Source: Bacteriovoracaceae bacterium (GTDB taxonomy: Bacteria > Bdellovibrionota > Bacteriovoracia > Bacteriovoracales > Bacteriovoracaceae). Taken from it: a DNA stretch of 64,000 nucleotides. The first letter of the stretch is position 1. Each line of letters opens with the position of its first letter. The position numbers and the translations under genes were made by a program. The DNA lies in the NCBI GenBank assembly GCA_016784965.1, contig JADHTQ010000013.1, positions 1 to 64,000 of the forward strand. The letters run 5' to 3'. Shown here piece by piece: positions 1 to 64,000 of the stretch. The notes under the pieces are model-generated. The model saw nothing but the letters and a program-made list of their open reading frames with translations, had not been told where the DNA came from and ran no database searches.

Positions 1-1368
1 GCTCGCCAGTTTGAGTTTGAAAAGGCGGCGGCAACTTTTAAAAGGATCATAAAGCAAAGTAATCCTCCCAAGGATCTTTTTTATGAGTATGGGCAAGCTC
101 TTTATGCTCTAAATGAGCTAGACCAGGCACGTACACAATTTAATAAGTCCGCTAAGGCACGCTTTAAAATACCGGCTTCATTGTATTATATGGGTTACAT
201 CTCCCAGCTTCTAGAAGAGTACCCCAAGGCCAAAAAATATTATCGACAAATTATCAAAGTGGAAAAGTCTGATAAAAACATTTTACAAATTACCTATTTA
301 AAAGCAGCTGAAGTAAATTTAGAGATGATCAGAAACCGCAAAAATGAGCGCTTATATGTTGCAAAATATGTGATGCCACTTTTAAAGAAATCATACAAAC
401 TTGATCCTACCTCAGTGGCCGCCACCGATATCGATAAGCTCAAAAGGGAGCTGCAGTATCGCTATAGGTTAATGCCCAATATGCTAGCAAATGGTAAAAT
501 GCTCCCGGAAAATCCATTTAGCTTTTCTTTTAATCAACAGGCAAAATACAGTGATAATGTCGTGTTGATTGATGATGAGCAAACCTGGTCCTCAGAAGCG
601 GGCTCGCTTATACTTGATAGCAACCTCTTTATGAGCTACCGCTACCTATTTATGCAAAAATTTGTGCTAACTCCAGATGTGAATATAAAATATATCCACC
701 ACTTAAATCGCGACAACCCCTACGTTATTTCAAACGACCAACTATCGGTGACTACAGGCCTTGCTACCCGCTATGAGTACACATTATTTAAAAAACAAAC
801 TTCAACAAGCCTAAATGTCTCATTTGATTACACCTTAAAAGACTACGATTCCATAAGCTCAAAAAGATTTTACAGCAACTCCTTAAATATCTCAGTCGCC
901 CAAAAAATTAAATATTTTAAGTTTGGAAACACCAAGCTCACTGTTGAAAACAGGATGTATACGTCATACAACCAAGAGTTAAGTAGCAACACCATTGGGA
1001 TAGCAGTTGGCCAATTTGTCCTGCTTGAAAATAATGACCTGGTAACACTGGAGCTGGCCGGTGATTTTGCCACCGTTGAAGATGACATCTATAGCACCAA
1101 CGTCTTTCAATTAAAGTTTAGCTACACCATCCCTAAATTATTTTGGGGTTTTGATTTTAGAGCAGGTCACAACTTTACCTATACCGATACCCTGCTGCAG
1201 TCAGATACTAAGGGCAATGAAAATACTTTAAATCCTTATGTCAGCATTTCAAAAACACTGCTAAAAAATGTATATACAACTTTTAACTATGATTTCACGA
1301 TGAACAATGCAGAAGAAGGACAATTTTCGAGACATATTTTAAGTGTGGATTTGCGCTACTCTTTTTGA
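1..1368 (+). CDS. TPR-repeat outer-membrane beta-barrel protein (5' truncated)
   Basis: The reading frame is open from base 1, so the start lies outside the window; 455 residues are visible. The first ~110 visible residues are helical with TPR character (alternating small and aromatic residues, e.g. 'YMGYISQLLEEYPKAKKYY'). From about residue 170 the sequence changes to short alternating polar/aromatic strands typical of an outer-membrane barrel, and it ends in a strand with a terminal Phe ('VDLRYSF'), the usual BAM-recognition signature. This suggests a periplasmic TPR domain joined to a barrel, as in export or surface-assembly porins. The substrate cannot be told. Its 3' end overlaps the convergent small gene at 1356-1571 by 13 bp. 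Confidence 0.75.
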   Translation, partial: ARQFEFEKAAATFKRIIKQSNPPKDLFYEYGQALYALNELDQARTQFNKSAKARFKIPASLYYMGYISQLLEEYPKAKKYYRQIIKVEKSDKNILQITYLKAAEVNLEMIRNRKNERLYVAKYVMPLLKKSYKLDPTSVAATDIDKLKRELQYRYRLMPNMLANGKMLPENPFSFSFNQQAKYSDNVVLIDDEQTWSSEAGSLILDSNLFMSYRYLFMQKFVLTPDVNIKYIHHLNRDNPYVISNDQLSVTTGLATRYEYTLFKKQTSTSLNVSFDYTLKDYDSISSKRFYSNSLNISVAQKIKYFKFGNTKLTVENRMYTSYNQELSSNTIGIAVGQFVLLENNDLVTLELAGDFATVEDDIYSTNVFQLKFSYTIPKLFWGFDFRAGHNFTYTDTLLQSDTKGNENTLNPYVSISKTLLKNVYTTFNYDFTMNNAEEGQFSRHILSVDLRYSF

Positions 1369-1571
1369 TCAGTTTGTTCAACTTGCTCTTTTTTTTCACT
1401 TTGCTTTTTTTCAACTTCAACTTGGGCATCATCTTCTGTCCTAAAGTACTTAGGTCTGCGCCCGCCACCTAATTTTTTTTTGAGTTCTTTGTCACTCTCA
1501 CTTTTTGAAATGCGATCTTCTTTAATCTTTTTGACTTCGATCATTTTTCTCAATTTGGTTTTTTTTCTCAT
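1356..1571 (-). CDS. small highly charged protein of unknown function
   Basis: This 71-residue ORF starts with ATG 6 bases after the stop of the PHA-granule-type gene. An AAAGGTG-like ribosome-binding site lies inside the end of that gene. The product is almost entirely Lys/Glu/Arg/Asp, with a short basic Gly-rich stretch in the middle ('LGGGRRPKYF') and an acidic, Gln-rich tail. It has no membrane segment and is probably largely disordered. It is the last gene of the leftward run behind dut, and its 3' end overlaps the convergent TPR-barrel gene by 13 bp. I recognise no family. Tight spacing and an RBS favour a real gene, but low complexity leaves doubt. Confidence 0.5.
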   Translation of the reverse strand: MRKKTKLRKMIEVKKIKEDRISKSESDKELKKKLGGGRRPKYFRTEDDAQVEVEKKQSEKKEQVEQTDQKE

Positions 1572-1577
1572 GAGCTT

Positions 1578-1865
1578 TCACAGCACCTTTTGTAGTTCTT
1601 TTTCGACCTTGCCCAAAACCTTGCCCTTAAGAGCGCGCAGCAGAAATGAAAGTTTAAGTAGTACCTCAGCATGCCCCTGTTCTAAGTGAATCGTCAAGGT
1701 AAACCCACTGCCTTGTGCTTCAACCGTTTTTGATTGCTCGTCAAAATTAATTTCACTTTTTACTTTAAATTGAGAGACAAACTCTGGCGTTATATGTTCT
1801 TTGGCCAGAGCATACGCATCTTCTTGCGTGTTTACCTTTGAGTAAGAAACCACCAAATCAGACAT
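1578..1865 (-). CDS. polyhydroxyalkanoic acid system (PHA_gran_rgn)-like protein
   Basis: A 95-residue protein that resembles the short PHA_gran_rgn family: an N-terminal part beginning around an Ala-rich 'EDAYALAKEHI' helix, a central strand pair ('TVEAQGSGFTLTIHLEQGHAEV') and a C-terminal helix 'LSFLLRALKGKVLGKVEKEL'. Family members are small proteins often found near polyhydroxyalkanoate genes; their molecular role is poorly defined. No PHA synthase is in the window, so a PHA role is only inferred. A strong GGAGG site precedes the ATG. It sits 19 bp after dut and directly before a small charged ORF, apparently in the same transcript. Confidence 0.55.
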   Translation of the reverse strand: MSDLVVSYSKVNTQEDAYALAKEHITPEFVSQFKVKSEINFDEQSKTVEAQGSGFTLTIHLEQGHAEVLLKLSFLLRALKGKVLGKVEKELQKVL

Positions 1866-1884
1866 CTTTTAAACCTCCAAAAAA

Positions 1885-2337
1885 TTATTTACCAGTCGAA
1901 CCAAATCCTCCAGCACCTCGAGAGGTGCTAGATAATGAATCGGAAATTAAAAAATTTGCTTGAATAATAGGTGAGACAATTAACTGAGCAATGCGATCTC
2001 CATGTTCGATGATCTCCTCTTTGTTGCCTAGATTGCCAATAATCACTTTTATTTCACCCCGATAATCCGAATCAATAGTGCCAGGGGAGTTGACAACCAT
2101 TAGTCCCGTTTTAAAAGAAAGACCAGAACGGGGCCTAACTTGCACTTCAAAGCCAAATGGAATTTCAAATGTGAGGCCGGTTGGCACTAATACTCGACTA
2201 AAAGGTTTTATCACCAGTGACTTACCGGCTCCCAAGCAGGCACGCACGTCAGCACCGGCAGAGCCAGTAGTCTCATATGAGGGCACCTGCAAATCACTGT
2301 CAAAATGGTCAAGTTTTACGACCTTGATCTGCACCAC
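1885..2337 (-). CDS. dut: deoxyuridine 5'-triphosphate nucleotidohydrolase (dUTPase)
   Basis: Hydrolyses dUTP to dUMP and pyrophosphate, keeping uracil out of DNA and supplying dUMP for thymidylate. All five motifs of the trimeric all-beta dUTPase family are visible in order: 'AGADVRA' (I), 'PRSGLS' (II), 'GTIDSDYRGEI' (III), 'GDRIAQLI' (IV) and a Gly-rich tail 'RGAGGFGSTG' (V). The length of 150 residues is normal. The start is GTG at 2337 (a second GTG follows at once), 11 bases after the pnp stop, with an AAGGG-type site between them. It therefore lies in the rpsO-pnp transcript, an arrangement seen in other proteobacteria. Confidence 0.95.
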   Translation of the reverse strand: MVQIKVVKLDHFDSDLQVPSYETTGSAGADVRACLGAGKSLVIKPFSRVLVPTGLTFEIPFGFEVQVRPRSGLSFKTGLMVVNSPGTIDSDYRGEIKVIIGNLGNKEEIIEHGDRIAQLIVSPIIQANFLISDSLSSTSRGAGGFGSTGK

Positions 2338-2348
2338 TTTTTTAGCCC

Positions 2349-4472
2349 TTAAGGTTTGCGTGGAACAGGTTTAACCGCTTTGATCGAAAATTTGATTCGT
2401 CCCATGCGATCAATATCAATTACCTTAACATCAACTTTCATGCCAACATCGAGATAATCATTAATATCTTTAACTCGCTCACTAGCAATTTCAGAAACAT
2501 GTACCAGGCCCGATACCCCTGCTGCAATATCGACAAATACTCCGTAATCTTTTATCGAAACAACTTCTGCGGGATACTCTGAATTTACTTCAGGTCCATT
2601 TATTTGGAGATTGATTAGGCCTAAACACTCATCAATTTTTGGTTCTTCAATTCCCAATACTTTGATGGTGCCATCTTCAACACACTCAATAGTAACTTCA
2701 TAGTTTTCTTGAAGTGCCTTGATATTTTTTCCACCAGGACCAATTAGTGCACCAATTTTATCGGGAGAAATTTTACAGGTCTTAATGCGTGGAACACCTT
2801 CTTTAAAAGATTTTCGCTCAACAGTAATGGTTTTGGCCATCTCGCCCAAAATGTGCATTCTGCCCTCTTTGGCCTGATCTAGTGCTTGAGAGATAATGTC
2901 CATGCTCAAGCCGCCAATTTTGATATCCATTTGGATTGCTGTAATCCCGTCTGCGGTTCCGGCAACTTTAAAGTCCATATCGCCCAGGTGATCTTCATCG
3001 CCTAAGATATCAGATAAAATTTTATGATTTTTGCCATCGCTAATAAGTCCCATGGCGATTCCAGCAACTGGTGCTTTTAGAGGAACACCTGCATCCATTA
3101 AGGCCATCGACCCAGAACAAACTGAGGCCATAGATGATGATCCATTGGATTCTAAAACTTCACAAACAAGGCGTACGGTATAGGCAAAATCGTCCTGAGA
3201 TGGCATAACCGCCTCAAGTGCTCTTTGTGCCAAGTTGCCGTGCCCTAACTCTCTTCTGCTGGTATTAAACTTCCCGCGCGCTTCGCCTACTGAAAATGGA
3301 GGAAAGTTGTAGTGCAGGTAAAATTTATTGTGGTTAACACCTGTGATACCATCTTGCATCTGATCACCAGATGAACCACCAATAGTGGCCAAGGCCATAA
3401 CTTGAGTTTCACCTCTAGTAAATAGTGACGATCCGTGGGGTGTCTCTAAAACATTTGATTCTGTTTCAATGGCACGCACTTCATTTAGCCCTCTTCCTGC
3501 AATTCTTTTTTCATCTTCTAGAATATCTTTGCGCATCATCTCGTACATTAGCTCATCAACTGCAGAATATGCATGCTTAGAAAACTCTGCATCTTCTTCT
3601 AGTCCAAAGGAGGCAGCATTTTCTTTCATCGCCTCTGCCACTTTTTTCTCTATCTGCTTGATGGCCTTGTAGCGCTCTAGCTTTTGTGAAATTTCCAAGC
3701 AAGCTCTGGCGTCACCACTAAAATCAGCAGTTACCTTGTCGAGCATTGTAGTATTGGGTGCAACTGTCACAAACTCTCTTTTAACTTTCCCAACTTCTTT
3801 TTGCATTGAGCTTAGTAAGTTGCAATATCCTTTAATGTGTTCGTGAGCAAAGCTAATTGCCTCCACCATCTCTTGTTCTGATGATTCTTGTCCTTCGCCT
3901 TCAACCATTAAGATCGCATCATTTGATGCTGCTACTACCATCTCTAGAGTAGATTCTTCCCACTGCTCATGGTCTGGATTAATGACTAGTTTCCCATCGA
4001 TTTTGCCAACCTTACATGTCCCAATCGGTCCTGCAAATGGAATGTCAGAAATCATCAAAGCTGCCGAAGCACCTAAGGAGGCCAAAACCTCTGGATCGCC
4101 TGCTGGGTTATATGACATAACTGTTGCTGAGACGATTGTTTCACACATATAGCCTTTGGGAAATAGCGGTCTAAGTGGCCGATCAATTAATCTTGCATTT
4201 AGGGTTTCAGCAGTTGAAGGTCTTGCCTCGCGCTTGATAAAGCCTCCTAGAAACTTACCCGCCGAATAATATTTGGTAACATAATCAACCATAAGCGGGA
4301 AAAAATCCTGCCCGGGTTTTGCCTCATGGGCCGAGCACACTGTTACTAAAACTTGAGTTCCTGCACTTGATACTAAAACTGAGCCATCTGCTTGTTTTGC
4401 CAATCGTCCCGTCTCTACAATAACCTCTTTTCCACCGTAATCTAATTTAAATTCTCTTTTATTTTCATTCAT
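2349..4472 (-). CDS. pnp: polynucleotide phosphorylase (polyribonucleotide nucleotidyltransferase)
   Basis: Phosphorolytic 3'-5' exoribonuclease of mRNA decay and the degradosome. At 707 residues it has the family length. Two RNase-PH cores are visible; the second holds the active-site stretch 'GDMDFKVAGT' near residue 504. The KH domain has its GxxG loop in 'LIGPGGKNIK' near residue 574, and the S1 domain begins with 'VVSIKDYGVFVDI' near residue 634. The ATG is preceded by TGGAG. It lies downstream of rpsO as in most bacteria, with a short hairpin in the intergenic space, and is followed by dut after 11 bp. Autoregulation at the 5' leader is known in enterobacteria; nothing here proves it. 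Confidence 0.98.
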   Translation of the reverse strand: MNENKREFKLDYGGKEVIVETGRLAKQADGSVLVSSAGTQVLVTVCSAHEAKPGQDFFPLMVDYVTKYYSAGKFLGGFIKREARPSTAETLNARLIDRPLRPLFPKGYMCETIVSATVMSYNPAGDPEVLASLGASAALMISDIPFAGPIGTCKVGKIDGKLVINPDHEQWEESTLEMVVAASNDAILMVEGEGQESSEQEMVEAISFAHEHIKGYCNLLSSMQKEVGKVKREFVTVAPNTTMLDKVTADFSGDARACLEISQKLERYKAIKQIEKKVAEAMKENAASFGLEEDAEFSKHAYSAVDELMYEMMRKDILEDEKRIAGRGLNEVRAIETESNVLETPHGSSLFTRGETQVMALATIGGSSGDQMQDGITGVNHNKFYLHYNFPPFSVGEARGKFNTSRRELGHGNLAQRALEAVMPSQDDFAYTVRLVCEVLESNGSSSMASVCSGSMALMDAGVPLKAPVAGIAMGLISDGKNHKILSDILGDEDHLGDMDFKVAGTADGITAIQMDIKIGGLSMDIISQALDQAKEGRMHILGEMAKTITVERKSFKEGVPRIKTCKISPDKIGALIGPGGKNIKALQENYEVTIECVEDGTIKVLGIEEPKIDECLGLINLQINGPEVNSEYPAEVVSIKDYGVFVDIAAGVSGLVHVSEIASERVKDINDYLDVGMKVDVKVIDIDRMGRIKFSIKAVKPVPRKP

Positions 4473-4528
4473 AATTTTTCTCCATCATCAACTTTTTTAA
4501 ATTTGGACTTGATTAAGCAAATGATCAA

Positions 4529-4553
4529 AGCGGTGCTCATTTAAAACACCGCT
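4529..4553 (-). promoter_or_regulatory. stem-loop between rpsO and pnp
   Basis: A 7-bp perfect stem (AGCGGTG / CACCGCT) with an 11-nt loop lies 31 bases after the rpsO stop and 56 bases before pnp. In the transcribed (minus) direction it is not followed by a T-run, so it is more likely a processing site or partial attenuator than a strong terminator. In E. coli an RNase III-cut hairpin occupies the corresponding space; the analogy is by position only. Confidence 0.45.
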
Positions 4554-4583
4554 ATTTATTTTTTTTAACAATGTTTGGTTTAA

Positions 4584-4850
4584 TTATTTTCTTAGACCAA
4601 GCTCTTTGATTAGTTTTAAATAATCATCTTTACTTTTTCTGGCCACATACTTAAGTAGTGACTTCCTCTGGCCAATCATCTTAAGTAAACCCCGATTTGA
4701 GTGAAAATCATGGATGTGCTCATCAAAGTGACCTTTTAAATTTTTAATTCTTGTGGTTAAAATGGCAACTTGCACTGCCGCTGAACCAGAGTCATTTTCA
4801 GACTTGCCAAACTTCTTAACGATTTCGGCCGTTTCCGCTTTTGTAATCAT
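4584..4850 (-). CDS. rpsO: 30S ribosomal protein S15
   Basis: Primary 16S rRNA-binding protein of the small-subunit platform. The 88-residue length and the conserved run of motifs are typical: 'GSAAVQVAILTTRI', 'LKGHFDEHIHDFHSNRGLL' and 'RKSLLKYV'. The ATG is preceded by AGGAG at good spacing. It lies between the sigma-factor gene upstream (84-bp gap, possibly with its own promoter) and pnp downstream. Confidence 0.98.
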   Translation of the reverse strand: MITKAETAEIVKKFGKSENDSGSAAVQVAILTTRIKNLKGHFDEHIHDFHSNRGLLKMIGQRKSLLKYVARKSKDDYLKLIKELGLRK

Positions 4851-4934
4851 TTTTTTCTCCTATTCGTATAATCCAAGTAACAAATTGCCTTTGAAACCTA
4901 GAAAAACTACTGTCACTAAATTCTGTGCTGCACT

Positions 4935-5885
4935 CTATCGAATATACTTTGACATGTAAACCTTTAAATTATTTAAGAGTCGCTCCTCTATTTGCCTGAT
5001 TCGCTCTCTTGACACACCGTACTTATCGGCAATACTTTGCAGTGAAGGAGGCACTTCGCTGAGCAGTCTATCTTGAAAGATGGCCCGATCTCTTTCTTTT
5101 AAAGATTCAACAAAATTGCCCAAGTGAGCATTTAAAATTTGCAGGCCTTGAGTGGCCTCGAGTGACTCTTCGGGAGATGGCATGTCAGAGGCCAAAGTAT
5201 CCCCTAGTGTTACATTGCTGGCGCCACTTGTATCGCTGGCCAAGGGTTTATCAATGCTGACTTCGCCTCCTTTGGGGCCAAGCCGCTCATCCATGGTCAC
5301 CACTGCTTTTTCCGAGACGCCTAAGTTTTCTGAAATCATTTTGGCATTAGGCACAATACCCATATTGACCAGGCGCTCCTTCTCCTTTAATAGGTTGTAA
5401 AACAACTTTTTTTGCTCATTAGTAGTGCCAATTTTTACCAAGCGAAAATTATCTAAAATGTACTTTAATATATACGACTTAATCCACCAGCTAGCATAGT
5501 ATGAAAGTTTGGCTCCCTTGCTGGGATCAAACTTAGATACTGCTTTCATCAAACCAATATTGCCTTCTTGGATTAAATCCATGACATTTTGATAGGTACT
5601 GCGATACTCCATAGCGATTTTGACCACCAAGCGCAAATTGGCAACCACCAATTTTTTGGCAATTTCAATATCTCCCGTTTCTGCTAAGGCCTCTGTTAAC
5701 ACTTTTTCTTGCTCAATAGATAACAGCTTATAGCGGTTAATCTCGCGCAGGTAGTGGGTTAGCTGGTTTTCAACTTCCCGAGCAGTAACAACTAAGTCTT
5801 TGCCAGTAGGGACTACTGCAGGAAGAATCTCCTCATAGGCCACTAAATCTTTAGTCTCAGTTTCAATTTGTTCATCTTTAGTCAA
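4935..5885 (-). CDS. rpoH: RNA polymerase sigma factor, RpoH (sigma-32) type
   Basis: Alternative sigma-70-family factor, 316 residues. Region 2 is clear ('DLIQEGNIGLMKAV', 'SYYASWWIKSYI'). A stretch close to the RpoH box of heat-shock sigma factors follows ('QKKLFYNLLKEKE'). Region 4.2 is near the C-terminus ('VSRERIRQIEERLLNNL'). The N-terminus is too short for a housekeeping sigma-70 with region 1.1. The best start is TTG at 5885, 14 bases after the rlmD-like stop; no ATG or GTG fits better, and the ribosome-binding site is weak. A heat-shock role is inferred from family resemblance; another group-3 sigma role is possible. Confidence 0.75.
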   Translation of the reverse strand: MTKDEQIETETKDLVAYEEILPAVVPTGKDLVVTAREVENQLTHYLREINRYKLLSIEQEKVLTEALAETGDIEIAKKLVVANLRLVVKIAMEYRSTYQNVMDLIQEGNIGLMKAVSKFDPSKGAKLSYYASWWIKSYILKYILDNFRLVKIGTTNEQKKLFYNLLKEKERLVNMGIVPNAKMISENLGVSEKAVVTMDERLGPKGGEVSIDKPLASDTSGASNVTLGDTLASDMPSPEESLEATQGLQILNAHLGNFVESLKERDRAIFQDRLLSEVPPSLQSIADKYGVSRERIRQIEERLLNNLKVYMSKYIR

Positions 5886-5899
5886 ATTTTATCTCGCTT

Positions 5900-7063
5900 C
5901 TACTTTATTTCACTTCTAGTAAACACACTTAAAATCTCAATATGGGGAGTGTGGGGGCATTGGTCAAGGGGCACAACCTCTTTTATTTTAAATCCCAAGT
6001 TACCAATTTTCAAAGCATCCCGTGCAAAGGTATCTAGATTACAAGATATATAAAGGATATATTCTAATTGTCTACACTTTCCAAGAAACTGTGCAAAATT
6101 TTTAAACCCATCGCGAGGAGGATCTAAAAAGACAACTTTGGCATCCCAAAAGGAGCGATGAATCTTTTTCCACAATTTAGGTCTAAAAAGATCCATCTTT
6201 AAAACGGAAACTCCGGGTAGCTTGGCCTCTTTTAACATGTGCACAGAAGATTCTACTGCCTCAATGGCCAACACTTTATTAAACCCAGCTTGAGCTAAAA
6301 CTTCAGTAAAGTTACCCGATCCAGCAAAAAGCTCCATTACACTACAGTCTTTATTCAGACCATCTAGCTTGGAAGTAAGCCACTTTCTCATTAAATCATT
6401 TGCAACATCATTGGGCTGCTTGAAGCTTTGCCGCTTATTTAGCACAATGGTGCTAGGATCAGACTGTTCATCAATCTCAATAAAATTCCATACTTTATTT
6501 TCTGGAGGTCTCCATTGGTCATTTGGGAGCTGCTTAATTAACCAACTCAACATCTCGCCTGCTCGCCGCGTCAATATCGGACAATCATCGATTGGGACAA
6601 TTTGCTTGGGGCCTTCACTGACAAATCCAACTACCTTCCCATCAGTTTTGAGTTGGGCCCTGTTTCTATAGCCCAGCGCATCAGCAGCTTTCCATATTTC
6701 TTCTATAATGTTAGATCGCTCTGTCTCGCTGATAACTCCAAACCTAGATAAAGTATCGCCCACCCGCTTTTGCTTAGCCGCAAGCTGCGACGCGTAATCC
6801 GCAATCATCCACGGGCAACCTCCACATTTATTTATCCCCGTGCCTTGATGCGGACATAAAGGTTCAACTCGATCCACAGAAGACCTAAGTAACTCCACAA
6901 GACGCGCCTCGCCATAGTGCTTAGTACTTGTTATCTCTTCAAATCTCCCATAATCCCCAGGCCACACACCTCTTACAAAATAAATCATTCCGTCTGGGTG
7001 CTCGACTACACCAAGTCCCTTATGAGATAAATCTTTTACCTTTGCCTTAAATTGCATGAACAT
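5900..7063 (-). CDS. RlmD/TrmA-family RNA (uracil-5-)-methyltransferase
   Basis: SAM-dependent enzyme that forms 5-methyluridine in RNA (23S rRNA U1939-type or tRNA U54-type). The N-terminal ~60 residues form a TRAM-like beta domain. A cysteine cluster for a [4Fe-4S] centre follows ('CPHQG', 'NKCGGCPWM'). The SAM-binding loop is 'ELFAGSGNF', and the catalytic region is 'FLDPPRDG' plus 'YISCNLDTFARD', where the Cys is the nucleophile. At 387 residues it is slightly shorter than E. coli RlmD. Which position it modifies cannot be told. Start is ATG 7063 or ATG 7057. It is the first gene of the leftward run and divergent from the PLD gene. Confidence 0.85.
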   Translation of the reverse strand: MFMQFKAKVKDLSHKGLGVVEHPDGMIYFVRGVWPGDYGRFEEITSTKHYGEARLVELLRSSVDRVEPLCPHQGTGINKCGGCPWMIADYASQLAAKQKRVGDTLSRFGVISETERSNIIEEIWKAADALGYRNRAQLKTDGKVVGFVSEGPKQIVPIDDCPILTRRAGEMLSWLIKQLPNDQWRPPENKVWNFIEIDEQSDPSTIVLNKRQSFKQPNDVANDLMRKWLTSKLDGLNKDCSVMELFAGSGNFTEVLAQAGFNKVLAIEAVESSVHMLKEAKLPGVSVLKMDLFRPKLWKKIHRSFWDAKVVFLDPPRDGFKNFAQFLGKCRQLEYILYISCNLDTFARDALKIGNLGFKIKEVVPLDQCPHTPHIEILSVFTRSEIK

Positions 7064-7189
7064 TCGCTTTTAAATAGTTCCCATCTATGTCACAATTATT
7101 AGTGATATTGATTTAAAAATTTTATATGCCGATCTAGTCACTTTTTTCCCGGTTTTAAAATGTTGATCAGATGGCCACAATATATCAAA

Positions 7190-7208
7190 GTTTATACTTT
7201 TTATAAAC
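7190..7208. promoter_or_regulatory. short inverted repeat in the divergent rlmD-like/PLD intergenic space
   Basis: A perfect 7-bp inverted repeat (GTTTATA / TATAAAC) with a 5-nt centre lies 23 bases before the PLD ATG. Its position and AT-rich symmetry suit an operator or a promoter element, but AT-rich DNA can give this by chance. Confidence 0.2.
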
Positions 7209-7231
7209 CATAGAACAAGGATGTATCTACA

Positions 7232-9823
7232 ATGAAAATTTCAATCACATTACTGGGGGTCTTTGTCGCCTCCTTTTACTTGTTTTTCAGCTGTTCTAAT
7301 GTCAAGCACACAAGCCATGACGTAAGTAGCACTGATAAACATCACAAATTTAGAACCCTAGCGTCAGTTGCCAACATTACCATGGATAATGCTCTAGCGA
7401 CTCCCATCACTCCAAGGCGCGGCACCAATGTGGAGGTGCTGTTAGACAACAACGAGGCGTTTCAAAGCAAGTTAGATCTAATTAACAACGCAAGGCAAAC
7501 AATCCACATGGTATATTTCATTTTCTCCACCGACCACAGTACCTCAAAAATTGCCGATGCCTTAATTAGGGCGGCACAAAGGGGTGTGCGGGTGAAGATC
7601 ATTGTGGACTACACCACCAACTACTCCAACTTAGACTTTTTTAGAATGTTAGAAAAAAAAGGTGGTCGCCGCAAGGGCCAGAATATGATTCAAGTTAGAT
7701 TCTACAACCGCCCAACGATCAATATCATTCAAGACGCTATCTACATAACTTCACCCTGTAAAGGTGTTCGCTTTGGCACTAAGGCCTGCGTTAAGGCCAA
7801 AAAGAGGCTAACCCGCAGAATCATGGAGCAAGCAAAAAGCAGCAGCTGGGGCAACGATGCATTCATCAGCAATTTAGGTACAAAGTATTCGCGCATGTTT
7901 CTATCTGGCTTTTACTCCAAAAATGACAAGCTACTTGCCAAAGCATTCTTTGAGGGCCAACAGTTAGATGTTGGTCAACTAATGGGCAGTGGTGGACAAG
8001 ACGGAAAAAAACTTACCAAAGAAGAAAAAGAGGGCCTCAAAGAAATTTTTAAAATGTACTACCGCTCAAAGGTTGGAAACTTCGCTGAGCGCATAACAAA
8101 TAAATTAAAACTCGTAGTTGCATCCATCAAATATAAAGATACTGTTCCTGGCTTTTTAAATACTATCAGAAGTGTTTTCCCATTTGAAATGCCCGGTATC
8201 ACTTCCAGCAAAGGATCTGAGTGGTCATACATCGATGATTATACCCACCACAAACTACTAGTTGCTGACAATCGCCATATTCAACTAGGTGGTAGAAATT
8301 TAGAAAATTCATATCACATGGACCCCAGTAAACTTATTCACAAATACACTTTTATGGACACTGACGTGTTGGTCGACACCCAAGACATAATAGAAAACGG
8401 CAAAAGATATGGTGGGGCCAAGTATGTGGTTGCCTCTTATATGGAACTATTTCGTTATAAAAGAATGTTGGCATCCATCTCAGATATTGAAAAACATGCT
8501 CCTAATGAATTGTTGGCCAATATAGACCTCTATAAAGAATCAGAAAATAAATGTCTAAAAAGTATGAACCTCAAGGCCATTACTCCTGAACTTCCACCTG
8601 CCATTATCAATAAATATCAAAAATGCGTTAACAGAAACTTTCACCCCGTTGATAAAGCAGAAAGAATCGCCAAGCTTGAAACCCAGATGTATGAAAAAAT
8701 TGCCAAGCTTAGACAATACCATGCCCGATCTTATGATAATGTGAAAAGAAAAATGCTCAGAAAAAGGTTTAAGGTCGACTTGCGAGGTGGAAGGATGTTA
8801 TATCTTGAAAACCTACCATATGACCGCACAGAAGAGACAGAAGAGGACTCCGCAGACGACATGGCCACACTGATTGAGCCATATGAAAGGCAACGCACTT
8901 TTGGTGCATACGATATACGTGTGCGACATGGATTTGAGGGAAAATACATTCATAAAGTCATTCAGAACGCCTTAGATAATATTTGCTTACAATCTCAAAG
9001 AGAGGGAAGAAGACTGCAAGTAGTATTTCACAATGCCTATGTACTTCCCCCTGGAGGAATTTTGAGATCTCTGCGCAGAATGGCCGATGGAACACTTGGT
9101 GGCGCTGCCGTTGGGCGAGGTGGATATGTTGACTGTAGCAAAGTAACAGTTAAATTTCTCACCAACTCACTTGAGACTACAGACTTGGGCATCATTAATA
9201 TTTTTGCCCAAAACAGCATGCAGACATTTTTTAATTATGTGGCACAAGTCAAAAGAAAAGGAAATCCCAGAAGTGCTAAGTTTGAGTACCATGAGTATAA
9301 ACCATTTTCTAAAACTGATCCTAAAAAGAATGTCTCTTTGCACTCTAAAGTATACGTAATTGGAGATGATATTTTTATCGGTTCTGCAAACCTGGATGCT
9401 AGAAGTTATATGATGGATACCAATAACGGCTTCTACTTTCAAAACGTTCCAAGGTTTGTCTCTCAGTACTTAGAGCACTTAGATGACAATGTACTCGGTA
9501 GTGGCTGGACAACTGAGAGGACATCTTTTTATGAAAACCTAACTGTCAAGGCCCTTAAAAAAGAAAACGACAAAAATTTAAAAGAGATGATTGACAAGTA
9601 TAAGATGCAAGAGTTCGATGGAAAGTTTGGACTTGACCTTGCAAAAATTACGATGGATGCTATGGACATCTTAGAAAAAGTAAGAGTTTTAACTGACGAA
9701 ACAATTAGGCTTAATGCCAAACATGACATCAGCTGGAAACATAATGCTGGTTGGTTCATTGATGAAGTTTTTAGAAGTAGAGGTCCAGAGGATCTATTAA
9801 ATGTGTTTTTAAGAAGACTTTAG
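7232..9823 (+). CDS. exported phospholipase D-family protein (cardiolipin synthase-like)
   Basis: An 863-residue protein with two HKD motifs, each completing half of a PLD active site: 'HHKLLVADNRHIQLGGRN' near residue 339 and 'LHSKVYVIGDDIFIGSANL' near residue 703. The family cleaves or exchanges phosphodiester bonds of phospholipids, and some members act on nucleic acids. The N-terminus has a hydrophobic segment ending 'LFFSC', which could be a relaxed lipobox. The product is therefore probably exported or lipid-anchored. It is much longer than bacterial cardiolipin synthases (~480-500 residues); large extra stretches lie after the first strand set and between the two motifs. It stands alone, followed by a hairpin. 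A role as a lipase on foreign or own membranes is possible. Confidence 0.8.
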   Translation: MKISITLLGVFVASFYLFFSCSNVKHTSHDVSSTDKHHKFRTLASVANITMDNALATPITPRRGTNVEVLLDNNEAFQSKLDLINNARQTIHMVYFIFSTDHSTSKIADALIRAAQRGVRVKIIVDYTTNYSNLDFFRMLEKKGGRRKGQNMIQVRFYNRPTINIIQDAIYITSPCKGVRFGTKACVKAKKRLTRRIMEQAKSSSWGNDAFISNLGTKYSRMFLSGFYSKNDKLLAKAFFEGQQLDVGQLMGSGGQDGKKLTKEEKEGLKEIFKMYYRSKVGNFAERITNKLKLVVASIKYKDTVPGFLNTIRSVFPFEMPGITSSKGSEWSYIDDYTHHKLLVADNRHIQLGGRNLENSYHMDPSKLIHKYTFMDTDVLVDTQDIIENGKRYGGAKYVVASYMELFRYKRMLASISDIEKHAPNELLANIDLYKESENKCLKSMNLKAITPELPPAIINKYQKCVNRNFHPVDKAERIAKLETQMYEKIAKLRQYHARSYDNVKRKMLRKRFKVDLRGGRMLYLENLPYDRTEETEEDSADDMATLIEPYERQRTFGAYDIRVRHGFEGKYIHKVIQNALDNICLQSQREGRRLQVVFHNAYVLPPGGILRSLRRMADGTLGGAAVGRGGYVDCSKVTVKFLTNSLETTDLGIINIFAQNSMQTFFNYVAQVKRKGNPRSAKFEYHEYKPFSKTDPKKNVSLHSKVYVIGDDIFIGSANLDARSYMMDTNNGFYFQNVPRFVSQYLEHLDDNVLGSGWTTERTSFYENLTVKALKKENDKNLKEMIDKYKMQEFDGKFGLDLAKITMDAMDILEKVRVLTDETIRLNAKHDISWKHNAGWFIDEVFRSRGPEDLLNVFLRRL

Positions 9824-9842
9824 TAGTTTGATTAAAATATTA

Positions 9843-9868
9843 GGGGTCAACAGTTTGTTTGGCCCCTT
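9843..9868 (+). terminator. hairpin after the PLD gene
   Basis: An 8-bp stem with one G-T pair (AGGGGTCA / TGGCCCCT) lies 20 bases downstream of the PLD stop and before hypF. It is followed by TCTACC rather than a pure T-run, so it would be a weak intrinsic terminator. Confidence 0.4.
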
Positions 9869-9904
9869 CTACCTCACAAATTTTAATCCTCAAAAAAATT
9901 GCTT

Positions 9905-12124
9905 ATGAGACAAAAAATCACTATCACAGGAATTGTACAAGGAGTGGGTTTTAGACCGACGGTCTATCGTTTTGCCCAACAATTTAAACTAACAGGATTT
10001 ATCAGCAACACCCCCTCCGGTGTCCACATTGAAGTTCAAGGAAAAAATGTTGATGTCTTGGAGTTTGTAAAAAAATTAAAAACAAACCCTCCAATCCTTG
10101 CAAAAATTGATCAGTTCATAGCAACTGATATCCCCATCGTTTTTGATGAGGTAGAGTTTGCCATTGTTGAAAGTGTGGACACTGGATTTAAAAATGTAGA
10201 AATATCCCCCGACATTGCTACTTGCCCCGATTGTCTAGAGGACATTTTTAACCCACAAAATCGCCGCTTTCACTATCCATTTACCAATTGTACCAATTGT
10301 GGTCCACGTTTTTCTATCATTGTCGATCGCCCGTATGACCGCCAACATACCTCCATGAATACTTTTACTATGTGCAGTTTATGTCAATGTGAGTATGAAG
10401 ATCCACTTGATCGCAGATTTCATGCTCAACCAAATGCCTGCGCAGCTTGCGGCCCCAAATTACACATGTTGGAAAACGACACCTTTAAAACTACTGGTGA
10501 CTTAATTACCCTGTCGGCAATTCACGTAGAAAATGGCGCAATTGGGGCCATCAAAGGTTTGGGAGGATTCAACATTGTCTGTGACCCCCAAAACCTTCAA
10601 ACCATAAAACGATTGCGAGAAGGAAAAAACAGACCCCACAAAGCTTTTGCCCTCATGATGAAAAACATAGAAATAATCAAACAGCACTGTGTGGTAACTA
10701 AGGAGCATGCTCAAGCACTGCAAATGCCTCAGGCCCCCATTGTTTTGCTCAAAAAAAAGACAAAAGCTTTTGAACATATCTCCCCCGACAACAACTACCT
10801 AGGAGTAATGCTACCCTACACCCCAGTCCACCACTTATTAATGGAACACTTAGATCTCGTAGTAATGACTTCAGCAAACAGAGCAGATGAGCCAATCTGT
10901 ATCCACGACGAAGATGTTAAACAGTTAATTAACCTTGATATCGTCGACTTCGCCCTCTCCAACAATCGCCCAATTGTTCACCGCTGCGATGACTCGATCA
11001 TCCAAGTTATCGACAAACAAAAGCAATTCATCAGGCGCTCCCGAGGCTTCGTCCCCTCCCCCCTAAAGGTTCCTGGAACCTTTTGTGGACCCAGCTTGTC
11101 ATTGGGGGCCAATATGAAAAATACCTTTGCCTTACAAGCGGACAACCAAGTTTATCTGTCTCAGCATATTGGGGAGTTAGTCGATACTCGAAATTATAAT
11201 TTTCAAAAATCGCAAATTTTAGACTTGGCCAACCTTTTAGAAGTTGACCACCACAATGACACCCACTGCGACGCTCATCCCGGTTATGAAAACTTTAACA
11301 AAGATTTTAAACAGATATACCACCACCACGCCCACATGCTCAGTGTGATGGGTGAGCACCAACTGCTTGGCAAGCAGGTTGTCGGCGTTATCTGTGATGG
11401 AGTTGGGTTTGGATCAGATGGAAATATATGGGGATTTGAGTTTTTGGTGACACCAGAGGATGACCACCGTGATTTCATAAGAGTTGGGCATCTGAAAAAC
11501 TTTCACCTGCCTGGAGGAGACCAGGCAACCTTTGAAATAGACCGGATAGCAATCTCGTTGGCACTTAATAATATTAATGCTCTACCAGTTTATTTTCCAA
11601 GTGCCAGATCACAAATGATTGCTACGTTGATTGAAAAAAAGCTCAACGCCCCCTTGTGCTCCTCTCTTGGAAGGCTTTTTGATGGTGTTGCTAGTCTGCT
11701 TGGACTTAAAAATAGAGTTAGCTATGAGGCCCAAGCTGCGATGCTTCTGCAAAGAAGCGCTGAAAATATCAGTAATAATCATCTTTTTGAGATTGACAAA
11801 TATTCTACGATAATTGAGAATCATGGTGGTGTCCAAGTAATTGACTATCACTCCATGATAATTGAAGTGTTAAAAGATCTTGAAAACGGCATCAACACGG
11901 ACGTTATCGCCTACAAATTTCATGTCTGGATAGTTGATTCAATTGTGACAATGTTAAAAAAGCTGGGACCGACTCCTGTAGTATTTTCTGGAGGCTGTTT
12001 TCAAAATGCTCTGCTGACTAGACTACTCTCTGATGCTGTTGACGATCTGGAAGTTCCCTACTTTTTTAACCATGAGGTTCCATGCAATGATGGTGGCATC
12101 TCATTTGGACAAGCACTCGTTTAA
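9905..12124 (+). CDS. hypF: carbamoyltransferase HypF, NiFe-hydrogenase maturation
   Basis: Converts carbamoyl phosphate and ATP to a carbamoyl adenylate and transfers it to the HypE C-terminal Cys, the source of the CN ligands of NiFe-hydrogenases. All domains are present in order: acylphosphatase-like ('GIVQGVGFRPTVYRF'), two zinc-finger modules (CPDC...CTNCGP and CSLC...CAACGP), a YrdC-like domain, and a Kae1-like domain with the metal-binding 'YHHHAHML' and 'VFSGGCFQNALL'. At 739 residues it is full length. I chose ATG 9905 because it begins directly with the acylphosphatase domain; a TTG two codons upstream is possible. It is the first of four co-directional hyp genes. Confidence 0.96.
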   Translation: MRQKITITGIVQGVGFRPTVYRFAQQFKLTGFISNTPSGVHIEVQGKNVDVLEFVKKLKTNPPILAKIDQFIATDIPIVFDEVEFAIVESVDTGFKNVEISPDIATCPDCLEDIFNPQNRRFHYPFTNCTNCGPRFSIIVDRPYDRQHTSMNTFTMCSLCQCEYEDPLDRRFHAQPNACAACGPKLHMLENDTFKTTGDLITLSAIHVENGAIGAIKGLGGFNIVCDPQNLQTIKRLREGKNRPHKAFALMMKNIEIIKQHCVVTKEHAQALQMPQAPIVLLKKKTKAFEHISPDNNYLGVMLPYTPVHHLLMEHLDLVVMTSANRADEPICIHDEDVKQLINLDIVDFALSNNRPIVHRCDDSIIQVIDKQKQFIRRSRGFVPSPLKVPGTFCGPSLSLGANMKNTFALQADNQVYLSQHIGELVDTRNYNFQKSQILDLANLLEVDHHNDTHCDAHPGYENFNKDFKQIYHHHAHMLSVMGEHQLLGKQVVGVICDGVGFGSDGNIWGFEFLVTPEDDHRDFIRVGHLKNFHLPGGDQATFEIDRIAISLALNNINALPVYFPSARSQMIATLIEKKLNAPLCSSLGRLFDGVASLLGLKNRVSYEAQAAMLLQRSAENISNNHLFEIDKYSTIIENHGGVQVIDYHSMIIEVLKDLENGINTDVIAYKFHVWIVDSIVTMLKKLGPTPVVFSGGCFQNALLTRLLSDAVDDLEVPYFFNHEVPCNDGGISFGQALV

Positions 12125-12156
12125 AAAGTTACCTACTACTTAAGAAGGAGAGTAAT

Positions 12157-12390
12157 ATGTGTTTAGCTATACCTGTTAAAGTTGTAGATATTCGCGATGA
12201 CATGATGGCAAAAGTTGAAAAAGATGGAGTCAAATTAGATGTTGCTACAATGTTGGTCGAAGATCTCAAAGTCGGTGAATATGTTTTGGTTCACGCCGGA
12301 TTTATCATCGAACGACTTACTTTAGAAGATGCACAAGACAAGTTAGATCTTTACCGTGAATTTCAAGAAAAAGTAAAGGGGCAGCAATGA
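12157..12390 (+). CDS. hypC: hydrogenase maturation chaperone HypC
   Basis: A small chaperone that, with HypD, carries the Fe(CN)2CO unit to the large-subunit precursor. The 77-residue protein starts with the diagnostic 'MCLAIPVKVVD', whose Cys2 binds iron, and has the OB-like strands 'VGEYVLVHAGFIIERL'. GGAG precedes the ATG. Its stop overlaps the hypD start by 4 bp (ATGA), implying coupled translation. Confidence 0.96.
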   Translation: MCLAIPVKVVDIRDDMMAKVEKDGVKLDVATMLVEDLKVGEYVLVHAGFIIERLTLEDAQDKLDLYREFQEKVKGQQ

Positions 12391-13439
12391 AACAGCAATT
12401 AGATGTTATCCAAGTAGTTCAAAAAAAATTACATGAGATCTCCACTCAAGATATAAATATAATGGAAGTCTGTGGCACCCATACCATGAGTCTTGCAAAG
12501 CATGCCATTAGATCCCTGCTACCAGATACCATCAACATCATAAGTGGGCCGGGGTGTCCCGTATGTGTGACTTCGGCAGCAGACATTCAGGCAGCAATCG
12601 ATCTGGCCAATAAAGATGATTTTATAATCACCACTTTTGGCGATATGATGAAAGTGCCGGGCAAACAACATACTTTACAAAGCTGCAAAAATGTAAAAGT
12701 CGTCTACTCCCCTCTTGATGCCCTAAAGCTTGCAACTAACAACCCATCAAAACAGATTGTCTTTTTAGGAATCGGTTTTGAAACGACTGCACCACTAATT
12801 GCTTCAACTATCAAACAAGCAAAAAGTTTAAACCTTTCAAACTTTACAGTGCTCAGCATGCACAAAACTGTACCTACCGCCCTAGAAGTAATTCTTGGAG
12901 ACAAGCAGAATAAAATTTCAGGGCTTTTGCTGCCCGGTCACGTCTCAGGAATCACAGGCAGAAAATATTTTGACTTTATTAAGCGCTTTGAAGTTAGCGG
13001 TGTTGTGGCAGGTTTTGATGCTCTTGATATTATGGAGGCCATCTACCTTCTTTGTAAATATTTCGAAGAAGGTAGTGTAGAAGTCACCAACAACTACAAA
13101 ACATTGGTAACTGAAGAGGGAAACAAGCTTGCTATGCAAACTCTCTATGAAGTATTTGAAGATGCCGATGCTTCCTGGCGAGGAATCGGAGTAATTCCTA
13201 CTTCTGGACTAACCATAAGAGATGAGTTTTCTCACTTTGATGCCATCAAGCGCTTCAATCTTACAATGCCAGAAATCTCTGACCCACAGGGGTGTATCTG
13301 TGGTTCAATCCTAATGGGTAAGGCCAAACCAAATCAGTGTCAACACTTTAAAGTCAGCTGTACCCCAGGCCACCCTGTTGGACCTTGCATGGTCTCTAGT
13401 GAGGGGACCTGTGCCGCTTTTTATAAATACAACGTTTAA
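12387..13439 (+). CDS. hypD: hydrogenase maturation iron-sulfur protein HypD
   Basis: Scaffold on which the Fe(CN)2CO moiety is built together with HypC. The hallmark motifs are present: 'CGTHTM', 'SGPGCPVCV', 'GFETTAP', 'LPGHVSGITG', and a C-terminal Cys-rich region ('CICGSILMG', 'CQHF', 'GPCM', 'EGTCAAF') that binds the [4Fe-4S] cluster and redox thiols. The length of 350 residues is normal. It overlaps hypC by 4 bp and is followed by hypE after 26 bp. Confidence 0.96.
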   Translation: MKQQLDVIQVVQKKLHEISTQDINIMEVCGTHTMSLAKHAIRSLLPDTINIISGPGCPVCVTSAADIQAAIDLANKDDFIITTFGDMMKVPGKQHTLQSCKNVKVVYSPLDALKLATNNPSKQIVFLGIGFETTAPLIASTIKQAKSLNLSNFTVLSMHKTVPTALEVILGDKQNKISGLLLPGHVSGITGRKYFDFIKRFEVSGVVAGFDALDIMEAIYLLCKYFEEGSVEVTNNYKTLVTEEGNKLAMQTLYEVFEDADASWRGIGVIPTSGLTIRDEFSHFDAIKRFNLTMPEISDPQGCICGSILMGKAKPNQCQHFKVSCTPGHPVGPCMVSSEGTCAAFYKYNV

Positions 13440-13465
13440 TCTCTTATATCAAAAGGAGAAAAGTT

Positions 13466-14482
13466 ATGAGCCAACGATATACAGATCTAGATAAGTCGAT
13501 AAACATAAATCACGGATCAGGCGGAAGACTGATGCATGAGTTTATCAACAAACATATTGCCCAAAAGCTACAAAATGGAATATTAGAAAAGTTTGATGAT
13601 AGTGCTATCTTAAAAAATGCAGCAGGCAAAAGGATCGCCATGTCCACAGATAGTTATGTGGTAAGTCCACTTTTTTTTCCCGGTGGAGACATTGGCTCAA
13701 TGTGTGTCAGCGGAACAGTTAATGATGTCACTACAAGTGGAGCAGTCCCCTACACCATGTCTTTGAGCTTCATTTTAGAAGAGGGAGTTGACCTTGAAGT
13801 GATCGATAAAATTATTGACTCAATTGCGAAAGTGGCAAAAGAGGCAGATATAAAAATTGTTACTGGTGATACTAAAGTTGTTGAAGCGGGCAAAGGAGAC
13901 CAAATATACATCAATACTTGCGCCATAGGCTTCATTGACGATGACGTAAATATTTCTACCTACAACGCCACAGTTGGCGATAGCGTAATTGTAACAGGCC
14001 CCATAGGCAACCACGAAGTAGCGATGCTAAAGGCCAAGCAGATGATCGACTTTGAAATTGACACTGTCAGTGACGTTGCTCCCCTCAATAAATTAATTGA
14101 AAACGTTTTGAGCAAAACTAAAAAAATAAACGTTATAAAAGATCCAACCAGAGGAGGCCTGGCCTCTGCCCTAATAGAAATTTGTGATCACTCCAACTGT
14201 GAAATTGTCATTAAAGAAAAAGACATCCCCGTCGACAAAGACGTCGCCGCTGTCTGTGAGCTAATTGGTTATGATCCACTCTATCTTGCCAACGAAGGCA
14301 AATTTATCATCATCTGTAACGCTGATGTAACTGACACTGTCCTACAAAGCTTAGGTCCAAACGCAAAATTAATTGGCACAGTTACTTCCAAAGATAATCC
14401 ACAGCTAACCATGGAAACCCTATCTCACGGAAGACGCAGAATCGGAATGCTAGAAACCTCCCAACTCCCCCGTATCTGCTAA
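13466..14482 (+). CDS. hypE: hydrogenase maturation protein HypE (carbamoyl dehydratase)
   Basis: AIR-synthase-fold ATPase that dehydrates the S-carbamoyl group on its own C-terminal Cys to thiocyanate. The glycine-rich start 'NHGSGGRLMHEF' and the exact C-terminal tail '-PRIC', carrying the modified Cys, are both intact, so the enzyme looks functional. The length of 338 residues is typical. AAGGAG precedes the ATG. It is the last of the hyp genes; hypA and hypB (Ni insertion) and hydrogenase subunits are not next to it. Confidence 0.96.
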   Translation: MSQRYTDLDKSININHGSGGRLMHEFINKHIAQKLQNGILEKFDDSAILKNAAGKRIAMSTDSYVVSPLFFPGGDIGSMCVSGTVNDVTTSGAVPYTMSLSFILEEGVDLEVIDKIIDSIAKVAKEADIKIVTGDTKVVEAGKGDQIYINTCAIGFIDDDVNISTYNATVGDSVIVTGPIGNHEVAMLKAKQMIDFEIDTVSDVAPLNKLIENVLSKTKKINVIKDPTRGGLASALIEICDHSNCEIVIKEKDIPVDKDVAAVCELIGYDPLYLANEGKFIIICNADVTDTVLQSLGPNAKLIGTVTSKDNPQLTMETLSHGRRRIGMLETSQLPRIC

Positions 14483-14485
14483 AGG

Positions 14486-14564
14486 GTAACCGTCACTTTT
14501 TTGATACCCACTGTGTTACAAAACCTGCATCAAGCGCATAGTTTCGCAAAAAAGCGACGGTTAC
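14486..14564. repeat. 18-bp near-perfect inverted repeat between hypE and the LplT-like gene
   Basis: The arms at 14486-14503 and 14547-14564 match at 17 of 18 positions when one is reverse-complemented (GTAACCGTC[A/G]CTTTTTTG). They are separated by 43 bases. The element starts 3 bases after the hypE stop, between convergent genes. With T-rich arms in one direction and A-rich in the other, it could serve as a bidirectional terminator. It could also be a copy of a dispersed repeat. Confidence 0.6.
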
Positions 14565-14629
14565 AAATGCCCAGGCACCTCATGACTCACTGTGCCCCTT
14601 TTTGGAACCAGGAACCTTAAAGAACCTTC

Positions 14630-15949
14630 TTACTGTTGCGGCTGACGTTGGAACAGGCCGAAGAATCGCTGCAGAAACTCTGGAATGGCAATTAACATAT
14701 AGATGAATATAAATATATTCAAGATGGAAATTATGCAAAACATCCCAGGAATGGTTATACCAAATTTAATCAGTATCATGGCAAAAACGGCCGCCATTAC
14801 CATAAAAAAAGCGTTGTAAACGTTATTGCCGGCAATGATCCGAGACATAAAGGAGTGTTCTCCTCGATCTTGAATTAAAGTGTATAGGGGGACGATGTAA
14901 AAGCCTCCACAAAAGCCGATCATAACTAGATCAAACAAGATTCGAACTCCATCAAAATGAGAAACAAGTTCTGTGACAGTTAAAATACCAAAAGCTGTCG
15001 AGTCGGCAAAAATACCACCTTTGACTAAAAAAAGATCAAAGGCAAAAAGCGACAGTCCAATTGATCCAATTGGAACCAGTCCCGCATCCACTCTTTTTCC
15101 CGATATCTTTTCACAAAAAAATGATCCCAGTCCAATTCCTACTGAAAACATAGTTAAAAACAGGGTAACAATTGACTTATCTCCGTGAAGCACGTCTCTA
15201 GTGTAAGCTGGGAATTGGGCCAAAAAGAAAAAGCCAAAAAACCAAAACCAGGAGATTCCTAAAATAGAAATAAATACTACTTTATTGCTCTCTAGTTCCC
15301 TCATGATTTTATAGGTTGTTGTGAAAGGATTAAAGTTAATGGTTAACCCTTGTTGATTAGGGGTTGCGTTGGGAATTCCTCGGCTAAAGACGTAGCCCAA
15401 CATCGCTACCAAAATTACACAGAATGAAACCGCTAGGGCACCGTTGTTTTCAAGGGCAATAAGAACTCCACCTGTCATGGTTCCAAGTAAAATGGCCAAA
15501 AATGTTCCCATTCCCACTAGGGCATTTCCGGCAAGCAGATCATCTTTATCTAGGTGCTGCGGGAGGATACTGTATTTTGCAGGACCAAAAAAAGCTGACT
15601 GAGTCCCCATGCAGAATAAAACAAAAATTAAAAACCAAATGTTATTAATATAGAAGCCAATGGCTGCAAAAATCATGATTATGATTTCGATAAATTTAAT
15701 TTTTCGAATTACTGTTGCTTTTTCAAACTTATCAGTAATCTGGCCGGCCAAAGAGGAAAAAATAAAAAATGGCAGAATAAACAGACCTGCTGCTAAATTA
15801 ACCAATATACCAGACTGCTGTCCTGCTACTTGATAGGCAATTAGAATGACCAGGGCATTTTTAAATATGTTGTCGTTGTATGCACCTAAAAACTGGGTGC
15901 CAAAGAAGGGGCCGAACTTTTTTTCTGGTAAAAGGCGAAATAAACTCAT
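14630..15949 (-). CDS. lplT: LplT-like major facilitator transporter (lysophospholipid flippase)
   Basis: A 439-residue, 12-helix MFS protein. It opens with 'KKFGPFFGTQFLGAYNDN', a stretch characteristic of the LplT family that brings lysophospholipids to the inner leaflet for reacylation by Aas. An MFS A-loop-like segment 'SLAGQITDKFEKATVIRKI' follows helix 2. The ATG is preceded by AGAGGA. It lies 40 bp downstream of the Aas-like fusion gene; in E. coli lplT and aas also form an operon (in the other order), which supports the assignment. Confidence 0.85.
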   Translation of the reverse strand: MSLFRLLPEKKFGPFFGTQFLGAYNDNIFKNALVILIAYQVAGQQSGILVNLAAGLFILPFFIFSSLAGQITDKFEKATVIRKIKFIEIIIMIFAAIGFYINNIWFLIFVLFCMGTQSAFFGPAKYSILPQHLDKDDLLAGNALVGMGTFLAILLGTMTGGVLIALENNGALAVSFCVILVAMLGYVFSRGIPNATPNQQGLTINFNPFTTTYKIMRELESNKVVFISILGISWFWFFGFFFLAQFPAYTRDVLHGDKSIVTLFLTMFSVGIGLGSFFCEKISGKRVDAGLVPIGSIGLSLFAFDLFLVKGGIFADSTAFGILTVTELVSHFDGVRILFDLVMIGFCGGFYIVPLYTLIQDRGEHSFMSRIIAGNNVYNAFFMVMAAVFAMILIKFGITIPGMFCIISILNIFIFIYMLIAIPEFLQRFFGLFQRQPQQ

Positions 15950-15989
15950 GGGAATTCCTCTTGGTTTTTGATGGTTTTATTTTCTTTTT

Positions 15990-18617
15990 TTATTGGATTG
16001 TTAGTTCTCGGTAGTTGATTTTGCCAGTTCCAAGAATTGGGATGGTATCAAGCTTTACAACTCTTCTAATATTGTGAAGTGGGCTTAGTCCCCCCTCTTT
16101 GATTTTTTTGTTTACCTCTTCTCTGGTCAGCTCCAAAACGGAAAATAAAATAAGCTCAGGTCTATCATCTGTTTTTTGCGTAATTGATTCAACTGCAATT
16201 ACAGGGCCTTCATCATGTTCAGAGGAGTAGTGTGAAACTAAAACAGATTCAATGGCAGGAAGAGAGATCATCTCGCCACCAATTTTGACAAAACGTTTAA
16301 TCCTTCCCTTAAAGGTTAAAAAGCCATTCTCGTCTCGATTTACTAGGTCGCCAGTTTTATACCATCTCTTGCCTTGGGTGCTCACAAAAGGAGTATCCCC
16401 TTCATAGTTTAAATATCCTTTAAAAATACTTGGACCTCTAAGCAATAATATCCCATCTTTGCCCTCTCCTACAGATTCACCAGTTTCTGCATGCACAAGT
16501 GTGTACTCGATATTTGGTAGTACTTTACCGATAGTACCAGGCTTGCTGTCATCTGATGGATTTACTGACACAACTGGTGAGCACTCCGTTATACCATATC
16601 CTTCTAAAATCTTTGCATTTTCACATTTGTTTTTTAAGGCCTTATAGACGTGATCTGGGCACTTTTCTGCTCCTGTTACTGAAATTCTAAGAGTTTCAAG
16701 CTGCTGACTGGTTGAGGCATTAACAATTCCACTGACAAAGGTGGGGGTTCCGGCCATCAACGTTGCTTTATATGCTGCAATCATTTTCCCTAGTGTTAAT
16801 GAGTCTGTAGGAATGGGGTAATAAACGGTAGAGACCCCAGTACAGACAGTCATTATAATACACACTTCAATGCCAAAGGAGTGAAAGGGAGGCAAAAATG
16901 CAATTAGCTTGTCATCATTGTACAGTTTAACGTTTTCAAAAATGCCCGCGATATTGCTTATCTGATTCTCATGGGACAGGGGGACAGATTTTGGCAAACT
17001 CTCAGAGCCACTGGTAAATAAAACTACTCCGGTTTCTTTGATGGGGGCATTGTACAATTTTTTCCAATTAACATAGCTATTAATCAGCGCTTTAATCTTT
17101 TGCCCCTTGGTGATAATCTGGGCCAAATTTTCTACGTAAAAAAACTTATCCTCTATACTGGTTAAGGTTGTGCCACTTTTTGCTAGTTTTTGAATTAACT
17201 CTTTTGCAGTAATTATATGCTTTACACCCAGCGAGTTGATGGAGTGAGAGATGTTGCGCTCTCCTGTGGTCCAGTTAACCATCACAGGAATCTTACCGGC
17301 AAACAGTGTTGCAAAATAAAAAATTACAGAACCAACAGAAGCGGGCAGCATGATGCCAACATACTCTCCTTGCAACTGCTCAATTTGCCCCTTAAGAGCA
17401 AAAATACCTGTAATGATATTGCGATAGCTTTTGGTTCCACTTTTTTGATCGGCAATAATAACTTTATTGAAATCCTTTTGTGCTATATTTAAAAAGGCCT
17501 CTGCTATATTTTTTCCCACCGGTGCGTCTACAACCTTTTGACAGCAGCTCTTTTTAAACCAAGAGGCGGGTACCTCTTTTAACATAATCTCAGTGTTGCC
17601 TACAGTATTGCCACTAGCGGCTAACATCACATCGGCGACAGTAATCACAGAATCTGGATCACCTGAGGCAAAACCAAATTCACTTTCTATCCAAGTAACT
17701 AGTTCTGCTCTGGCCAGTGAATCCATTCCCAAGTCTGCCGCTAAGCGATCTGCTTCTTTTATTTTTGAAACTCCTAGCTCCTGCTTTAAGTGATTCAACA
17801 CTAGTTCTTTGGTGGCATCATTTACCTCTTTGGCAGTTAGTGCCCCACCTCTTTTTCCCGGTTCTGGTTTTACTATCGGCTTATTGCCCTTCCAAAAATA
17901 CTTTGCAACTATGGTGTTGGGTAGAGTATTGTCATTGTAAAATTCTTCAAGGTAGCTATTTAAATCCTGCCGAGAGGCCTCTCTTGGTAAGTCAGAGGGT
18001 TTTTTTACAGTTATTTCTACTTTTCTTTTTGGTATAAAGAAGATTCCATTAATAAACCAGACAAAAATTGCTCTTAATATAAATTTGAAATCAATTGCGG
18101 TTAACAATCCATCGGCACGACTAAAAGTGCTTCCCCAAAGTCCCCTAGTTCGAATCATAACAACTTCTAAATCAGGAATTTCTTGTAAGATGGTGTGAAC
18201 TGCACTTGTTCCTCTTAGCTCCTCGTGCTTTGATCTATAGGTTCTGCCTGCGGGATAAAGAATAACGTTTTCTCCCTCTTTTAGAGCTTTTATCACCTGC
18301 TCTAGAGTTTTATTAACTGTCTCGCGCACCTGGGTGCCACCTGAGAGTACGTCGGGAATTAAAACTCCCTTGAGCTGTCCCACCATAAATTTCATACCTG
18401 GGTACCTTAGCTGACTCTCCTCGATTAGAGGCCTGGGTCTAAACTTTGACCATAGAGCAGTATAGATAATCAAAGGATCAATGAGGGCCGGATGGTTTGG
18501 TACAAATAACATCCCATGCTTTCTTTCACTTCTGATTTCACTCAATCCACTGATTTGAATGCTATAGCGCATCCTCAGTAGTAATTTTATTATCTTTTCA
18601 ATAAAAGTGACCAACAT
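15990..18617 (-). CDS. aas: acyltransferase-ACP-acyl ligase fusion (Aas-like)
   Basis: An 875-residue three-part enzyme. The N-terminal PlsC-type acyltransferase has the 'NHPALID' motif at residue 41. An acyl-carrier-protein domain follows, with the phosphopantetheine site in 'LGMDSLAR' near residue 297. The C-terminal half is an AMP-forming acyl-CoA/ACP ligase ('LFTSGSESLPKSVPLSHE' near residue 539, then 'YKTGDLV'). E. coli Aas has the first and last parts but no internal ACP. The likely job is to activate free fatty acid, load it on the built-in ACP and re-acylate lysophospholipid delivered by the neighbouring LplT. AAGGA precedes the ATG. It is 15 bp after the TIGR03545-like gene, same strand. 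Confidence 0.85.
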   Translation of the reverse strand: MLVTFIEKIIKLLLRMRYSIQISGLSEIRSERKHGMLFVPNHPALIDPLIIYTALWSKFRPRPLIEESQLRYPGMKFMVGQLKGVLIPDVLSGGTQVRETVNKTLEQVIKALKEGENVILYPAGRTYRSKHEELRGTSAVHTILQEIPDLEVVMIRTRGLWGSTFSRADGLLTAIDFKFILRAIFVWFINGIFFIPKRKVEITVKKPSDLPREASRQDLNSYLEEFYNDNTLPNTIVAKYFWKGNKPIVKPEPGKRGGALTAKEVNDATKELVLNHLKQELGVSKIKEADRLAADLGMDSLARAELVTWIESEFGFASGDPDSVITVADVMLAASGNTVGNTEIMLKEVPASWFKKSCCQKVVDAPVGKNIAEAFLNIAQKDFNKVIIADQKSGTKSYRNIITGIFALKGQIEQLQGEYVGIMLPASVGSVIFYFATLFAGKIPVMVNWTTGERNISHSINSLGVKHIITAKELIQKLAKSGTTLTSIEDKFFYVENLAQIITKGQKIKALINSYVNWKKLYNAPIKETGVVLFTSGSESLPKSVPLSHENQISNIAGIFENVKLYNDDKLIAFLPPFHSFGIEVCIIMTVCTGVSTVYYPIPTDSLTLGKMIAAYKATLMAGTPTFVSGIVNASTSQQLETLRISVTGAEKCPDHVYKALKNKCENAKILEGYGITECSPVVSVNPSDDSKPGTIGKVLPNIEYTLVHAETGESVGEGKDGILLLRGPSIFKGYLNYEGDTPFVSTQGKRWYKTGDLVNRDENGFLTFKGRIKRFVKIGGEMISLPAIESVLVSHYSSEHDEGPVIAVESITQKTDDRPELILFSVLELTREEVNKKIKEGGLSPLHNIRRVVKLDTIPILGTGKINYRELTIQ

Positions 18618-18631
18618 AACTAGATCCTTTT

Positions 18632-20503
18632 TTAAAATTTAAATTTTTTCAATAAATTTTTTAACTTCTTTTTAGCCTTCTTCTTAACAGGGGCCACTGC
18701 TTTTTGTTTTCCCTGTTTTTTAACTTCACCAACTTTGGAGCCAGCTTTGTTTTTGATATTTTCTACTGCCTTTTGGGCATTATTTAGTTTTGTTTTATGT
18801 GAATTAGTAAGCTTATCAAACTTGGCCATGAGTGCCTTCTTTTTGCCCCCAATTTTTTCATCAAGCTGCTTTTTAAGCTTTAATTTTGCTTCACTAATTT
18901 TTTTCTTTAGTTGTTTTTTAAGTGAGCTTCCAATGGCCTTTGCCAAATTAGATTTTATTGACAATTTCGGGTTAAAAATAGTGCCGTTTATATAACTATC
19001 AATTGAAATGACTCCTACATCATTCACTGCCCCCCGCAAAACTTCTTTTAGTAATTTTGACTGGGCATCAACAATGTAGTCGACCTCTTTTAGTTGAATT
19101 AATAAAGTGATGGCCAGATCACTGCCCCAGATGTTGCCCTTGGCGTTCATGTGAGCTTTGGACTTATTAATTATAAGTTGTGTGGTCTTGGATTTTACTA
19201 ACTCTAGTGATGTTACAGGATAGTTGGCCTGCATTTTCACTTTTGCTTTTTTGTTTAATACTTTTGGGTTAGTTGTAAAATCTTGAGCAAGACCATCAAA
19301 GTCAACACCAAACTCTGATCCCTCTGCCTTGGAAGTAATCGCCAAGTTTTGTAACCAAAAGAAGGGGTAACTTTTGGGTGTCCCAAAATAATAATTTTTT
19401 CCTACAGACCTCTTTTTTTGCAGTTGATCAGGCTTTGATTTTTCGCTCTTTTTATCACTTGATTTTGGCAAATAATCCTGGGCCATATATGCATACTTTT
19501 GGTAGGGACCCAACTGACTCATGATATATTTTTTAAACAATTTTTGGGCCATACTGCTGGTATCAAGGCCTGGCAGCTGTATCCTTTTTTCTAAATCTTT
19601 ATAATCTTGTGATGCAGAAGAAGAGATCATTTGAAAAGACTTTTTAAAGTAACCCATATCTGCTTTAAAATCAGCTTTTATGCTTTTAATTGCTCCTAGC
19701 TTGCCCTTAACACTCCTAGTAACTTCTTTAATGGTTTTTAATGCCTTTTTTATATCCTTAGGTTTTTTGATTTTAATCCCGGACAAACGGCTTTGGATAG
19801 CGCTTAATTCTTCAGACTTAGGCAGCGAGGCAATCTTTTGCTTCCACTCCAATTCTTTATCGTCTAAAGCTTGCTCAATCTCTTTGATCTTTTTAACTGA
19901 TTTTAGATCGTCTTTAATATTTGTAGCGACATTTTCTCCCTCAAGCAAAGCGGCAGCATCACCAAAAATATTTCCTCCAAACTCTTCTTTGATAAAACCA
20001 GTGCTTTCGGTCGTTACAGTCTTAAGCTCTTTGGATTCGAGAACTTCTTTTAATACCGAATCCTTTTTGGGGACCACATATCCCTTTTTTTTGCGCTTTG
20101 TCCCTACTTTGATATCCTCAATTGATGCATTTTCTACCACAAATTTTGCGCGCAATAGGGCATCCCATGAAAACTTAAAAAACACCTTACCAATCTGAAA
20201 GCGATTATGAGCTGGCCTTGATTTTTGTGTTACTTGGATATTAGATATCCTAAGAGTTCCATCAAAAAAACTAGTCACCAGACTACCAACATTTACTTCG
20301 GCACCATTTACTTTAGTGCCTACTTTTTGCAGTCCCCATCTTAGATTTGAATCAAAAAATAAAATAGAATAGGCGACAATTATTGCTACAATGATTACTG
20401 CCGGAAGAATTCCTCCCCACCTGATCGGCCCTTTTGGCTTTGGGGGTTTTGCAGGACTCTTTGGCAATTCATTTTCTGTGTTGTTATCAGTAGAGTTGAT
20501 CAT
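18632..20503 (-). CDS. TIGR03545-like membrane-anchored protein
   Basis: A 623-residue protein with a Pro/Lys-rich cytoplasmic N-terminus, one transmembrane helix near residues 32-50 ('ILPAVIIVAIIVAYSILFF'), then a large periplasmic region beginning with AsmA-like strands ('VNVGSLVTSFFDGTLRISNI'). Long Lys-rich helices occupy the middle and the C-terminus. It resembles the uncharacterised family TIGR03545, which is typically encoded next to TIGR03546, as seen here (17-bp overlap). AsmA-like proteins act in lipid transport or outer-membrane integrity; with Aas/LplT downstream a lipid role is plausible but unproven. Confidence 0.6.
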   Translation of the reverse strand: MINSTDNNTENELPKSPAKPPKPKGPIRWGGILPAVIIVAIIVAYSILFFDSNLRWGLQKVGTKVNGAEVNVGSLVTSFFDGTLRISNIQVTQKSRPAHNRFQIGKVFFKFSWDALLRAKFVVENASIEDIKVGTKRKKKGYVVPKKDSVLKEVLESKELKTVTTESTGFIKEEFGGNIFGDAAALLEGENVATNIKDDLKSVKKIKEIEQALDDKELEWKQKIASLPKSEELSAIQSRLSGIKIKKPKDIKKALKTIKEVTRSVKGKLGAIKSIKADFKADMGYFKKSFQMISSSASQDYKDLEKRIQLPGLDTSSMAQKLFKKYIMSQLGPYQKYAYMAQDYLPKSSDKKSEKSKPDQLQKKRSVGKNYYFGTPKSYPFFWLQNLAITSKAEGSEFGVDFDGLAQDFTTNPKVLNKKAKVKMQANYPVTSLELVKSKTTQLIINKSKAHMNAKGNIWGSDLAITLLIQLKEVDYIVDAQSKLLKEVLRGAVNDVGVISIDSYINGTIFNPKLSIKSNLAKAIGSSLKKQLKKKISEAKLKLKKQLDEKIGGKKKALMAKFDKLTNSHKTKLNNAQKAVENIKNKAGSKVGEVKKQGKQKAVAPVKKKAKKKLKNLLKKFKF

Positions 20504-21008
20504 ATTTGTAATACCATTTATAAAGTGATGTTGCTTTTAATGCTTTAAACCATTTAGTTTGTTTTAATTTTTCAACAACTAGTTGACGATATTTGGCCAC
20601 TAAAACTTTAGAGAGTAAAAAGACAATGGGAAACAGTGCCAAGGCCACAATAAATGATCCCATAACTATCGAGTTATTAAATTTGGTAAAGGGCAAAATT
20701 GGCATATTATAAAGCTTAGTATACAAAGGTGTTAAGCTTTCAACCTCAAGGACTGCAGCACCCACTTTGTGAAAAAGAGAATCTAACAAGTAAGCTGGTA
20801 TTGCAAAAAAGAAGGCAGATAAAAAAGCAGCACCAATTTGAATTCTAAATAAAAATAATATAAAAAAGACCACCAGAGTCTGTAGTGAAAATGCAGGAAT
20901 AAATCCCAAGATTAATCCGCAACTAATTCCTGCTGCTATCTGATTGGTTCCTTTGTCTGAATTGAGCAACTTTAAAAATGCAAACAACTGTTTCAATATA
21001 AGTGTCAC
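20487..21008 (-). CDS. TIGR03546/DUF2062-like membrane protein
   Basis: A small integral membrane protein. It opens with 'LKQLFAFLKLLNSDKGTNQIA' then has hydrophobic helices ('ISCGLILGFIPAFSLQTLVV', 'FFILFLFRIQIGAAFLSAFF', 'GSFIVALALFPIVFLLSKVL') and a basic tail. The G-x-x-x-G-x-x-P pattern in the first helix matches TIGR03546/DUF2062-type proteins of unknown function. The start is uncertain: the frame opens at TTG 21023, but a GAGG site sits 7 bases before GTG 21008, which I prefer (173 residues). It overlaps the partner gene by 17 bp, implying translational coupling. Confidence 0.6.
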   Translation of the reverse strand: MTLILKQLFAFLKLLNSDKGTNQIAAGISCGLILGFIPAFSLQTLVVFFILFLFRIQIGAAFLSAFFFAIPAYLLDSLFHKVGAAVLEVESLTPLYTKLYNMPILPFTKFNNSIVMGSFIVALALFPIVFLLSKVLVAKYRQLVVEKLKQTKWFKALKATSLYKWYYKYDQLY

Positions 21009-21211
21009 CAATATACCTCGCAAGCAATATATGTTTGATATTTAAGACTTGTTTAAATAAAACTTTGACCAACTTTATCACTATTTATGGGCAATTTGCA
21101 ATTGTCAGAGACTATTTTTATGCTAGCCCCTGACCCTGTGCACCATTGTGCTTGCTTACAAAAAGCGCTACAATTGCGTGACTTGTTTTGTTTCATAACA
21201 AGGAGAAATCA

Positions 21212-21649
21212 GTGGCCCGCGTCAAAATCAAATTGCCAGATCATAGCTTTTTTAAAACCCAAGTTACTTTGAGAATTAATGATATCAACTATGGTGGACA
21301 CATGGGCAATGACACTGTGTTATCTCTTTGTCACGAGGCACGCATCCAATTTTTGCATCACTTTGACTTTGATGAATTAAACATCTTTGGCAAAAGCATC
21401 ATAATGAGCGATGCTTGTGTGGTTTACAAAAAAGAAGCATTTCATCGCGATAAATTAGAAATATTATTGTTTATTGATGATCTAAATGATTACGGCTTTG
21501 ACCTTCTATATCAAATTAACAACTTAAAACATGGCCAAGAAGTGGCCCGGGCCAAAACTGGAATCGTATTTTTTGACTATCAAAAAAGGAAAATATCAAA
21601 ATGTCCACGAGATTTTATAAATTTCGTAAAACAGAAGGATTTATTATGA
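21212..21649 (+). CDS. hotdog-fold acyl-CoA thioesterase
   Basis: A protein of about 145 residues of the 4HBT/YbgC-like hotdog family, hydrolysing acyl thioesters. The conserved opening is visible: a strand, 'RINDINYGGHMGNDT' (the family has a conserved Asp/Asn-x-x-Gly-His region), then the long helix 'LSLCHEARIQFL'. The frame is open further upstream, but AAGGAG lies 7 bases before GTG 21212, which is therefore the better start. Its stop overlaps the cysK ATG (ATGA), so the two are translationally coupled. The substrate is unknown. Confidence 0.8.
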   Translation: MARVKIKLPDHSFFKTQVTLRINDINYGGHMGNDTVLSLCHEARIQFLHHFDFDELNIFGKSIIMSDACVVYKKEAFHRDKLEILLFIDDLNDYGFDLLYQINNLKHGQEVARAKTGIVFFDYQKRKISKCPRDFINFVKQKDLL

Positions 21650-22569
21650 AAATATGGGACAACATTACACAACTCATTGGTAACACCCCTATTGTCAAGC
21701 TCTCTAGTCTTGATGATCCACAGCTAAAAGGAACAATTCTGGCAAAATTGGAATCGTTTAACCCTGCTTCTAGCGTTAAAGACCGCATCGCCAAAAGTAT
21801 GATTGATGCTGCCATCAAGGATGGTTCTTTGCAAAAGGGTACAGTGCTAATTGAACCAACAAGCGGCAATACTGGAGTTGCCTTAGCATATATCGCGGCT
21901 TCTTATGGTTATAAACTGATTCTGACGATGCCTGATACTATGAGTGTTGAGCGTCGCAACCTACTATCGGCACTCGGGGCAGAGTTAGTTTTAACTGATG
22001 GTACAAAAGGAATGAAAGGTGCCATAGATAAAGCGACTCAGATGCAAGCAGAAACCAAAAATAGTCTGATCTTGGGCCAATTTGATAATCTAGCAAATCC
22101 CCAAATCCACAGAGAGACTACTGCCAGAGAGATCTTAGAAGATACAGATGGCAAATTGGACGCTTTTGTCTCAGGCATCGGTACTGGCGGAACTATTACT
22201 GGTGTCGGCGAAGTTCTAAAAGAACATATTAAAGGCATCAAAGTCTTTGCCGTAGAGCCTTCAAACTCTGCAGTGCTAAGTGGCAAAGGCCCAGGCCCCC
22301 ATAAAATACAAGGAATAGGTGCCGGTTTTATTCCGAGTGTACTAAACGTAAAGATCTATGATGAAGTAATCCAAGTCTCCAATGAAGAGGCCATGATGGC
22401 GGCCAAAATGCTAGCACAACAAGAGGGAATCCTGGCCGGAATCTCTTCGGGTGCTGCCTTATATGCTACTATGTTAGTGGCCAAAAGAGATGAATTTGCA
22501 GGAGCGACAATACTAACAATCTTGCCAGATACTGGTGAGCGCTACCTCAGTACTGATCTATTTTCATAA
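21646..22569 (+). CDS. cysK: cysteine synthase A (O-acetylserine sulfhydrylase)
   Basis: PLP enzyme that makes L-cysteine from O-acetylserine and sulfide. The PLP-lysine motif 'SSVKDRIAKSM', the substrate loop 'PTSGNTGVALA' and the phosphate-binding 'GIGTGGTITG' are intact. I chose ATG 21646, which begins at the conserved 'IWDNITQLIGNTPIVKL', over the upstream ATG. The 307-residue length is typical. It overlaps the thioesterase by 4 bp, and its last 28 bp overlap the 3' end of the convergent 1443-residue gene. No cysE is nearby. Confidence 0.95.
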   Translation: MKIWDNITQLIGNTPIVKLSSLDDPQLKGTILAKLESFNPASSVKDRIAKSMIDAAIKDGSLQKGTVLIEPTSGNTGVALAYIAASYGYKLILTMPDTMSVERRNLLSALGAELVLTDGTKGMKGAIDKATQMQAETKNSLILGQFDNLANPQIHRETTAREILEDTDGKLDAFVSGIGTGGTITGVGEVLKEHIKGIKVFAVEPSNSAVLSGKGPGPHKIQGIGAGFIPSVLNVKIYDEVIQVSNEEAMMAAKMLAQQEGILAGISSGAALYATMLVAKRDEFAGATILTILPDTGERYLSTDLFS

Positions 22570-25500
22570 GCTGTAGCATTATATTTTTGCAACAGTGATG
22601 CAGCAATCTCCGGTGGTGGCAAGGTTACATCATCCAAGTGCTCAGGTGTAGCAAACTGCAAGTATGGAATAACTGCCTCATTTTTATCCCCACCAGTTCC
22701 ATCATAGGTAACCGACAATACAGAAATACCTGTTTTTGATTCAATTTCTCGCGCCATAGACTCAGTGACAATGGAGGCACAACAAAATCCAGGATTAGTC
22801 TGAACCATTAGTGCCAAGTCGGGGTAGTGTTTTTGTAGGTAGCAAACTTTAATAATATTTTCCTGAGACTCCCCGGCGTTTTCTAGCTTAATCCCATAGC
22901 TATTTAAAATCTCAGATGAAGATTCGTTATACTTGTTAGCAATTGGGCCTAAGATGCGCTCAAATTGTCTAAGATAGCTTTTTTCCAAACGCTTCATCAT
23001 GGTTAGAATCGGAGCAAAGGTAAATATTTCTTTAAACCTGCCCTCGGCAAACCATTTGCGAAAATAGGTGGGGGCCACCATTTTGCAGAGTTCATTATAA
23101 GAAGTGATGACCGCCTCTCCACCGCACTTTTCAATGTAACGAACCAAGTCTTGGTTCATAACATCGTTATCGCGCACATAGATATCTCCAAAAATGGCCA
23201 CTTTGGGGCGCTTTACCTTTTTCACCTCAATCTGCAAAAACTGATCTACCACGTGCTTTAGAGTCTCCTCTTTGGAGCGTGTGCCAGCAAACACCTCTTC
23301 AAACAAAACCAATGCCTCTTCACAGACGCGATCAGTTTGCCCTTTATGAACCTCATAGGGACGAATCTTGCAACACATCTGCCTGAGGTATCCACCAAAC
23401 ATATAAACAAAATAGGCGTTTATTGTAACAAGCAGTGAAATATCATTAAAAGTTAAATCCCCTAAATAGACTCCCGCTTGCTCGTACTTTTCGCCATAGG
23501 CGCTAAGCAAGTTTTGGATGTGATGTGGGTAGAGTTTTAAACTACAAACATCTGATTGGTTTACCCACAAAAGTGCATTGGAAGGATCAACATTATGCTC
23601 TACAACGGCTTCGACAAAGCCTTGAGTAATGGCATTTAAGGGAGTACATTGGCCAGAGTTATGGCGCAAACTGCGCCTGATAATGCTTTCTGTTTCTTTC
23701 ATTAAAATGGCATTTATCCCTTCTCGTTTTAGATTGGCAACAATTAAACGACATGTAACGGGATCCCAACACGGTACAAACAAAGTCTTACTGCCAATTT
23801 CTGTAATATGTTTGGGGTTTATTTTGGCATAGGGTTTAACGGGCAAAATAGTGCGAACTTTGCGACGTCGATCATTGTAAAAAGAGCGGATGGCCGCTTC
23901 AATTCGCGTTTCATAGCCCACACTGGAGTCGTGTTCGTCCAACTCTAAAACCAGAAATGGTTTACCATGGGCCGCCATTAAATCTTTAAAGTAAGTTAGA
24001 ATGAAAGAGTCTGGAGTGCATTTAAACGAGGTAATAAAAACTGGATATCTACCGGGCATATTTGCCACTAACTGGGCAGCTGCTAAAACCTTAGAGGCAA
24101 ACGACCAGTGTACTTCATCAAGCAGTGAAGAGATGGCATTGAGTTGATCTACATTTTGGGGAATCATATCTTGATATAGTGTTTTGATACCAAGGTTGGC
24201 AAAAATCTCAGGAATTCCTTTATTGGAATTGGGATCTAAAACCGTATAAGGTCTGCCAAGCAGTACCACCTGGATATCATCTTTTGGTACCTCATGCTCC
24301 ACAATGTTTTTTAGCAAATCCCGACACTGTTCCATGTAAGACAGGGCCTCATCGTAGGCAATAGAAACTTCTATAAAGCTTGGGGCCTTTTTAGTAATTT
24401 TTTTCAAAGTTCGATACAGCTCATGTTTGGAATGAAACTGAGTGTACAAATATTTTATAACTGGAGTTAGTACTCGCTTCCTTTGATCACCGGCCAGCTG
24501 CTCTACCAGGGCAGTTACAAATTGGGTGTAGTAACAATACTGTTTGCCAATTTTGTCACCCTTTTGCCTATCATTTATATAGCTGGGTAAAAATACGTAG
24601 TCTGCTCGCTCTAGTAGATATTTGGCATGGCCATGCATCGCTGCAATTGGTGTACAAAACTCAGCACCTGTTAGTGTTTTACCCTCTTTTACTGCAGCCT
24701 TATACTTCTCACTTGTAATGGTGGGGATATTGAGTCGCTTAAAGAAGTATTGCCACATGGGCAGATCAGCATATAAATGCAAAGCGGCCGGCAAACCAAT
24801 AACAACTTCCTCTGCCCGAGTACGCCCACGCATGGCAGAGGTCTTTTGTGCAAATGCTTTTTTTCTTGCTCGAAGTAAATCAAATCCAGATTGATTCCAG
24901 TTAACAAACTTTTTAGTTTCATAATCTCTGCCACACAAAAACCCATAGGCCACTTCTTTCATACCTACTTCTGCCACTGTCAACTTGCAGTGATTGTTGC
25001 AAAGGTCGCAAACTTCTGCTCGCAAAGGAATCTGTTGCTGGTGCAGTGCCAAGCCTGCAAATTTAGTAGTAGACACGGCCTCTTCTATCATTGTTAGACA
25101 AACCCCAAGAGCGCCTGTTAGATGGCAAAATTTTGAAACAATAATCGGCTTTTGTAATCGCTGTTCAAAGGCGGCAATCAATGCTTTATTTTTGGCGGTG
25201 GCCCCCTGGAACAGAATCGTTTTGCCAATTTGACTCTCATTTGCCACTTTAATTAGATAATTTTCACAAACTGCATGTAAAACTGAAGCCAGCGTTTCCT
25301 GATTTGAGTAGCCTTCAGTCATATAGTGATTTAAATCTCGCTCCATAAATACGGTACAGCGATCGCTCGACATTGGAGCAGGAGATTTATAGGTAAATTG
25401 TGCATACTCATTAATTGGTTGCCCGAGCTTTTGTGCTTGCTCTTCAATGAAACTTCCCGTACCTGCGGCACACACAGTATTCATAGTAGAAGAGGTGACC

Positions 25501-26873
25501 ACTCCATCTGTTAAAACTGTAAACTTGGCGTCTTGCCCACCAATTTCGATAATTGTATCAACTTCCGGATTTATTGCTTGGGCAGCTTGAGCATGGGCCG
25601 AAATTTCATTTAAAATCAGATCCGCACCAACTATACTGCCAATAAATTTTCTCCCCGATCCAGTAGTTCCACAACCCAGTATCTCCCAATTTGAACCTCG
25701 CTTAGAGGCAACATCTTGGATCGCCTGAAACAGCCCCTTAACTGCATTAATTGGTTGTCCGGCAGTTCTGGTGTAGAACCCTGCCAGCACTTGTTTTTGA
25801 GGTGAGACCAAAGTGGCCTTAGTACTTGTTGATCCTATATCAATGCCAAGATATGCCTGAGTGGGGCCTGGCACCTGTAGATGCTCATAAACATCTACTT
25901 CCACATCTGAAAATTTTGCCCGATAGTTATAATGCTCTAAACTAGAAAATTCTGGATATTGCGACAGTTTAAGCTCCAAGGCATCATAGTGCATTTTTTT
26001 TATGTGCTCTTGCCCAGAATTTATGAAATCACTTGGACACCCATAATCTATACTTTGCCCAACATCTTGTTGCTCAACAAACATGGTAGCTGCTCCGATC
26101 GCGCCAAAAAGATGGGCGTTGGGATTTGCTATGACTTGAGTATTAAGTAGATTGCCAATGTGGTCAACAACCGCAGCATTTTGGGCCACTCCCCCACAAA
26201 CAATTACTTTTTTACTAACTGCTTTTGCATCATTTGCGGCATTGCCGTCATACAAAGTATCAATAATATTTTTGGCAAGCCCCAGGCATAATCCATCACA
26301 AATTTGCTCAACACTATAACCTTCTTGTTGAGCATGAATGAGATCAGTTTTTGCAAATACTGCACAACGAGTAGCAATCTTAGGAATAGGGGCACTATTT
26401 TCAAATGCCTTGGCACTTAACTTGGCACTATTATCTAGGTTCAAACGTACTGCTTGTTGGTCTAAAAAGCCTCCAGTACCAGCAGCACAAGAACTATTAC
26501 CTTTATAGCTTAAATATTTTCCAAACTCATTGAGACGAATGCGGGCAAAGCGCTCACCACCAACTATGATTATGCTATCTACATTATCAACAGAATTGCT
26601 GGTCAAAGCTTTTGCCGCAGTAATAACGGCGACAGTATTATCATAGCGGCGATCTGATCTGACTTGCATAGGTGTTGAAGTGGTTGCTGCCACACCCCCA
26701 ATTGTCGATAGGTCAAAATCTACCAGCATCTGACGCAGCTTGCTATCCACGTCTCCTTGGTAGAAGTCATAAGCTGATTTAACCAATTCACATTTATCAT
26801 TTAGCTGGGCAATGCTAACACACACAGACCCAATATCAATGCCCAAGACATCACTTTTGTTATTCATATTCAA
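22542..26873 (-). CDS. tandem BadF/BadG activase-2-hydroxyacyl-CoA dehydratase-like fusion
   Basis: A 1443-residue protein built from two ASKHA activase domains and a dehydratase-like half. The first activase has 'GIDIGSVCVS' near residue 11 and 'CAAGTGGFLDQQ' near 127. The second has 'GIDIGSTSTKATLV' near 341, 'CAAGTGSFIEEQ' near 468 and 'IEIGGQDAKF'. The Cys in each CAAGTG loop binds the dimer-bridging [4Fe-4S] cluster in archerases. A Cys cluster ('CDLCNNHCK', ~624) precedes a DUF2229/HgdB-like region with 'GAEFCTPIAA' (~740), 'NSGQCTPLN' (~1074) and 'GFCCASIV' (~1365). Relatives couple ATP hydrolysis to low-potential electron transfer; the substrate is unknown. Alone on its strand; overlaps cysK by 28 bp. 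Confidence 0.85.
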   Translation of the reverse strand: MNMNNKSDVLGIDIGSVCVSIAQLNDKCELVKSAYDFYQGDVDSKLRQMLVDFDLSTIGGVAATTSTPMQVRSDRRYDNTVAVITAAKALTSNSVDNVDSIIIVGGERFARIRLNEFGKYLSYKGNSSCAAGTGGFLDQQAVRLNLDNSAKLSAKAFENSAPIPKIATRCAVFAKTDLIHAQQEGYSVEQICDGLCLGLAKNIIDTLYDGNAANDAKAVSKKVIVCGGVAQNAAVVDHIGNLLNTQVIANPNAHLFGAIGAATMFVEQQDVGQSIDYGCPSDFINSGQEHIKKMHYDALELKLSQYPEFSSLEHYNYRAKFSDVEVDVYEHLQVPGPTQAYLGIDIGSTSTKATLVSPQKQVLAGFYTRTAGQPINAVKGLFQAIQDVASKRGSNWEILGCGTTGSGRKFIGSIVGADLILNEISAHAQAAQAINPEVDTIIEIGGQDAKFTVLTDGVVTSSTMNTVCAAGTGSFIEEQAQKLGQPINEYAQFTYKSPAPMSSDRCTVFMERDLNHYMTEGYSNQETLASVLHAVCENYLIKVANESQIGKTILFQGATAKNKALIAAFEQRLQKPIIVSKFCHLTGALGVCLTMIEEAVSTTKFAGLALHQQQIPLRAEVCDLCNNHCKLTVAEVGMKEVAYGFLCGRDYETKKFVNWNQSGFDLLRARKKAFAQKTSAMRGRTRAEEVVIGLPAALHLYADLPMWQYFFKRLNIPTITSEKYKAAVKEGKTLTGAEFCTPIAAMHGHAKYLLERADYVFLPSYINDRQKGDKIGKQYCYYTQFVTALVEQLAGDQRKRVLTPVIKYLYTQFHSKHELYRTLKKITKKAPSFIEVSIAYDEALSYMEQCRDLLKNIVEHEVPKDDIQVVLLGRPYTVLDPNSNKGIPEIFANLGIKTLYQDMIPQNVDQLNAISSLLDEVHWSFASKVLAAAQLVANMPGRYPVFITSFKCTPDSFILTYFKDLMAAHGKPFLVLELDEHDSSVGYETRIEAAIRSFYNDRRRKVRTILPVKPYAKINPKHITEIGSKTLFVPCWDPVTCRLIVANLKREGINAILMKETESIIRRSLRHNSGQCTPLNAITQGFVEAVVEHNVDPSNALLWVNQSDVCSLKLYPHHIQNLLSAYGEKYEQAGVYLGDLTFNDISLLVTINAYFVYMFGGYLRQMCCKIRPYEVHKGQTDRVCEEALVLFEEVFAGTRSKEETLKHVVDQFLQIEVKKVKRPKVAIFGDIYVRDNDVMNQDLVRYIEKCGGEAVITSYNELCKMVAPTYFRKWFAEGRFKEIFTFAPILTMMKRLEKSYLRQFERILGPIANKYNESSSEILNSYGIKLENAGESQENIIKVCYLQKHYPDLALMVQTNPGFCCASIVTESMAREIESKTGISVLSVTYDGTGGDKNEAVIPYLQFATPEHLDDVTLPPPEIAASLLQKYNATAYENRSVLR

Positions 26874-27029
26874 TTTGCTCCCGGACCGGCAAAATGTCGG
26901 CCATTTTCAACTTTTTTCTTTTAGTTTTACAAAACTTTTACATTTCTGTCATGAAAAATTAGGAGTAAAATGATCATTTACATTAGGCCATATTATTGGC
27001 ATATTCTGCGCACCTATGGGGGGTAGATT

Positions 27030-28652
27030 ATGCCAATTTTAAAAATTTCACTCTTGCTGCTAGTAGCATGCGCCGCATCGACCCTGTACGCATTTGAAAA
27101 TGAAACACTTGTAAACGGCCGCATTAAATTTTCGGCAGCAAACTCGCCGCGTCACCATCAAGGTTTGCTGGATGAGTACAGTGTTTATTATAAAAAGGCT
27201 CCCAAATGGATGTACTTGCCCGATTTTGATTTTGTATTCACCCAATATCAAGACAATATTATTCCCCAAACAAAAGGTCTTATTACAACAGCTCATCCTG
27301 GCTGGGATTACTTTTTGGGAGCAGGTAAAATTAAAGGCAACAGTGTAAAGCTACCTTTTGCACTTATCGAAAAAGGGGCAAACTGTACTCACAATGGCGT
27401 TATAAACTTTAACTTAGAAGACGATAAGCTCACTAATTTGCGCTATAGCATTAACCAAGAGACCTGTTTGTATCATAAATTTAATCTCTCAGGCATTGCA
27501 GCTGATGCCAAGTATATCCCTAGCGACCTGGACTTAACTCCTACAGTTGAATCCTTTAAGCGGCAACAGGCCAAACGTTTAAATACACAATCATTTGAGA
27601 CCATAAGTGTTGATTACCCCTCCTTAAACATGGCAAACCTAACAAGACATATTGTCAACAACCCCAATATCACCAGTTATGGCATTTATGTTGATGGTGT
27701 CTCGTATATTGGAAAGTGTAAGACCAGAAGTGGTGAGTATCAGTTTTGTGAAAATATGCTTTTTCCTTCATATTCCACCAGCAAAAGTGCCTATGGTGCC
27801 CTCGCCCTACTACATCTGGCCCAAGAATATGGAGAATCTATTTTAGAGGAAAAAGCAACATACTACGTCTTAGAGATGTCTGAATCTGCTAACTTTTGGG
27901 ACGACATAACCTTAGAGCACCTCTTAGATATGACCACTGGTCACTATTTTGATAAAACCAGCGGCAAAGATGAAGACGGCGACCACATATTAGACTTTTT
28001 TCTAAAATATAGTCGAGCTGATAAAATGCAGGTCGCGCTAAACTTTCCCTTTCAAACTGACCCTGGCAATACATTTGTTTATCAAACCTCTAATACATAT
28101 GTTCTATCACATGCCTTAGAGTCATTTTTACAGAAACAACAAGGGCCTGATATAGATCTGTTTAATTATTTAAAAAAAACTGTTTATGGACCAATCGGTA
28201 TAGACGTGGATAGCTTTTCTTTTTTAAGAAACTGGACGGCAAAGCAACAAAATATAGGAACTGCTTGGGGTGGATATGGGATGTGGTGGACTCATGACTC
28301 CATTGTAAAGCTTGCCAAACTTTTTTTAGAACAAAATGGCAAACAAGGTGATGTTAGGTTGTTGCATGAAGGCCTTTTAAAAAAGAGCTTAGGTTTAATA
28401 CCTGATAAAAGGTTTCCCACGGGAAAAAGTAATTATTTATACAACAATGGATTTTGGCAAAAAGATTTTTCTAAAAGAGATGGCTTTAACTGCGACTTTA
28501 CCGTTGCTTTTATGTCTGGGTACGGTGGCATTGTAGTTGCCCTGTTTCCCAATAATGTAATTTACTATCACTTCAGCGATGGTGGAATAAAGCGCGATTG
28601 GTGGAGCATTGTTTATGAAGTTGATAAAATTCAACCCTTTTGTAAAGTATAA
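27030..28652 (+). CDS. exported serine beta-lactamase/penicillin-binding-fold hydrolase
   Basis: A 540-residue protein with a Sec signal peptide (residues 1-21, ending 'STLYA') and a strong GGGGGG-type site before the ATG. The C-terminal ~300 residues have the class-C/DD-peptidase fold markers: S-x-x-K in 'PSYSTSKSAYGALAL' near residue 249 and the Y-x-N-like 'YQTSNTYVLSH' near 350. The third KTG-like element is not obvious; 'HYFSDGG' near the end may stand in. The N-terminal ~200 residues are unassigned. Possible roles are peptidoglycan DD-peptidase, esterase or amidase. It stands alone, with a divergent promoter region shared with the 1443-residue gene. Confidence 0.75.
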   Translation: MPILKISLLLLVACAASTLYAFENETLVNGRIKFSAANSPRHHQGLLDEYSVYYKKAPKWMYLPDFDFVFTQYQDNIIPQTKGLITTAHPGWDYFLGAGKIKGNSVKLPFALIEKGANCTHNGVINFNLEDDKLTNLRYSINQETCLYHKFNLSGIAADAKYIPSDLDLTPTVESFKRQQAKRLNTQSFETISVDYPSLNMANLTRHIVNNPNITSYGIYVDGVSYIGKCKTRSGEYQFCENMLFPSYSTSKSAYGALALLHLAQEYGESILEEKATYYVLEMSESANFWDDITLEHLLDMTTGHYFDKTSGKDEDGDHILDFFLKYSRADKMQVALNFPFQTDPGNTFVYQTSNTYVLSHALESFLQKQQGPDIDLFNYLKKTVYGPIGIDVDSFSFLRNWTAKQQNIGTAWGGYGMWWTHDSIVKLAKLFLEQNGKQGDVRLLHEGLLKKSLGLIPDKRFPTGKSNYLYNNGFWQKDFSKRDGFNCDFTVAFMSGYGGIVVALFPNNVIYYHFSDGGIKRDWWSIVYEVDKIQPFCKV

Positions 28653-28756
28653 CCCCATCGTTCATTTCCGATTTTTTTACTAATAAAGCTAATATTAACC
28701 GTTTGGTTTTAATCACTTACCCCCATTTTAAAATATATTTTATTTATCTAAAGTTA

Positions 28757-28771
28757 CTGTTTCCGTTTGGG
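28757..28771 (+). repeat. solitary copy of the repeat-island end sequence
   Basis: The 15-mer CTGTTTCCGTTTGGG is identical to 47157-47171, the inner end of the hexamer repeat at the left border of the four-helix-bundle cassette. It lies in a 241-bp intergenic region between two rightward genes. It is followed by GTAGGGAGC and a small inverted repeat (GGGAATATCATTTCCC). It may be a dispersed end sequence. Confidence 0.55.
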
Positions 28772-28893
28772 TAGGGAGCGGGAATATCATTTCCCATCAA
28801 AAAAATCTATAACGTAATATTCTTTCTCTATCCCTGTCGACACATTCGATATCAAATGATAACAAAAACCACCATCACAAAAGGATACCAAAA

Positions 28894-29670
28894 ATGAATT
28901 TAAAACGTAGTACTTTATATATTTTGATAATTTTGTTGGCCCTTGGTCATTTTCTCAATGCCCATGCTGTTAACATCAAAAAAATAACCATGCGAGATAT
29001 TGATTTTAACGTCTCCTCTTTGGATCTTGAAGAGGGAGAGATAGCTGGCAAGATAGAACTTCTTAGTTCGCGCAAATTTAAGCGATCTCCCCTGGCATAC
29101 ATTGACTTTAACAATCTGGCCCAAAATTACCCCTCTGATCGCTTTGTCATTTCTAAAGTGGCCTTTATTGTCAATAATGGTTTAGGTAGTGGTCGTTATA
29201 CTTTAGATTATATTACAACCCCACAAAACATTACACGAATTACTGCCAATAACGAGGCCTTTAGGACTTCTATCCACAATGAAGTAATGCTGTCCAAAAA
29301 AGTTAATACCTTCTTCTCAAGCAGAAGGGTTAAAGGTCTTGCACATTTTAAATCTATAGATATGCACACAGATGCAGGTCAGTTGAGTGCTAAAGAAAAA
29401 TTCTTTATTCAAAATACAGACCCAGAGCTTAAAACTCCCGATCGCTTCATTGTCATAAACTTCAAAGATGCAAATACTCTCACCCATGGCGGACTTTCCA
29501 TTAACCGGTATTGGGATTTAGAAGATGGCCGCATTCTGGTAGTCCTTATGCAAGTGAGTGCTCTGGACATTCCTGCTCCAAGATTTCTCATTCGCAAAAA
29601 AGTCATCAAACAGGGGTGGAGTGATCTGGTTTACCTTGTAAAAGGTATGTATTCCGAAAGTGGTGATTGA
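28894..29670 (+). CDS. exported protein of unknown function
   Basis: A 258-residue protein with an N-terminal signal peptide (hydrophobic core 'LYILIILLALGHFL', cleavage likely after 'NAHA'). AAAGGA precedes the ATG. The mature part looks beta-rich, with no cysteines or metal-site clusters, and contains a conserved-looking 'INRYWDLEDGRILVVLMQ' segment. I do not recognise a family. It lies alone between the serine hydrolase and another exported protein on the same strand, with gaps of 241 and 100 bp. Confidence 0.6.
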   Translation: MNLKRSTLYILIILLALGHFLNAHAVNIKKITMRDIDFNVSSLDLEEGEIAGKIELLSSRKFKRSPLAYIDFNNLAQNYPSDRFVISKVAFIVNNGLGSGRYTLDYITTPQNITRITANNEAFRTSIHNEVMLSKKVNTFFSSRRVKGLAHFKSIDMHTDAGQLSAKEKFFIQNTDPELKTPDRFIVINFKDANTLTHGGLSINRYWDLEDGRILVVLMQVSALDIPAPRFLIRKKVIKQGWSDLVYLVKGMYSESGD

Positions 29671-29770
29671 TTACTTCAATATCTTAATAGTTTATACATA
29701 GTTTATTGATAATTTCATGTTAATTCGGTTACGCATGCAACTTGTTAAATTATATTGATGCTAGGTAAAT

Positions 29771-30682
29771 ATGAAACATTGGTTGGTTCAAATAATTATA
29801 GTATTATTATCCATCAGTTTGGGCAGTAATAAGGCACTTAGTAACACTGAAGCAGGAGAAAAGTTATGTTTTAAAGCCGCGGGTAATTTTTTATCACTGG
29901 ATGTAACTGCAAGATTTAATTTTTTTCGTTCAATACACACCCAGAGTCAAGTCTTGGATGAAATTACACAGGAGTTAAAAAAGGGCATACATGAACTTCA
30001 AAAGCTAAATCAAAGAAAATCTCAGGTTGGACCTTTTTCTATCGTTGTAAAAGGTATGACCGATCGCAGACTAAAAGATTTAGATCGAGTTACTAGTGAG
30101 TTAAAGCAGCTAAAAAAAGAGATCTATACTGCCATGTTTGGCTCAACTAGACAATTTTTAAAAAGTGATGATCCAAAGTTTGCAAAACTTGGAAAGCTTG
30201 GAGTGCTACTAGGCCTGCAGCAAGAAGCACAAGCTATCACCAAAGATTTGACTGTCTTTATAAGCAATGTCAATCAGCTCAAACGCGATATTCCTAAACT
30301 GCAAAAAGCGGGGATCTCAATTTCAACTCACATGCTTAACAAGGACCTGGTTAGCTTGAGAAACAAAATTGGCCCATTTCGTACAGAGGTATCCAAGACT
30401 TTAAACTGGGAAAGATGGAGCGATATTGAGCCACTCGGTGATACCACCGATCTGTTTGCAAGTTATCAATATTTTGAGCAAGTACATCTTGATGATAATT
30501 TAAATCAATTGCAACTTCTAATGGTCTATCTTCATATAGTGTTAAAGGAGATCTCTAATCAAAGCAAAAAACTAGAAATCGTTTTAGATGGCAAAATAAG
30601 GTCTGAGGCAGATGATGAGTTTCAAGATTTTATATGTAAGGCGATTAGTATTTGCAAAAAGTGCACTTCAATCTGCTTTTGA
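29771..30682 (+). CDS. exported helical protein of unknown function
   Basis: A 303-residue protein with a signal peptide (residues 1-24, ending 'KALS'). The rest is mostly amphipathic helix with coiled-coil character ('ELKKGIHELQKLNQRKS', 'DLDRVTSELKQLKKEIY') and a short Cys-rich C-terminus ('CKAISICKKCTSICF') that could form disulfides. No family was recognised. Its stop lies 2 bases from the stop of the convergent HD-domain gene, leaving no room for a terminator. Confidence 0.55.
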   Translation: MKHWLVQIIIVLLSISLGSNKALSNTEAGEKLCFKAAGNFLSLDVTARFNFFRSIHTQSQVLDEITQELKKGIHELQKLNQRKSQVGPFSIVVKGMTDRRLKDLDRVTSELKQLKKEIYTAMFGSTRQFLKSDDPKFAKLGKLGVLLGLQQEAQAITKDLTVFISNVNQLKRDIPKLQKAGISISTHMLNKDLVSLRNKIGPFRTEVSKTLNWERWSDIEPLGDTTDLFASYQYFEQVHLDDNLNQLQLLMVYLHIVLKEISNQSKKLEIVLDGKIRSEADDEFQDFICKAISICKKCTSICF

Positions 30683-30684
30683 AA

Positions 30685-32007
30685 CTATATGGATAGCTCT
30701 GGTATAACCTTTTTAAAAAGTGGAATGTTGTACTTTTTAAGCAGCCGCTTTAGCATCATCTCAGATCTAGACTTGTCTTCACAGTCTCTGGCAACAATTG
30801 CAAGTTCTGCCCATTCTTCAGAAAACATGAACACTAAAGACATTGGGGCAATGCCTTTTTCTCGCTTGGACAAAGACTTACCACTTTTGCTTCCATGATG
30901 CTGCCTGATAATGATATCGGTACCGATGGGAATAGACTTAACTTGGGCGATAAGTTTGGCCGCCATCATCGCATGATTGAGGACTAATTTTTTTTCATTT
31001 GGGGGCAAAAAGCTGGCATTTACGAGCTCATCACTTTGAAATTGCGCCAGCTCATCGCGAGTTAACACCACATCATGAAAAAAAGCAGCAAAAGCAAATT
31101 TTTTTTGTTGCTCCCTTGAGGCCCAGCTCATTTTCTTTAGAATGTGAGCACCAATGTAGGAGATGAGCAAGCTGTGATTGTAAAGATAACTATTGCGTTT
31201 ATTAGTTAAATTTTTCATCAACGACTTTAGATCTGGGGTTTTTTCAATAATTGTTTCTACTGAGTTGACACAATTGTTAGCAAGCTCCAAGGTGCTTTCT
31301 TTAACACCTAGTCGACGTGCTTGCTCCATTACCATTTGATAAGCTTGGGCGGTGGCACTTACTCTGTCTTTAGTGGACAGTGAGGTATCATTTAGCTTTG
31401 ACGATATTTGAAAAGTAAAAGAATTAACAAATTTTAAGCGATAATTGGCATCGATATATAAATGTCTAACTCCTTTAACAATAAGCTCATCCAACAAGTC
31501 ACCAGTAATAATATCTCCCTGATTTAAAATCTTTGTATATTGCTCATCCTCTTTATTGTAGATACAGTGGCAACACTCCCAACCGGGTAAAATAAACTCT
31601 ATCGGCAGAGGAAACTTAGGTGGTACATTCTTTTTTGCCATGGTCCCTGAGGTAACTTGCAAAATTTTGGCAACAGTTTGTAAGATATGCTTTAACTCCA
31701 TTTGGGCATCAAAAATAGTAATTTCGTCCGCTGGTGCCTTAGTTTTACCCACTAGAAAACATTGGTTTTTTAAGTTATTTTTAGACAAATGTTTGTGGAT
31801 TTGTTCTCCAACATCTATTGTATAGCCACCGGTATCAATAAAGATCAAAGAGGATGCAAAGCTTTCTAAGTAACCCACAACCTCTCGAACAGTTGAGGCC
31901 ACCAATATTTTTGCACCTAGGTACACATTTAGATTTAGGCCATAAATGCCCTTGTAGTCGGCCCTATGCTCTAATAAAATTATATTGGGTTCTTGCATAT
32001 AAGTCAT
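30685..32007 (-). CDS. degenerate HD-GYP/HDOD-type regulatory protein
   Basis: About 440 residues. The first ~120 look like a receiver-type alpha/beta domain ('SLIFIDTGGYTIDVG') without a clear phospho-Asp pattern. A middle 'GDIITGDLLDELIVKGVRHLY' region resembles the linker of c-di-GMP HD-GYP proteins. The C-terminal HD domain keeps 'FAAFFHDVV' and a later 'NHAMMAAKLI' and 'QHHGS', but the GYP triad is replaced ('GSKSGKSLSKREKGI'). A c-di-GMP phosphodiesterase or a binding-only role is possible. The frame opens at TTG 32043; I prefer ATG 32007 (ATG 31998 is also possible). No clear ribosome-binding site decides this. Confidence 0.65.
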   Translation of the reverse strand: MTYMQEPNIILLEHRADYKGIYGLNLNVYLGAKILVASTVREVVGYLESFASSLIFIDTGGYTIDVGEQIHKHLSKNNLKNQCFLVGKTKAPADEITIFDAQMELKHILQTVAKILQVTSGTMAKKNVPPKFPLPIEFILPGWECCHCIYNKEDEQYTKILNQGDIITGDLLDELIVKGVRHLYIDANYRLKFVNSFTFQISSKLNDTSLSTKDRVSATAQAYQMVMEQARRLGVKESTLELANNCVNSVETIIEKTPDLKSLMKNLTNKRNSYLYNHSLLISYIGAHILKKMSWASREQQKKFAFAAFFHDVVLTRDELAQFQSDELVNASFLPPNEKKLVLNHAMMAAKLIAQVKSIPIGTDIIIRQHHGSKSGKSLSKREKGIAPMSLVFMFSEEWAELAIVARDCEDKSRSEMMLKRLLKKYNIPLFKKVIPELSI

Positions 32008-32129
32008 ATTATCATAATTTATCACAATATTAAATACGGGCAATTATTCTATTTGTTATATGTCACCGATTTGCAATTGGTGAGTAAATAAGCTTACAAT
32101 TATTATAACTTTAATTTTTGGAGTATCAA

Positions 32130-32609
32130 GTGAGAGATGATGAAGATGGAGATATTTTTAACATAGACGCCATTGATAGTGATGATAATACTTTGTTTGG
32201 GCTTGAACAAAAGGTGGAGCAAAAAGGTATATCTGACCTACAGGTTTGGGATTTCATGACTCTAAAAGTTATCTCAGCAAGAAAAGGAGATAGCATCGGT
32301 GCAGTAATTAAAATGTTTCAAACTCACAAAATCAGTGGTGCCAGCGTTATCAATGATCGCAATAAACTAATCGGTGTGATTTCTGAGTATGACTTATTAT
32401 TACAAGCGGCCAGCAAAGATTTGTCCACTCCAATCGATTTTAACGAAAAAGTTTTTTCTATAAAAGGTAGCACTACTTTAAAAGAAACTATCGTTTTATT
32501 TTATAAAAAAAGATATCGACGTTTTTTTGTTACCGACCAACTAAATGCTTTAACAGGTGTTATTTCGCGCATTGATGTCTTGTCAAAACTGCTGCATAAA
32601 GATGATTAA
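32130..32609 (+). CDS. CBS-domain pair protein
   Basis: About 159 residues: an acidic N-terminal 40 residues, then two CBS motifs in tandem. The first is 'MTLKVISARKGDSIGAVIKM' to 'NKLIGVISEYDLL'; the second is 'FSIKGSTTLKETIVLFY' to 'LTGVISRIDVL'. Together they form a Bateman module that senses adenine nucleotides. There is no fused effector domain, so it may act on a partner protein. A GGAG site 6 bases before GTG 32130 makes that the start. Its last 4 bases overlap the stop of the convergent NmrA-like gene. Confidence 0.85.
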   Translation: MRDDEDGDIFNIDAIDSDDNTLFGLEQKVEQKGISDLQVWDFMTLKVISARKGDSIGAVIKMFQTHKISGASVINDRNKLIGVISEYDLLLQAASKDLSTPIDFNEKVFSIKGSTTLKETIVLFYKKRYRRFFVTDQLNALTGVISRIDVLSKLLHKDD

Positions 32610-34090
32610 CTACGCTTGTCTAGCTGTACCAACAAGCCGTTAAAGATGAGGTAATGAAAAGGTAAAAAGAAAGTCCAATATAAAAATCCCAAAAAACCAT
32701 TAGACTGAAAATAAGCAGTGACTGATAATTTATGTTTGTTTTCATGTGAAGCGATAGCAAACTTTAGCCATGCCAAACCGGGCATCTTCATTTCTGCAAA
32801 TAAAGTTAGCTCCTGGTTTTGCTTAATTTTTTCTACCCGCCAAAAGTCTACTACATCATTAGTGCGCAAACTGGTATAATCTCGCCTACCACGAGAGGTA
32901 CCGACTCCCATTAGGACTCTGTCGATCATCCCTCTTATCCTCCACATCCAATTATTGTGAAACCATCCATGTTTCCCACCGACTTGACAAATAGAGTGAA
33001 ATAGCTGCTCTGCTGTTTTATTGCTGAATATGGAATATGAGGCACTGTAGTGTGGTTTTGCAGGAAGTGTCTCCAATGTATAATGTTCATGTCCATGGGG
33101 GTAATAAGCATTCGACCAACGAGTAATGACGTTGTCTTCTGCTTCACTATCAATGGCATGTAATATTGCATCCTTATACCTATGACGATTGATGCGAACA
33201 TAATTTTTAATGTCATCATGCTTGCAGACAACATCGTTTTTTAGGCCATCCATTAAGTTAAAAATCAAAGGAGCAGGAACAGATGAAATTAAACTAGAAA
33301 TATAAGAAATTACTTTTGATGAGTGAATTGGGCTTTTTAAAAATACCCTTTTTTTACCTAATATCTCAGCTAGTTTTACTAGCATTTCCTTATAGGTTAA
33401 AATGTCAGGGCCTCCAATATCAAAATCCTTATTAACTGTATCCGGGTTTTCTAAGACACCAATTAGATATTTTCGCACATCTCTCTCGGCTATGGGCTGA
33501 CACTTAGTTTGATAATGTTTTGAACAGACAATCACAGGAATTTTTTCGATAACATCTTTGATCAACTCGTATGAGGCACTCCCCGATCCGATAATGATCG
33601 CAGCTTTTAAAACTGTAACAGGCACTTTGCCCTTTCTTAACTCTTTTGCTACTTGGATACGACTTTGCAAGTGATCAGATAGATCATTACTTTCATCACC
33701 AAGGCCCCCTAAATATATAATGCGCTTTACACCTTGCTTTTGAGCAGCAATTCTAAAGTTGGTAGCACTTTGAATTTCTGCTTGAAAAAATTGGTTGGAT
33801 GACATAAGCAGGGAGTGGATCAAGTAATAAGCAGTATCTACACCTTCTAGCGCTTTTAATAACTTATCAAATTGTAAGGTAGAGGCCTCAGCAATCTCTA
33901 CATTAGGCCACATATCTTCGTATTCTGGTATCTTTCGCCTCACCATAATGCGAACATCATAGCCGCGGCCTGTAAGAGTGGGAATAATTCGTCCACCGAT
34001 ATAACCGGATGCACCAGTTACTAAGACTTTACCACAGTTTACAAGCGGTTTGCTGGACATTTCTTTGTCTAATAAAAATTGATCACACAT
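32606..34090 (-). CDS. NmrA/SDR-type NAD(P)-binding protein with DUF2867 C-terminus
   Basis: A 494-residue protein. The N-terminal Rossmann domain starts 'KVLVTGASGYIGGRI' (GxxGxxG) and continues with 'YLGGLGDE' and an atypical active site, as in NmrA-like and atypical SDR proteins. The C-terminal ~150 residues match the DUF2867 type ('FWRVEKIKQNQELTLFAEMK', hydrophobic end 'YWTFFLPFHYLIF'), a fusion common in bacteria. It probably binds NAD(P) and a lipid-like or quinone-like ligand, but the substrate is unknown. Start ATG 34090 has no strong ribosome-binding site; ATG 34060 is an alternative. Convergent with the CBS gene (4-bp overlap). Confidence 0.8.
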   Translation of the reverse strand: MCDQFLLDKEMSSKPLVNCGKVLVTGASGYIGGRIIPTLTGRGYDVRIMVRRKIPEYEDMWPNVEIAEASTLQFDKLLKALEGVDTAYYLIHSLLMSSNQFFQAEIQSATNFRIAAQKQGVKRIIYLGGLGDESNDLSDHLQSRIQVAKELRKGKVPVTVLKAAIIIGSGSASYELIKDVIEKIPVIVCSKHYQTKCQPIAERDVRKYLIGVLENPDTVNKDFDIGGPDILTYKEMLVKLAEILGKKRVFLKSPIHSSKVISYISSLISSVPAPLIFNLMDGLKNDVVCKHDDIKNYVRINRHRYKDAILHAIDSEAEDNVITRWSNAYYPHGHEHYTLETLPAKPHYSASYSIFSNKTAEQLFHSICQVGGKHGWFHNNWMWRIRGMIDRVLMGVGTSRGRRDYTSLRTNDVVDFWRVEKIKQNQELTLFAEMKMPGLAWLKFAIASHENKHKLSVTAYFQSNGFLGFLYWTFFLPFHYLIFNGLLVQLDKRS

Positions 34091-34136
34091 GGGTAGATAC
34101 GTACCGCAAAAAAATAACGCTGTCTACTGTGGATGG

Positions 34137-34919
34137 CTACCTTATATCTACTTTTCCTCTTTTATAAAAGAATACCTCTTCATTGCCATCTTTGTCGTAT
34201 TCAGACCAGTCGCCATCTTTTAAATTATCTAGATAATAGCCACTTGCTTTGTTGAAGCCATTGGCATAATAAAATTCCCAATCGCCCTCTTTTTCCCCCT
34301 GTTGATAACTTCCTCGGGCCATGAGCTGTCCGTTTGGATAGTAGTGATCCCACTCACCATCTCGCATCTTTGATGCTATGCGCCCTTTGAGGGCCACCTT
34401 GCCATCTTCAAACTTGGAGACATACATCCCCCTGTTTAGTTCAAAGTTTTCACCAATTAATATTTTTTCCGAAGGCACTTGCCAGGCAAAACCGGTAATT
34501 GCTCTAAATTTTTGGAGTTCATGAATCTTTTTCATGATTGTGAGTCTGCAATTTTCCTGTTGTGAGTATTGAACTGCTTCGACCAGTTCAGCTTCATCCT
34601 TGTATTTTCTACGCATCCTATCATCAAATTTATTGTAGACAATATCTTCTTCAACTGGTGATTTAAATAAGGCATAAACGAATATCATCACAGGATTTGG
34701 GAGTTGTCCCCATATTTTATAAATATCATCGGAGCTTAACTTGCTTAAATATGTATAATCAACTAGGTTTTTGACAATCCACGTCATATAGACTGGGTCC
34801 TCTAGTAGGCCCAGTGCAATCATGTCTTTGACTTTCTCATTGGGAGTTTCTTCTAGAAAACAAACATAATCTTTAAAACCCTCAATGCCTCTTTTTTTGT
34901 GTCTCTTTAATAGTTCCAT
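34137..34919 (-). CDS. MORN-repeat protein
   Basis: A 260-residue cytoplasmic protein. The N-terminal ~170 residues are helical and unassigned. The C-terminal part has three or four MORN_2-type repeats ('GEWDHYYPNGQLMARGSY', 'GDWEFYYANGFNKASGYY', 'GDWSEYDKDGNEE'). Such repeats form beta-hairpin stacks used for membrane or protein binding, and occur in YwqK-type antitoxins. No toxin-like partner is next to it. It sits 46 bp upstream of the NmrA-like gene on the same strand. Confidence 0.75.
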   Translation of the reverse strand: MELLKRHKKRGIEGFKDYVCFLEETPNEKVKDMIALGLLEDPVYMTWIVKNLVDYTYLSKLSSDDIYKIWGQLPNPVMIFVYALFKSPVEEDIVYNKFDDRMRRKYKDEAELVEAVQYSQQENCRLTIMKKIHELQKFRAITGFAWQVPSEKILIGENFELNRGMYVSKFEDGKVALKGRIASKMRDGEWDHYYPNGQLMARGSYQQGEKEGDWEFYYANGFNKASGYYLDNLKDGDWSEYDKDGNEEVFFYKRGKVDIR

Positions 34920-34999
34920 AGAACATAAGTATATATAAAGCGCTGGTTAGTTGCAATTAGATTTGGTATAAATTCAAAAAAACAATTATTGGAGGTTAT

Positions 35000-35938
35000 A
35001 TGAGACTTATACATGCCTTTATTCTGTTTGCCCTTTTTTGGTCTACTACCACATACAGCTTAGATACCACAGTACTACAAGATCGCTTAGATCTACTTTC
35101 TCATCAAAAGCTTAAAAATCCACCTGAGCTACATTTTTTAGATTACATTAAAGGTTGTGTAATCTCACGAATTCATGTGCCCGTCTATAACCCTCTAACT
35201 AAAAAAACGGAGACGATAAAAGCGATATACACTTTTCCAGACGTAAATAAAGTAGTACCTGCAGTTTTAATTATCCCCAGTATATATGACAATAAAATAT
35301 TAGAACAAAAAGTTAGTGATCAACTTTGCGATGTAAAAATTGCCTCTATTTTTCCTGAATTTAATATGAATATAATCTCTTTGGAAAACATAACTTTTGA
35401 ATCCTTTGATAACAGCAATCGCACAATTATGTTACGACTTAGAACCTTGTTAGATGTGTTTGAGTTAGTACCTCAAGTTGATCAAAAGAGAATTGGACTA
35501 TACGGAATAAGCCTTGGAGGTGTACTGGGATCACAGCTTGCTCTGGTTGATTCACGTGTTAAGGCCAATGTTTTTGCCGCAGCTGGAGCAAATTTTGCTG
35601 GCATTTTAACCCATAGCCAGGAAAAATCTATTAAAGCATTTCGCCAAAGATTGATGCAAAAATACCGCCTGAAGACGACAGATGAGTACTTTGCAAGGCT
35701 TAAAAAACAGATCAAACTTGAAACTCTATTTTTTAGTGATCACTTTGCATCCAAGCCAACCTTTTTAATGATCGTCACAAACGATGTATACGTTCCAACT
35801 GACTATCAGAATAAACTGCGCGATACAATGCTTAGGCCAAAAGTGATGTATATAAACAAAGGCCATGTCTGGAGCATCATTAAGTTTGTACAAATAAATA
35901 AAACTGCGCCATTTAAATTTTTATTGCAAAACTTGTAA
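35000..35938 (+). CDS. exported alpha/beta hydrolase
   Basis: A 312-residue protein with a signal peptide (residues 1-20, ending 'TTYS') and a strong GGAGG site before the ATG. The nucleophile elbow 'GLYGISLGGVLGSQLA' (G-x-S-x-G, Ser near residue 170), a later Asp ('IVTNDVYVP') and a C-terminal His ('NKGHVWS') give a plausible catalytic triad of the dienelactone-hydrolase/BAAT-like type. The substrate is unknown; export suggests an ester or peptide outside the cytoplasm. It is followed after 5 bp by a GNAT gene. Confidence 0.8.
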   Translation: MRLIHAFILFALFWSTTTYSLDTTVLQDRLDLLSHQKLKNPPELHFLDYIKGCVISRIHVPVYNPLTKKTETIKAIYTFPDVNKVVPAVLIIPSIYDNKILEQKVSDQLCDVKIASIFPEFNMNIISLENITFESFDNSNRTIMLRLRTLLDVFELVPQVDQKRIGLYGISLGGVLGSQLALVDSRVKANVFAAAGANFAGILTHSQEKSIKAFRQRLMQKYRLKTTDEYFARLKKQIKLETLFFSDHFASKPTFLMIVTNDVYVPTDYQNKLRDTMLRPKVMYINKGHVWSIIKFVQINKTAPFKFLLQNL

Positions 35939-35943
35939 AGTAC

Positions 35944-36753
35944 ATGTCCTGCATACAGAACATTGATATAAAAGATTTTTGTTCCATCAATGCAGCTCAA
36001 CTTCAAAACGTTGATTTTTTTTCAAATCCAGTCTTAGAATTGGTTGATGCCATTAATAAAGCAAATCTTGACAGTAGCACTACAATTTTTTTTACAATCT
36101 TCGAGCAAGGCCAAATTGCCGGACAGGCAATTGTGACTCTCCCCCACAGACCAATCGTTATTAGTGATCTTTCATATGAATCTATAGAGATTTTATGTAA
36201 TAAATTAAAAGAGCAAGCAATATGCATTTCAGGCGTTAAAGGACCAAAAGATGCTTGCCTGTATTTTGCAAAACTATGGTGGGGCTCCTATAGCATTGAG
36301 CTGCACCAAGGAATCTATGAAGTAACCAATGTAAAAATGCCCCCCTTAAATGGCGGAAGATTAATCACTGCAACTAGACAACATCAAGATATTGTAAATT
36401 CTTTTCTTGCTCGCTTTCTAAAATGCCATGCCCGGGCCATTGATTTAAGCAGCAGGATGATTGAGCAACAGCAAATCTTTCTTTGGGTAAATGCAAGTGG
36501 AGAAATTGTGTCTATGGGGGCCAAAATGGCAGCGACAATCTCATATATCTATACTCCAAAGCAACACAGAAGAGCAGGTTATGCCAGTAGACTGGTGGCC
36601 TGCCTCGCAAGTAAACTGCTAAATGATGGTAAGACAAGATGTAGACTCTACAGTGATTTTTCTAACCCAACAACAAATTCGATATATAAAAAAATTGGCA
36701 ATAAATTAAAAGGTGAGGCCCTATATGTTGTTTTTAAGCAAAACTTAACATAA
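35944..36753 (+). CDS. GNAT-family N-acetyltransferase
   Basis: A 269-residue acetyl-CoA-dependent transferase. The C-terminal GNAT core is visible: strand 4 'ISYIYTPKQHRRAGYASRLV' with the Q/R-x-x-G-x-A-type pyrophosphate loop, then 'LYSDFSNPTTNSIYKKIG'. The N-terminal half is the less conserved duplicated GNAT-like lobe. The acceptor is unknown. It starts 5 bases after the hydrolase stop, so it is probably co-transcribed. Its 3' end overlaps the convergent DUF445 gene by 20 bp. Confidence 0.85.
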   Translation: MSCIQNIDIKDFCSINAAQLQNVDFFSNPVLELVDAINKANLDSSTTIFFTIFEQGQIAGQAIVTLPHRPIVISDLSYESIEILCNKLKEQAICISGVKGPKDACLYFAKLWWGSYSIELHQGIYEVTNVKMPPLNGGRLITATRQHQDIVNSFLARFLKCHARAIDLSSRMIEQQQIFLWVNASGEIVSMGAKMAATISYIYTPKQHRRAGYASRLVACLASKLLNDGKTRCRLYSDFSNPTTNSIYKKIGNKLKGEALYVVFKQNLT

Positions 36754-37408
36754 AACCAATTACTCCCCCAAACACTCCACCCCACACAACTAACCAGCCA
36801 AGGTGTTTGGCAATCATATCTTGGATGATTACTTTCACCATTTGAGGTGTCATCTCTTCTAATCTTTGATGAACAACTTCTTCAATTTTAGCGACCATTT
36901 CATTTTTATTTATGGCCTCTTTAAAAGAAGCAGATTGAGAAATTTCTATAATGCTTGCTTTCATTTTCACCACAAATGGCGTTTTTAAGGGTTCCAAAGC
37001 AGTGCTACCACCTAACATAGCAAGCATTCCGCCAAAAGGGGAGTTTACAATCACCTCGAGTAAATTTGCAAATAAGTGATCATAGTCTATTGCCTCTACT
37101 ACCCCGTTATAATCAATCAACTGATCTGTAGATGTATTGGCATGATTAAAAAACTGCCCCATAATGAGAGTCTTGATGCCATCTTTAAAGTCATGAAAGC
37201 GGGTGGGTATGACACCTGAACCATAAAGATAGGGAACCTTTTCAAATAACATGTGGACCGCTAGCCAATTGGTCACAGAACCTGACAGGGCAAAAAAACC
37301 CACAGTCAATAGCTGCTTCTGATAAACAGGAGAGATATACCCACAAATAACAATCAAAGCTGCCAAGGCATTAGTCATAAAACTTTTATTTGAAAAGACC
37401 TCACTCAC
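36734..37408 (-). CDS. DUF445 membrane protein
   Basis: A 224-residue protein with hydrophobic N-terminal helices ('ALAALIVICGYISP', 'LTVGFFALSGSVTNWLAVHM') and the family signature 'GSVTNWLAVHMLFEKVPYL'. A glycine-rich C-terminal helix 'GWLVVWGGVFGGVIGFML' ends the protein. Members are membrane proteins of unclear function found across bacteria. GTG start with AAGGAG. It follows the HtrA-like protease gene after 14 bp on the same strand, suggesting shared expression at the envelope. Confidence 0.85.
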   Translation of the reverse strand: MSEVFSNKSFMTNALAALIVICGYISPVYQKQLLTVGFFALSGSVTNWLAVHMLFEKVPYLYGSGVIPTRFHDFKDGIKTLIMGQFFNHANTSTDQLIDYNGVVEAIDYDHLFANLLEVIVNSPFGGMLAMLGGSTALEPLKTPFVVKMKASIIEISQSASFKEAINKNEMVAKIEEVVHQRLEEMTPQMVKVIIQDMIAKHLGWLVVWGGVFGGVIGFMLSFA

Positions 37409-37422
37409 TTTAGCACTCCTTT

Positions 37423-38490
37423 TTAAAAAATTGCTGATAACTTAACTTTTATTTTTTTCTTTACTCCATCTTGGATAGCAGTTATCTCCACCACATCTCC
37501 AATTTGATGTCGTTCTAAAATGTTATAAACATCGTCATAGGAATGAATTGTAGTACCATTTATCTCAAGCATAATGTCGCCAGCAACTCTTCTTCCGTGT
37601 CTATCCCACCTTCTTCCGCGTAAGCCTGCAAGTGCAGCAGGGCCATCACTGGCAACTGCTAGAATCTCAATTCCCTCTTCCATCCTGCTGTTTCTGGGAA
37701 TACTGATTCCAAGACCTGGTTGAATTACTTTTCCATGTTTTATCAGCTGGGGTACAATCCTTGAAATGGGGTCCACCGGTACGGCAAAACCAACGCCAGA
37801 AGATCCACCAGAGCGGCTTAGAATCTGGGTATTCATGCCAATTAACTTCCCCCTGGAATTGAGCAGAGGGCCTCCGGAGTTTCCGGGATTAATAGATGCA
37901 TCGGTTTGAATCATACCATGGATTTTAATACCTGAGACACCTTCAATCTTTCTATCCAAGGCAGATATAATCCCCTGTGTTACTGTATGCTCCATCTCAA
38001 AAGGATTTCCGATGGCAATCGCCTTTTGACCGGCCAACAAATTCTTCGATTTGCCAACTGTAATTGGATAGAGTTTTTTAGGTTTTTTAACGAGCTTTAA
38101 AACAGCAATATCTTTGTGAGGCTGAATACCTACAATTTTGGCCTGATATTGATTTTTGTCTTTTAAAAAAGAAATTAAAAATGAGTCTCCACCGGCCACG
38201 ACGTGGAAATTGGTAACGATATGCCCCAAATCATCCCAAACAAATCCAGTGCCAACACCTGCACGCACACCATAGATATCATAGTCCCACCCAGAGCGCA
38301 CCATTTTGATATTGGTAACGTTTACTACCGAATTAACTGATTTTTGGAAAACATCAATGGTGTTTTTTTCATTGGCAGTCAAATAGTCATACTCTTCATT
38401 TAGGGGTTCTTTACTTTTAAAAGCAAGTGTCGAAAAAATTCCAAGAGAAAAAACCATGACAATAAGTGCGAAATTGTTTACTTTGCTCAT
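37423..38490 (-). CDS. HtrA/DegS-like serine protease with PDZ domain
   Basis: A 355-residue envelope protease. It has one N-terminal hydrophobic segment (residues 7-24) that anchors or exports it. The trypsin-like triad is visible: His in 'TNFHVVAGG' (~95), Asp in 'DIAVLKL' (~127) and Ser in 'GNSGGPL' (~203). One PDZ domain follows ('AALAGLRGRRWDR...GDIMLEINGTTI'), with an unusual Arg-rich insertion. A single PDZ and an anchor resemble DegS-type proteases. It probably degrades misfolded envelope proteins or takes part in stress signalling. AAGGAG precedes the ATG. Divergent from psd. Confidence 0.92.
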   Translation of the reverse strand: MSKVNNFALIVMVFSLGIFSTLAFKSKEPLNEEYDYLTANEKNTIDVFQKSVNSVVNVTNIKMVRSGWDYDIYGVRAGVGTGFVWDDLGHIVTNFHVVAGGDSFLISFLKDKNQYQAKIVGIQPHKDIAVLKLVKKPKKLYPITVGKSKNLLAGQKAIAIGNPFEMEHTVTQGIISALDRKIEGVSGIKIHGMIQTDASINPGNSGGPLLNSRGKLIGMNTQILSRSGGSSGVGFAVPVDPISRIVPQLIKHGKVIQPGLGISIPRNSRMEEGIEILAVASDGPAALAGLRGRRWDRHGRRVAGDIMLEINGTTIHSYDDVYNILERHQIGDVVEITAIQDGVKKKIKVKLSAIF

Positions 38491-38574
38491 AATTTACTCC
38501 TTTACTGAAGGCCTTAAAAAAGAAAGTCCCTAATTGATATATACACCAATTAGCAATTTATCAAGAGTAAGCAA

Positions 38575-39477
38575 ATGGAAATAAAATATTTTAACCGACA
38601 TAGTGGCAAGATAGAAGTTGAGCAAGTTTACGGAGACAAGGCCATAAAATGGTTTTATTCTGCCAAAATTGGTAAATCACTTCTCAACATTATATGCAGG
38701 GCACCAATCAGTGTTCTCTATGGTTTTTTGCAAAATAGAAAATCAAGTACCAAAAAAATCGATGGCTTTGTACGAGAATTCAACATACCCATGGAAGAGT
38801 TTTTACCAGAAGATGGGTCATACTCTACCTTTAATAATTTTTTCATTAGAAAATTTAAGGCCGGAGCTAGAGCGTTTACCGAAGATTCTCAGACTATGCC
38901 GGCAATGTGTGAGGCGCGCTATTTTGGGTTTTTAGGAGTAGATAAAAGCTCTACAGTACAAATTAAAGGCAAGCACCTAACTCCCCTTCAAATACTTGCA
39001 AACGAGCAATATGCCAAGAAATTTGAGGATGGACCGATCCTGGTTGCCAGACTGTGTCCAGTTGACTACCATCGCTTTCACTTCCCCGACGACGGTGAAG
39101 TAATTGATCACTACAAAGTCCCCGGCATGCTTCACTCCGTTAACCCCATCGCTCTTAATGCCAAAGCAGATATTTTAGGATCTAATGCTCGGGAAGTGAC
39201 CATTTTAAAAACAAAAAATTTTAAAAAGTTAGCTTTTATTGAGGTAGGTGCCGTCTGTGTTGGCAAAATTGTCCAAACATATAAAAATAACAAATTTGGA
39301 CGCGGTGATGAAAAAGGGTATTTTCTTTTTGGTGGCTCTACTGTTATTGTGATGGGTGAAAAAGATGCTTGGGTGCCTTCAGTCGATATTTTAGAAAACA
39401 CTAAAAACGAGCTAGAAACTTATGTTAAGCTTGGCAGTGTTGTGGCCACTGGGCAAGGGAGAAGTGGTGCCATATAG
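38575..39477 (+). CDS. psd: phosphatidylserine decarboxylase proenzyme
   Basis: Makes phosphatidylethanolamine from phosphatidylserine in the inner membrane. The 300-residue proenzyme has the conserved 'RLCPVDYHRFHFPDDGEV' and 'VPGMLHSVNPIAL' segments. The self-cleavage site is in 'LFGGSTVIV' near residue 254, where the Ser becomes the pyruvoyl group. It is divergent from the HtrA-like gene. Its last 11 bases overlap the start of the PAS-LuxR regulator gene, an unusual coupling. Confidence 0.93.
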   Translation: MEIKYFNRHSGKIEVEQVYGDKAIKWFYSAKIGKSLLNIICRAPISVLYGFLQNRKSSTKKIDGFVREFNIPMEEFLPEDGSYSTFNNFFIRKFKAGARAFTEDSQTMPAMCEARYFGFLGVDKSSTVQIKGKHLTPLQILANEQYAKKFEDGPILVARLCPVDYHRFHFPDDGEVIDHYKVPGMLHSVNPIALNAKADILGSNAREVTILKTKNFKKLAFIEVGAVCVGKIVQTYKNNKFGRGDEKGYFLFGGSTVIVMGEKDAWVPSVDILENTKNELETYVKLGSVVATGQGRSGAI

Positions 39478-40354
39478 CAAAATGAGTAAACAACAGCTCA
39501 TCGAGCTGATCGAGCAACTTAAACTTCAAGTTGATCAGCAAAACGTGCTGGAAGAAGAACTCATGCAAATTTTCAATACTGCAGCAGATGGAATGCGCGT
39601 TATTGATATCGACTTTAATACTCTACGTGTAAATGAAACCTTTTTGAAACTATCCAACTCAACATTATCACAAAATATCGGCCAAAAGTGTCATGACGTT
39701 TTTAAAGGAGCTTTCTGTCACACAGATAAATGTCCAATACTGCAAATTAAAAGTGGCAAAGAAAAGTTTGAGGCAGAGGTAGAAAAAATTAGAACCGATG
39801 GGAGCATCGTTCCATGTATTGTCTCTGCAACCCGTTTTACCGATTCAAGCGGTAAATTAATTGGTGTCGTGGAGGACTTTAAAGATATTTCTGAAAGAAA
39901 GATCTCTGAAGAAAAGATAAAATCAAAAAACATCAAACTAAAAGAAGCAAACATAACTCTAAGAAATGTTCTGGCCCACATTGAAGAAGAAAAAATAAGT
40001 ATTAAAGAAAATATCAATCTAAATATTGAAAAAACCGTAAAACCAGTGCTACAAAAAATTAAAGAGGGTGGGCACAATAAAGCGCAGTTACTTGAGCTGT
40101 TAGAAACGAATTTAAATCGCCTGTCGATGGATTTCTATCACAAGATAAATAACTATAAGCTAAAACTCTCCCCAACAGAAATTAAAGTATGCCAATTAGT
40201 AAGGGCCGGTTATCAAGCAAAAGAAATTGCCTCACTCATGCACATCGCAACTTCTACAGTCCATGTCCATAAAGAAAAAATTCGTCGAAAACTAGGGCTT
40301 ACTAATAAGCCGATTAATTTAAAAACATATCTCTCAGAATTGTTAAACCAATAG
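39467..40354 (+). CDS. Cys-containing PAS-LuxR type transcriptional regulator
   Basis: About 295 residues: an N-terminal coiled coil, a PAS domain ('EELMQIFNTAADGMRVIDID' onward), a second coiled coil and a C-terminal LuxR-type HTH ('LSPTEIKVCQLVRAGYQAKEIA', 'STVHVHKEKIRRKLG'). The PAS domain has a cysteine set 'CHDVFKGAFCHTDKCPI', seen in many sulfate-reducer/deltaproteobacterial PAS proteins, which may bind a metal or act as a redox switch. Start GTG 39467 has GGGAGA upstream within psd; ATG 39482 is possible. The overlap with psd hints that lipid synthesis and this regulator are co-expressed. Its 3' end overlaps the EEP-family gene by 12 bp. Confidence 0.8.
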   Translation: MPYSKMSKQQLIELIEQLKLQVDQQNVLEEELMQIFNTAADGMRVIDIDFNTLRVNETFLKLSNSTLSQNIGQKCHDVFKGAFCHTDKCPILQIKSGKEKFEAEVEKIRTDGSIVPCIVSATRFTDSSGKLIGVVEDFKDISERKISEEKIKSKNIKLKEANITLRNVLAHIEEEKISIKENINLNIEKTVKPVLQKIKEGGHNKAQLLELLETNLNRLSMDFYHKINNYKLKLSPTEIKVCQLVRAGYQAKEIASLMHIATSTVHVHKEKIRRKLGLTNKPINLKTYLSELLNQ

Positions 40355-41116
40355 TTTTGCTTTGAGCGGGAAGTGATCTGAAGGAAAAATTCCATTTTGT
40401 TGAAATTTATCTAAACTAATTTGATTACAAATAATTGATTGGTCGAGTAAAACCCAATCTATTCTTTGCCCCTTGGGGTGGTGGCCTTTGAATTTATGAT
40501 ATGAGGTCTCTTCGGGAATATTGAGCGCTAACCAGGGATCATACAGGTTGGGCATAAGGCTTGCAATCTGTTGTCGAACTTGGTCATTCACTGAGGAGTT
40601 AAAATCTCCTGAAAGAATTACTGGCAAACTATCTTTATTTATCTCATTTGTGGCCTCAATTAAAACTTGTATCTGTTGGGCCCTTGTGGATTCTTGTAAG
40701 TGGTCTAAGTGAGTATTAACATAAATAAATTTTAGGCCACTTTTTTTATAACTACCAATAATCCAAGTACATAATCTGGGAAAGGCGCTACCAAATGACA
40801 AAGATCCAGGAACATCCGGGGTTTTGGATAACCAAATATCTCCACTAATTTCTACGTCTATTGTACCAGGATTAACAAAAATGCTGGGATACATTCTTTG
40901 TGCTATCCACTGGCGATGAAGATCTATTAACTCCATATCAACAAGCAGGGTTTCTAAATCTTTAATTTGAGCGGATCGACCTTCTTGAGTGCCCAGAAGA
41001 TCTGCCCCAAAGCCATTTATTACAGAGGCCAGCACCTGTTTGCGATGGTCCCATCTATGGTCCCCGTCTTCTGGACAATCAAACCTGATATTTGAAGATA
41101 TTAGCTTTAAACTCAT
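40343..41116 (-). CDS. endonuclease/exonuclease/phosphatase-family hydrolase
   Basis: A 257-residue metal-dependent phosphoesterase without a signal peptide. The family's catalytic stations are in order: 'SSNIRFD', 'GTQEGRSA' (metal-binding Glu), 'YVNTHLDH', 'LSGDFNSS' (Asp/Asn) and 'SDHFPLKAKL' (Asp/His). Substrates in this fold include DNA, inositol phosphates and sphingomyelin; none can be chosen here. Start ATG 41116, the codon after an in-frame TTG. It is the last gene of the leftward lipid-handling run and overlaps the regulator gene by 12 bp. Confidence 0.85.
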   Translation of the reverse strand: MSLKLISSNIRFDCPEDGDHRWDHRKQVLASVINGFGADLLGTQEGRSAQIKDLETLLVDMELIDLHRQWIAQRMYPSIFVNPGTIDVEISGDIWLSKTPDVPGSLSFGSAFPRLCTWIIGSYKKSGLKFIYVNTHLDHLQESTRAQQIQVLIEATNEINKDSLPVILSGDFNSSVNDQVRQQIASLMPNLYDPWLALNIPEETSYHKFKGHHPKGQRIDWVLLDQSIICNQISLDKFQQNGIFPSDHFPLKAKLLV

Positions 41117-41163
41117 CAATATAGTATTAACTGTAAACTCTGTATCTTCAATAAATAATTTAC

Positions 41164-42045
41164 TTATTTACCTTTTGCTACTTTGGCCAATAACTCCTCA
41201 ATTGAACCAGGCGCACCAGAAATCTGCATAAAAGTACCCATAGTCAAATCTGGGAAACTCTGAGCAATTCTAAATTTGCCATGCAGAGCATATACTTTAT
41301 TTCCAGAAACTAGAATTTCATAGGGCAAATGAGCAGAGTGCTTAAGCTCAGCTGTATCGCAATTTTCCATTACAGTTTGATCCCTGCCAGCTTCTTTTTT
41401 GTTATTAATGCCAACACCAATTACAGTTTCATCTTTAGAGGGTAGATCTATGCGATAGACCTTTTTTACACCTAAAGCAGGATTACTTAATCCTTTTTCA
41501 ACTGCCTTAACTGCTGCATCATAACTTTTATGCTTTGCCAGCTCATTGTGATCATCAAAGTATGGCATAAACATCATGTAGTGATATTCTCGCAGCTCGT
41601 TTGGTGCAAAGCCTTCTGTGGTTCCAAACTCCTTAACATCTCCCAATGCACTACCAAGCAATTTACGGACAGAAGATAGATCATCTTTCATCCTATAAAT
41701 TTGTGCCATGTATAATGGGTTGGTGTAAGAAACCTGTACTTTGCCTTTGGTCTTTGTAATCGCCACTCTTTGAGCAGCTCCATAGCCACCAAACTTGGAC
41801 TTAGAAGCAAGTGTGACAAGATCTGAGTTGGTCACTACAACGATCAGAGTATCTTTATAAGGAGAATATTCACCAACGATGTTTAATCCCTTTGCCTTTA
41901 GTTGCTCCTTTGCAAGTTGAGCTGAATCACTGAGCTTGCTTGAAGTGAGTTTTGTCAGGACATATGGCTTTAATTCAACTGTGCTACTGGCAAAAGATAG
42001 ACTGGATAAAATCAGCATTGTTAAAGAAAATAATATTAACCTCAT
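41164..42045 (-). CDS. exported protein of unknown function in FadL/SCP2 cluster
   Basis: About 293 residues with a signal peptide (ending 'SLSFA'). GGAGG sits 7 bases before ATG 42045, so the upstream part of the open frame is not used. The mature protein opens 'STVELKPYVL' and has an internal pattern reminiscent of DUF302-like folds ('LKAKGLNIVGEYSPYKDTLI', 'VSYTNPLYMAQIYR'), but the match is not convincing. The end 'MGTFMQISGAPGSIEELL' may be a second half. It follows the exported SCP2-like gene closely and probably shares its transcript. Confidence 0.6.
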   Translation of the reverse strand: MRLILFSLTMLILSSLSFASSTVELKPYVLTKLTSSKLSDSAQLAKEQLKAKGLNIVGEYSPYKDTLIVVVTNSDLVTLASKSKFGGYGAAQRVAITKTKGKVQVSYTNPLYMAQIYRMKDDLSSVRKLLGSALGDVKEFGTTEGFAPNELREYHYMMFMPYFDDHNELAKHKSYDAAVKAVEKGLSNPALGVKKVYRIDLPSKDETVIGVGINNKKEAGRDQTVMENCDTAELKHSAHLPYEILVSGNKVYALHGKFRIAQSFPDLTMGTFMQISGAPGSIEELLAKVAKGK

Positions 42046-42115
42046 AAATAACCTCCAAAAAAAATCTCCTGCCAACTCTATAGCTGGCAGGAGATGAAAG
42101 AAAAACTATTAAATC

Positions 42116-42613
42116 TTATTCTGGGCAAGACTCAGTAGTATAGTCTGTCTCACCAATAAGTCTCATAAAAGCTGTAAATGGTCCCATATTGGCCATAGCT
42201 TCACCTTGTGGGCCTTTAAACTTAAGTCTAAAAGTCATCATAGCAACAGCTGGAGAAAGATCGCCACTGCCAAGCTTTAGCCAATTAGAAGTTTTTGCTG
42301 TCATTGCATAGTCAGCTTCATAATCTGGCTCATCAGTAACTTCTCCACCATAAGTACAAGTAGTAAGTCCATCAACTGCCTCAACAGTTACTTGAACAAA
42401 TTGAGAATCTGGGCAATCTTTTCTTTTTAAAAGCATTGCTTTGTAGCCACGTCCAAGATCATTTTCCATAAATGAGTCTAGTTCAGTAGTAAGCACTTCA
42501 CTTTCATTCCAAAGATCACACATCTCTTCTGCCCACTCAGCAGACATTAAAGTTGCAGCATGAATGTTAGCACTGAATAATGCCCCAGTAATTAGTAGTA
42601 ACATTGTCTTCAT
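42116..42613 (-). CDS. exported SCP2-like (sterol-carrier fold) protein
   Basis: A 165-residue protein with a signal peptide (residues 1-19, ending 'NIHA'). The C-terminal half has the SCP2 pattern: 'YAMTAKTSNWLKLGSGDLSP' followed by 'AVAMMTFRLKFKGPQGEAMA'. In SCP2 proteins this segment lines a hydrophobic pocket for lipids or acyl chains. Four cysteines (C32, C62, C82 and C163 approximately) suggest disulfides, in line with export. GGAGG precedes the ATG. Being directly behind a FadL-like porin, it could carry the imported hydrophobic ligand across the periplasm. The fold call is by pattern, not by search. Confidence 0.55.
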   Translation of the reverse strand: MKTMLLLITGALFSANIHAATLMSAEWAEEMCDLWNESEVLTTELDSFMENDLGRGYKAMLLKRKDCPDSQFVQVTVEAVDGLTTCTYGGEVTDEPDYEADYAMTAKTSNWLKLGSGDLSPAVAMMTFRLKFKGPQGEAMANMGPFTAFMRLIGETDYTTESCPE

Positions 42614-42630
42614 AAATCCTCCGTTGTTAG

Positions 42631-43935
42631 TTAAATCAGCTTAGAAAAACCGATTTCGAGTGTATTTTGTTCCATACTTATTTCTACGTCATTGTCTACC
42701 CAGTTGTCTGGGTTATTGCCTTTGACGCTATTTTTAAATCCTCTTATATAGGTAAGATCAATTTGATATTTGTTTTTGGAAAACCTCTTGGAAAATCCAA
42801 AAGCCAGGTGCTCCTTAGTAACTGCAGTGGCCAAAATGTTAAACAATACATCTTCTGACCCAATCGGGCAGTTGTTATAAGAATATCCCGCTCTTAAATC
42901 AAGTGTATCACTGTATCTATATTCAACACCAACTTTGTAAATATTGACATCATCCCAACCAAAACCAGCTCCTCCATTTCGACTGGCATCTGCACCAACT
43001 GAAGCAGCAAAGGTATTTAGTCCTCCCTTTTTTACTAATGGATAGTCGTGGGGGTTTGATAGTGCCGGAATCGCAGAGTAAGCAATGCGCTGATAATCCA
43101 GAGCAATTTTTAAACGCCTAAGTGGAGAAACAACTACTCCCACTGTCCACTGAGGTGCCATATTAAACTCGCCTTGGTTTGCAAAAAGTCCTGCATATTC
43201 TTCGAATTTTTGCATTACGATTTCAGATTGATAGGATGCTCCAACATTTAACCAGCTAGTTGCATTCCACTGCCATCCAACCATACCACCATAGCCAAAA
43301 GAGTTATCAAAACCGTTATCTGAAAGTTTGCTAGGATCGGCAGAAACTTGCCGAAAATAACCAATCCCATGGTTTCTAAAACGTTGAAAACCAATAAGTG
43401 GTGCCACACCAATTGAATGCCCTCGTCCAACTTTCCTAGAATAAGTAGCAGCAATCAACATTTGTTGTAGTTCTGCCTTAGTGCTAACACCTTCTCCTGA
43501 TTGATTTGCACCAACACCAGCGTTAAACCTTCTAAAAACAGCATGGTGCTGCCATACAACTGAGCCGCCTCCTTTGGGAAACATGGTTAGCGCCCAAGCA
43601 CTTTTCTCATTCAGTCTAAAGCTTTTTGAAACTGCAGGAAGAACAAACAAAGTATCCCGACTGACTACTTCTCCCTCTGCAGGATCTAAAACAACGCCAT
43701 CGCCTCTAAAAGACCTTTCGGGATTAAATAAACCCACACTGACATCAAATCTAGATGTTGTTAGATCTACCAATCCTGCAGGGTTATAAACTGCAATAAA
43801 TGAATTATTTGGATAAGCAACACCAGCTCCAGCGAGTGATTTATAAACAGCTCCAACCGCAATGGGTTGCATTCCAGTAGTCGCGTGAACAAGTGGTGCA
43901 GCGACAATTAAGATACTTAGTAATAAAATTTTCAT
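42631..43935 (-). CDS. FadL/OmpP1/TodX-family outer-membrane porin
   Basis: About 434 residues: a signal peptide (ending 'APLVHA'), the family's N-terminal hatch ('VGAVYKSLAGAGVAYPNNSF', 'VYNPAGLVDL'), then a 14-strand-type barrel with many aromatic strands. It allows long-chain fatty acids or other hydrophobic molecules through the outer membrane. TAGGAG precedes ATG 43935, so the longer frame is not used. It lies 10 bp after a lipoprotein gene and 17 bp before the exported SCP2-like gene. Confidence 0.88.
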   Translation of the reverse strand: MKILLLSILIVAAPLVHATTGMQPIAVGAVYKSLAGAGVAYPNNSFIAVYNPAGLVDLTTSRFDVSVGLFNPERSFRGDGVVLDPAEGEVVSRDTLFVLPAVSKSFRLNEKSAWALTMFPKGGGSVVWQHHAVFRRFNAGVGANQSGEGVSTKAELQQMLIAATYSRKVGRGHSIGVAPLIGFQRFRNHGIGYFRQVSADPSKLSDNGFDNSFGYGGMVGWQWNATSWLNVGASYQSEIVMQKFEEYAGLFANQGEFNMAPQWTVGVVVSPLRRLKIALDYQRIAYSAIPALSNPHDYPLVKKGGLNTFAASVGADASRNGGAGFGWDDVNIYKVGVEYRYSDTLDLRAGYSYNNCPIGSEDVLFNILATAVTKEHLAFGFSKRFSKNKYQIDLTYIRGFKNSVKGNNPDNWVDNDVEISMEQNTLEIGFSKLI

Positions 43936-43945
43936 CTGTAGTCTC

Positions 43946-44671
43946 CTATTGATCGCAAGCTTGAGCATCTTCATTGATGGCCTTTGCAGTAGTATTACAT
44001 GCAGACCTTTCTGTGAGGGGCCTTAGTAATTCAACCCCTTTTTTATAGATATCCAACTTACATACTTCAGCCGAAGTTGTGTCTGTGCCCTTTTTCAAAA
44101 GAGGAATAATCTTTTTGGCCACAACAACTAATTTAGATTTACATTGCAATTTATTAATTGGAGCAGCATAAGTTTTTTTGGCCCTTAGCTTTTCAAGTTT
44201 TGGATCTGTTTCACCATTCATCTGCTCATAGGTGCCTCGATAGAGATCCATTTTGGTACTGGACTGAGGAAGCAGGGTTAATACCTCATAATCTGGCTTT
44301 GTTAGGGTAAAGTACTGAGTGTCTTGTTGGGGAACTTGTTCAACTTTCCAGGTGCCAACTACTTCACTATTATCTCGATTGGTCAAAACAAAGTCTTTGC
44401 TTTCTTCATATTGATGCAACCTGATGCTATAAGAGCTGTCAGTAACAGTCAGTGTTTTGGTTTTAAAATAGTAATTTTGTGGCCCCTCTCCACTTTTAAA
44501 TTCATTAATGAATTTTTTTAAAGAGCTACTTGTTGGTACTTTAATTTCTGTCATTTCTTGCCCTGGCGGCGGATCATCCCAGGGAGTAACCGAGTCGATA
44601 TGAACTCCACAAGAGACAAAACTGACAGTTATAATTAGCAGTAGCAGCAAAGGTTTAAGTGACCTAATCAT
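43946..44671 (-). CDS. lipoprotein of unknown function
   Basis: A 241-residue protein with a lipoprotein signal ('LLLLLIITVSFVSC', Cys near residue 21) and AAGGAG before the ATG. The mature part is 'GVHIDSVTPWDDPPPGQ' followed by a mixed alpha/beta region. There are four further Cys in the C-terminal third, probably disulfide-bonded. No family was recognised. It is first in the run lipoprotein - FadL - SCP2-like - unknown exported protein. It may be an accessory of the porin system. Confidence 0.65.
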   Translation of the reverse strand: MIRSLKPLLLLLIITVSFVSCGVHIDSVTPWDDPPPGQEMTEIKVPTSSSLKKFINEFKSGEGPQNYYFKTKTLTVTDSSYSIRLHQYEESKDFVLTNRDNSEVVGTWKVEQVPQQDTQYFTLTKPDYEVLTLLPQSSTKMDLYRGTYEQMNGETDPKLEKLRAKKTYAAPINKLQCKSKLVVVAKKIIPLLKKGTDTTSAEVCKLDIYKKGVELLRPLTERSACNTTAKAINEDAQACDQ

Positions 44672-44845
44672 TTAACAACTCCTTGATCATGTTGCATGCT
44701 AAACAAAGGCGGCTCGCCCATGCAAAAGATTAATGATAAAACATGACACTTGAAACATTTAAAGTATCAAATGGCAAGTATTATTTGTTTAATTATTATT
44801 AGAATTATGCCTCACTTTAGCTCCATGCGCCAATGCCACATTAAC

Positions 44846-44878
44846 AGGGGTTCCGAGCATTTTAGTCGGTTTCCCCCT
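44846..44878 (-). terminator. hairpin after the NapH-like gene
   Basis: A stem AGGGG-tt-CCGA / TCGG-ttt-CCCCCT with small internal loops lies 4 bases after the stop of the NapH-like gene on the minus strand. There is no T-run after it. It separates the desaturase/ferredoxin pair from the lipoprotein gene and may end transcription or protect a 3' end. The rest of the gap (44672-44845) shows no ORF. Confidence 0.4.
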
Positions 44879-44881
44879 AAA

Positions 44882-45883
44882 CTATATTTGTTTTTCTTTT
44901 AGTAGATGTTTTTTGTCTTGATGTAGGTTTTTTGACAAGGTGTTTCTAACATCCTTAATTGCTAACGCATTATTAGGGCAAGCAGTTACACATCTGGCAC
45001 ACCCCATGCACTCCTCAATTGAAATTACGTGGCCTTTTTTGTTGCCCTCACTACATACTGCAATACCCATATCACAAACCTTTTCGCAAAGGCGACACTC
45101 ATTACATTTTTGGCCATCCATTTCAATTTTGAAAAAACCGATGCGGTTGATTAGGCCAAAAGTAGCACCATATGGGCAAATATAACGACATTGCCCCCTA
45201 TTGCCAATCACAGGTGCAAGTAGCATCGTAATAAAATATGGAACAATAAGTAGACCTAGAAAGAAAGGGTATAAATATACTGAGTACTGGGAATAAAATA
45301 AAATTAAAACGATACAGACAATATAAAAGCTAAAAAAAATCCATTTAATATGACGCAAACGAAATGCCAGATCGGATTTAACCGTTTTGCCACGAAAGGC
45401 AAAACCGACCGTCTCTCTAATTCCCACACAAGGGCATCCCCAACCGCACTTAATACGCCTTCCAAACAAAAAGACTAAAAGCAATGTTATAAAAAAAGAA
45501 AGGGTTCCTGGCACGTGTAACTTTGGAAAGATGGGATCAAAAGGAAGCTTGCCAACATAAGGCTCACTCCATGCCAGAAAGTGTGGAATAAACCAATAAA
45601 CGAGCATTACCACCAAAATTAAAGTGATGAGCCTAAAACGGGTGTATCTATTTTTTTCCGAGGCAGCACGCCACAAACCAAATATGGCAATCACAATATA
45701 TTCTGTAACATGGCTTAGCCAAAAAGGTGCATTGCCGCTTTCATTAACTACCCAGTGAAACACTCTTTCATTTAAGTAGCCCAAAATCACATAAATAAAA
45801 GCAACAAAACTAACTACCTGAACTATAATTGAATAACGACCCGGAAGAGAATTCTGGGTCGAAGCTGAAGAAAATGGACTCAC
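44882..45883 (-). CDS. NapH/MauN-like membrane ferredoxin protein
   Basis: A 333-residue protein with about five transmembrane helices and two types of Cys motif. On the membrane side are 'CGWGCPCVG' and 'CRYICPYGA', as in NapH/MauN/NosR-like electron-transfer proteins. Near the C-terminus are two [4Fe-4S] ferredoxin sites ('CNECRLCEKVCDMG', 'CMGCARCVTACP'). It probably moves electrons from quinol or a cytoplasmic donor to a partner. It starts with GTG and overlaps the desaturase-like gene by 4 bp (GTGA), so that diiron enzyme is the obvious candidate partner. Confidence 0.85.
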   Translation of the reverse strand: MSPFSSASTQNSLPGRYSIIVQVVSFVAFIYVILGYLNERVFHWVVNESGNAPFWLSHVTEYIVIAIFGLWRAASEKNRYTRFRLITLILVVMLVYWFIPHFLAWSEPYVGKLPFDPIFPKLHVPGTLSFFITLLLVFLFGRRIKCGWGCPCVGIRETVGFAFRGKTVKSDLAFRLRHIKWIFFSFYIVCIVLILFYSQYSVYLYPFFLGLLIVPYFITMLLAPVIGNRGQCRYICPYGATFGLINRIGFFKIEMDGQKCNECRLCEKVCDMGIAVCSEGNKKGHVISIEECMGCARCVTACPNNALAIKDVRNTLSKNLHQDKKHLLKEKQI

Positions 45884-46686
45884 TCTTTCCGACCTCTATC
45901 TGCCAAAAAAGGTTGCAAAAGTAGCCTGTACAGGTGGAGGTTTATGGGGTCACGAAACATCTTAATGCCAATAGTGATCTTCTGCTGCCCATCTCTAGGG
46001 GCATTAGTATAGGTCCCAAATAGGCGGTCCCACCATGGAAGATTAAAACCAAAGTTGCTGTTTGTCTCTTTTGCCCAAACTGAATGATGTATCCTATGCA
46101 TATCGGGCGTTACCACCAACCAACGCAAGTAACGATCAATCCCAGGAGCGATATATATATTGCCATGATTAAACATGGCGGCAGTGCTCAGTAAAACCTC
46201 AAAAATTACAACCGACAACACGGGAGCACCTATAATGGTAATCACCGCCAACTTAATGCCCATAGATAAAACGATCTCAATGGGATGAAATCGCGCACCA
46301 GAAGTTACATCGAAGTCAACGTCAGTATGATGCATGCGGTGTAGTCGCCACAAAAGCGGAATTGCATGAAACATAACGTGCTGCAGGTAAATTGCCAAAT
46401 CTAAAACAATTACTGAAACGACAACGGAAAACACAAAAGGCATGTTAAAAATATTTAACAAACCCCAACCGTACAAGTCACTCATTTGGGCAACGCCTGT
46501 CGCTGTAAGAGGGAAAATTAGTCTCACTATGGCAGTGTTCATAAAGACGATGCCGAGATTGGAATACCAGCGTACTAGTTTGCTTGCATTCAACTTGAGT
46601 CTTGGTAGCACTAACTCCCAGACTGCAATGATAATCAAGGTTCCGAAAAAAAATATTAATCTTATTAGGTTTTCATTTATGGTCAT
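45880..46686 (-). CDS. fatty acid hydroxylase/sterol desaturase-family diiron enzyme
   Basis: A 268-residue integral membrane protein with four or five hydrophobic helices. It has the His-box series that binds the diiron centre: 'HVMFH', 'HRMHH', a downstream 'FNHGN' and 'HRIHH'. The family inserts oxygen into or desaturates lipids (fatty acids, sterols, carotenoids, alkylglycerols). It overlaps the NapH-like ferredoxin gene by 4 bp. It needs O2 and two electrons; the fused operon suggests how they could be supplied. The lipid substrate is unknown. Confidence 0.88.
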   Translation of the reverse strand: MTINENLIRLIFFFGTLIIIAVWELVLPRLKLNASKLVRWYSNLGIVFMNTAIVRLIFPLTATGVAQMSDLYGWGLLNIFNMPFVFSVVVSVIVLDLAIYLQHVMFHAIPLLWRLHRMHHTDVDFDVTSGARFHPIEIVLSMGIKLAVITIIGAPVLSVVIFEVLLSTAAMFNHGNIYIAPGIDRYLRWLVVTPDMHRIHHSVWAKETNSNFGFNLPWWDRLFGTYTNAPRDGQQKITIGIKMFRDPINLHLYRLLLQPFLADRGRKE

Positions 46687-46749
46687 TGGGGGATCATATT
46701 GGATATATTATGGAATTGCAATGTAATAGATTGTGATAATTGTGTGCAA

Positions 46750-47096
46750 CCCGAGACATGGGTTACATTTTATTCCGGAGACATGGGTAACACTTTTCGA
46801 GTAAAAATATACAAGCTAGGTCAAGAATGCGGTATCAATTACAGCAAATTCTCTCTCCTTTAAATCATAATATCCTAAGTCATAGTCCATAAAAGACACT
46901 AACCATAAATCATCGTCAACTTCATTTAAGCCAATGGGTTGACCTCCAAACACACTACTTAAAAAGAACTTCATTCTTTCGGTAGTCACGTTGCTCTCCT
47001 TCCATGGCATAAAAACCTCCTAATTTAGTTTTATTATGCCACGAATAGAAAAGTGTTACCCATGTCTCCGGTATAAACTGTTACCTATGTATCAGG
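46750..47096. mobile_element. internally deleted IS481-family element
   Basis: Two inverted ends bound a ~347-bp element. The inner arms 46775-46798 and 47048-47071 are a perfect 24-bp inverted repeat containing GGAGACATGGGTAACACTTTTC. Outside each lies a degenerate second copy of the same motif (46750-46767 and 47079-47096). Such duplicated subterminal motifs are typical of IS481-like ends. Between them is a 64-codon ORF that joins the beginning and the end of an IS481 transposase. The element cannot make a transposase but may be mobilised by a full-length copy elsewhere. Confidence 0.8.
46816..47010 (-). pseudogene. IS481-family transposase remnant (internal deletion)
   Basis: A 64-codon in-frame remnant. 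The first ~20 residues ('MPWKESNVTTERMKFFLSSV') are the usual IS481-type N-terminus. From 'FGGQPIGLNEVDDDLWLVSF' on it is the family's C-terminus ('MDYDLGYYD...FAVID'). The HTH and the DDE catalytic core are absent. The deletion is in frame, so the fused peptide may still be made; this could be chance. Confidence 0.8.
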
Positions 47097-47116
47097 AATG
47101 GACCTTGTTGGGAGCT

Positions 47117-47171
47117 GTTTCCGTTTCCGTTTCCGTTTCCGTTTCCGTTTCCGTTTCTGTTTCCGTTTGGG
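47117..47171 (+). repeat. hexanucleotide tandem repeat (GTTTCC)n ending GTTTGGG
   Basis: Eight units of GTTTCC (one reads GTTTCT) end in GTTTGGGC. The same period-6 pattern ending in GTTTGGGC appears inverted at 47704-47732 on the other side of the four-helix-bundle gene. The two arrays therefore look like the borders of one unit. The 8-copy array is also expected to vary in length by slippage. Confidence 0.85.
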
Positions 47172-47184
47172 CTTGATTGCCGCC

Positions 47185-47249
47185 CTCCTTTGTTGGTAAT
47201 TAATGGGGCCCCCTGTTGCGCGAATCCCCATTAATTACCAACAAAGGAG
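47185..47249 (+). promoter_or_regulatory. perfect 24-bp inverted repeat hiding the ribosome-binding site
   Basis: The arms 47185-47208 and 47226-47249 are perfect reverse complements with a 17-nt loop. The right arm ends in AAAGGAG, the ribosome-binding site of the four-helix-bundle gene 7 bases before its ATG. In a transcript that enters from upstream, the left arm (CTCCTTTG...) would pair with it fully and block translation. Confidence 0.8.
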
Positions 47250-47256
47250 AGCTAGA

Positions 47257-47556
47257 ATGTTGAAGAGGTTTAGGACTTATCAGATGGCAATTAGGTTTTA
47301 TGAAGGTGTGCAGAAGTTGCGGTTGCCTGGGCATTTGAAGGATCAAATGGATCGGGCCAGTAGTTCTGTGGTTTTGAATTTGGCGGAGGGGTCTGGAAAA
47401 AGGACACCTAAGGATCAAAGGCGATATTATTCCATTAGTTTAGGATCACTGCGCGAATGTCAAGCCGTAATGGACTTAGTGGAGGTTGATTCTGAGTTGA
47501 GGCAACTTGCAGATCATATTGGAGCTTGTCTATACAAGCTTTGTTATCCCTCATAA
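47257..47556 (+). CDS. four-helix-bundle protein (23S rRNA intervening-sequence/S23 family)
   Basis: A 99-residue protein of the TIGR02436/S23 type. It shows the family's 'FRTYQMAIRFYEGVQKL', 'LKDQMDRASSSVVLNLAEGS' and 'RRYYSISLGSLRECQAVMDL', ending 'CLYKLCY'. Family members form pentameric four-helix bundles and are often encoded inside intervening sequences of 23S rRNA; their role is unclear. ATG 47257 with AAGGAG is the start; the longer frame would run through the inverted repeat. It sits in a cassette-like unit with inverted borders and not inside an rRNA gene. Confidence 0.88.
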   Translation: MLKRFRTYQMAIRFYEGVQKLRLPGHLKDQMDRASSSVVLNLAEGSGKRTPKDQRRYYSISLGSLRECQAVMDLVEVDSELRQLADHIGACLYKLCYPS

Positions 47557-47626
47557 GTAGGGATAGCTGGCCAGTGTGGCGCACCAGGTCAGGTCTACAC
47601 TCATCCTCAGTGGTGCTTCAGACGTA

Positions 47627-47666
47627 GAATGTTCCCTTTTTTGGGTACCCAAAAAAGGGAACATTC
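47627..47666. terminator. 40-bp perfect palindrome after the four-helix-bundle gene
   Basis: A perfect palindrome centred on GGGTACCC, with T6 and A6 tracts inside and GAATGTTCCC ends. As RNA it forms a 16- to 18-bp hairpin. It lies 71 bases after the stop, between convergent genes, and could terminate in either direction. It could also be a protein-binding or recombination site of the cassette. The rest of 47557-47732 shows no ORF. Confidence 0.6.
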
Positions 47667-47703
47667 CATCAATTTAGAATACCTACATGTAACTTTCATC
47701 CTG

Positions 47704-47732
47704 GCCCAAACTGAAACTGCAACAGCAACAGT
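47704..47732 (-). repeat. inverted partner of the hexamer repeat
   Basis: Read on the minus strand this is (CTGTTG)2 (CAGTTT)2 GGGC, which has the same 6-base period and the same GTTTGGGC end as the array at 47117-47171. It begins directly after the stop codon of the XRE regulator gene. The pair marks a ~615-bp unit around the four-helix-bundle gene. Confidence 0.6.
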
Positions 47733-48083
47733 TTAAGAAATGGAGGCAAAGTAAGCCTTCTTCTCCATGAGCTTATTGCGTTTTTTTCGAATGGCGGCAT
47801 TATCAAAAGAGATGTTTTTTGGAAAAAGGATATCACCAGGATGCACTCCAAGTGCTGGTGCCAATCGCATTGATGCTCGCTTTGTCACCTCTCTTCTCTC
47901 GCTTTCATAATCAGAGATATGTGATTTGCTAATACCTGATAAGCTTGCAAGATCGTCCTGAGTAAAAAGGCTTAACTCTCTTAGTCTCTTTATCGTTTCC
48001 CCTACACCTATAGGTTGTGCGGAAATGCCAAAAAATAGATCGAGATTCTGTATCATCTCTTCTCTATCAGGTACGCTAATCAT
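47733..48083 (-). CDS. XRE-family helix-turn-helix regulator
   Basis: A 116-residue DNA-binding protein. The HTH is clear ('IKRLRELSLFTQDDLASLSG', 'SKSHISDYESERREV'), followed by a Cro/C1-type helix ('RLAPALGVHPGDILFP') and a basic tail. It has no sensor domain. Its ATG follows the stop of the exported-protein gene directly (TAA then ATG), so the two are co-translated. It may regulate that gene or act more widely. Confidence 0.85.
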   Translation of the reverse strand: MISVPDREEMIQNLDLFFGISAQPIGVGETIKRLRELSLFTQDDLASLSGISKSHISDYESERREVTKRASMRLAPALGVHPGDILFPKNISFDNAAIRKKRNKLMEKKAYFASIS

Positions 48084-49049
48084 TTAGTCACACTCGGTTA
48101 ACGGAGAGTAAGAAAACGTTGAGCCATCGGCGAGTATCCAAGTGAAGTCGCTGTGATAAATTGTCCATCCACCTTCACAGTCGTACCCTGACATATTTTG
48201 GATTTCATATTTAACAAACTTTGCAGCTGCATCTTTTAACCACTGGGCAGTGAAGCCTTCAACTTTTTTGCCTGGTCGATAAATAGAGTATACGGGTACT
48301 TCTTGATAATAGTCTCTTGCTAACAGTTCATCTATAAGGTCTTTTACAACTGTGGCCGATTCATACCACACAGAACTTTGTCGATATTTTTTGGTTATAA
48401 GGTCCATACCATCTTCGCTAATCTCGGCTTGGGCCATGGCACGATTTCTATTACTTAAAGTTAGACCAAATTCAATCTGAAGATCATAGACTGGGTAGTA
48501 GAAGTTCTCGTGCGGCGTGCCATCTTCTAGGGAGTGGTCAAAAAATGCTGAGTAGGTTACCAAAGTTTGTAAAATGCGTTTGAACTCTCTCATAGTTTGG
48601 GGATTTTGATTTGCTAAAGTCGATTCTTTGTCTATTAGGGCCATTTGAGTAACCACTTTGGCAAAACTCAGGCTACGCGTGGATTTATAGCGTTTGTATT
48701 GGGTCTTAAAAGTTGCCCCAAGCTTTACTTCAACGCTTTCATCTCTTTGAATGCCCACCAACTCAAACTTACCTCGGGCATCACTAGACTTTAGTGTAAT
48801 ACCTGGCATGGCATAAAAGGACATGCCCTGAAGACCGAAAACACGCTTTTTTAATTTACCATTTTTATTGCCGAAAATTATGACAAACTCGAAGTCACTT
48901 CCGCCTCTGTCTTGGCGTACAACCGCCAAATATCTTTTTCCAGAATCCTCAGTAGTTGATTTCCACACAGACTCAATCGTAAAATTTTGTTGTGCAAACA
49001 CAGATAGGTTAAAAAGCAATAATGATATTAACAATGTAAAGTATTTCAT
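48084..49049 (-). CDS. exported protein of unknown function, paired with XRE regulator
   Basis: About 321 residues with a signal peptide (ending 'LSVFA'). A GGAGGGAG site before ATG 49049 excludes the longer upstream frame. The mature protein starts 'QQNFTIESVWKSTTEDSGKR' and is beta-rich at first ('YLAVVRQDRGGSDFEFVIIF'), then more helical. Two cysteines near the end may pair ('DCEGGWTIYHSDF', 'TECD'). I recognise no family. It begins 85 bases after the end of the purine operon and is directly followed by an XRE-type gene, an unusual partner for an exported protein. Confidence 0.6.
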   Translation of the reverse strand: MKYFTLLISLLLFNLSVFAQQNFTIESVWKSTTEDSGKRYLAVVRQDRGGSDFEFVIIFGNKNGKLKKRVFGLQGMSFYAMPGITLKSSDARGKFELVGIQRDESVEVKLGATFKTQYKRYKSTRSLSFAKVVTQMALIDKESTLANQNPQTMREFKRILQTLVTYSAFFDHSLEDGTPHENFYYPVYDLQIEFGLTLSNRNRAMAQAEISEDGMDLITKKYRQSSVWYESATVVKDLIDELLARDYYQEVPVYSIYRPGKKVEGFTAQWLKDAAAKFVKYEIQNMSGYDCEGGWTIYHSDFTWILADGSTFSYSPLTECD

Positions 49050-49134
49050 GAATCTCCCTCCGACTACACAAGGCCATACTATACACCGTTTTACATCGTC
49101 CATAAAAATTAAAAGGATTGTCATATTTACACAG

Positions 49135-50094
49135 TTAGCAGACTTTACCTATCACCCAACACTTCTGTTTTAGAAGTTTGAGGCTCTCCATAATTCGATC
49201 TGGATCACTGGTTATGAGAACAAATCCGATGCCCATGTTAAAGGTGTTGTAAAGTTGATGATCTTTTAGCTTGGACCTCTTTTTGATGATTGAAAAAATC
49301 TTTGGAATTTCATTTAGGGCAGGAACATTTTGAATATCATATTTATACTTTTTATTAATTCGCTCAATATTTGAAAATCCCCCGCCAGTTATGTGGGCCA
49401 TCCCTTTAATTTTTTTGGGGTGTTTTATGAGGAGGGTACTTACTACATCACTGTAAATTTTTGTGGGGGTGAGGCATAGCCGTAACAGTTCCTCTTCGTC
49501 ATCTTTTATGAGGCGATTTACAAGAGAGAAGCCATTTGAGTGTAGTCCATCTGAAGCGATCCCTATGATGGTGTTGCCCGCGCGAACCTTAGTGCCGCTT
49601 ACTAAGGCCGTTTGATCTACTTCTCCTACGGCAAAGCCTGCCAAGTCATACTCTCCACTGTTGTACATCCCAGGCATCTCAGCTGTTTCACCGCCAATTA
49701 GTGCCATTTTTGATTTTTTACAGCCACTGACTATTCCGTCAATGACCTGCTCGCTAATAGCTAGATCCAACTTGGAAGTTGCTAAGTAATCCATAAAAAA
49801 TAAAGGGGTCGCGCCGGTGCAGATTATATCGTTTACACACATTGCCACTAGATCAATACCGATGGTGTTGTGGATATTTAACTTAGCTGCAATTTTAAGT
49901 TTGGTGCCAACTCCATCTGTGCCCGCGGCCAACAGTTTCCCATTATTTAATTTATACAAAGAAGCAAATCCACCGACACCTTCTTGTACTCGGTTCCCAT
50001 AGGTGGACTTTACTTTCTTTTTGATTGATTCAACTAACTTTTCACCTTTTTTAACATCTACTCCGGCATCTTTATAGGTAATGGGTTTTTTCAT
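49135..50094 (-). CDS. purM: phosphoribosylformylglycinamidine cyclo-ligase (AIR synthetase)
   Basis: Step 5 of purine synthesis: ATP-dependent closure of FGAM to AIR. At 319 residues it shows the family start 'TYKDAGVDVKKGEKLVESIK', the metal/ATP loop 'GTDGVGTKLKIA', 'IGIDLVAMCVNDI', 'GGETAEMPGMY' and 'THITGGG'-like 'AHITGGGFSNIERI'. GAGG precedes the ATG. It is the last gene of the nine-gene purine operon. Confidence 0.96.
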   Translation of the reverse strand: MKKPITYKDAGVDVKKGEKLVESIKKKVKSTYGNRVQEGVGGFASLYKLNNGKLLAAGTDGVGTKLKIAAKLNIHNTIGIDLVAMCVNDIICTGATPLFFMDYLATSKLDLAISEQVIDGIVSGCKKSKMALIGGETAEMPGMYNSGEYDLAGFAVGEVDQTALVSGTKVRAGNTIIGIASDGLHSNGFSLVNRLIKDDEEELLRLCLTPTKIYSDVVSTLLIKHPKKIKGMAHITGGGFSNIERINKKYKYDIQNVPALNEIPKIFSIIKKRSKLKDHQLYNTFNMGIGFVLITSDPDRIMESLKLLKQKCWVIGKVC

Positions 50095-50116
50095 ATTGGC
50101 CTCAAGTTTTTTAAAG

Positions 50117-51700
50117 TTAATGTCTAAAGTGTCTTCTGCCAGTAAATACCATTTTCATATTGTATTCATCACATGCACGAATTACCTCTGCATCTTTGAT
50201 ACTTCCGCCTGGTTGCACAATACAATTGATCCCAAAACTATGGGCCAGTTCAATATTATCTTTAAAAGGGAAAAATGCATCGGAAATTAAAACTGTATCT
50301 GTCAGTGATTCATGACCATTTTCTTTAGCTTTTTCTACTGCTTGCTTTAAACTTACGATTCGGTTAGGGTTACCCATTCCTGCACCAATTAGATATAATC
50401 CTTGCTCACTAGATTTCACAATTGCTATCGCATTAGATCTTAAATGTTTTGTCACCATAATGCCAAATTGGGCCAGTTCATTGTGATGAGTTTCAAAGGT
50501 GTTTTTTGTTGCAGATTTCAACTCTACGTCAAGTCCCAAATCCTCAGTTTGTACTACCCATCCACCTGAGATTGCCCGAAGCATATGATCATCAAAATTT
50601 TGAGTGATGAGATCAATTTCAATTACTCGTAAATTTTTCTTCTTAGTAAAAATCGCCAGGGCCTTAGCACTAAATCTTGGAGCAATAACTACTTCGACAA
50701 AGCGGCCCTGTAACCAATTGGCAACATCCTCTTCCACGGGAGTATTAAAGCAGATAATGCTTCCAAAGCTACTAATTGGATCGCCACTCCATGCCATCTC
50801 TAGAGCGCTTAATGAGTCAGTCGAAATTGCAGCGCCACAGGGGTTTGCGTGTTTTATAATTGTAACAGCTGACCTGAATTTATCTGTGGTTAAGTTATGT
50901 AGATCAAAAACACAGCGCATGGCGGAGTCAGCATCTAATAGGTTGTTATAAGAAAGTTCTTTACCCTGAATGGGAGTGACAGATGCCAATCCTTGCCTTG
51001 TTGGATTTTGATAACACCAGGCCATCTGGTGAGGATTTTCACCATAGCGCAACTTCGTTGCATTGCTGGGGTCTAACCCTATGGTAACCTTCTGACTCCC
51101 CCATCTCTTTTGTAGAGCATTGGCAATTAGCAGGTCGTAGTTGGCAGTATACTCAAAGGCAAAAAGAGCGAAATCTTTTCTGGTTTGATAATCGACATGC
51201 CCATTGTGTTTTTTTAAAACTTCTATTAGACCATCGTATCCTTCGGGGTTGGTACAAACTGTCACCGCCTTAAAATTTTTAGCAGCAGCTCGAATCATGG
51301 TAGGGCCACCCACATCAATATTTTCAATTAACTCCTCATCGTCACCATTTTTTTTAACCACTTCCAAAAAGGGATATAAGTTACAGACTACTAGATCAAT
51401 TGCATTGATTCCTAAATGCTTTGCCTCTGCGATATCTTCAGAACTATCTCTTCTAAATAGCAGGGCAGAAGATACTTGAAAGCTTATGGTTTTCATTCTG
51501 CCATTGAAGGCCTCTGGATTGCCTGTGACCTCCTGTATTGGAGTATACGGTATCCCCAAGCCTTTTAAGTGCCTGCCAGTTCCTCCTGAGGAGATAATTT
51601 CTACACCAAAGCTATGAAGTGTGTTACTTAACTCATCTAACAAAGATTTATCACTAACACTAATTAGTGCCGTTTTAATTTTCACCAAATCGATACTCAT
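50117..51700 (-). CDS. purH: bifunctional AICAR formyltransferase/IMP cyclohydrolase
   Basis: Last two steps to IMP. The N-terminal MGS-like IMP cyclohydrolase domain starts 'TALISVSDKSLLDELSNTL' and has 'SSGGTGRHL' and 'RMKTIS'. The C-terminal formyltransferase domain holds the catalytic 'IKHANPCGAA' with Lys-His. It ends 'DEYNMKMVFTGRRHFRH', the usual 'GxRHFxH' tail. The 527-residue length is normal. Within the purine operon, 22 bp before purM and 8 bp after purQ. Confidence 0.97.
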   Translation of the reverse strand: MSIDLVKIKTALISVSDKSLLDELSNTLHSFGVEIISSGGTGRHLKGLGIPYTPIQEVTGNPEAFNGRMKTISFQVSSALLFRRDSSEDIAEAKHLGINAIDLVVCNLYPFLEVVKKNGDDEELIENIDVGGPTMIRAAAKNFKAVTVCTNPEGYDGLIEVLKKHNGHVDYQTRKDFALFAFEYTANYDLLIANALQKRWGSQKVTIGLDPSNATKLRYGENPHQMAWCYQNPTRQGLASVTPIQGKELSYNNLLDADSAMRCVFDLHNLTTDKFRSAVTIIKHANPCGAAISTDSLSALEMAWSGDPISSFGSIICFNTPVEEDVANWLQGRFVEVVIAPRFSAKALAIFTKKKNLRVIEIDLITQNFDDHMLRAISGGWVVQTEDLGLDVELKSATKNTFETHHNELAQFGIMVTKHLRSNAIAIVKSSEQGLYLIGAGMGNPNRIVSLKQAVEKAKENGHESLTDTVLISDAFFPFKDNIELAHSFGINCIVQPGGSIKDAEVIRACDEYNMKMVFTGRRHFRH

Positions 51701-51708
51701 TTTAATCC

Positions 51709-52440
51709 TCAGTTTTGTTTTAAATAATTGGTAATATTGGTAAATAATTTTAGACCATCCCCAGCGGCAAAAAGATCATCTTGTTTTTGTCCCGAAAGTA
51801 ATTTGGTTAAATATGCTTCCGGATGTGGCATCATACCAAGCACCATACCGGTTGGATCACATACTCCGGCAATTTGTTGGTAGGAACCATTGACATCCTC
51901 ATCGTAGTAAAATGCTACCTGCTTGGGGTCCACGTCCTCTTTGCATACCACGCGCCCCTCTCCATGACGAATGGGTAGGTTTATAGACGTTCCCTGCAAA
52001 TCATGCAACCATTTGCAAATGCTCTCTTTGGGAATATGTAGCTTTGACCACTTATTGATAAAATTGCCAGATAAATTGACCGTCAAGGCCATTGAACGAG
52101 GCTTGCATGGATCTGGCAACAATCCCAATTTTATCAACACCTGAAATCCATTGCAAATGCCAATGACCGCTTTTTTTTGCTCAATGAAGTTTTTAAATTC
52201 ATCCTTTAACTTATACTTAATCTTAAGTGCTAAAACCTGACCCGAACCCAGCTCATCACCAAAAGAAAATCCACCGGGCAAGGCCATCCCTTGATAGTTT
52301 CTAAGGACAGTCGGGTTTTCCAATAAATCATTTATATGGACAATGGTACTTTGGGCCCCTGCCATATCAAAAGCATGGGCCGTTTCATATTCACAGTTGA
52401 TTCCATCTCCAGCAATAACTAAAAAGTGTGGCGTGGCCAT
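51709..52440 (-). CDS. purQ: FGAM synthase glutaminase subunit PurQ
   Basis: Class-I glutamine amidotransferase that feeds NH3 to PurL. The nucleophile Cys is in 'IGICNGFQVL' and the His-Glu pair is in 'MMPHPEAYLT'. ATG 52440 shares its A with the purL stop (TAATG), with CGGAG upstream, so I chose it over the longer frame at 52458; 243 residues. The separate glutaminase shows that PurL here is not the enterobacterial single-chain form. Confidence 0.95.
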   Translation of the reverse strand: MATPHFLVIAGDGINCEYETAHAFDMAGAQSTIVHINDLLENPTVLRNYQGMALPGGFSFGDELGSGQVLALKIKYKLKDEFKNFIEQKKAVIGICNGFQVLIKLGLLPDPCKPRSMALTVNLSGNFINKWSKLHIPKESICKWLHDLQGTSINLPIRHGEGRVVCKEDVDPKQVAFYYDEDVNGSYQQIAGVCDPTGMVLGMMPHPEAYLTKLLSGQKQDDLFAAGDGLKLFTNITNYLKQN

Positions 52441-55400
52441 TATAACTCCGTCTGCCATGCAGTAGTTAAATCTGCAAGGGGCAGGGAAACTAAAGCTTTA
52501 CTATTTTTAACAATTTCTAATTGCTTAAAGTTTGTAACGGCTCCCAGCTTTAATACTTCATAACTGGTAAAATGCTTTAAAAACTGCTCCACTTCATCTT
52601 GCCCAACTGTTACAATGAATCTCCCCGATGACTCATTAAAAAACAGATTCAAGATATACCCAAAATCATTCTCTAAAAGATCAACTCTGGCCCCTAGATC
52701 GCCGCCGATCATCGATTCGACAATCGCCACCAACGCTCCACCATCTGAGACATCGTGACACGACTTTATCAGCTTATCTTTATTGGCACTAAAAATCTGT
52801 TTGTATAGCCCTATATTGGCACTTAAATCTACTGGAGTAAGCTTATCATGTGCCCTACTGCCATTTAATTCATAGATGTCAGAAAACTCAGAGGCCAAAA
52901 GCCCCATCCCCTGTTTACCAACTAAAAAGATAATGTCACCGGCCTGTTTAAAATCAGAGGTCACGGTATAATGAATTGGCGTTTTGGCCATACAGGTAAT
53001 TAGAAGGGTTGGTAAAATACTGATTGATAAATCATCACCTCTTCTATTTTTGCCCTTAAAATCATTTTTCATACTATCTTTGCCGCTGACCATAGGTAGA
53101 CCGTACGCCAAGCATATATCATATAGTCCAACACACGCTCGCACCAATGCTGCAAGCTTATACTCACCATCTGGATTTTTTGGACCAGCTACCGGATCGG
53201 GCCAGCAAAAATTATCTAATATACAGCTGGTACTGGGATCTGCGCCAGATGCCACAACATTTCTTAAAGCTTCATCCACTGCATATTGGGCCATTATGTA
53301 GGGATCAACTTGTGAATACTTTGGTGCAAGCCCACAACCTATGGCAATCGCATTTTCTTTACTGCCACCGTGAGGATGCGCCCAAATCACACCGCAATCT
53401 GCTGGGCCCATCTTAGTTTTGCCCACAAATGGTTTAATATAAGTTGCCGCCAACACTTCGTGATCATATCTTCTAACCCAAGATTCTTTTGAGGAAATAT
53501 TATCTTTGGCCAAAAGAGCAAGTAGAGCACTTTTGAAAAAGTCACTGGTCTCCACTTGGTTTTTATCAATTTTAGTAATTGATGGCATAGTTAATTTGGG
53601 TGGCAGTTGCCGAAAGTTTGCCCTGGGCCTTGCTCCACTCCAAGAGGCCTTAAGCTTCATGGGTGGCAAGGACTCATGTAAAAAATCTAAAGGGATATCG
53701 GCCACTAATTGTTTTTTATAAAAAACCTCAAGCTGTCCACTGCAGTTAAAATGGCCGATGTCAGTGGCAATCACGCCCCTTTTTTTTGCCAAATCTAAAA
53801 AGGATTTTAAATGCTTAGGCGCAACTGACAAAGTCATTCGCTCCTGAGATTCGCTAATCATCAACTCATAGGGGGTAAGGCCGGGGTATTTAACAGGGCA
53901 CAGGCTTAAGTCCATGGACGCCCCACCGGTCAAAGTTGCCATCTCTCCCACACTAGAGCTGAGCCCTCCGGCTCCATTGTCAGTAATACTAGTGTACAGC
54001 CCAAGATTTTGGGCCTCCAGGATTAAATCGAGAACTCTTTTTTGGGTTAAGGGATCACCAATTTGGACAGCTGTTGATGGAGATGACTCATTTAACTCCA
54101 TAGAGCTAAAAGTAGCGCCATGGATTCCATCACTGCCGATTGCACCACCTATCATTACAATTCTATCACCATTTTTTGTTCTTTTTTTATAAGTATCAAT
54201 TCCCTGCTTTGTCTTGTGGGGCATGACACCCACAGTTCCTACAAAGACCAGTGGTTTTCCCGCATAGTCTCTATCAAAATAGAAGGCCCCATTTACAGTG
54301 GGTATTCCACTTTTGTTTCCACCATCTTCTACCCCTTTGTGTACACCCTCTAGAATTTTTCTAGGGTGGCTTACGCCCATAGGCAGTAGATCCAACTCAG
54401 AAGACGAAGGCCAATTTGGAGGTGCAAAACAAAAAACATCCATATTGGCAATAGGTTTTGCCCCAATACCAGTTCCCATAATATCGCGATTTACTCCCAG
54501 TATGCCAGTTAGCGCTCCTCCATAGGGATCAAGGGCCGAGGGGCTATTATGGGTTTCCACTTTTATACAAAAATCCACCTGGGGATCAAAACGGACAATA
54601 CCAGCGTTGTCACTAAAAACTGAGATTAGCCAATCAAGCTTCCTATCTTGCTCAACTTTTTTAGTAGCACCTTTTATGTAGGTGCTGTATAAACTAGAAA
54701 TTTTTTTATTGCCCAATACCTTATAAGTGTTTTCTAAGTTAAGTTCTCTATAATCGATGTCACTACTAAATATCTTATGCTTACAGTGCTCGCTCCAAGT
54801 TTGAGCAAATATTTCAAGCTCTACATCACTGGGCCACTTTGATAAACCTTTTGCTTTTCTATATTTGATATTTTTTTTATCTTCATAAAAAGCTTTGATA
54901 TACTTCATTTCCTCCAGGCTTAAGGCAAGGCATCTGTTTGTACTCAATGACTCCAAGTCTTGATCATCGAGGTTTAGTGCCATTTCTTCTACTTTAGGAT
55001 TTGGTGGCAAGACTACCTTGGGCAAGTGCACTTTATTAAAGCGCTTTAAATTTTTAAAGTCAGCATAGGAGTAGACGTTTACAACTTGTATAATTTCATT
55101 GGCCAGCAGTTCTGTGCCAATTTTTTTAGCGTCATTAATGTCCATTTGTCCACTAAGCAGATAAAGCTCTCCGCTAGAAACCAGAGCTGTTACATCTAAT
55201 AGCGCTAATGCTTCTTGGGCCGTGTGGGCAGGGTTGTCGGTCACACCTGGTTTAAATGATACCGATACTACATAATCACAACTGTTTAAATGATCTTTGT
55301 CTTCACAAAATATATCAGCTGTGATTGGATCAAAAAAAACAGATAACTTCTGTTCATCAAACGGTTTGTCAGAGTCAACCTCAATATTATAACAATTTAC

Positions 55401-55511
55401 TTTTTCCAAATTTTTTAAAGGTATTGATAAGTATCGATTGGAATCTTTTACCCATTCTGTCAAAGACTTATTACTAATGTTCGATTTGATCTCTAAGCGT
55501 AATGAATACAC
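52440..55511 (-). CDS. purL: FGAM synthase PurL with N-terminal PurS-like region
   Basis: Step 4 of purine synthesis. The 1023-residue chain is longer than small PurL (~720-750) and shorter than PurLQ (~1300). The first ~190 residues have a PurS-like repeat pattern ('YVVSVSFKPGVTDNPAHTAQ', then 'LLSGQMDINDAKKIGTELLA'). A linker ('RCLALSLEEMKYIKAFY') and the two AIRS-like halves follow, with 'TWSEHCKHKIF', 'VKVETHNSPSALDPYGGA'-like 'KVETHNSPSALDP' and 'MVSGKDSMKND'. It probably replaces a separate PurS. GTG start with AAGGTAGG. It overlaps purQ by one base. Confidence 0.94.
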   Translation of the reverse strand: MYSLRLEIKSNISNKSLTEWVKDSNRYLSIPLKNLEKVNCYNIEVDSDKPFDEQKLSVFFDPITADIFCEDKDHLNSCDYVVSVSFKPGVTDNPAHTAQEALALLDVTALVSSGELYLLSGQMDINDAKKIGTELLANEIIQVVNVYSYADFKNLKRFNKVHLPKVVLPPNPKVEEMALNLDDQDLESLSTNRCLALSLEEMKYIKAFYEDKKNIKYRKAKGLSKWPSDVELEIFAQTWSEHCKHKIFSSDIDYRELNLENTYKVLGNKKISSLYSTYIKGATKKVEQDRKLDWLISVFSDNAGIVRFDPQVDFCIKVETHNSPSALDPYGGALTGILGVNRDIMGTGIGAKPIANMDVFCFAPPNWPSSSELDLLPMGVSHPRKILEGVHKGVEDGGNKSGIPTVNGAFYFDRDYAGKPLVFVGTVGVMPHKTKQGIDTYKKRTKNGDRIVMIGGAIGSDGIHGATFSSMELNESSPSTAVQIGDPLTQKRVLDLILEAQNLGLYTSITDNGAGGLSSSVGEMATLTGGASMDLSLCPVKYPGLTPYELMISESQERMTLSVAPKHLKSFLDLAKKRGVIATDIGHFNCSGQLEVFYKKQLVADIPLDFLHESLPPMKLKASWSGARPRANFRQLPPKLTMPSITKIDKNQVETSDFFKSALLALLAKDNISSKESWVRRYDHEVLAATYIKPFVGKTKMGPADCGVIWAHPHGGSKENAIAIGCGLAPKYSQVDPYIMAQYAVDEALRNVVASGADPSTSCILDNFCWPDPVAGPKNPDGEYKLAALVRACVGLYDICLAYGLPMVSGKDSMKNDFKGKNRRGDDLSISILPTLLITCMAKTPIHYTVTSDFKQAGDIIFLVGKQGMGLLASEFSDIYELNGSRAHDKLTPVDLSANIGLYKQIFSANKDKLIKSCHDVSDGGALVAIVESMIGGDLGARVDLLENDFGYILNLFFNESSGRFIVTVGQDEVEQFLKHFTSYEVLKLGAVTNFKQLEIVKNSKALVSLPLADLTTAWQTEL

Positions 55512-55519
55512 AAATTGGC

Positions 55520-56194
55520 CTACCTTATGGTTACAATGTTTTGCTCAAAATCTTTATATTTCACTCTCTCCACATTGATGCGATAATCCATTATATAGGA
55601 CAACACTTCGGTATATAATTGGTGCTCAACTTCTTTACCACGGGCGACAAATTGCTCATAGGAATCATCTTGTAATCTATCAAAGGCCCTTTGGGCAATA
55701 ATTGGACCAGTGTCAATCCCATCATCGACAAAATGAATAGTTACTCCTGAAACTTTTACCCCCGACTCAAATACTTGTCGATAAGCATTCCTGCCGGCAA
55801 AGCTTGGCAGCAGTGCTGGGTGAACGTTGACAACTTTTGAGACACCAAGACTTCCATCATACAATTTACTTAAAAAATATTTAGAAAGAATTCTCATGTA
55901 GCCTGCCAAAAATACCCACTCTACATCAAGGGCCTCAAGTACATCTAAAATCTCCGTTTCATGGTATCTTTTGGCCTCATTTAAATTTTGATTAGCACTT
56001 CTTCTAAAGGGAATAACATGACCGCTAACTTTTAACTTACGGGCCCTCTCCAATACGTATGCATCGAAGTTATCACTTACGACACATTTAAAATCAAGTT
56101 TATCTGTATTATTTTGGGCAAACTGTAATAGGCTTTGGGCATTTGTACCGTTACCTGATGCCAATATCGCACAATTTATTTTATTACTTTCCAA
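55520..56194 (-). CDS. purN: phosphoribosylglycinamide formyltransferase
   Basis: Step 3: transfers formyl from 10-formyl-THF to GAR. It has 'ILASGNGTNAQSLL', the catalytic 'VNVHPALLPSFAG' (Asn, His) and 'GVTIHFVDDGIDTGPII' (Asp). At 224 residues it is slightly long. The best start is TTG 56194, overlapping the purD end by 11 bp, with a GGAG site 8 bases upstream. Confidence 0.94.
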   Translation of the reverse strand: MESNKINCAILASGNGTNAQSLLQFAQNNTDKLDFKCVVSDNFDAYVLERARKLKVSGHVIPFRRSANQNLNEAKRYHETEILDVLEALDVEWVFLAGYMRILSKYFLSKLYDGSLGVSKVVNVHPALLPSFAGRNAYRQVFESGVKVSGVTIHFVDDGIDTGPIIAQRAFDRLQDDSYEQFVARGKEVEHQLYTEVLSYIMDYRINVERVKYKDFEQNIVTIR

Positions 56195-57470
56195 TGTCTA
56201 ATCTCCAGTGTGCCCCGTGAAATTTTATTTTTTTAATTTCATCGTAAGCTAAATTTTTTGCTTCTTCTTGGGTATCTGCCAGTGCTGTAACCCCTAAAAC
56301 TCTACCACCACTATTTACTAGATCTCCACTACCCGACTCATCTAATTTGACGCCGGAGAAAATAAGTATTTTATCTTCAGTATCACTTACCTGGCCATAA
56401 TAAATTCTATTGCCTAAGTTCATCGCTTCGCCATAAACACTAGGGTAACCGCCTGAGGTCATCACAACATGTACAGCAACTTGATTTTTAAACTTAACTT
56501 GCACTTTACTCAAGTCTCCATCAGCAGAAGCCAAAAGAGCTGGCACAATGTCTACATCAAGCAGTGGTAGCAACACTTGTGCTTCTGGATCACCAAACCT
56601 TGCATTAAACTCAATTACTTTAGGTGTATCATCATTGATCATAAGACCTGCAAATAAAACTCCCTTAAAAGGAGTTTTAAGCTCTTTCATGCCATCCATA
56701 AATGCCTGAAAGACCCTCTCGTTTATCATCTTTTTACATTCTTCACTAGGCCAATTGGTGGGGGTAAAAGTACCCATTCCTCCAGTGTTTGGCCCTTCAT
56801 CATTGTCATAAACTCTTTTATAATCACAAGCATAACCAAAGGGAATAAACGTTTTTCCATCACATATAGCAAATGCTGATACCTCTTTGCCTTCTAATTT
56901 ATCCTCAATCACCACGACTTTACTATTTATAGTACACTTGGGATTTTCCATAAAATCATAAAGGGTATCCAGTGCCTCAGTTTTGTCGTGAGTAACGACA
57001 ACCCCTTTTCCTGCTGCTAGTTGTGACGCCTTAATCACCACACCCTTATCAACATTATAAGTCTCAATGTATTTACAGGCAGCTTGATAGGAATCAAATG
57101 AAGCATGCTTGGCAGTTGGGATATTGTTTTTAATCATAAAGTCTTTGGCAAATGCTTTAGAGCCTTCGGCCTTTGCCGCAAGTTTGCTGGGACCAAACAC
57201 CTTGATCTTGTTTGCTTCCAAAGCGTCGACAATCCCATCGACCAGGGGTTGCTCAGGCCCTACTACCACTAACGACACATTGTACTCTTGGGCCAGGGCA
57301 GTTATTTGTTTGGCATTACTTAGATCAATTGAAACCAGTTTTACTTTGTCTAACCTTTTAAATCCGTCATTACCTGGGGCCACAATAATTTCATCCACAA
57401 TTGGTGACTGAGAGATCTTCCACGCAAAAGTATATTCACGCCCACCAGACCCAAGTAACAATAACTTCAT
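56184..57470 (-). CDS. purD: phosphoribosylamine-glycine ligase (GAR synthetase)
   Basis: Step 2 of purine synthesis: ATP-grasp ligase joining phosphoribosylamine and glycine. It starts 'KLLLLGSGGREYTFAWKI' and has 'FGPSKLAAKAEGSKAFAKDF', 'DEGPNTGGMGTF' and 'FNARFGDPEAQVLLPLL'. The 428-residue length is normal. Its ATG overlaps the purC stop by 4 bp. Confidence 0.96.
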   Translation of the reverse strand: MKLLLLGSGGREYTFAWKISQSPIVDEIIVAPGNDGFKRLDKVKLVSIDLSNAKQITALAQEYNVSLVVVGPEQPLVDGIVDALEANKIKVFGPSKLAAKAEGSKAFAKDFMIKNNIPTAKHASFDSYQAACKYIETYNVDKGVVIKASQLAAGKGVVVTHDKTEALDTLYDFMENPKCTINSKVVVIEDKLEGKEVSAFAICDGKTFIPFGYACDYKRVYDNDEGPNTGGMGTFTPTNWPSEECKKMINERVFQAFMDGMKELKTPFKGVLFAGLMINDDTPKVIEFNARFGDPEAQVLLPLLDVDIVPALLASADGDLSKVQVKFKNQVAVHVVMTSGGYPSVYGEAMNLGNRIYYGQVSDTEDKILIFSGVKLDESGSGDLVNSGGRVLGVTALADTQEEAKNLAYDEIKKIKFHGAHWRLDIGK

Positions 57471-58633
57471 GAGACTTGCCTCTTTTGTAGTTGATCAATC
57501 AAAGTTTCCATATCCCAAGCTTGCTCAAAGGGCACTTGAGCGAAATACTCCTGTGCTAGTCTGTTGGTAAGAACTTTATACATCTGAGAAAATGTTTCCA
57601 AATGTGCACTATCAATGTTTGGGGGAGATTGTCCTAACTCCTTGGTACAAATTGTTTGCCAATCTTGCACCCCTCTAGTTTGCGCCAACCCTTTAGCAGC
57701 AGAGGTAGCGGGGTACCAAGCAGTTTGTCGATAGATCTTGCGCAAATTTTCTTTTGACAGCTGAATATCTCGATAGGTAATTCTAAGTTCATCTGGTCCA
57801 ATTGAGTCTACTAACATAAATTCCCGCAGGCCTTTGGCATCTACCTCACTAGAAAAAGCAAACTCAAATTTCCCATCACATAACTCTACTCCCACACCTT
57901 TAAATACATCCTTTAAAAAAAGAGCAGTTAAAACTACTAAGTCGTGAAGGTTTTGAAACTCTTGATCACATAGACCTGCAATTTGGGCCGCCTTTTTATA
58001 ACTTATATAGCGATCTGTAGATTCTAATTTGGTCGAAAACTCAATAATGGGTTCAACAAATTCCTTTTGATCTATCATCTGTTTGGTAAGCCCAATTTCA
58101 CGACAATATTGCTCATCATTTTCAATTCGACTAATTAATGAACTTCCATCTGGGATTGAAAATCTAAAAACAACTTCCAGAGGCACCAAAGTATTTGTTA
58201 ATTTTTGCTGGTAGACAGAATAATCCAACTCGGGATTAAGCTTGGGGTGAATCACCTCAACTGGCTTTACCGCCAAACAATTTGACATAGCACAATCTTT
58301 CAGCTCATCTCCAACTATTTCGACAAGGCCGATGCAGTGATGTTTTAACCCCTTAGTTTTTAAATTGATAAGAGTTTTGTTATCTTGCAACTTTTGACTT
58401 AAACTCTCTGGCAGTTGCCAATTTTTCCACCTATTGGCATCTGCGAGTAACCTAAAAAAGAGATCACCCATATAGGCCAAAGACTCTCCCTTGTGCTCTA
58501 AGATGTCGGGCATCCTTCCCCAATCAAATACTGAATACGAGTCAGAGTACTCAAATACAAAAGGTGATTGACCAGGTCTTCCTAAAATATTTTTAACCGA
58601 ACCTTCAAGCATTTTTGGAAATTTATCAGTCAC
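57467..58633 (-). CDS. purC: SAICAR synthetase, extended form
   Basis: Joins CAIR with aspartate. The N-terminus 'MLEGSVKNILGRPG' and 'EYSDSYSVFDWGRMPDIL' are the family's ATP-site opening; 'VEIVGDEL', 'PLEVVFRF' and 'DGKFEFAF' follow. At 388 residues it is about 150 longer than E. coli PurC (237); the extra part is mainly C-terminal ('DELRITYRDIQLSKENLRKIY' onward). GTG start with AAGGAGG. It is 11 bp after purE and overlaps purD by 4 bp. Confidence 0.9.
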   Translation of the reverse strand: MTDKFPKMLEGSVKNILGRPGQSPFVFEYSDSYSVFDWGRMPDILEHKGESLAYMGDLFFRLLADANRWKNWQLPESLSQKLQDNKTLINLKTKGLKHHCIGLVEIVGDELKDCAMSNCLAVKPVEVIHPKLNPELDYSVYQQKLTNTLVPLEVVFRFSIPDGSSLISRIENDEQYCREIGLTKQMIDQKEFVEPIIEFSTKLESTDRYISYKKAAQIAGLCDQEFQNLHDLVVLTALFLKDVFKGVGVELCDGKFEFAFSSEVDAKGLREFMLVDSIGPDELRITYRDIQLSKENLRKIYRQTAWYPATSAAKGLAQTRGVQDWQTICTKELGQSPPNIDSAHLETFSQMYKVLTNRLAQEYFAQVPFEQAWDMETLIDQLQKRQVS

Positions 58634-58644
58634 TTAAAACCTCC

Positions 58645-59373
58645 TTATCCCAAAATTTCTTTGATCGCTAAAACTGCATTTCGACCGTTATTGGTACCAA
58701 CCCATATCCCTCCGCACTCATTAATCATTTTAAAAAGTTCCAGTGCAAATAATGGATCACTTCTGTTTTGGCCAGAAATCACTGGTACATGAATACAAGG
58801 TCTATCTGCATATATGTGAGATTTTTCTGTCACAAATGAAATATTGTACATACCTTGTGCATAGGTTGAACTACACTGCCAGGATATGGGTAACTCATCA
58901 ACTAATGCGCAAGTTCTATTTTTTTCAGAAACTACGTAATCAAAATCTTTAATTTTATCGTCAATAATGAAATTGATAGTCGGCTTTAATAGTTTTTTAT
59001 CTTTTAAATGAGTTATAAAATCTACCACATCACTAGTGCCATTTACTCTAGAAGTAAGTACTGGTACCCCAAAAGGCATTTGTAAAATTGACAAAAAAGC
59101 ATCAAGCCCACCAAAAGCAGCGGCCACTGGAATGCCAAACACTGGCCTTTTTGTTTTTGAAGCAATTACTCCTGGTAGATGGGCAGCAAGGCCTGCGCCT
59201 GCTACAACAATGTCATAAGTTTTAACCTTTAGCGCCTGTGAGAGTTGATCTGGATTTCTATGAGCAGAGATCACTTCAAACTCAACATCACTTGCATTAT
59301 GTTGTAACTCGCGCGTTAGAGGTTCATAAATATCCTTATCAGAAATGCTTCCAAATAAAACCAAAACTTTCAT
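58645..59373 (-). CDS. purE: PurE-family AIR carboxylase/N5-CAIR mutase, extended
   Basis: Makes CAIR. The PurE motifs are clear: 'LFGSISDKDIYEPL', 'EVISAHRNP' (catalytic His), 'VAGAGLAAHLPGV' and 'AFLSILQMPFGVPV'. At 242 residues it is longer than the common bacterial enzyme (~160-170). A C-terminal ~80-residue segment follows, which may be a divergent second half. No purK is in the operon, so it may be a class II type using CO2 directly; this is inference. Its ATG directly follows the purF stop (TAGATG). Confidence 0.88.
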   Translation of the reverse strand: MKVLVLFGSISDKDIYEPLTRELQHNASDVEFEVISAHRNPDQLSQALKVKTYDIVVAGAGLAAHLPGVIASKTKRPVFGIPVAAAFGGLDAFLSILQMPFGVPVLTSRVNGTSDVVDFITHLKDKKLLKPTINFIIDDKIKDFDYVVSEKNRTCALVDELPISWQCSSTYAQGMYNISFVTEKSHIYADRPCIHVPVISGQNRSDPLFALELFKMINECGGIWVGTNNGRNAVLAIKEILG

Positions 59374-60855
59374 CTAATCCCCCGTCGCACATCTCATCTT
59401 GGCAAAGTTTTCACCTTCACTAGTAGATGTTGGATATGAATTGTTTAAACAAGCAAGACATAATTTATCACTTCCAATTGCAGCTATCAAATCTTTGATG
59501 GCCAGATAAACTACCTTCTTGACTCCTAGTATTTGAGCGATTTCGTCTTCTTCTTTTTGCGAGGCCAACAATTTAGTTGAATCTGGAAAATCTATCCCAT
59601 AAAAACATGGATAGCGAATGGGAGGGCAAGCACTAGTCAGAGTAATTTCTTTTGCCCCATGTTTTTTTAGCAAAGCGACTATTCTTTTGGCGGTCGTTCC
59701 ACGCACAATACTATCATCAACCAGTAGAATCTTTTTACCCTTAATTTCTGAACTTATGGGGCTTAGCTTTAGTTCAATCATTCTCTCTCGCTTTTGTTGC
59801 GAGTCTAAAATAAAGCTTCTATGAATATAGCGGTTTTTAATTAGTGCTTCCCGGTAGGGAATCCCTAACTCTTGGGCCAAAGAAATTGCTGCAGGCCTGC
59901 TAGTATCAGGTACTGGTACGACTATGTCTGGAGCAATCAATTTTTTTTGTATCAATCCTCTAACTCTTTTTGCCAGCAATTTGCCCAACTCAAGCCTGAC
60001 TCCATAGACCGATTTGCCTTCTAAAGTACTCTCTGCGGCCGAAAAGTATGCCCACTCAAACATACAGTTGCTCCGGCCCGTTTCAGGCAGCACTGCTACC
60101 TGGCTTTGTAGTTTTCCCTTCAAATCTATAAAGATTAGCTCGCCTGGGGCCACATCTCTGACATATTCATATTCTAAAAAATTCAAAGCAATAGTTTCTG
60201 AGGCCACACAATAGGCATAAGAGTTTTCTCCAACTTTTTTTCTGCCCAAAATGAGTGGTCTTAGGCCATTTGGATCGCAAAAAGCAATTAGCCCAGCATT
60301 GGCGACAACACCAATGACTGAATAGCCGCCCAAAACTGTCTCAAACACCTTGCTGACCGCCTTAAATGCCTTCTTGAAATCAAAAGCATTGTCACAAGTC
60401 TCGCACATGTACTTAGACCAAAGGTTTAAAATGATCTCAACGTCATTTGTTGTTAACAGCTGCATATGATGCTTATCACTAAAGCTGGATGCCAAGCTAT
60501 GGTAGTTTATAATATTGCCATTATGGGCCATCGCCACTCCGTGACTAAGACCTGTCACCATAGGCTGCAAATCCTCCTGACTATCTCCGCCCACTGTAGC
60601 ATAGCGATTGTGGCCAATGGCCATATCTCCTGTTAATTTTTCTAATTTTTGCTTATCAAAGACATTGGCCACCAGGCCCGCTTGCTTGTGATGGTGAAAG
60701 CGTTTTTTTGTTTGATCAAAAGACAAAATTCCCGCTGCATCTTGCCCGCGATGTTGTAGAGTTAAAAGCCCTCTATAAACATCATACGACGCCTGGGAAG
60801 ATGAGTTTTTTTCGATCGCAGAAAATGGACCAACGACGCCAATTATGCCACACAT
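59374..60855 (-). CDS. purF: amidophosphoribosyltransferase
   Basis: First committed step of purine synthesis: PRPP plus glutamine to phosphoribosylamine. The N-terminal nucleophile Cys follows Met directly ('MCGIIGVVGPF'). The PRPP motif is 'KILLVDDSIVRGTT'. Cysteines for a [4Fe-4S] cluster, as in the B. subtilis-type enzyme, are at 'NCMFEW', 'PCFYGIDFP' and 'LCLACLNN'. A propeptide before the Cys is not seen. The 493-residue length is normal. It heads the leftward operon, with CGGAG before the ATG and a promoter presumably in the 129-bp gap to pyrB. Confidence 0.97.
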   Translation of the reverse strand: MCGIIGVVGPFSAIEKNSSSQASYDVYRGLLTLQHRGQDAAGILSFDQTKKRFHHHKQAGLVANVFDKQKLEKLTGDMAIGHNRYATVGGDSQEDLQPMVTGLSHGVAMAHNGNIINYHSLASSFSDKHHMQLLTTNDVEIILNLWSKYMCETCDNAFDFKKAFKAVSKVFETVLGGYSVIGVVANAGLIAFCDPNGLRPLILGRKKVGENSYAYCVASETIALNFLEYEYVRDVAPGELIFIDLKGKLQSQVAVLPETGRSNCMFEWAYFSAAESTLEGKSVYGVRLELGKLLAKRVRGLIQKKLIAPDIVVPVPDTSRPAAISLAQELGIPYREALIKNRYIHRSFILDSQQKRERMIELKLSPISSEIKGKKILLVDDSIVRGTTAKRIVALLKKHGAKEITLTSACPPIRYPCFYGIDFPDSTKLLASQKEEDEIAQILGVKKVVYLAIKDLIAAIGSDKLCLACLNNSYPTSTSEGENFAKMRCATGD

Positions 60856-61008
60856 AAGCTTTCTCCGGCCATTTTTGTTATAATATGAAATGTATTAACA
60901 AACACCACTAATTGTCCACAAAAAAATTAGTTTTACTAATATCTTTACTAAGTCAAGCTTATATGGTTTAAATTAGAATCGCACTTGTCTATCAACCGGA
61001 GGTATACC
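60856..61008. promoter_or_regulatory. divergent purF/pyrB control region
   Basis: The AT-rich gap between the divergent purine operon and pyrB must hold both promoters. On the purF side TTGTGG and, 17 bases on, TTAATA give a possible sigma-70 pair, with TATTATAA closer to the gene. On the pyrB side GGAGG (60998-61002) is the ribosome-binding site. No clear PurR box or purine riboswitch was seen by eye. Confidence 0.4.
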
Positions 61009-62073
61009 ATTAACTACCTAGACGAAAGGTTTGCCGAATTTAACTCAATGCCCAGCAAAGATAAAAAGAGGTTATTCCAAAGAAATAACCGCATTTTTGA
61101 TATGATCATATCACAACAGTTGGATAGAGCAATTATTGATGATATACAAGATATAACCAACGCCTTAAGACACATCGCAAAAAACAAGTCAGGCCTATCC
61201 TTTTTACAAAATATACTATCCCACAAAAGAGCGATGCTTTATTTTTGCCAGCCATCTTCGAGAACTTTTTTATCTTTTCAAAATGCCTGTTATATCCTCG
61301 GCATGAAAGTTTCTGAAATTCGTGACACAAGTGTCTCATCTGAAGTTAAAGGAGAGAGCTTTGACGATTCCCTAAGAACCTTTTCGTCCTACACTGACCT
61401 AGTTATAATGAGAACAAAGGGGGCCAATAAGGCCGAGCGGGCCGCATGGCTTTTAAACACATATACCAACCGTCCAATTCCGGTCATAAACGGCGGATCG
61501 GGCAGTGATCAACACCCCACTCAAGGAATCCTCGACATTTACACTCTCCAGCGCTCTTTTGAAAACTTCGGAGGGCTAGATGGCAAGACGGTGCTAATTT
61601 GTGGAGACTTAAAAAGGGGACGAACCGCCAGGTCACTTTGCTATTTGTTAAAAAACTTTGAAGGGATGAGAGTAATTTTGGCCGCCCCATCTGAATTTCA
61701 AATGAATGAAGATGTCCTTCAATTTTTAGATAAACACAACATTCCCTACATAATTGAGACCAACTCTTTAGAAAATGTCTTACCAGAAGCCGACGCAATT
61801 TATATGACTCGCATTCAGGATGAACAAGATCAATTTAGTGGTGAGTCCAAAGGTATTAACACATCGAATTTCAAGCTCACCAAAGAGCTGATGCTCAAGG
61901 TGAAACCCTATGCTGCCATTTTGCATCCATTTCCACGGCGGGATGAAATTGATGTGGCAATTGATTCAGATCCTCGGGCAAAATACTGGAGACAAGAGCG
62001 AAATGGTATGTGGACCAGAGCGGCCCTGATTTCATATATCTTTAATATTCACGGAAAAATTTTAGATTACTAG
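61009..62073 (+). CDS. pyrB: aspartate carbamoyltransferase, catalytic chain
   Basis: Second step of pyrimidine synthesis: carbamoyl phosphate plus aspartate. The carbamoyl-phosphate loop 'CQPSSRTFLSFQNA', 'GSDQHPTQGILDIYTL', 'LHPFPRRDEID' and 'DPRAKYWRQ' identify it. The N-terminus has ~55 extra residues before the usual fold. GGAGG (60998-61002) lies 6 bases before ATT 61009, suggesting a rare AUU start; the alternatives are TTG 60985 (no ribosome-binding site) and ATG 61048. No pyrI or pyrC is next to it. Divergent from the pur operon; its stop abuts the convergent small gene. Confidence 0.9.
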   Translation: MNYLDERFAEFNSMPSKDKKRLFQRNNRIFDMIISQQLDRAIIDDIQDITNALRHIAKNKSGLSFLQNILSHKRAMLYFCQPSSRTFLSFQNACYILGMKVSEIRDTSVSSEVKGESFDDSLRTFSSYTDLVIMRTKGANKAERAAWLLNTYTNRPIPVINGGSGSDQHPTQGILDIYTLQRSFENFGGLDGKTVLICGDLKRGRTARSLCYLLKNFEGMRVILAAPSEFQMNEDVLQFLDKHNIPYIIETNSLENVLPEADAIYMTRIQDEQDQFSGESKGINTSNFKLTKELMLKVKPYAAILHPFPRRDEIDVAIDSDPRAKYWRQERNGMWTRAALISYIFNIHGKILDY

Positions 62074-62331
62074 CTATTCGCCACACTTGGCATTTGCATC
62101 TTCGCAAAGATCTCTTAATGCAATTTGAATAACTTCTTCTTCAGGGCATTGTCCAAGCTTTGTACATAATTCGTCTTGGAGTTCACCTGACATATAAGTC
62201 CTTGTTAAAAATTCAGCTATGGCGATATTAACTTCACCTTGGTGATCTGAAGCTTGTGGAAGGGCAGCATTGGCATTAATAATAACTGCACAATAAATTA
62301 CAGTTGTAAAAAAGATTTTCTTAACGTTCAT
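62074..62331 (-). CDS. small exported protein of unknown function
   Basis: An 85-residue protein with a signal peptide (ending 'INANA') and GGGAG before the ATG. The mature ~62 residues are acidic and contain four Cys ('LCTKLGQCPEEE', 'LCEDANAKCGE'), likely two disulfides. No family was recognised. Its stop lies directly against the pyrB stop. It lies 94 bp after the GGDEF-like gene on the same strand. Confidence 0.6.
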   Translation of the reverse strand: MNVKKIFFTTVIYCAVIINANAALPQASDHQGEVNIAIAEFLTRTYMSGELQDELCTKLGQCPEEEVIQIALRDLCEDANAKCGE

Positions 62332-62425
62332 CGGAAGACTCCCTGTGTCAAGTTAAAATTATTGGGAGTATATACCACACATCTGTACTTGATTCCATGC
62401 CCCATGAAATTTTTATAGGGTACCG

Positions 62426-63691
62426 TTACATTATAGGTTCGAAAACGTGAGGTAATATTGAGCCATCTTTAGTAATCTTTTTCTTCAATTTACCACAGAC
62501 GAGTTCTGGATTTAAAACTGCATACTTTTTCATCTTAGTCTCAGATAATAGTCCTGTCCAATATAGATAACAGGCCTTAATTGTACTAAAGTGCGACGCC
62601 ATTCTGGCCTGAATAGACTGCAAATCATCCCCCGGACGAATTTTGGCCGCCACAATGGTCATGTTACCTTGCATTTTTTGGTCGTTTTCGGCAGTTCTCA
62701 GTAGTACTTCTAATTCTGGGCTTACTACAGCATTTTCAGATGCTGTTATACTTCTAACTTCTGCCCTAATTTCACGCATTAAATCTTGTATCTGTGTCTT
62801 AAAGACTTTTTGTACACTCTCGCTGGACACCGCTGCACGATTCATCCTTTTGGACAACAAAAACATCTCGTTTCTAGAAATATTGTGAACTACCGTTAAA
62901 AATTCATCGCCATTAGATGGTTTAAAATGAGTAATTCTGGTGCCAAGTCTTGGAGTATTGGCAATAACTCCTGCCAATTCCTCTAAGTATTCATCGCCTG
63001 CCATCATCTGTTGTCTAAAATAGTTAACTTCTCCCAAATTACCAGCATCCATCAAAACGACAAAAGTATGTAACTCAGTGTCATCGTCGTCGTGTTTGGC
63101 AAGCCTCTTTTCAAGCAACTTCTTTTTACCACTTCCGGCTTCTGTAATAATATGGTTTAACAGTTTCCTACCAACTCCAACCTCACCTCTTTTTCTTCCG
63201 TTAAAAGAGTAAAAGCCCGACTTGCCATCGAGGATAAACTCCTCATGTCTAACCGAGCCATCAGGCATTTTGGTCTCTAGCATATGCACTTCTTCGTTAT
63301 CAATTATTCTAGAGATGACCGCAATTTTATCATTGACTCTAGTCAGCTCCTTTTGCCGGTAACATTTTGGGCGTGGACAATCAACGACTGGAGTAAGGGT
63401 TTTGCAGCGTACACATAAGTCTGTAAATTTAGTCATATACTCTATTTGTTCTGCAGTCGCTCTGTTGTGTTTTTTCTTACCATCTTTTAATATTCTTAAG
63501 AAGACTTGATTGTATTGAATAAATGCCTTTAATGTATCAAAACATTCTGTGACATATGTCTTAATTGGTGCCGTCTTTTGTGCCCAATACCTACCTTCTT
63601 CGTCAGAGGCGCAAAGGTTATTCTCAGAGGTATACAAGAATACAGTTAGTGATACCAATAGTGCCAGTCTAATAGTTGAATTATTGAGCAT
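62426..63691 (-). CDS. exported protein with degenerate GGDEF-like domain
   Basis: About 421 residues with an N-terminal hydrophobic segment ('LALLVSLTVFLY') followed by 'SENNLCAS', probably a signal peptide or anchor. A CxxC pair set follows near residues 90-108 ('CVRCKTLTPVVDCPRPKC'), which looks like a zinc ribbon. From about residue 160 the sequence tracks a GGDEF fold: 'TFVVLMDAGNLGEVNYFRQQ' in the place of the metal-Asp strand, 'AGDEYLEELAGVIA', then 'ITHFKPSNGDEFLTVV', where SNGDEF replaces GGDEF. If exported it would not meet GTP. I chose ATG 63691 because it begins the signal; the frame is open to 63748. Confidence 0.6.
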   Translation of the reverse strand: MLNNSTIRLALLVSLTVFLYTSENNLCASDEEGRYWAQKTAPIKTYVTECFDTLKAFIQYNQVFLRILKDGKKKHNRATAEQIEYMTKFTDLCVRCKTLTPVVDCPRPKCYRQKELTRVNDKIAVISRIIDNEEVHMLETKMPDGSVRHEEFILDGKSGFYSFNGRKRGEVGVGRKLLNHIITEAGSGKKKLLEKRLAKHDDDDTELHTFVVLMDAGNLGEVNYFRQQMMAGDEYLEELAGVIANTPRLGTRITHFKPSNGDEFLTVVHNISRNEMFLLSKRMNRAAVSSESVQKVFKTQIQDLMREIRAEVRSITASENAVVSPELEVLLRTAENDQKMQGNMTIVAAKIRPGDDLQSIQARMASHFSTIKACYLYWTGLLSETKMKKYAVLNPELVCGKLKKKITKDGSILPHVFEPIM

Positions 63692-63720
63692 ACAAACCCC
63701 ATTTAGAAGATTTATGTTAT

Positions 63721-63729
63721 CCCCCCCCC
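63721..63729 (-). repeat. nine-base C/G homopolymer upstream of the GGDEF-like gene
   Basis: A run of nine C (G on the coding strand) lies 30 bases upstream of the ATG. Beside it is a CATGCTG/CAGCATG hairpin (63732-63750). Such runs slip during replication and could vary expression. Confidence 0.6.
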
Positions 63730-63831
63730 TCATGCTGCAGCACAGCATGCGATACCGTTACCTATCATATCAATAATGGATGATTATGTATCTTTTATTG
63801 AGATTTCTTGACAATTATTGTGACACTTATT

Positions 63832-64000
63832 TTAGAGTCCTTTAAGCTCCCAATCGGGGAAATTGGCGATAATAACTGGAACAATTTTTTCCATGGGTAC
63901 TGCAGTGTTAACCCTACCGCGTCCATATCCGTTATTGCCAAGGCCCATATGATGAATGCCAATTACTTTGTGATCCTTTGTAGAAAATAGTGGACTTCCA
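63832..64000 (-). CDS. trypsin-like serine protease, C-terminal end (truncated by window)
   Basis: On the minus strand an open frame enters from the right edge and ends at TAA 63832. The 55 visible residues start 'GSPLFSTKDHKVIGIHHMG' and end 'MEKIVPVIIANFPDWELKGL'. The 'GSP' at the edge is the segment right after the catalytic Ser of trypsin-like or V8-like proteases (GxSGSP), and 'VIGIHHMG...NTAVPMEKI' is the family's next strand pair. The catalytic Ser itself lies just outside the window. Confidence 0.75.
   Translation of the reverse strand, partial: GSPLFSTKDHKVIGIHHMGLGNNGYGRGRVNTAVPMEKIVPVIIANFPDWELKGL

Follow-up and report, generated by a model that had tools for sequence, protein, structure and literature searches.

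The unit at 47115-47732 of the window (the whole stretch of 64,000 nucleotides of a Bacteriovoracaceae bacterium that was analysed) is quite probably a copy of a mobile cassette, in which an S23 gene is placed between inverted arrays of short repeats; the route by which such a cassette moves is not shown. The cassette encodes no enzyme for moving. The rule that an S23 gene stands between short-repeat arrays was found to recur across phyla, and its end type is made of CNG triplets every 6-7 nt in Bdellovibrionota and of plain heptamers in other phyla.

The features of the unit and of its neighbours are the following:

46750..47096, no strand assigned: deleted IS, two inverted 49-bp ends (46750-46798 and 47048-47096) with 249 bp between them
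47115-47732, intergenic, on contig C21: the S23 unit, with S23 as its one gene
47115..47172, forward strand: left terminal array, CNG triplets with a period of 6 nt (CTGTTTCCGTTT...), terminating in GTTTGGGC
47182..47208, forward strand: 5' arm of the leader hairpin, in which a reversed Shine-Dalgarno sequence (CCTCCTTTG) is retained
47209..47225, forward strand: loop of the hairpin, similar to the class of conserved loops with GTGA/GCGA at their end
47226..47252, forward strand: 3' arm of the leader hairpin, with the Shine-Dalgarno sequence AGGAG inside
47257..47556, forward strand: S23 / 23S rRNA IVP four-helix-bundle gene, 99 aa, best start ATG at 47257
47627-47666, no strand assigned: 40-bp perfect palindrome, from a separate interspersed repeat family
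47704..47732, reverse strand: right terminal array, inverted, GCCCAAAC (47704-47711) and then CTGAAACTGCAACAGCAACAG (4 CNG, to 47731)

The original prediction described the left end as eight GTTTCC units and the right end as an inverted array of period 6. The arrays and their inversion hold, but the eight exact units do not: positions 47117-47164 consist of seven exact units and one GTTTCT, and GTTTGGGC then occupies 47165-47172. This left array is the sole tandem array scoring above 50 in the 64 kb. Read as CNG triplets at 6-nt steps, it contains 9 consecutive ones (47115-47165), while the longest run in 60 Markov sequences of 64 kb each, with matched dinucleotide make-up, was 5. The observation is confirmed and lies far from chance expectation. 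The right array is inverted with respect to the left one, and the two arms pair only imperfectly because their repeat units differ. A common end sequence had been supposed to bound the unit; it is present, but GTTTGGGC is only the local end of this lineage, carried by gene-less arrays too, and we rejected it as the defining boundary of the family.

On the right, the array ends at 47732 and adjoins the stop codon of the XRE gene (47733-47735), exactly as predicted. On the left, the expected IS remnant is found, its ends abutting the unit. It is a neighbour outside the cassette: we did not accept the IS ends as a part of the unit, as arrays and S23 are also found without the IS. The IS-end sequence (GTGCAACCCGAGACATGGGTTACA...) also occurs in G000 at C15:78109, C51:28607 and C81:131613; its four main sites in the genome adjoin S23 or arrays, and on C15 a hexamer array has an IS end on either side. 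Either the IS may have a preference for hexamer arrays, or the arrays one for the IS. The predicted palindrome is perfect over its 40 bp, but its membership of the unit had to be given up: perfect or near-perfect copies of its family (AATGTTCCC...GGGTACCC...GGGAACATT) occur without S23 at C90:43845 (L134) and C100:37330 (L135), and it was rejected as a cassette component.

The only gene of the unit is S23, and several known classes can be set aside on this ground. As no transposase is encoded, the unit is not an IS or an autonomous transposon; as the Y1 transposase is absent from the window copy, the criterion for REP/RAYT membership is unmet, and as there is no reverse transcriptase in the unit, so is that for a diversity-generating retroelement. 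The criterion for an integron cassette is not met either, the GTTTGGGC end not fitting the attC core GTTRRRY.

That one small S23-family gene lies inside the unit is borne out by the match of its product to PF05635 (E=2.4e-15, 57.1 bits against a curated cut-off of 33.8, which meets the family criterion); the protein also matches TIGR02436. Its AF2 model, a monomer prediction only, has four helices with a pLDDT of 96.7, and the best PDB match of the model is 2gsc_E (TM 0.87, E=1.2e-3), so that the predicted structure meets the criterion of a four-helix bundle with an XCC0516-like fold. XCC0516, which is related to the window protein, forms a pentamer, and 2gsc is given as a pentamer in PMC4990558, which cites Lin 2006. 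Avd is matched only weakly in the PDB (4dwl, E=1.3). The dN/dS of the window gene is 0.12-0.15 when compared to its genomic paralogues (0.12 against that on C9) and ranges over 0.09-0.24 for the paralogous S23 genes, the RAYT pair and the S23 pair L058b/L074b being left out as out of frame. With dN/dS of about 0.1, the S23 proteins are under purifying selection, and such low values mean that the protein matters to each S23 copy.

The perfect 24-bp inverted repeat of the original prediction is real: it is the core of a longer repeat (47182-47208 / 47226-47252, 26 of 27 bp paired) directly upstream of the ATG at 47257. This inner repeat is the leader hairpin of S23, common to head-to-head gene pairs. 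By scanning bacterial genomes, we collected 80 related S23 loci, nearly all of Bdellovibrionota, and about half of them hold two S23 genes head to head around a near-perfect palindrome, mostly 60-100 bp apart. The inverted repeat between the paired genes has a median score of 24, against 8 for the shuffle control (the best of 20 shuffles per locus, as a median of all loci), and both Shine-Dalgarno sequences of a pair lie inside the hairpin arms. The arms diverge among loci (35% identity beside the loop); the loop, of 11-15 nt, is conserved, and terminates GTGA-like in 24 of 37 loci against 3% expected. The window copy is a single-gene variant retaining the pair-type hairpin, and we take the reversed Shine-Dalgarno sequence in its 5' arm as the putative relic of a lost head-to-head partner.

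Among the eight copies of the leader hairpin in this genome, 96% of the pairing is kept although 9 of the 26 pairs show double changes, and this pairing exceeds that of all slid controls and of all shuffles (0/500 reached it). This shows selection on the leader hairpin. The hairpin probably restricts the translation of S23, and it may itself be the recognition site of S23 or of a transposase. Another arrangement was observed at L136 and L137, where tail-to-tail S23 pairs 14-17 bp apart have period-6 arrays outside; at L137 direct repeats of ~130 bp (93%) flank the pair.

The search for second copies in the genome, which the original prediction called for, succeeded: S23 matches were found at nine places, together with one leader fragment, at unrelated intergenic sites. 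The copies are on C21 (window), C9 (91%), C108 (87%), C51, C48 and C63, and the remnants on C94, C81, C102 and C78; the copy on C63 is divergent and stands alone, and those on C81 and C102 are decayed. In the type A copies (C21, C9, C108), the hexamer arrays terminate in CAGTTTGGGC or GTTTGGGC. The CAGTTTGGGC end comes with a common array-to-leader linker (GATTGAAAGAGGGATTTTTTATTGGCC or close to it) on C9, C108 and C81 and at the gene-less array of C44; the window copy does not have this linker. The type B copies (C48, C51, C94 and the fragment on C78) have 13-mer arrays of the GCGGTTTGGGTGA kind, which are not CNG lattices with steps of 6 or 7. On C48, C51 and C94, S23 is followed by a Y1/RAYT-like transposase gene, with the 13-mer arrays to the left or to the right; composite elements of this build were noted at L031 1022-1600, L034 660-1235 and L032. 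This genome has about 24 hexamer-array loci, about 20 of which are without S23, and several of these gene-less arrays have GCCCAAACTGAAAAC...GTTTTCAGTTTGGGC-like ends with a CNG lattice that continues across the inversion point. The original prediction also called for a check of the organism's own 23S genes for an intervening sequence with the same ends; the only 23S rRNA gene that we found (on C45) is uninterrupted and has no insert.

In the 80 loci, the self-matching of the sequence near S23 is raised at lag 7 and, for a small number of loci, at lag 6. Of the runs of at least six CNG with a spacing of 6 or 7 nt, 71 lie no more than 400 bp from S23 (1.25 per kb), and the other 270 kb of these loci contain 5 (0.019 per kb), which is a 66-fold enrichment; control triplets and other spacings gave almost no runs. 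Such runs exist in 52 of the 80 loci and are missing in the other 28. Within an array the C and the G are fixed, the N and the spacer bases are highly variable, and spacers of 3 and 4 nt are mixed. We infer, without binding data, that such variable spacers fit a flexible single-stranded binding rather than the phasing of double-stranded DNA. Terminal repeats of 50-110 bp, specific to their locus and built of CNG arrays, are found in several single-gene copies that lack the leader hairpin, and in 16 of 60 loci the similarity of the terminal repeats is above the 99% level of a null in which left-right pairs are drawn from different loci. When relatives were searched for exact matches to the hexamer lattice, almost nothing came back, because other genera use other spacers, mostly of period 7. 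At the level of genomes, lattices and S23 are associated (17/32 against 41/209, Fisher p=1.2e-4), but this association comes in part from plain microsatellites, since the reversed control also gives a signal in several genomes. At L216, L217 and L221 (G128, G169, G196), long CNG lattices were observed that have no S23 gene closer than 1.5 kb, and some occur in genomes without any detectable S23. Arrays not conserved with the gene were part of what would have refuted the original prediction; they are conserved, as a rule of form and not of sequence.

The window protein gave no match to plasmids. Starting from a 52-aa piece of XCC0516, we obtained 20 plasmid records, and the S23 genes of these plasmids (Nostoc, Calothrix, Anabaena and others) are flanked by inverted heptamer arrays, as in L277, which reads GGGAACA x4, S23, CTGTTCC x7. 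Over 19 plasmid loci the period-7 identity is 0.776 near S23 and 0.503 away from it, and 11 of the 19 have inverted arms. A scan of the viral collection IMG/VR gave 32 more S23 loci; about 26 of the 28 examined have inverted arms, mostly of heptamers, with a period-7 identity of 0.778 near S23 against 0.553 (n=28), and none of the 20 loci checked there lies inside rRNA. Arms are 4-5 heptads long in 46 of 63 significant cases. The heptamer in other phyla is not always of the CNG type.

Two particular settings of S23 deserve mention. In L278, L280 and L288 the gene is inside cmr/cas operons, either between cas10 and cmr3 or between cas6 and cas4, and these are likely cassette insertions rather than Cas functions. 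Azospirillum L283 is located within the LSU rRNA and is a true 23S intervening sequence (IVS), the stems of which are heptamers of the same form as the other array arms. In Coxiella, tandem heptamers GACAGAT precede the S23 ORF of the IVS (PMC4990558). The likeness to the complementary ends of S23 IVSs, on which the original prediction drew, is thus supported, and we infer that 23S IVSs are likely S23 cassettes landed in rRNA genes. The same paper suggests that the Coxiella S23 is not made in vivo, and describes it as unclear where 23S IVSs come from, whether they move and what their protein does (PMC4990558). It is the only paper on S23 with heptamers or mobility that we found in the open-licence literature, where we found no description of such an array rule for S23 genes that lie elsewhere than in rRNA.

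Sites with and without an insert, which the original prediction suggested comparing, were found not for the window copy but for its relatives in plasmids of Nostoc and Calothrix, at four sites (A-D). At site A, the cleanest, in one Nostoc plasmid operon, L292, L295 and L296 are filled and L282, L294 and L301 are empty; the difference is almost exactly array, S23 and inverted array. The empty allele is without any array, and the array arrives together with S23. A TTCTA target duplication is possible there; the candidate target duplications are short or ambiguous. Site B, in the same operon, is filled in L282 only. Filled and empty versions were also found at site C (TraM) and at site D (nrdB/nrdA), with less clean edges. 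At sites B and C, additional or substituted bases come with the insert, and the evidence for site D comes from one more distant relative only. In L296, the S23 gene (start 702) is interrupted by a gene-less, MITE-like insert of ~200 bp with inverted heptamer arrays, which looks like a deletion derivative of the S23 cassette. In one Bdellovibrionota genome, L146 and L148 are 97.7% identical over 957 bp and occupy different sites; these S23-pair units have imperfect terminal repeats (TCTCCCTCA...) and near-perfect direct repeats of 7-8 bp, with one mismatch, which may be target duplications. Such near-identical copies and the filled and empty sites are the best evidence for movement, which remains a deduction from sequences. 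Two criteria for a mobile element are fulfilled: that of several copies at unrelated sites, by this genome, and that of filled and empty sites, at the level of the family only. The suggestion of a mobile element with a four-helix-bundle gene only is supported at the level of the family, which is multicopy, keeps its arrays and has such sites.

It could be objected that the arrays are independent short tandem repeats of the cyanobacterial or xanthomonad type, and that S23 merely inserts into or beside them. Few of the about 24 hexamer-array loci of this genome have S23, lattices exist in S23-free genomes, and heptamer repeats have been described without S23 (PMC4692102); arrays outnumbering the S23 genes and standing in genomes devoid of them may have an independent life. 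Yet the empty allele of Nostoc site A is array-free, the arrays are bilateral, inverted, flush with the S23 gene and specific to their locus, and the gene-less insert of L296, bounded by arrays, resembles a derivative of the cassette itself, so that we consider this explanation unlikely. At the other extreme, S23 could be a stationary gene, toxin/antitoxin-like or regulatory, the repeats serving only to regulate it. The ribosome binding site hidden by the leader hairpin and the presence of S23 in cas operons (PMC3936711; L278, L280, L288) would agree with this, but the existence of both filled and empty sites, of decayed copies and of many copies at loci unrelated to each other makes it scarcely tenable.

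Two further explanations concern the mover. The S23 cassettes could be passengers of a Y1/HUH transposase of the RAYT type, acting on hairpins in a REP-like manner: hairpins are abundant, and three S23 copies of this genome precede a Y1 gene. Against this, a similar transposase gene stands beside S23 in 0 of the 80 other loci, no Y1_Tnp was detected in the draft assemblies of G021, G036 and G049, which are multicopy for S23, and the selection on S23 means that it is not a mere passenger; we hold this reading to be doubtful. A spread mediated by a reverse transcriptase, with S23 as an Avd-like partner, could be argued from the resemblance of S23 to Avd (PMC10053308) and from the 2 reverse transcriptases of this genome. 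None was detected in the S23-rich G015, G021, G049, G105 and G153 (draft assemblies), and G105 has near-identical copies, which weakens this reading further and leaves it very improbable. In two S23-rich genomes, again draft assemblies, neither enzyme was detected. Since several multi-S23 genomes lack a detected Y1 or reverse transcriptase, neither seems to be a general requirement, with the caveat of draft assemblies, and RAYT or reverse transcriptase as the universal mover is unsupported.

We keep the reading of a mobile S23 cassette, and compared it to known systems. The closest is the 23S IVS with an S23p ORF (Leptospira, Coxiella, Azospirillum L283): in both, S23 lies between complementary ends (in the window, imperfectly matching inverted arrays), and the IVS ends are short-repeat arrays in L283 and tandem heptamers in Coxiella (PMC4990558). 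The window unit differs in being intergenic, in several copies and provided with a leader hairpin, in a genome whose own 23S is intact; not being inside a 23S gene, it is not an IVS, and IVSs look like members of a wider class. REP/BIME elements with RAYT (Y1) are likewise intergenic, palindromic and dispersed, and three S23 copies of this genome adjoin a RAYT-like gene, but the window copy is transposase-free and its ends are tandem arrays, while REP ends are single hairpins. Avd of the diversity-generating retroelements is an S23-like four-helix bundle by fold family, but the S23 unit lacks a reverse transcriptase, a template and a variable repeat. The heptameric intergenic repeats (STRR of cyanobacteria; GGGNATC of Xanthomonas and Nostoc; TAACTGA of Beggiatoaceae) are also short period-7 arrays, sometimes inverted; two published descriptions of them do not mention S23, and according to one of these there is no general association with mobile elements.

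TRAP (trp RNA-binding attenuation protein) is a ring protein which binds NAG triplets separated by 2-3-nt spacers. The likeness to S23 arrays, with CNG triplets and 3-4-nt spacers, is an analogy only: the protein is unrelated to S23, for which there are no binding data. By this analogy we tentatively propose, as one possibility which may well prove wrong, that an S23 toroid (a pentamer in 2gsc) would bind the arrays as single-stranded RNA or DNA, with one triplet or heptad per subunit and a 3-4-nt spacer as in TRAP. Bound S23 would tag the transcript or strand of its own cassette, to be copied into new sites by host enzymes or by a transposase acting in trans; neither binding nor movement has been measured. 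Such binding would account for the fixed register and the free spacers, for arms of about five heptads and for arrays at both ends of the gene. There is a somewhat less than even chance that the cassettes form a widespread, unrecognised class of transposase-less mobile elements with inverted 6-7-nt arrays, in which the S23 ring would read one repeat per subunit, and of which IVSs, the S23 genes of cas operons and many orphan heptamers would be insertions or relics.

The design of the S23 cassette, which matches that of the 23S IVS, suggests where IVSs come from, and since there is a free-living form which is multicopy and has empty sites, their origin, their mobility and the function of their protein become testable. 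It also gives a simple explanation for S23 genes in CRISPR operons, and perhaps for the heptamer repeats that abound in several phyla. From the array rule (C and G fixed, 3-4 nt apart with free spacers, about 4-5 heptads per arm) follows a prediction of the target of the S23 pentamer, and if cassettes do move without an enzyme of their own, the mechanism would be new.
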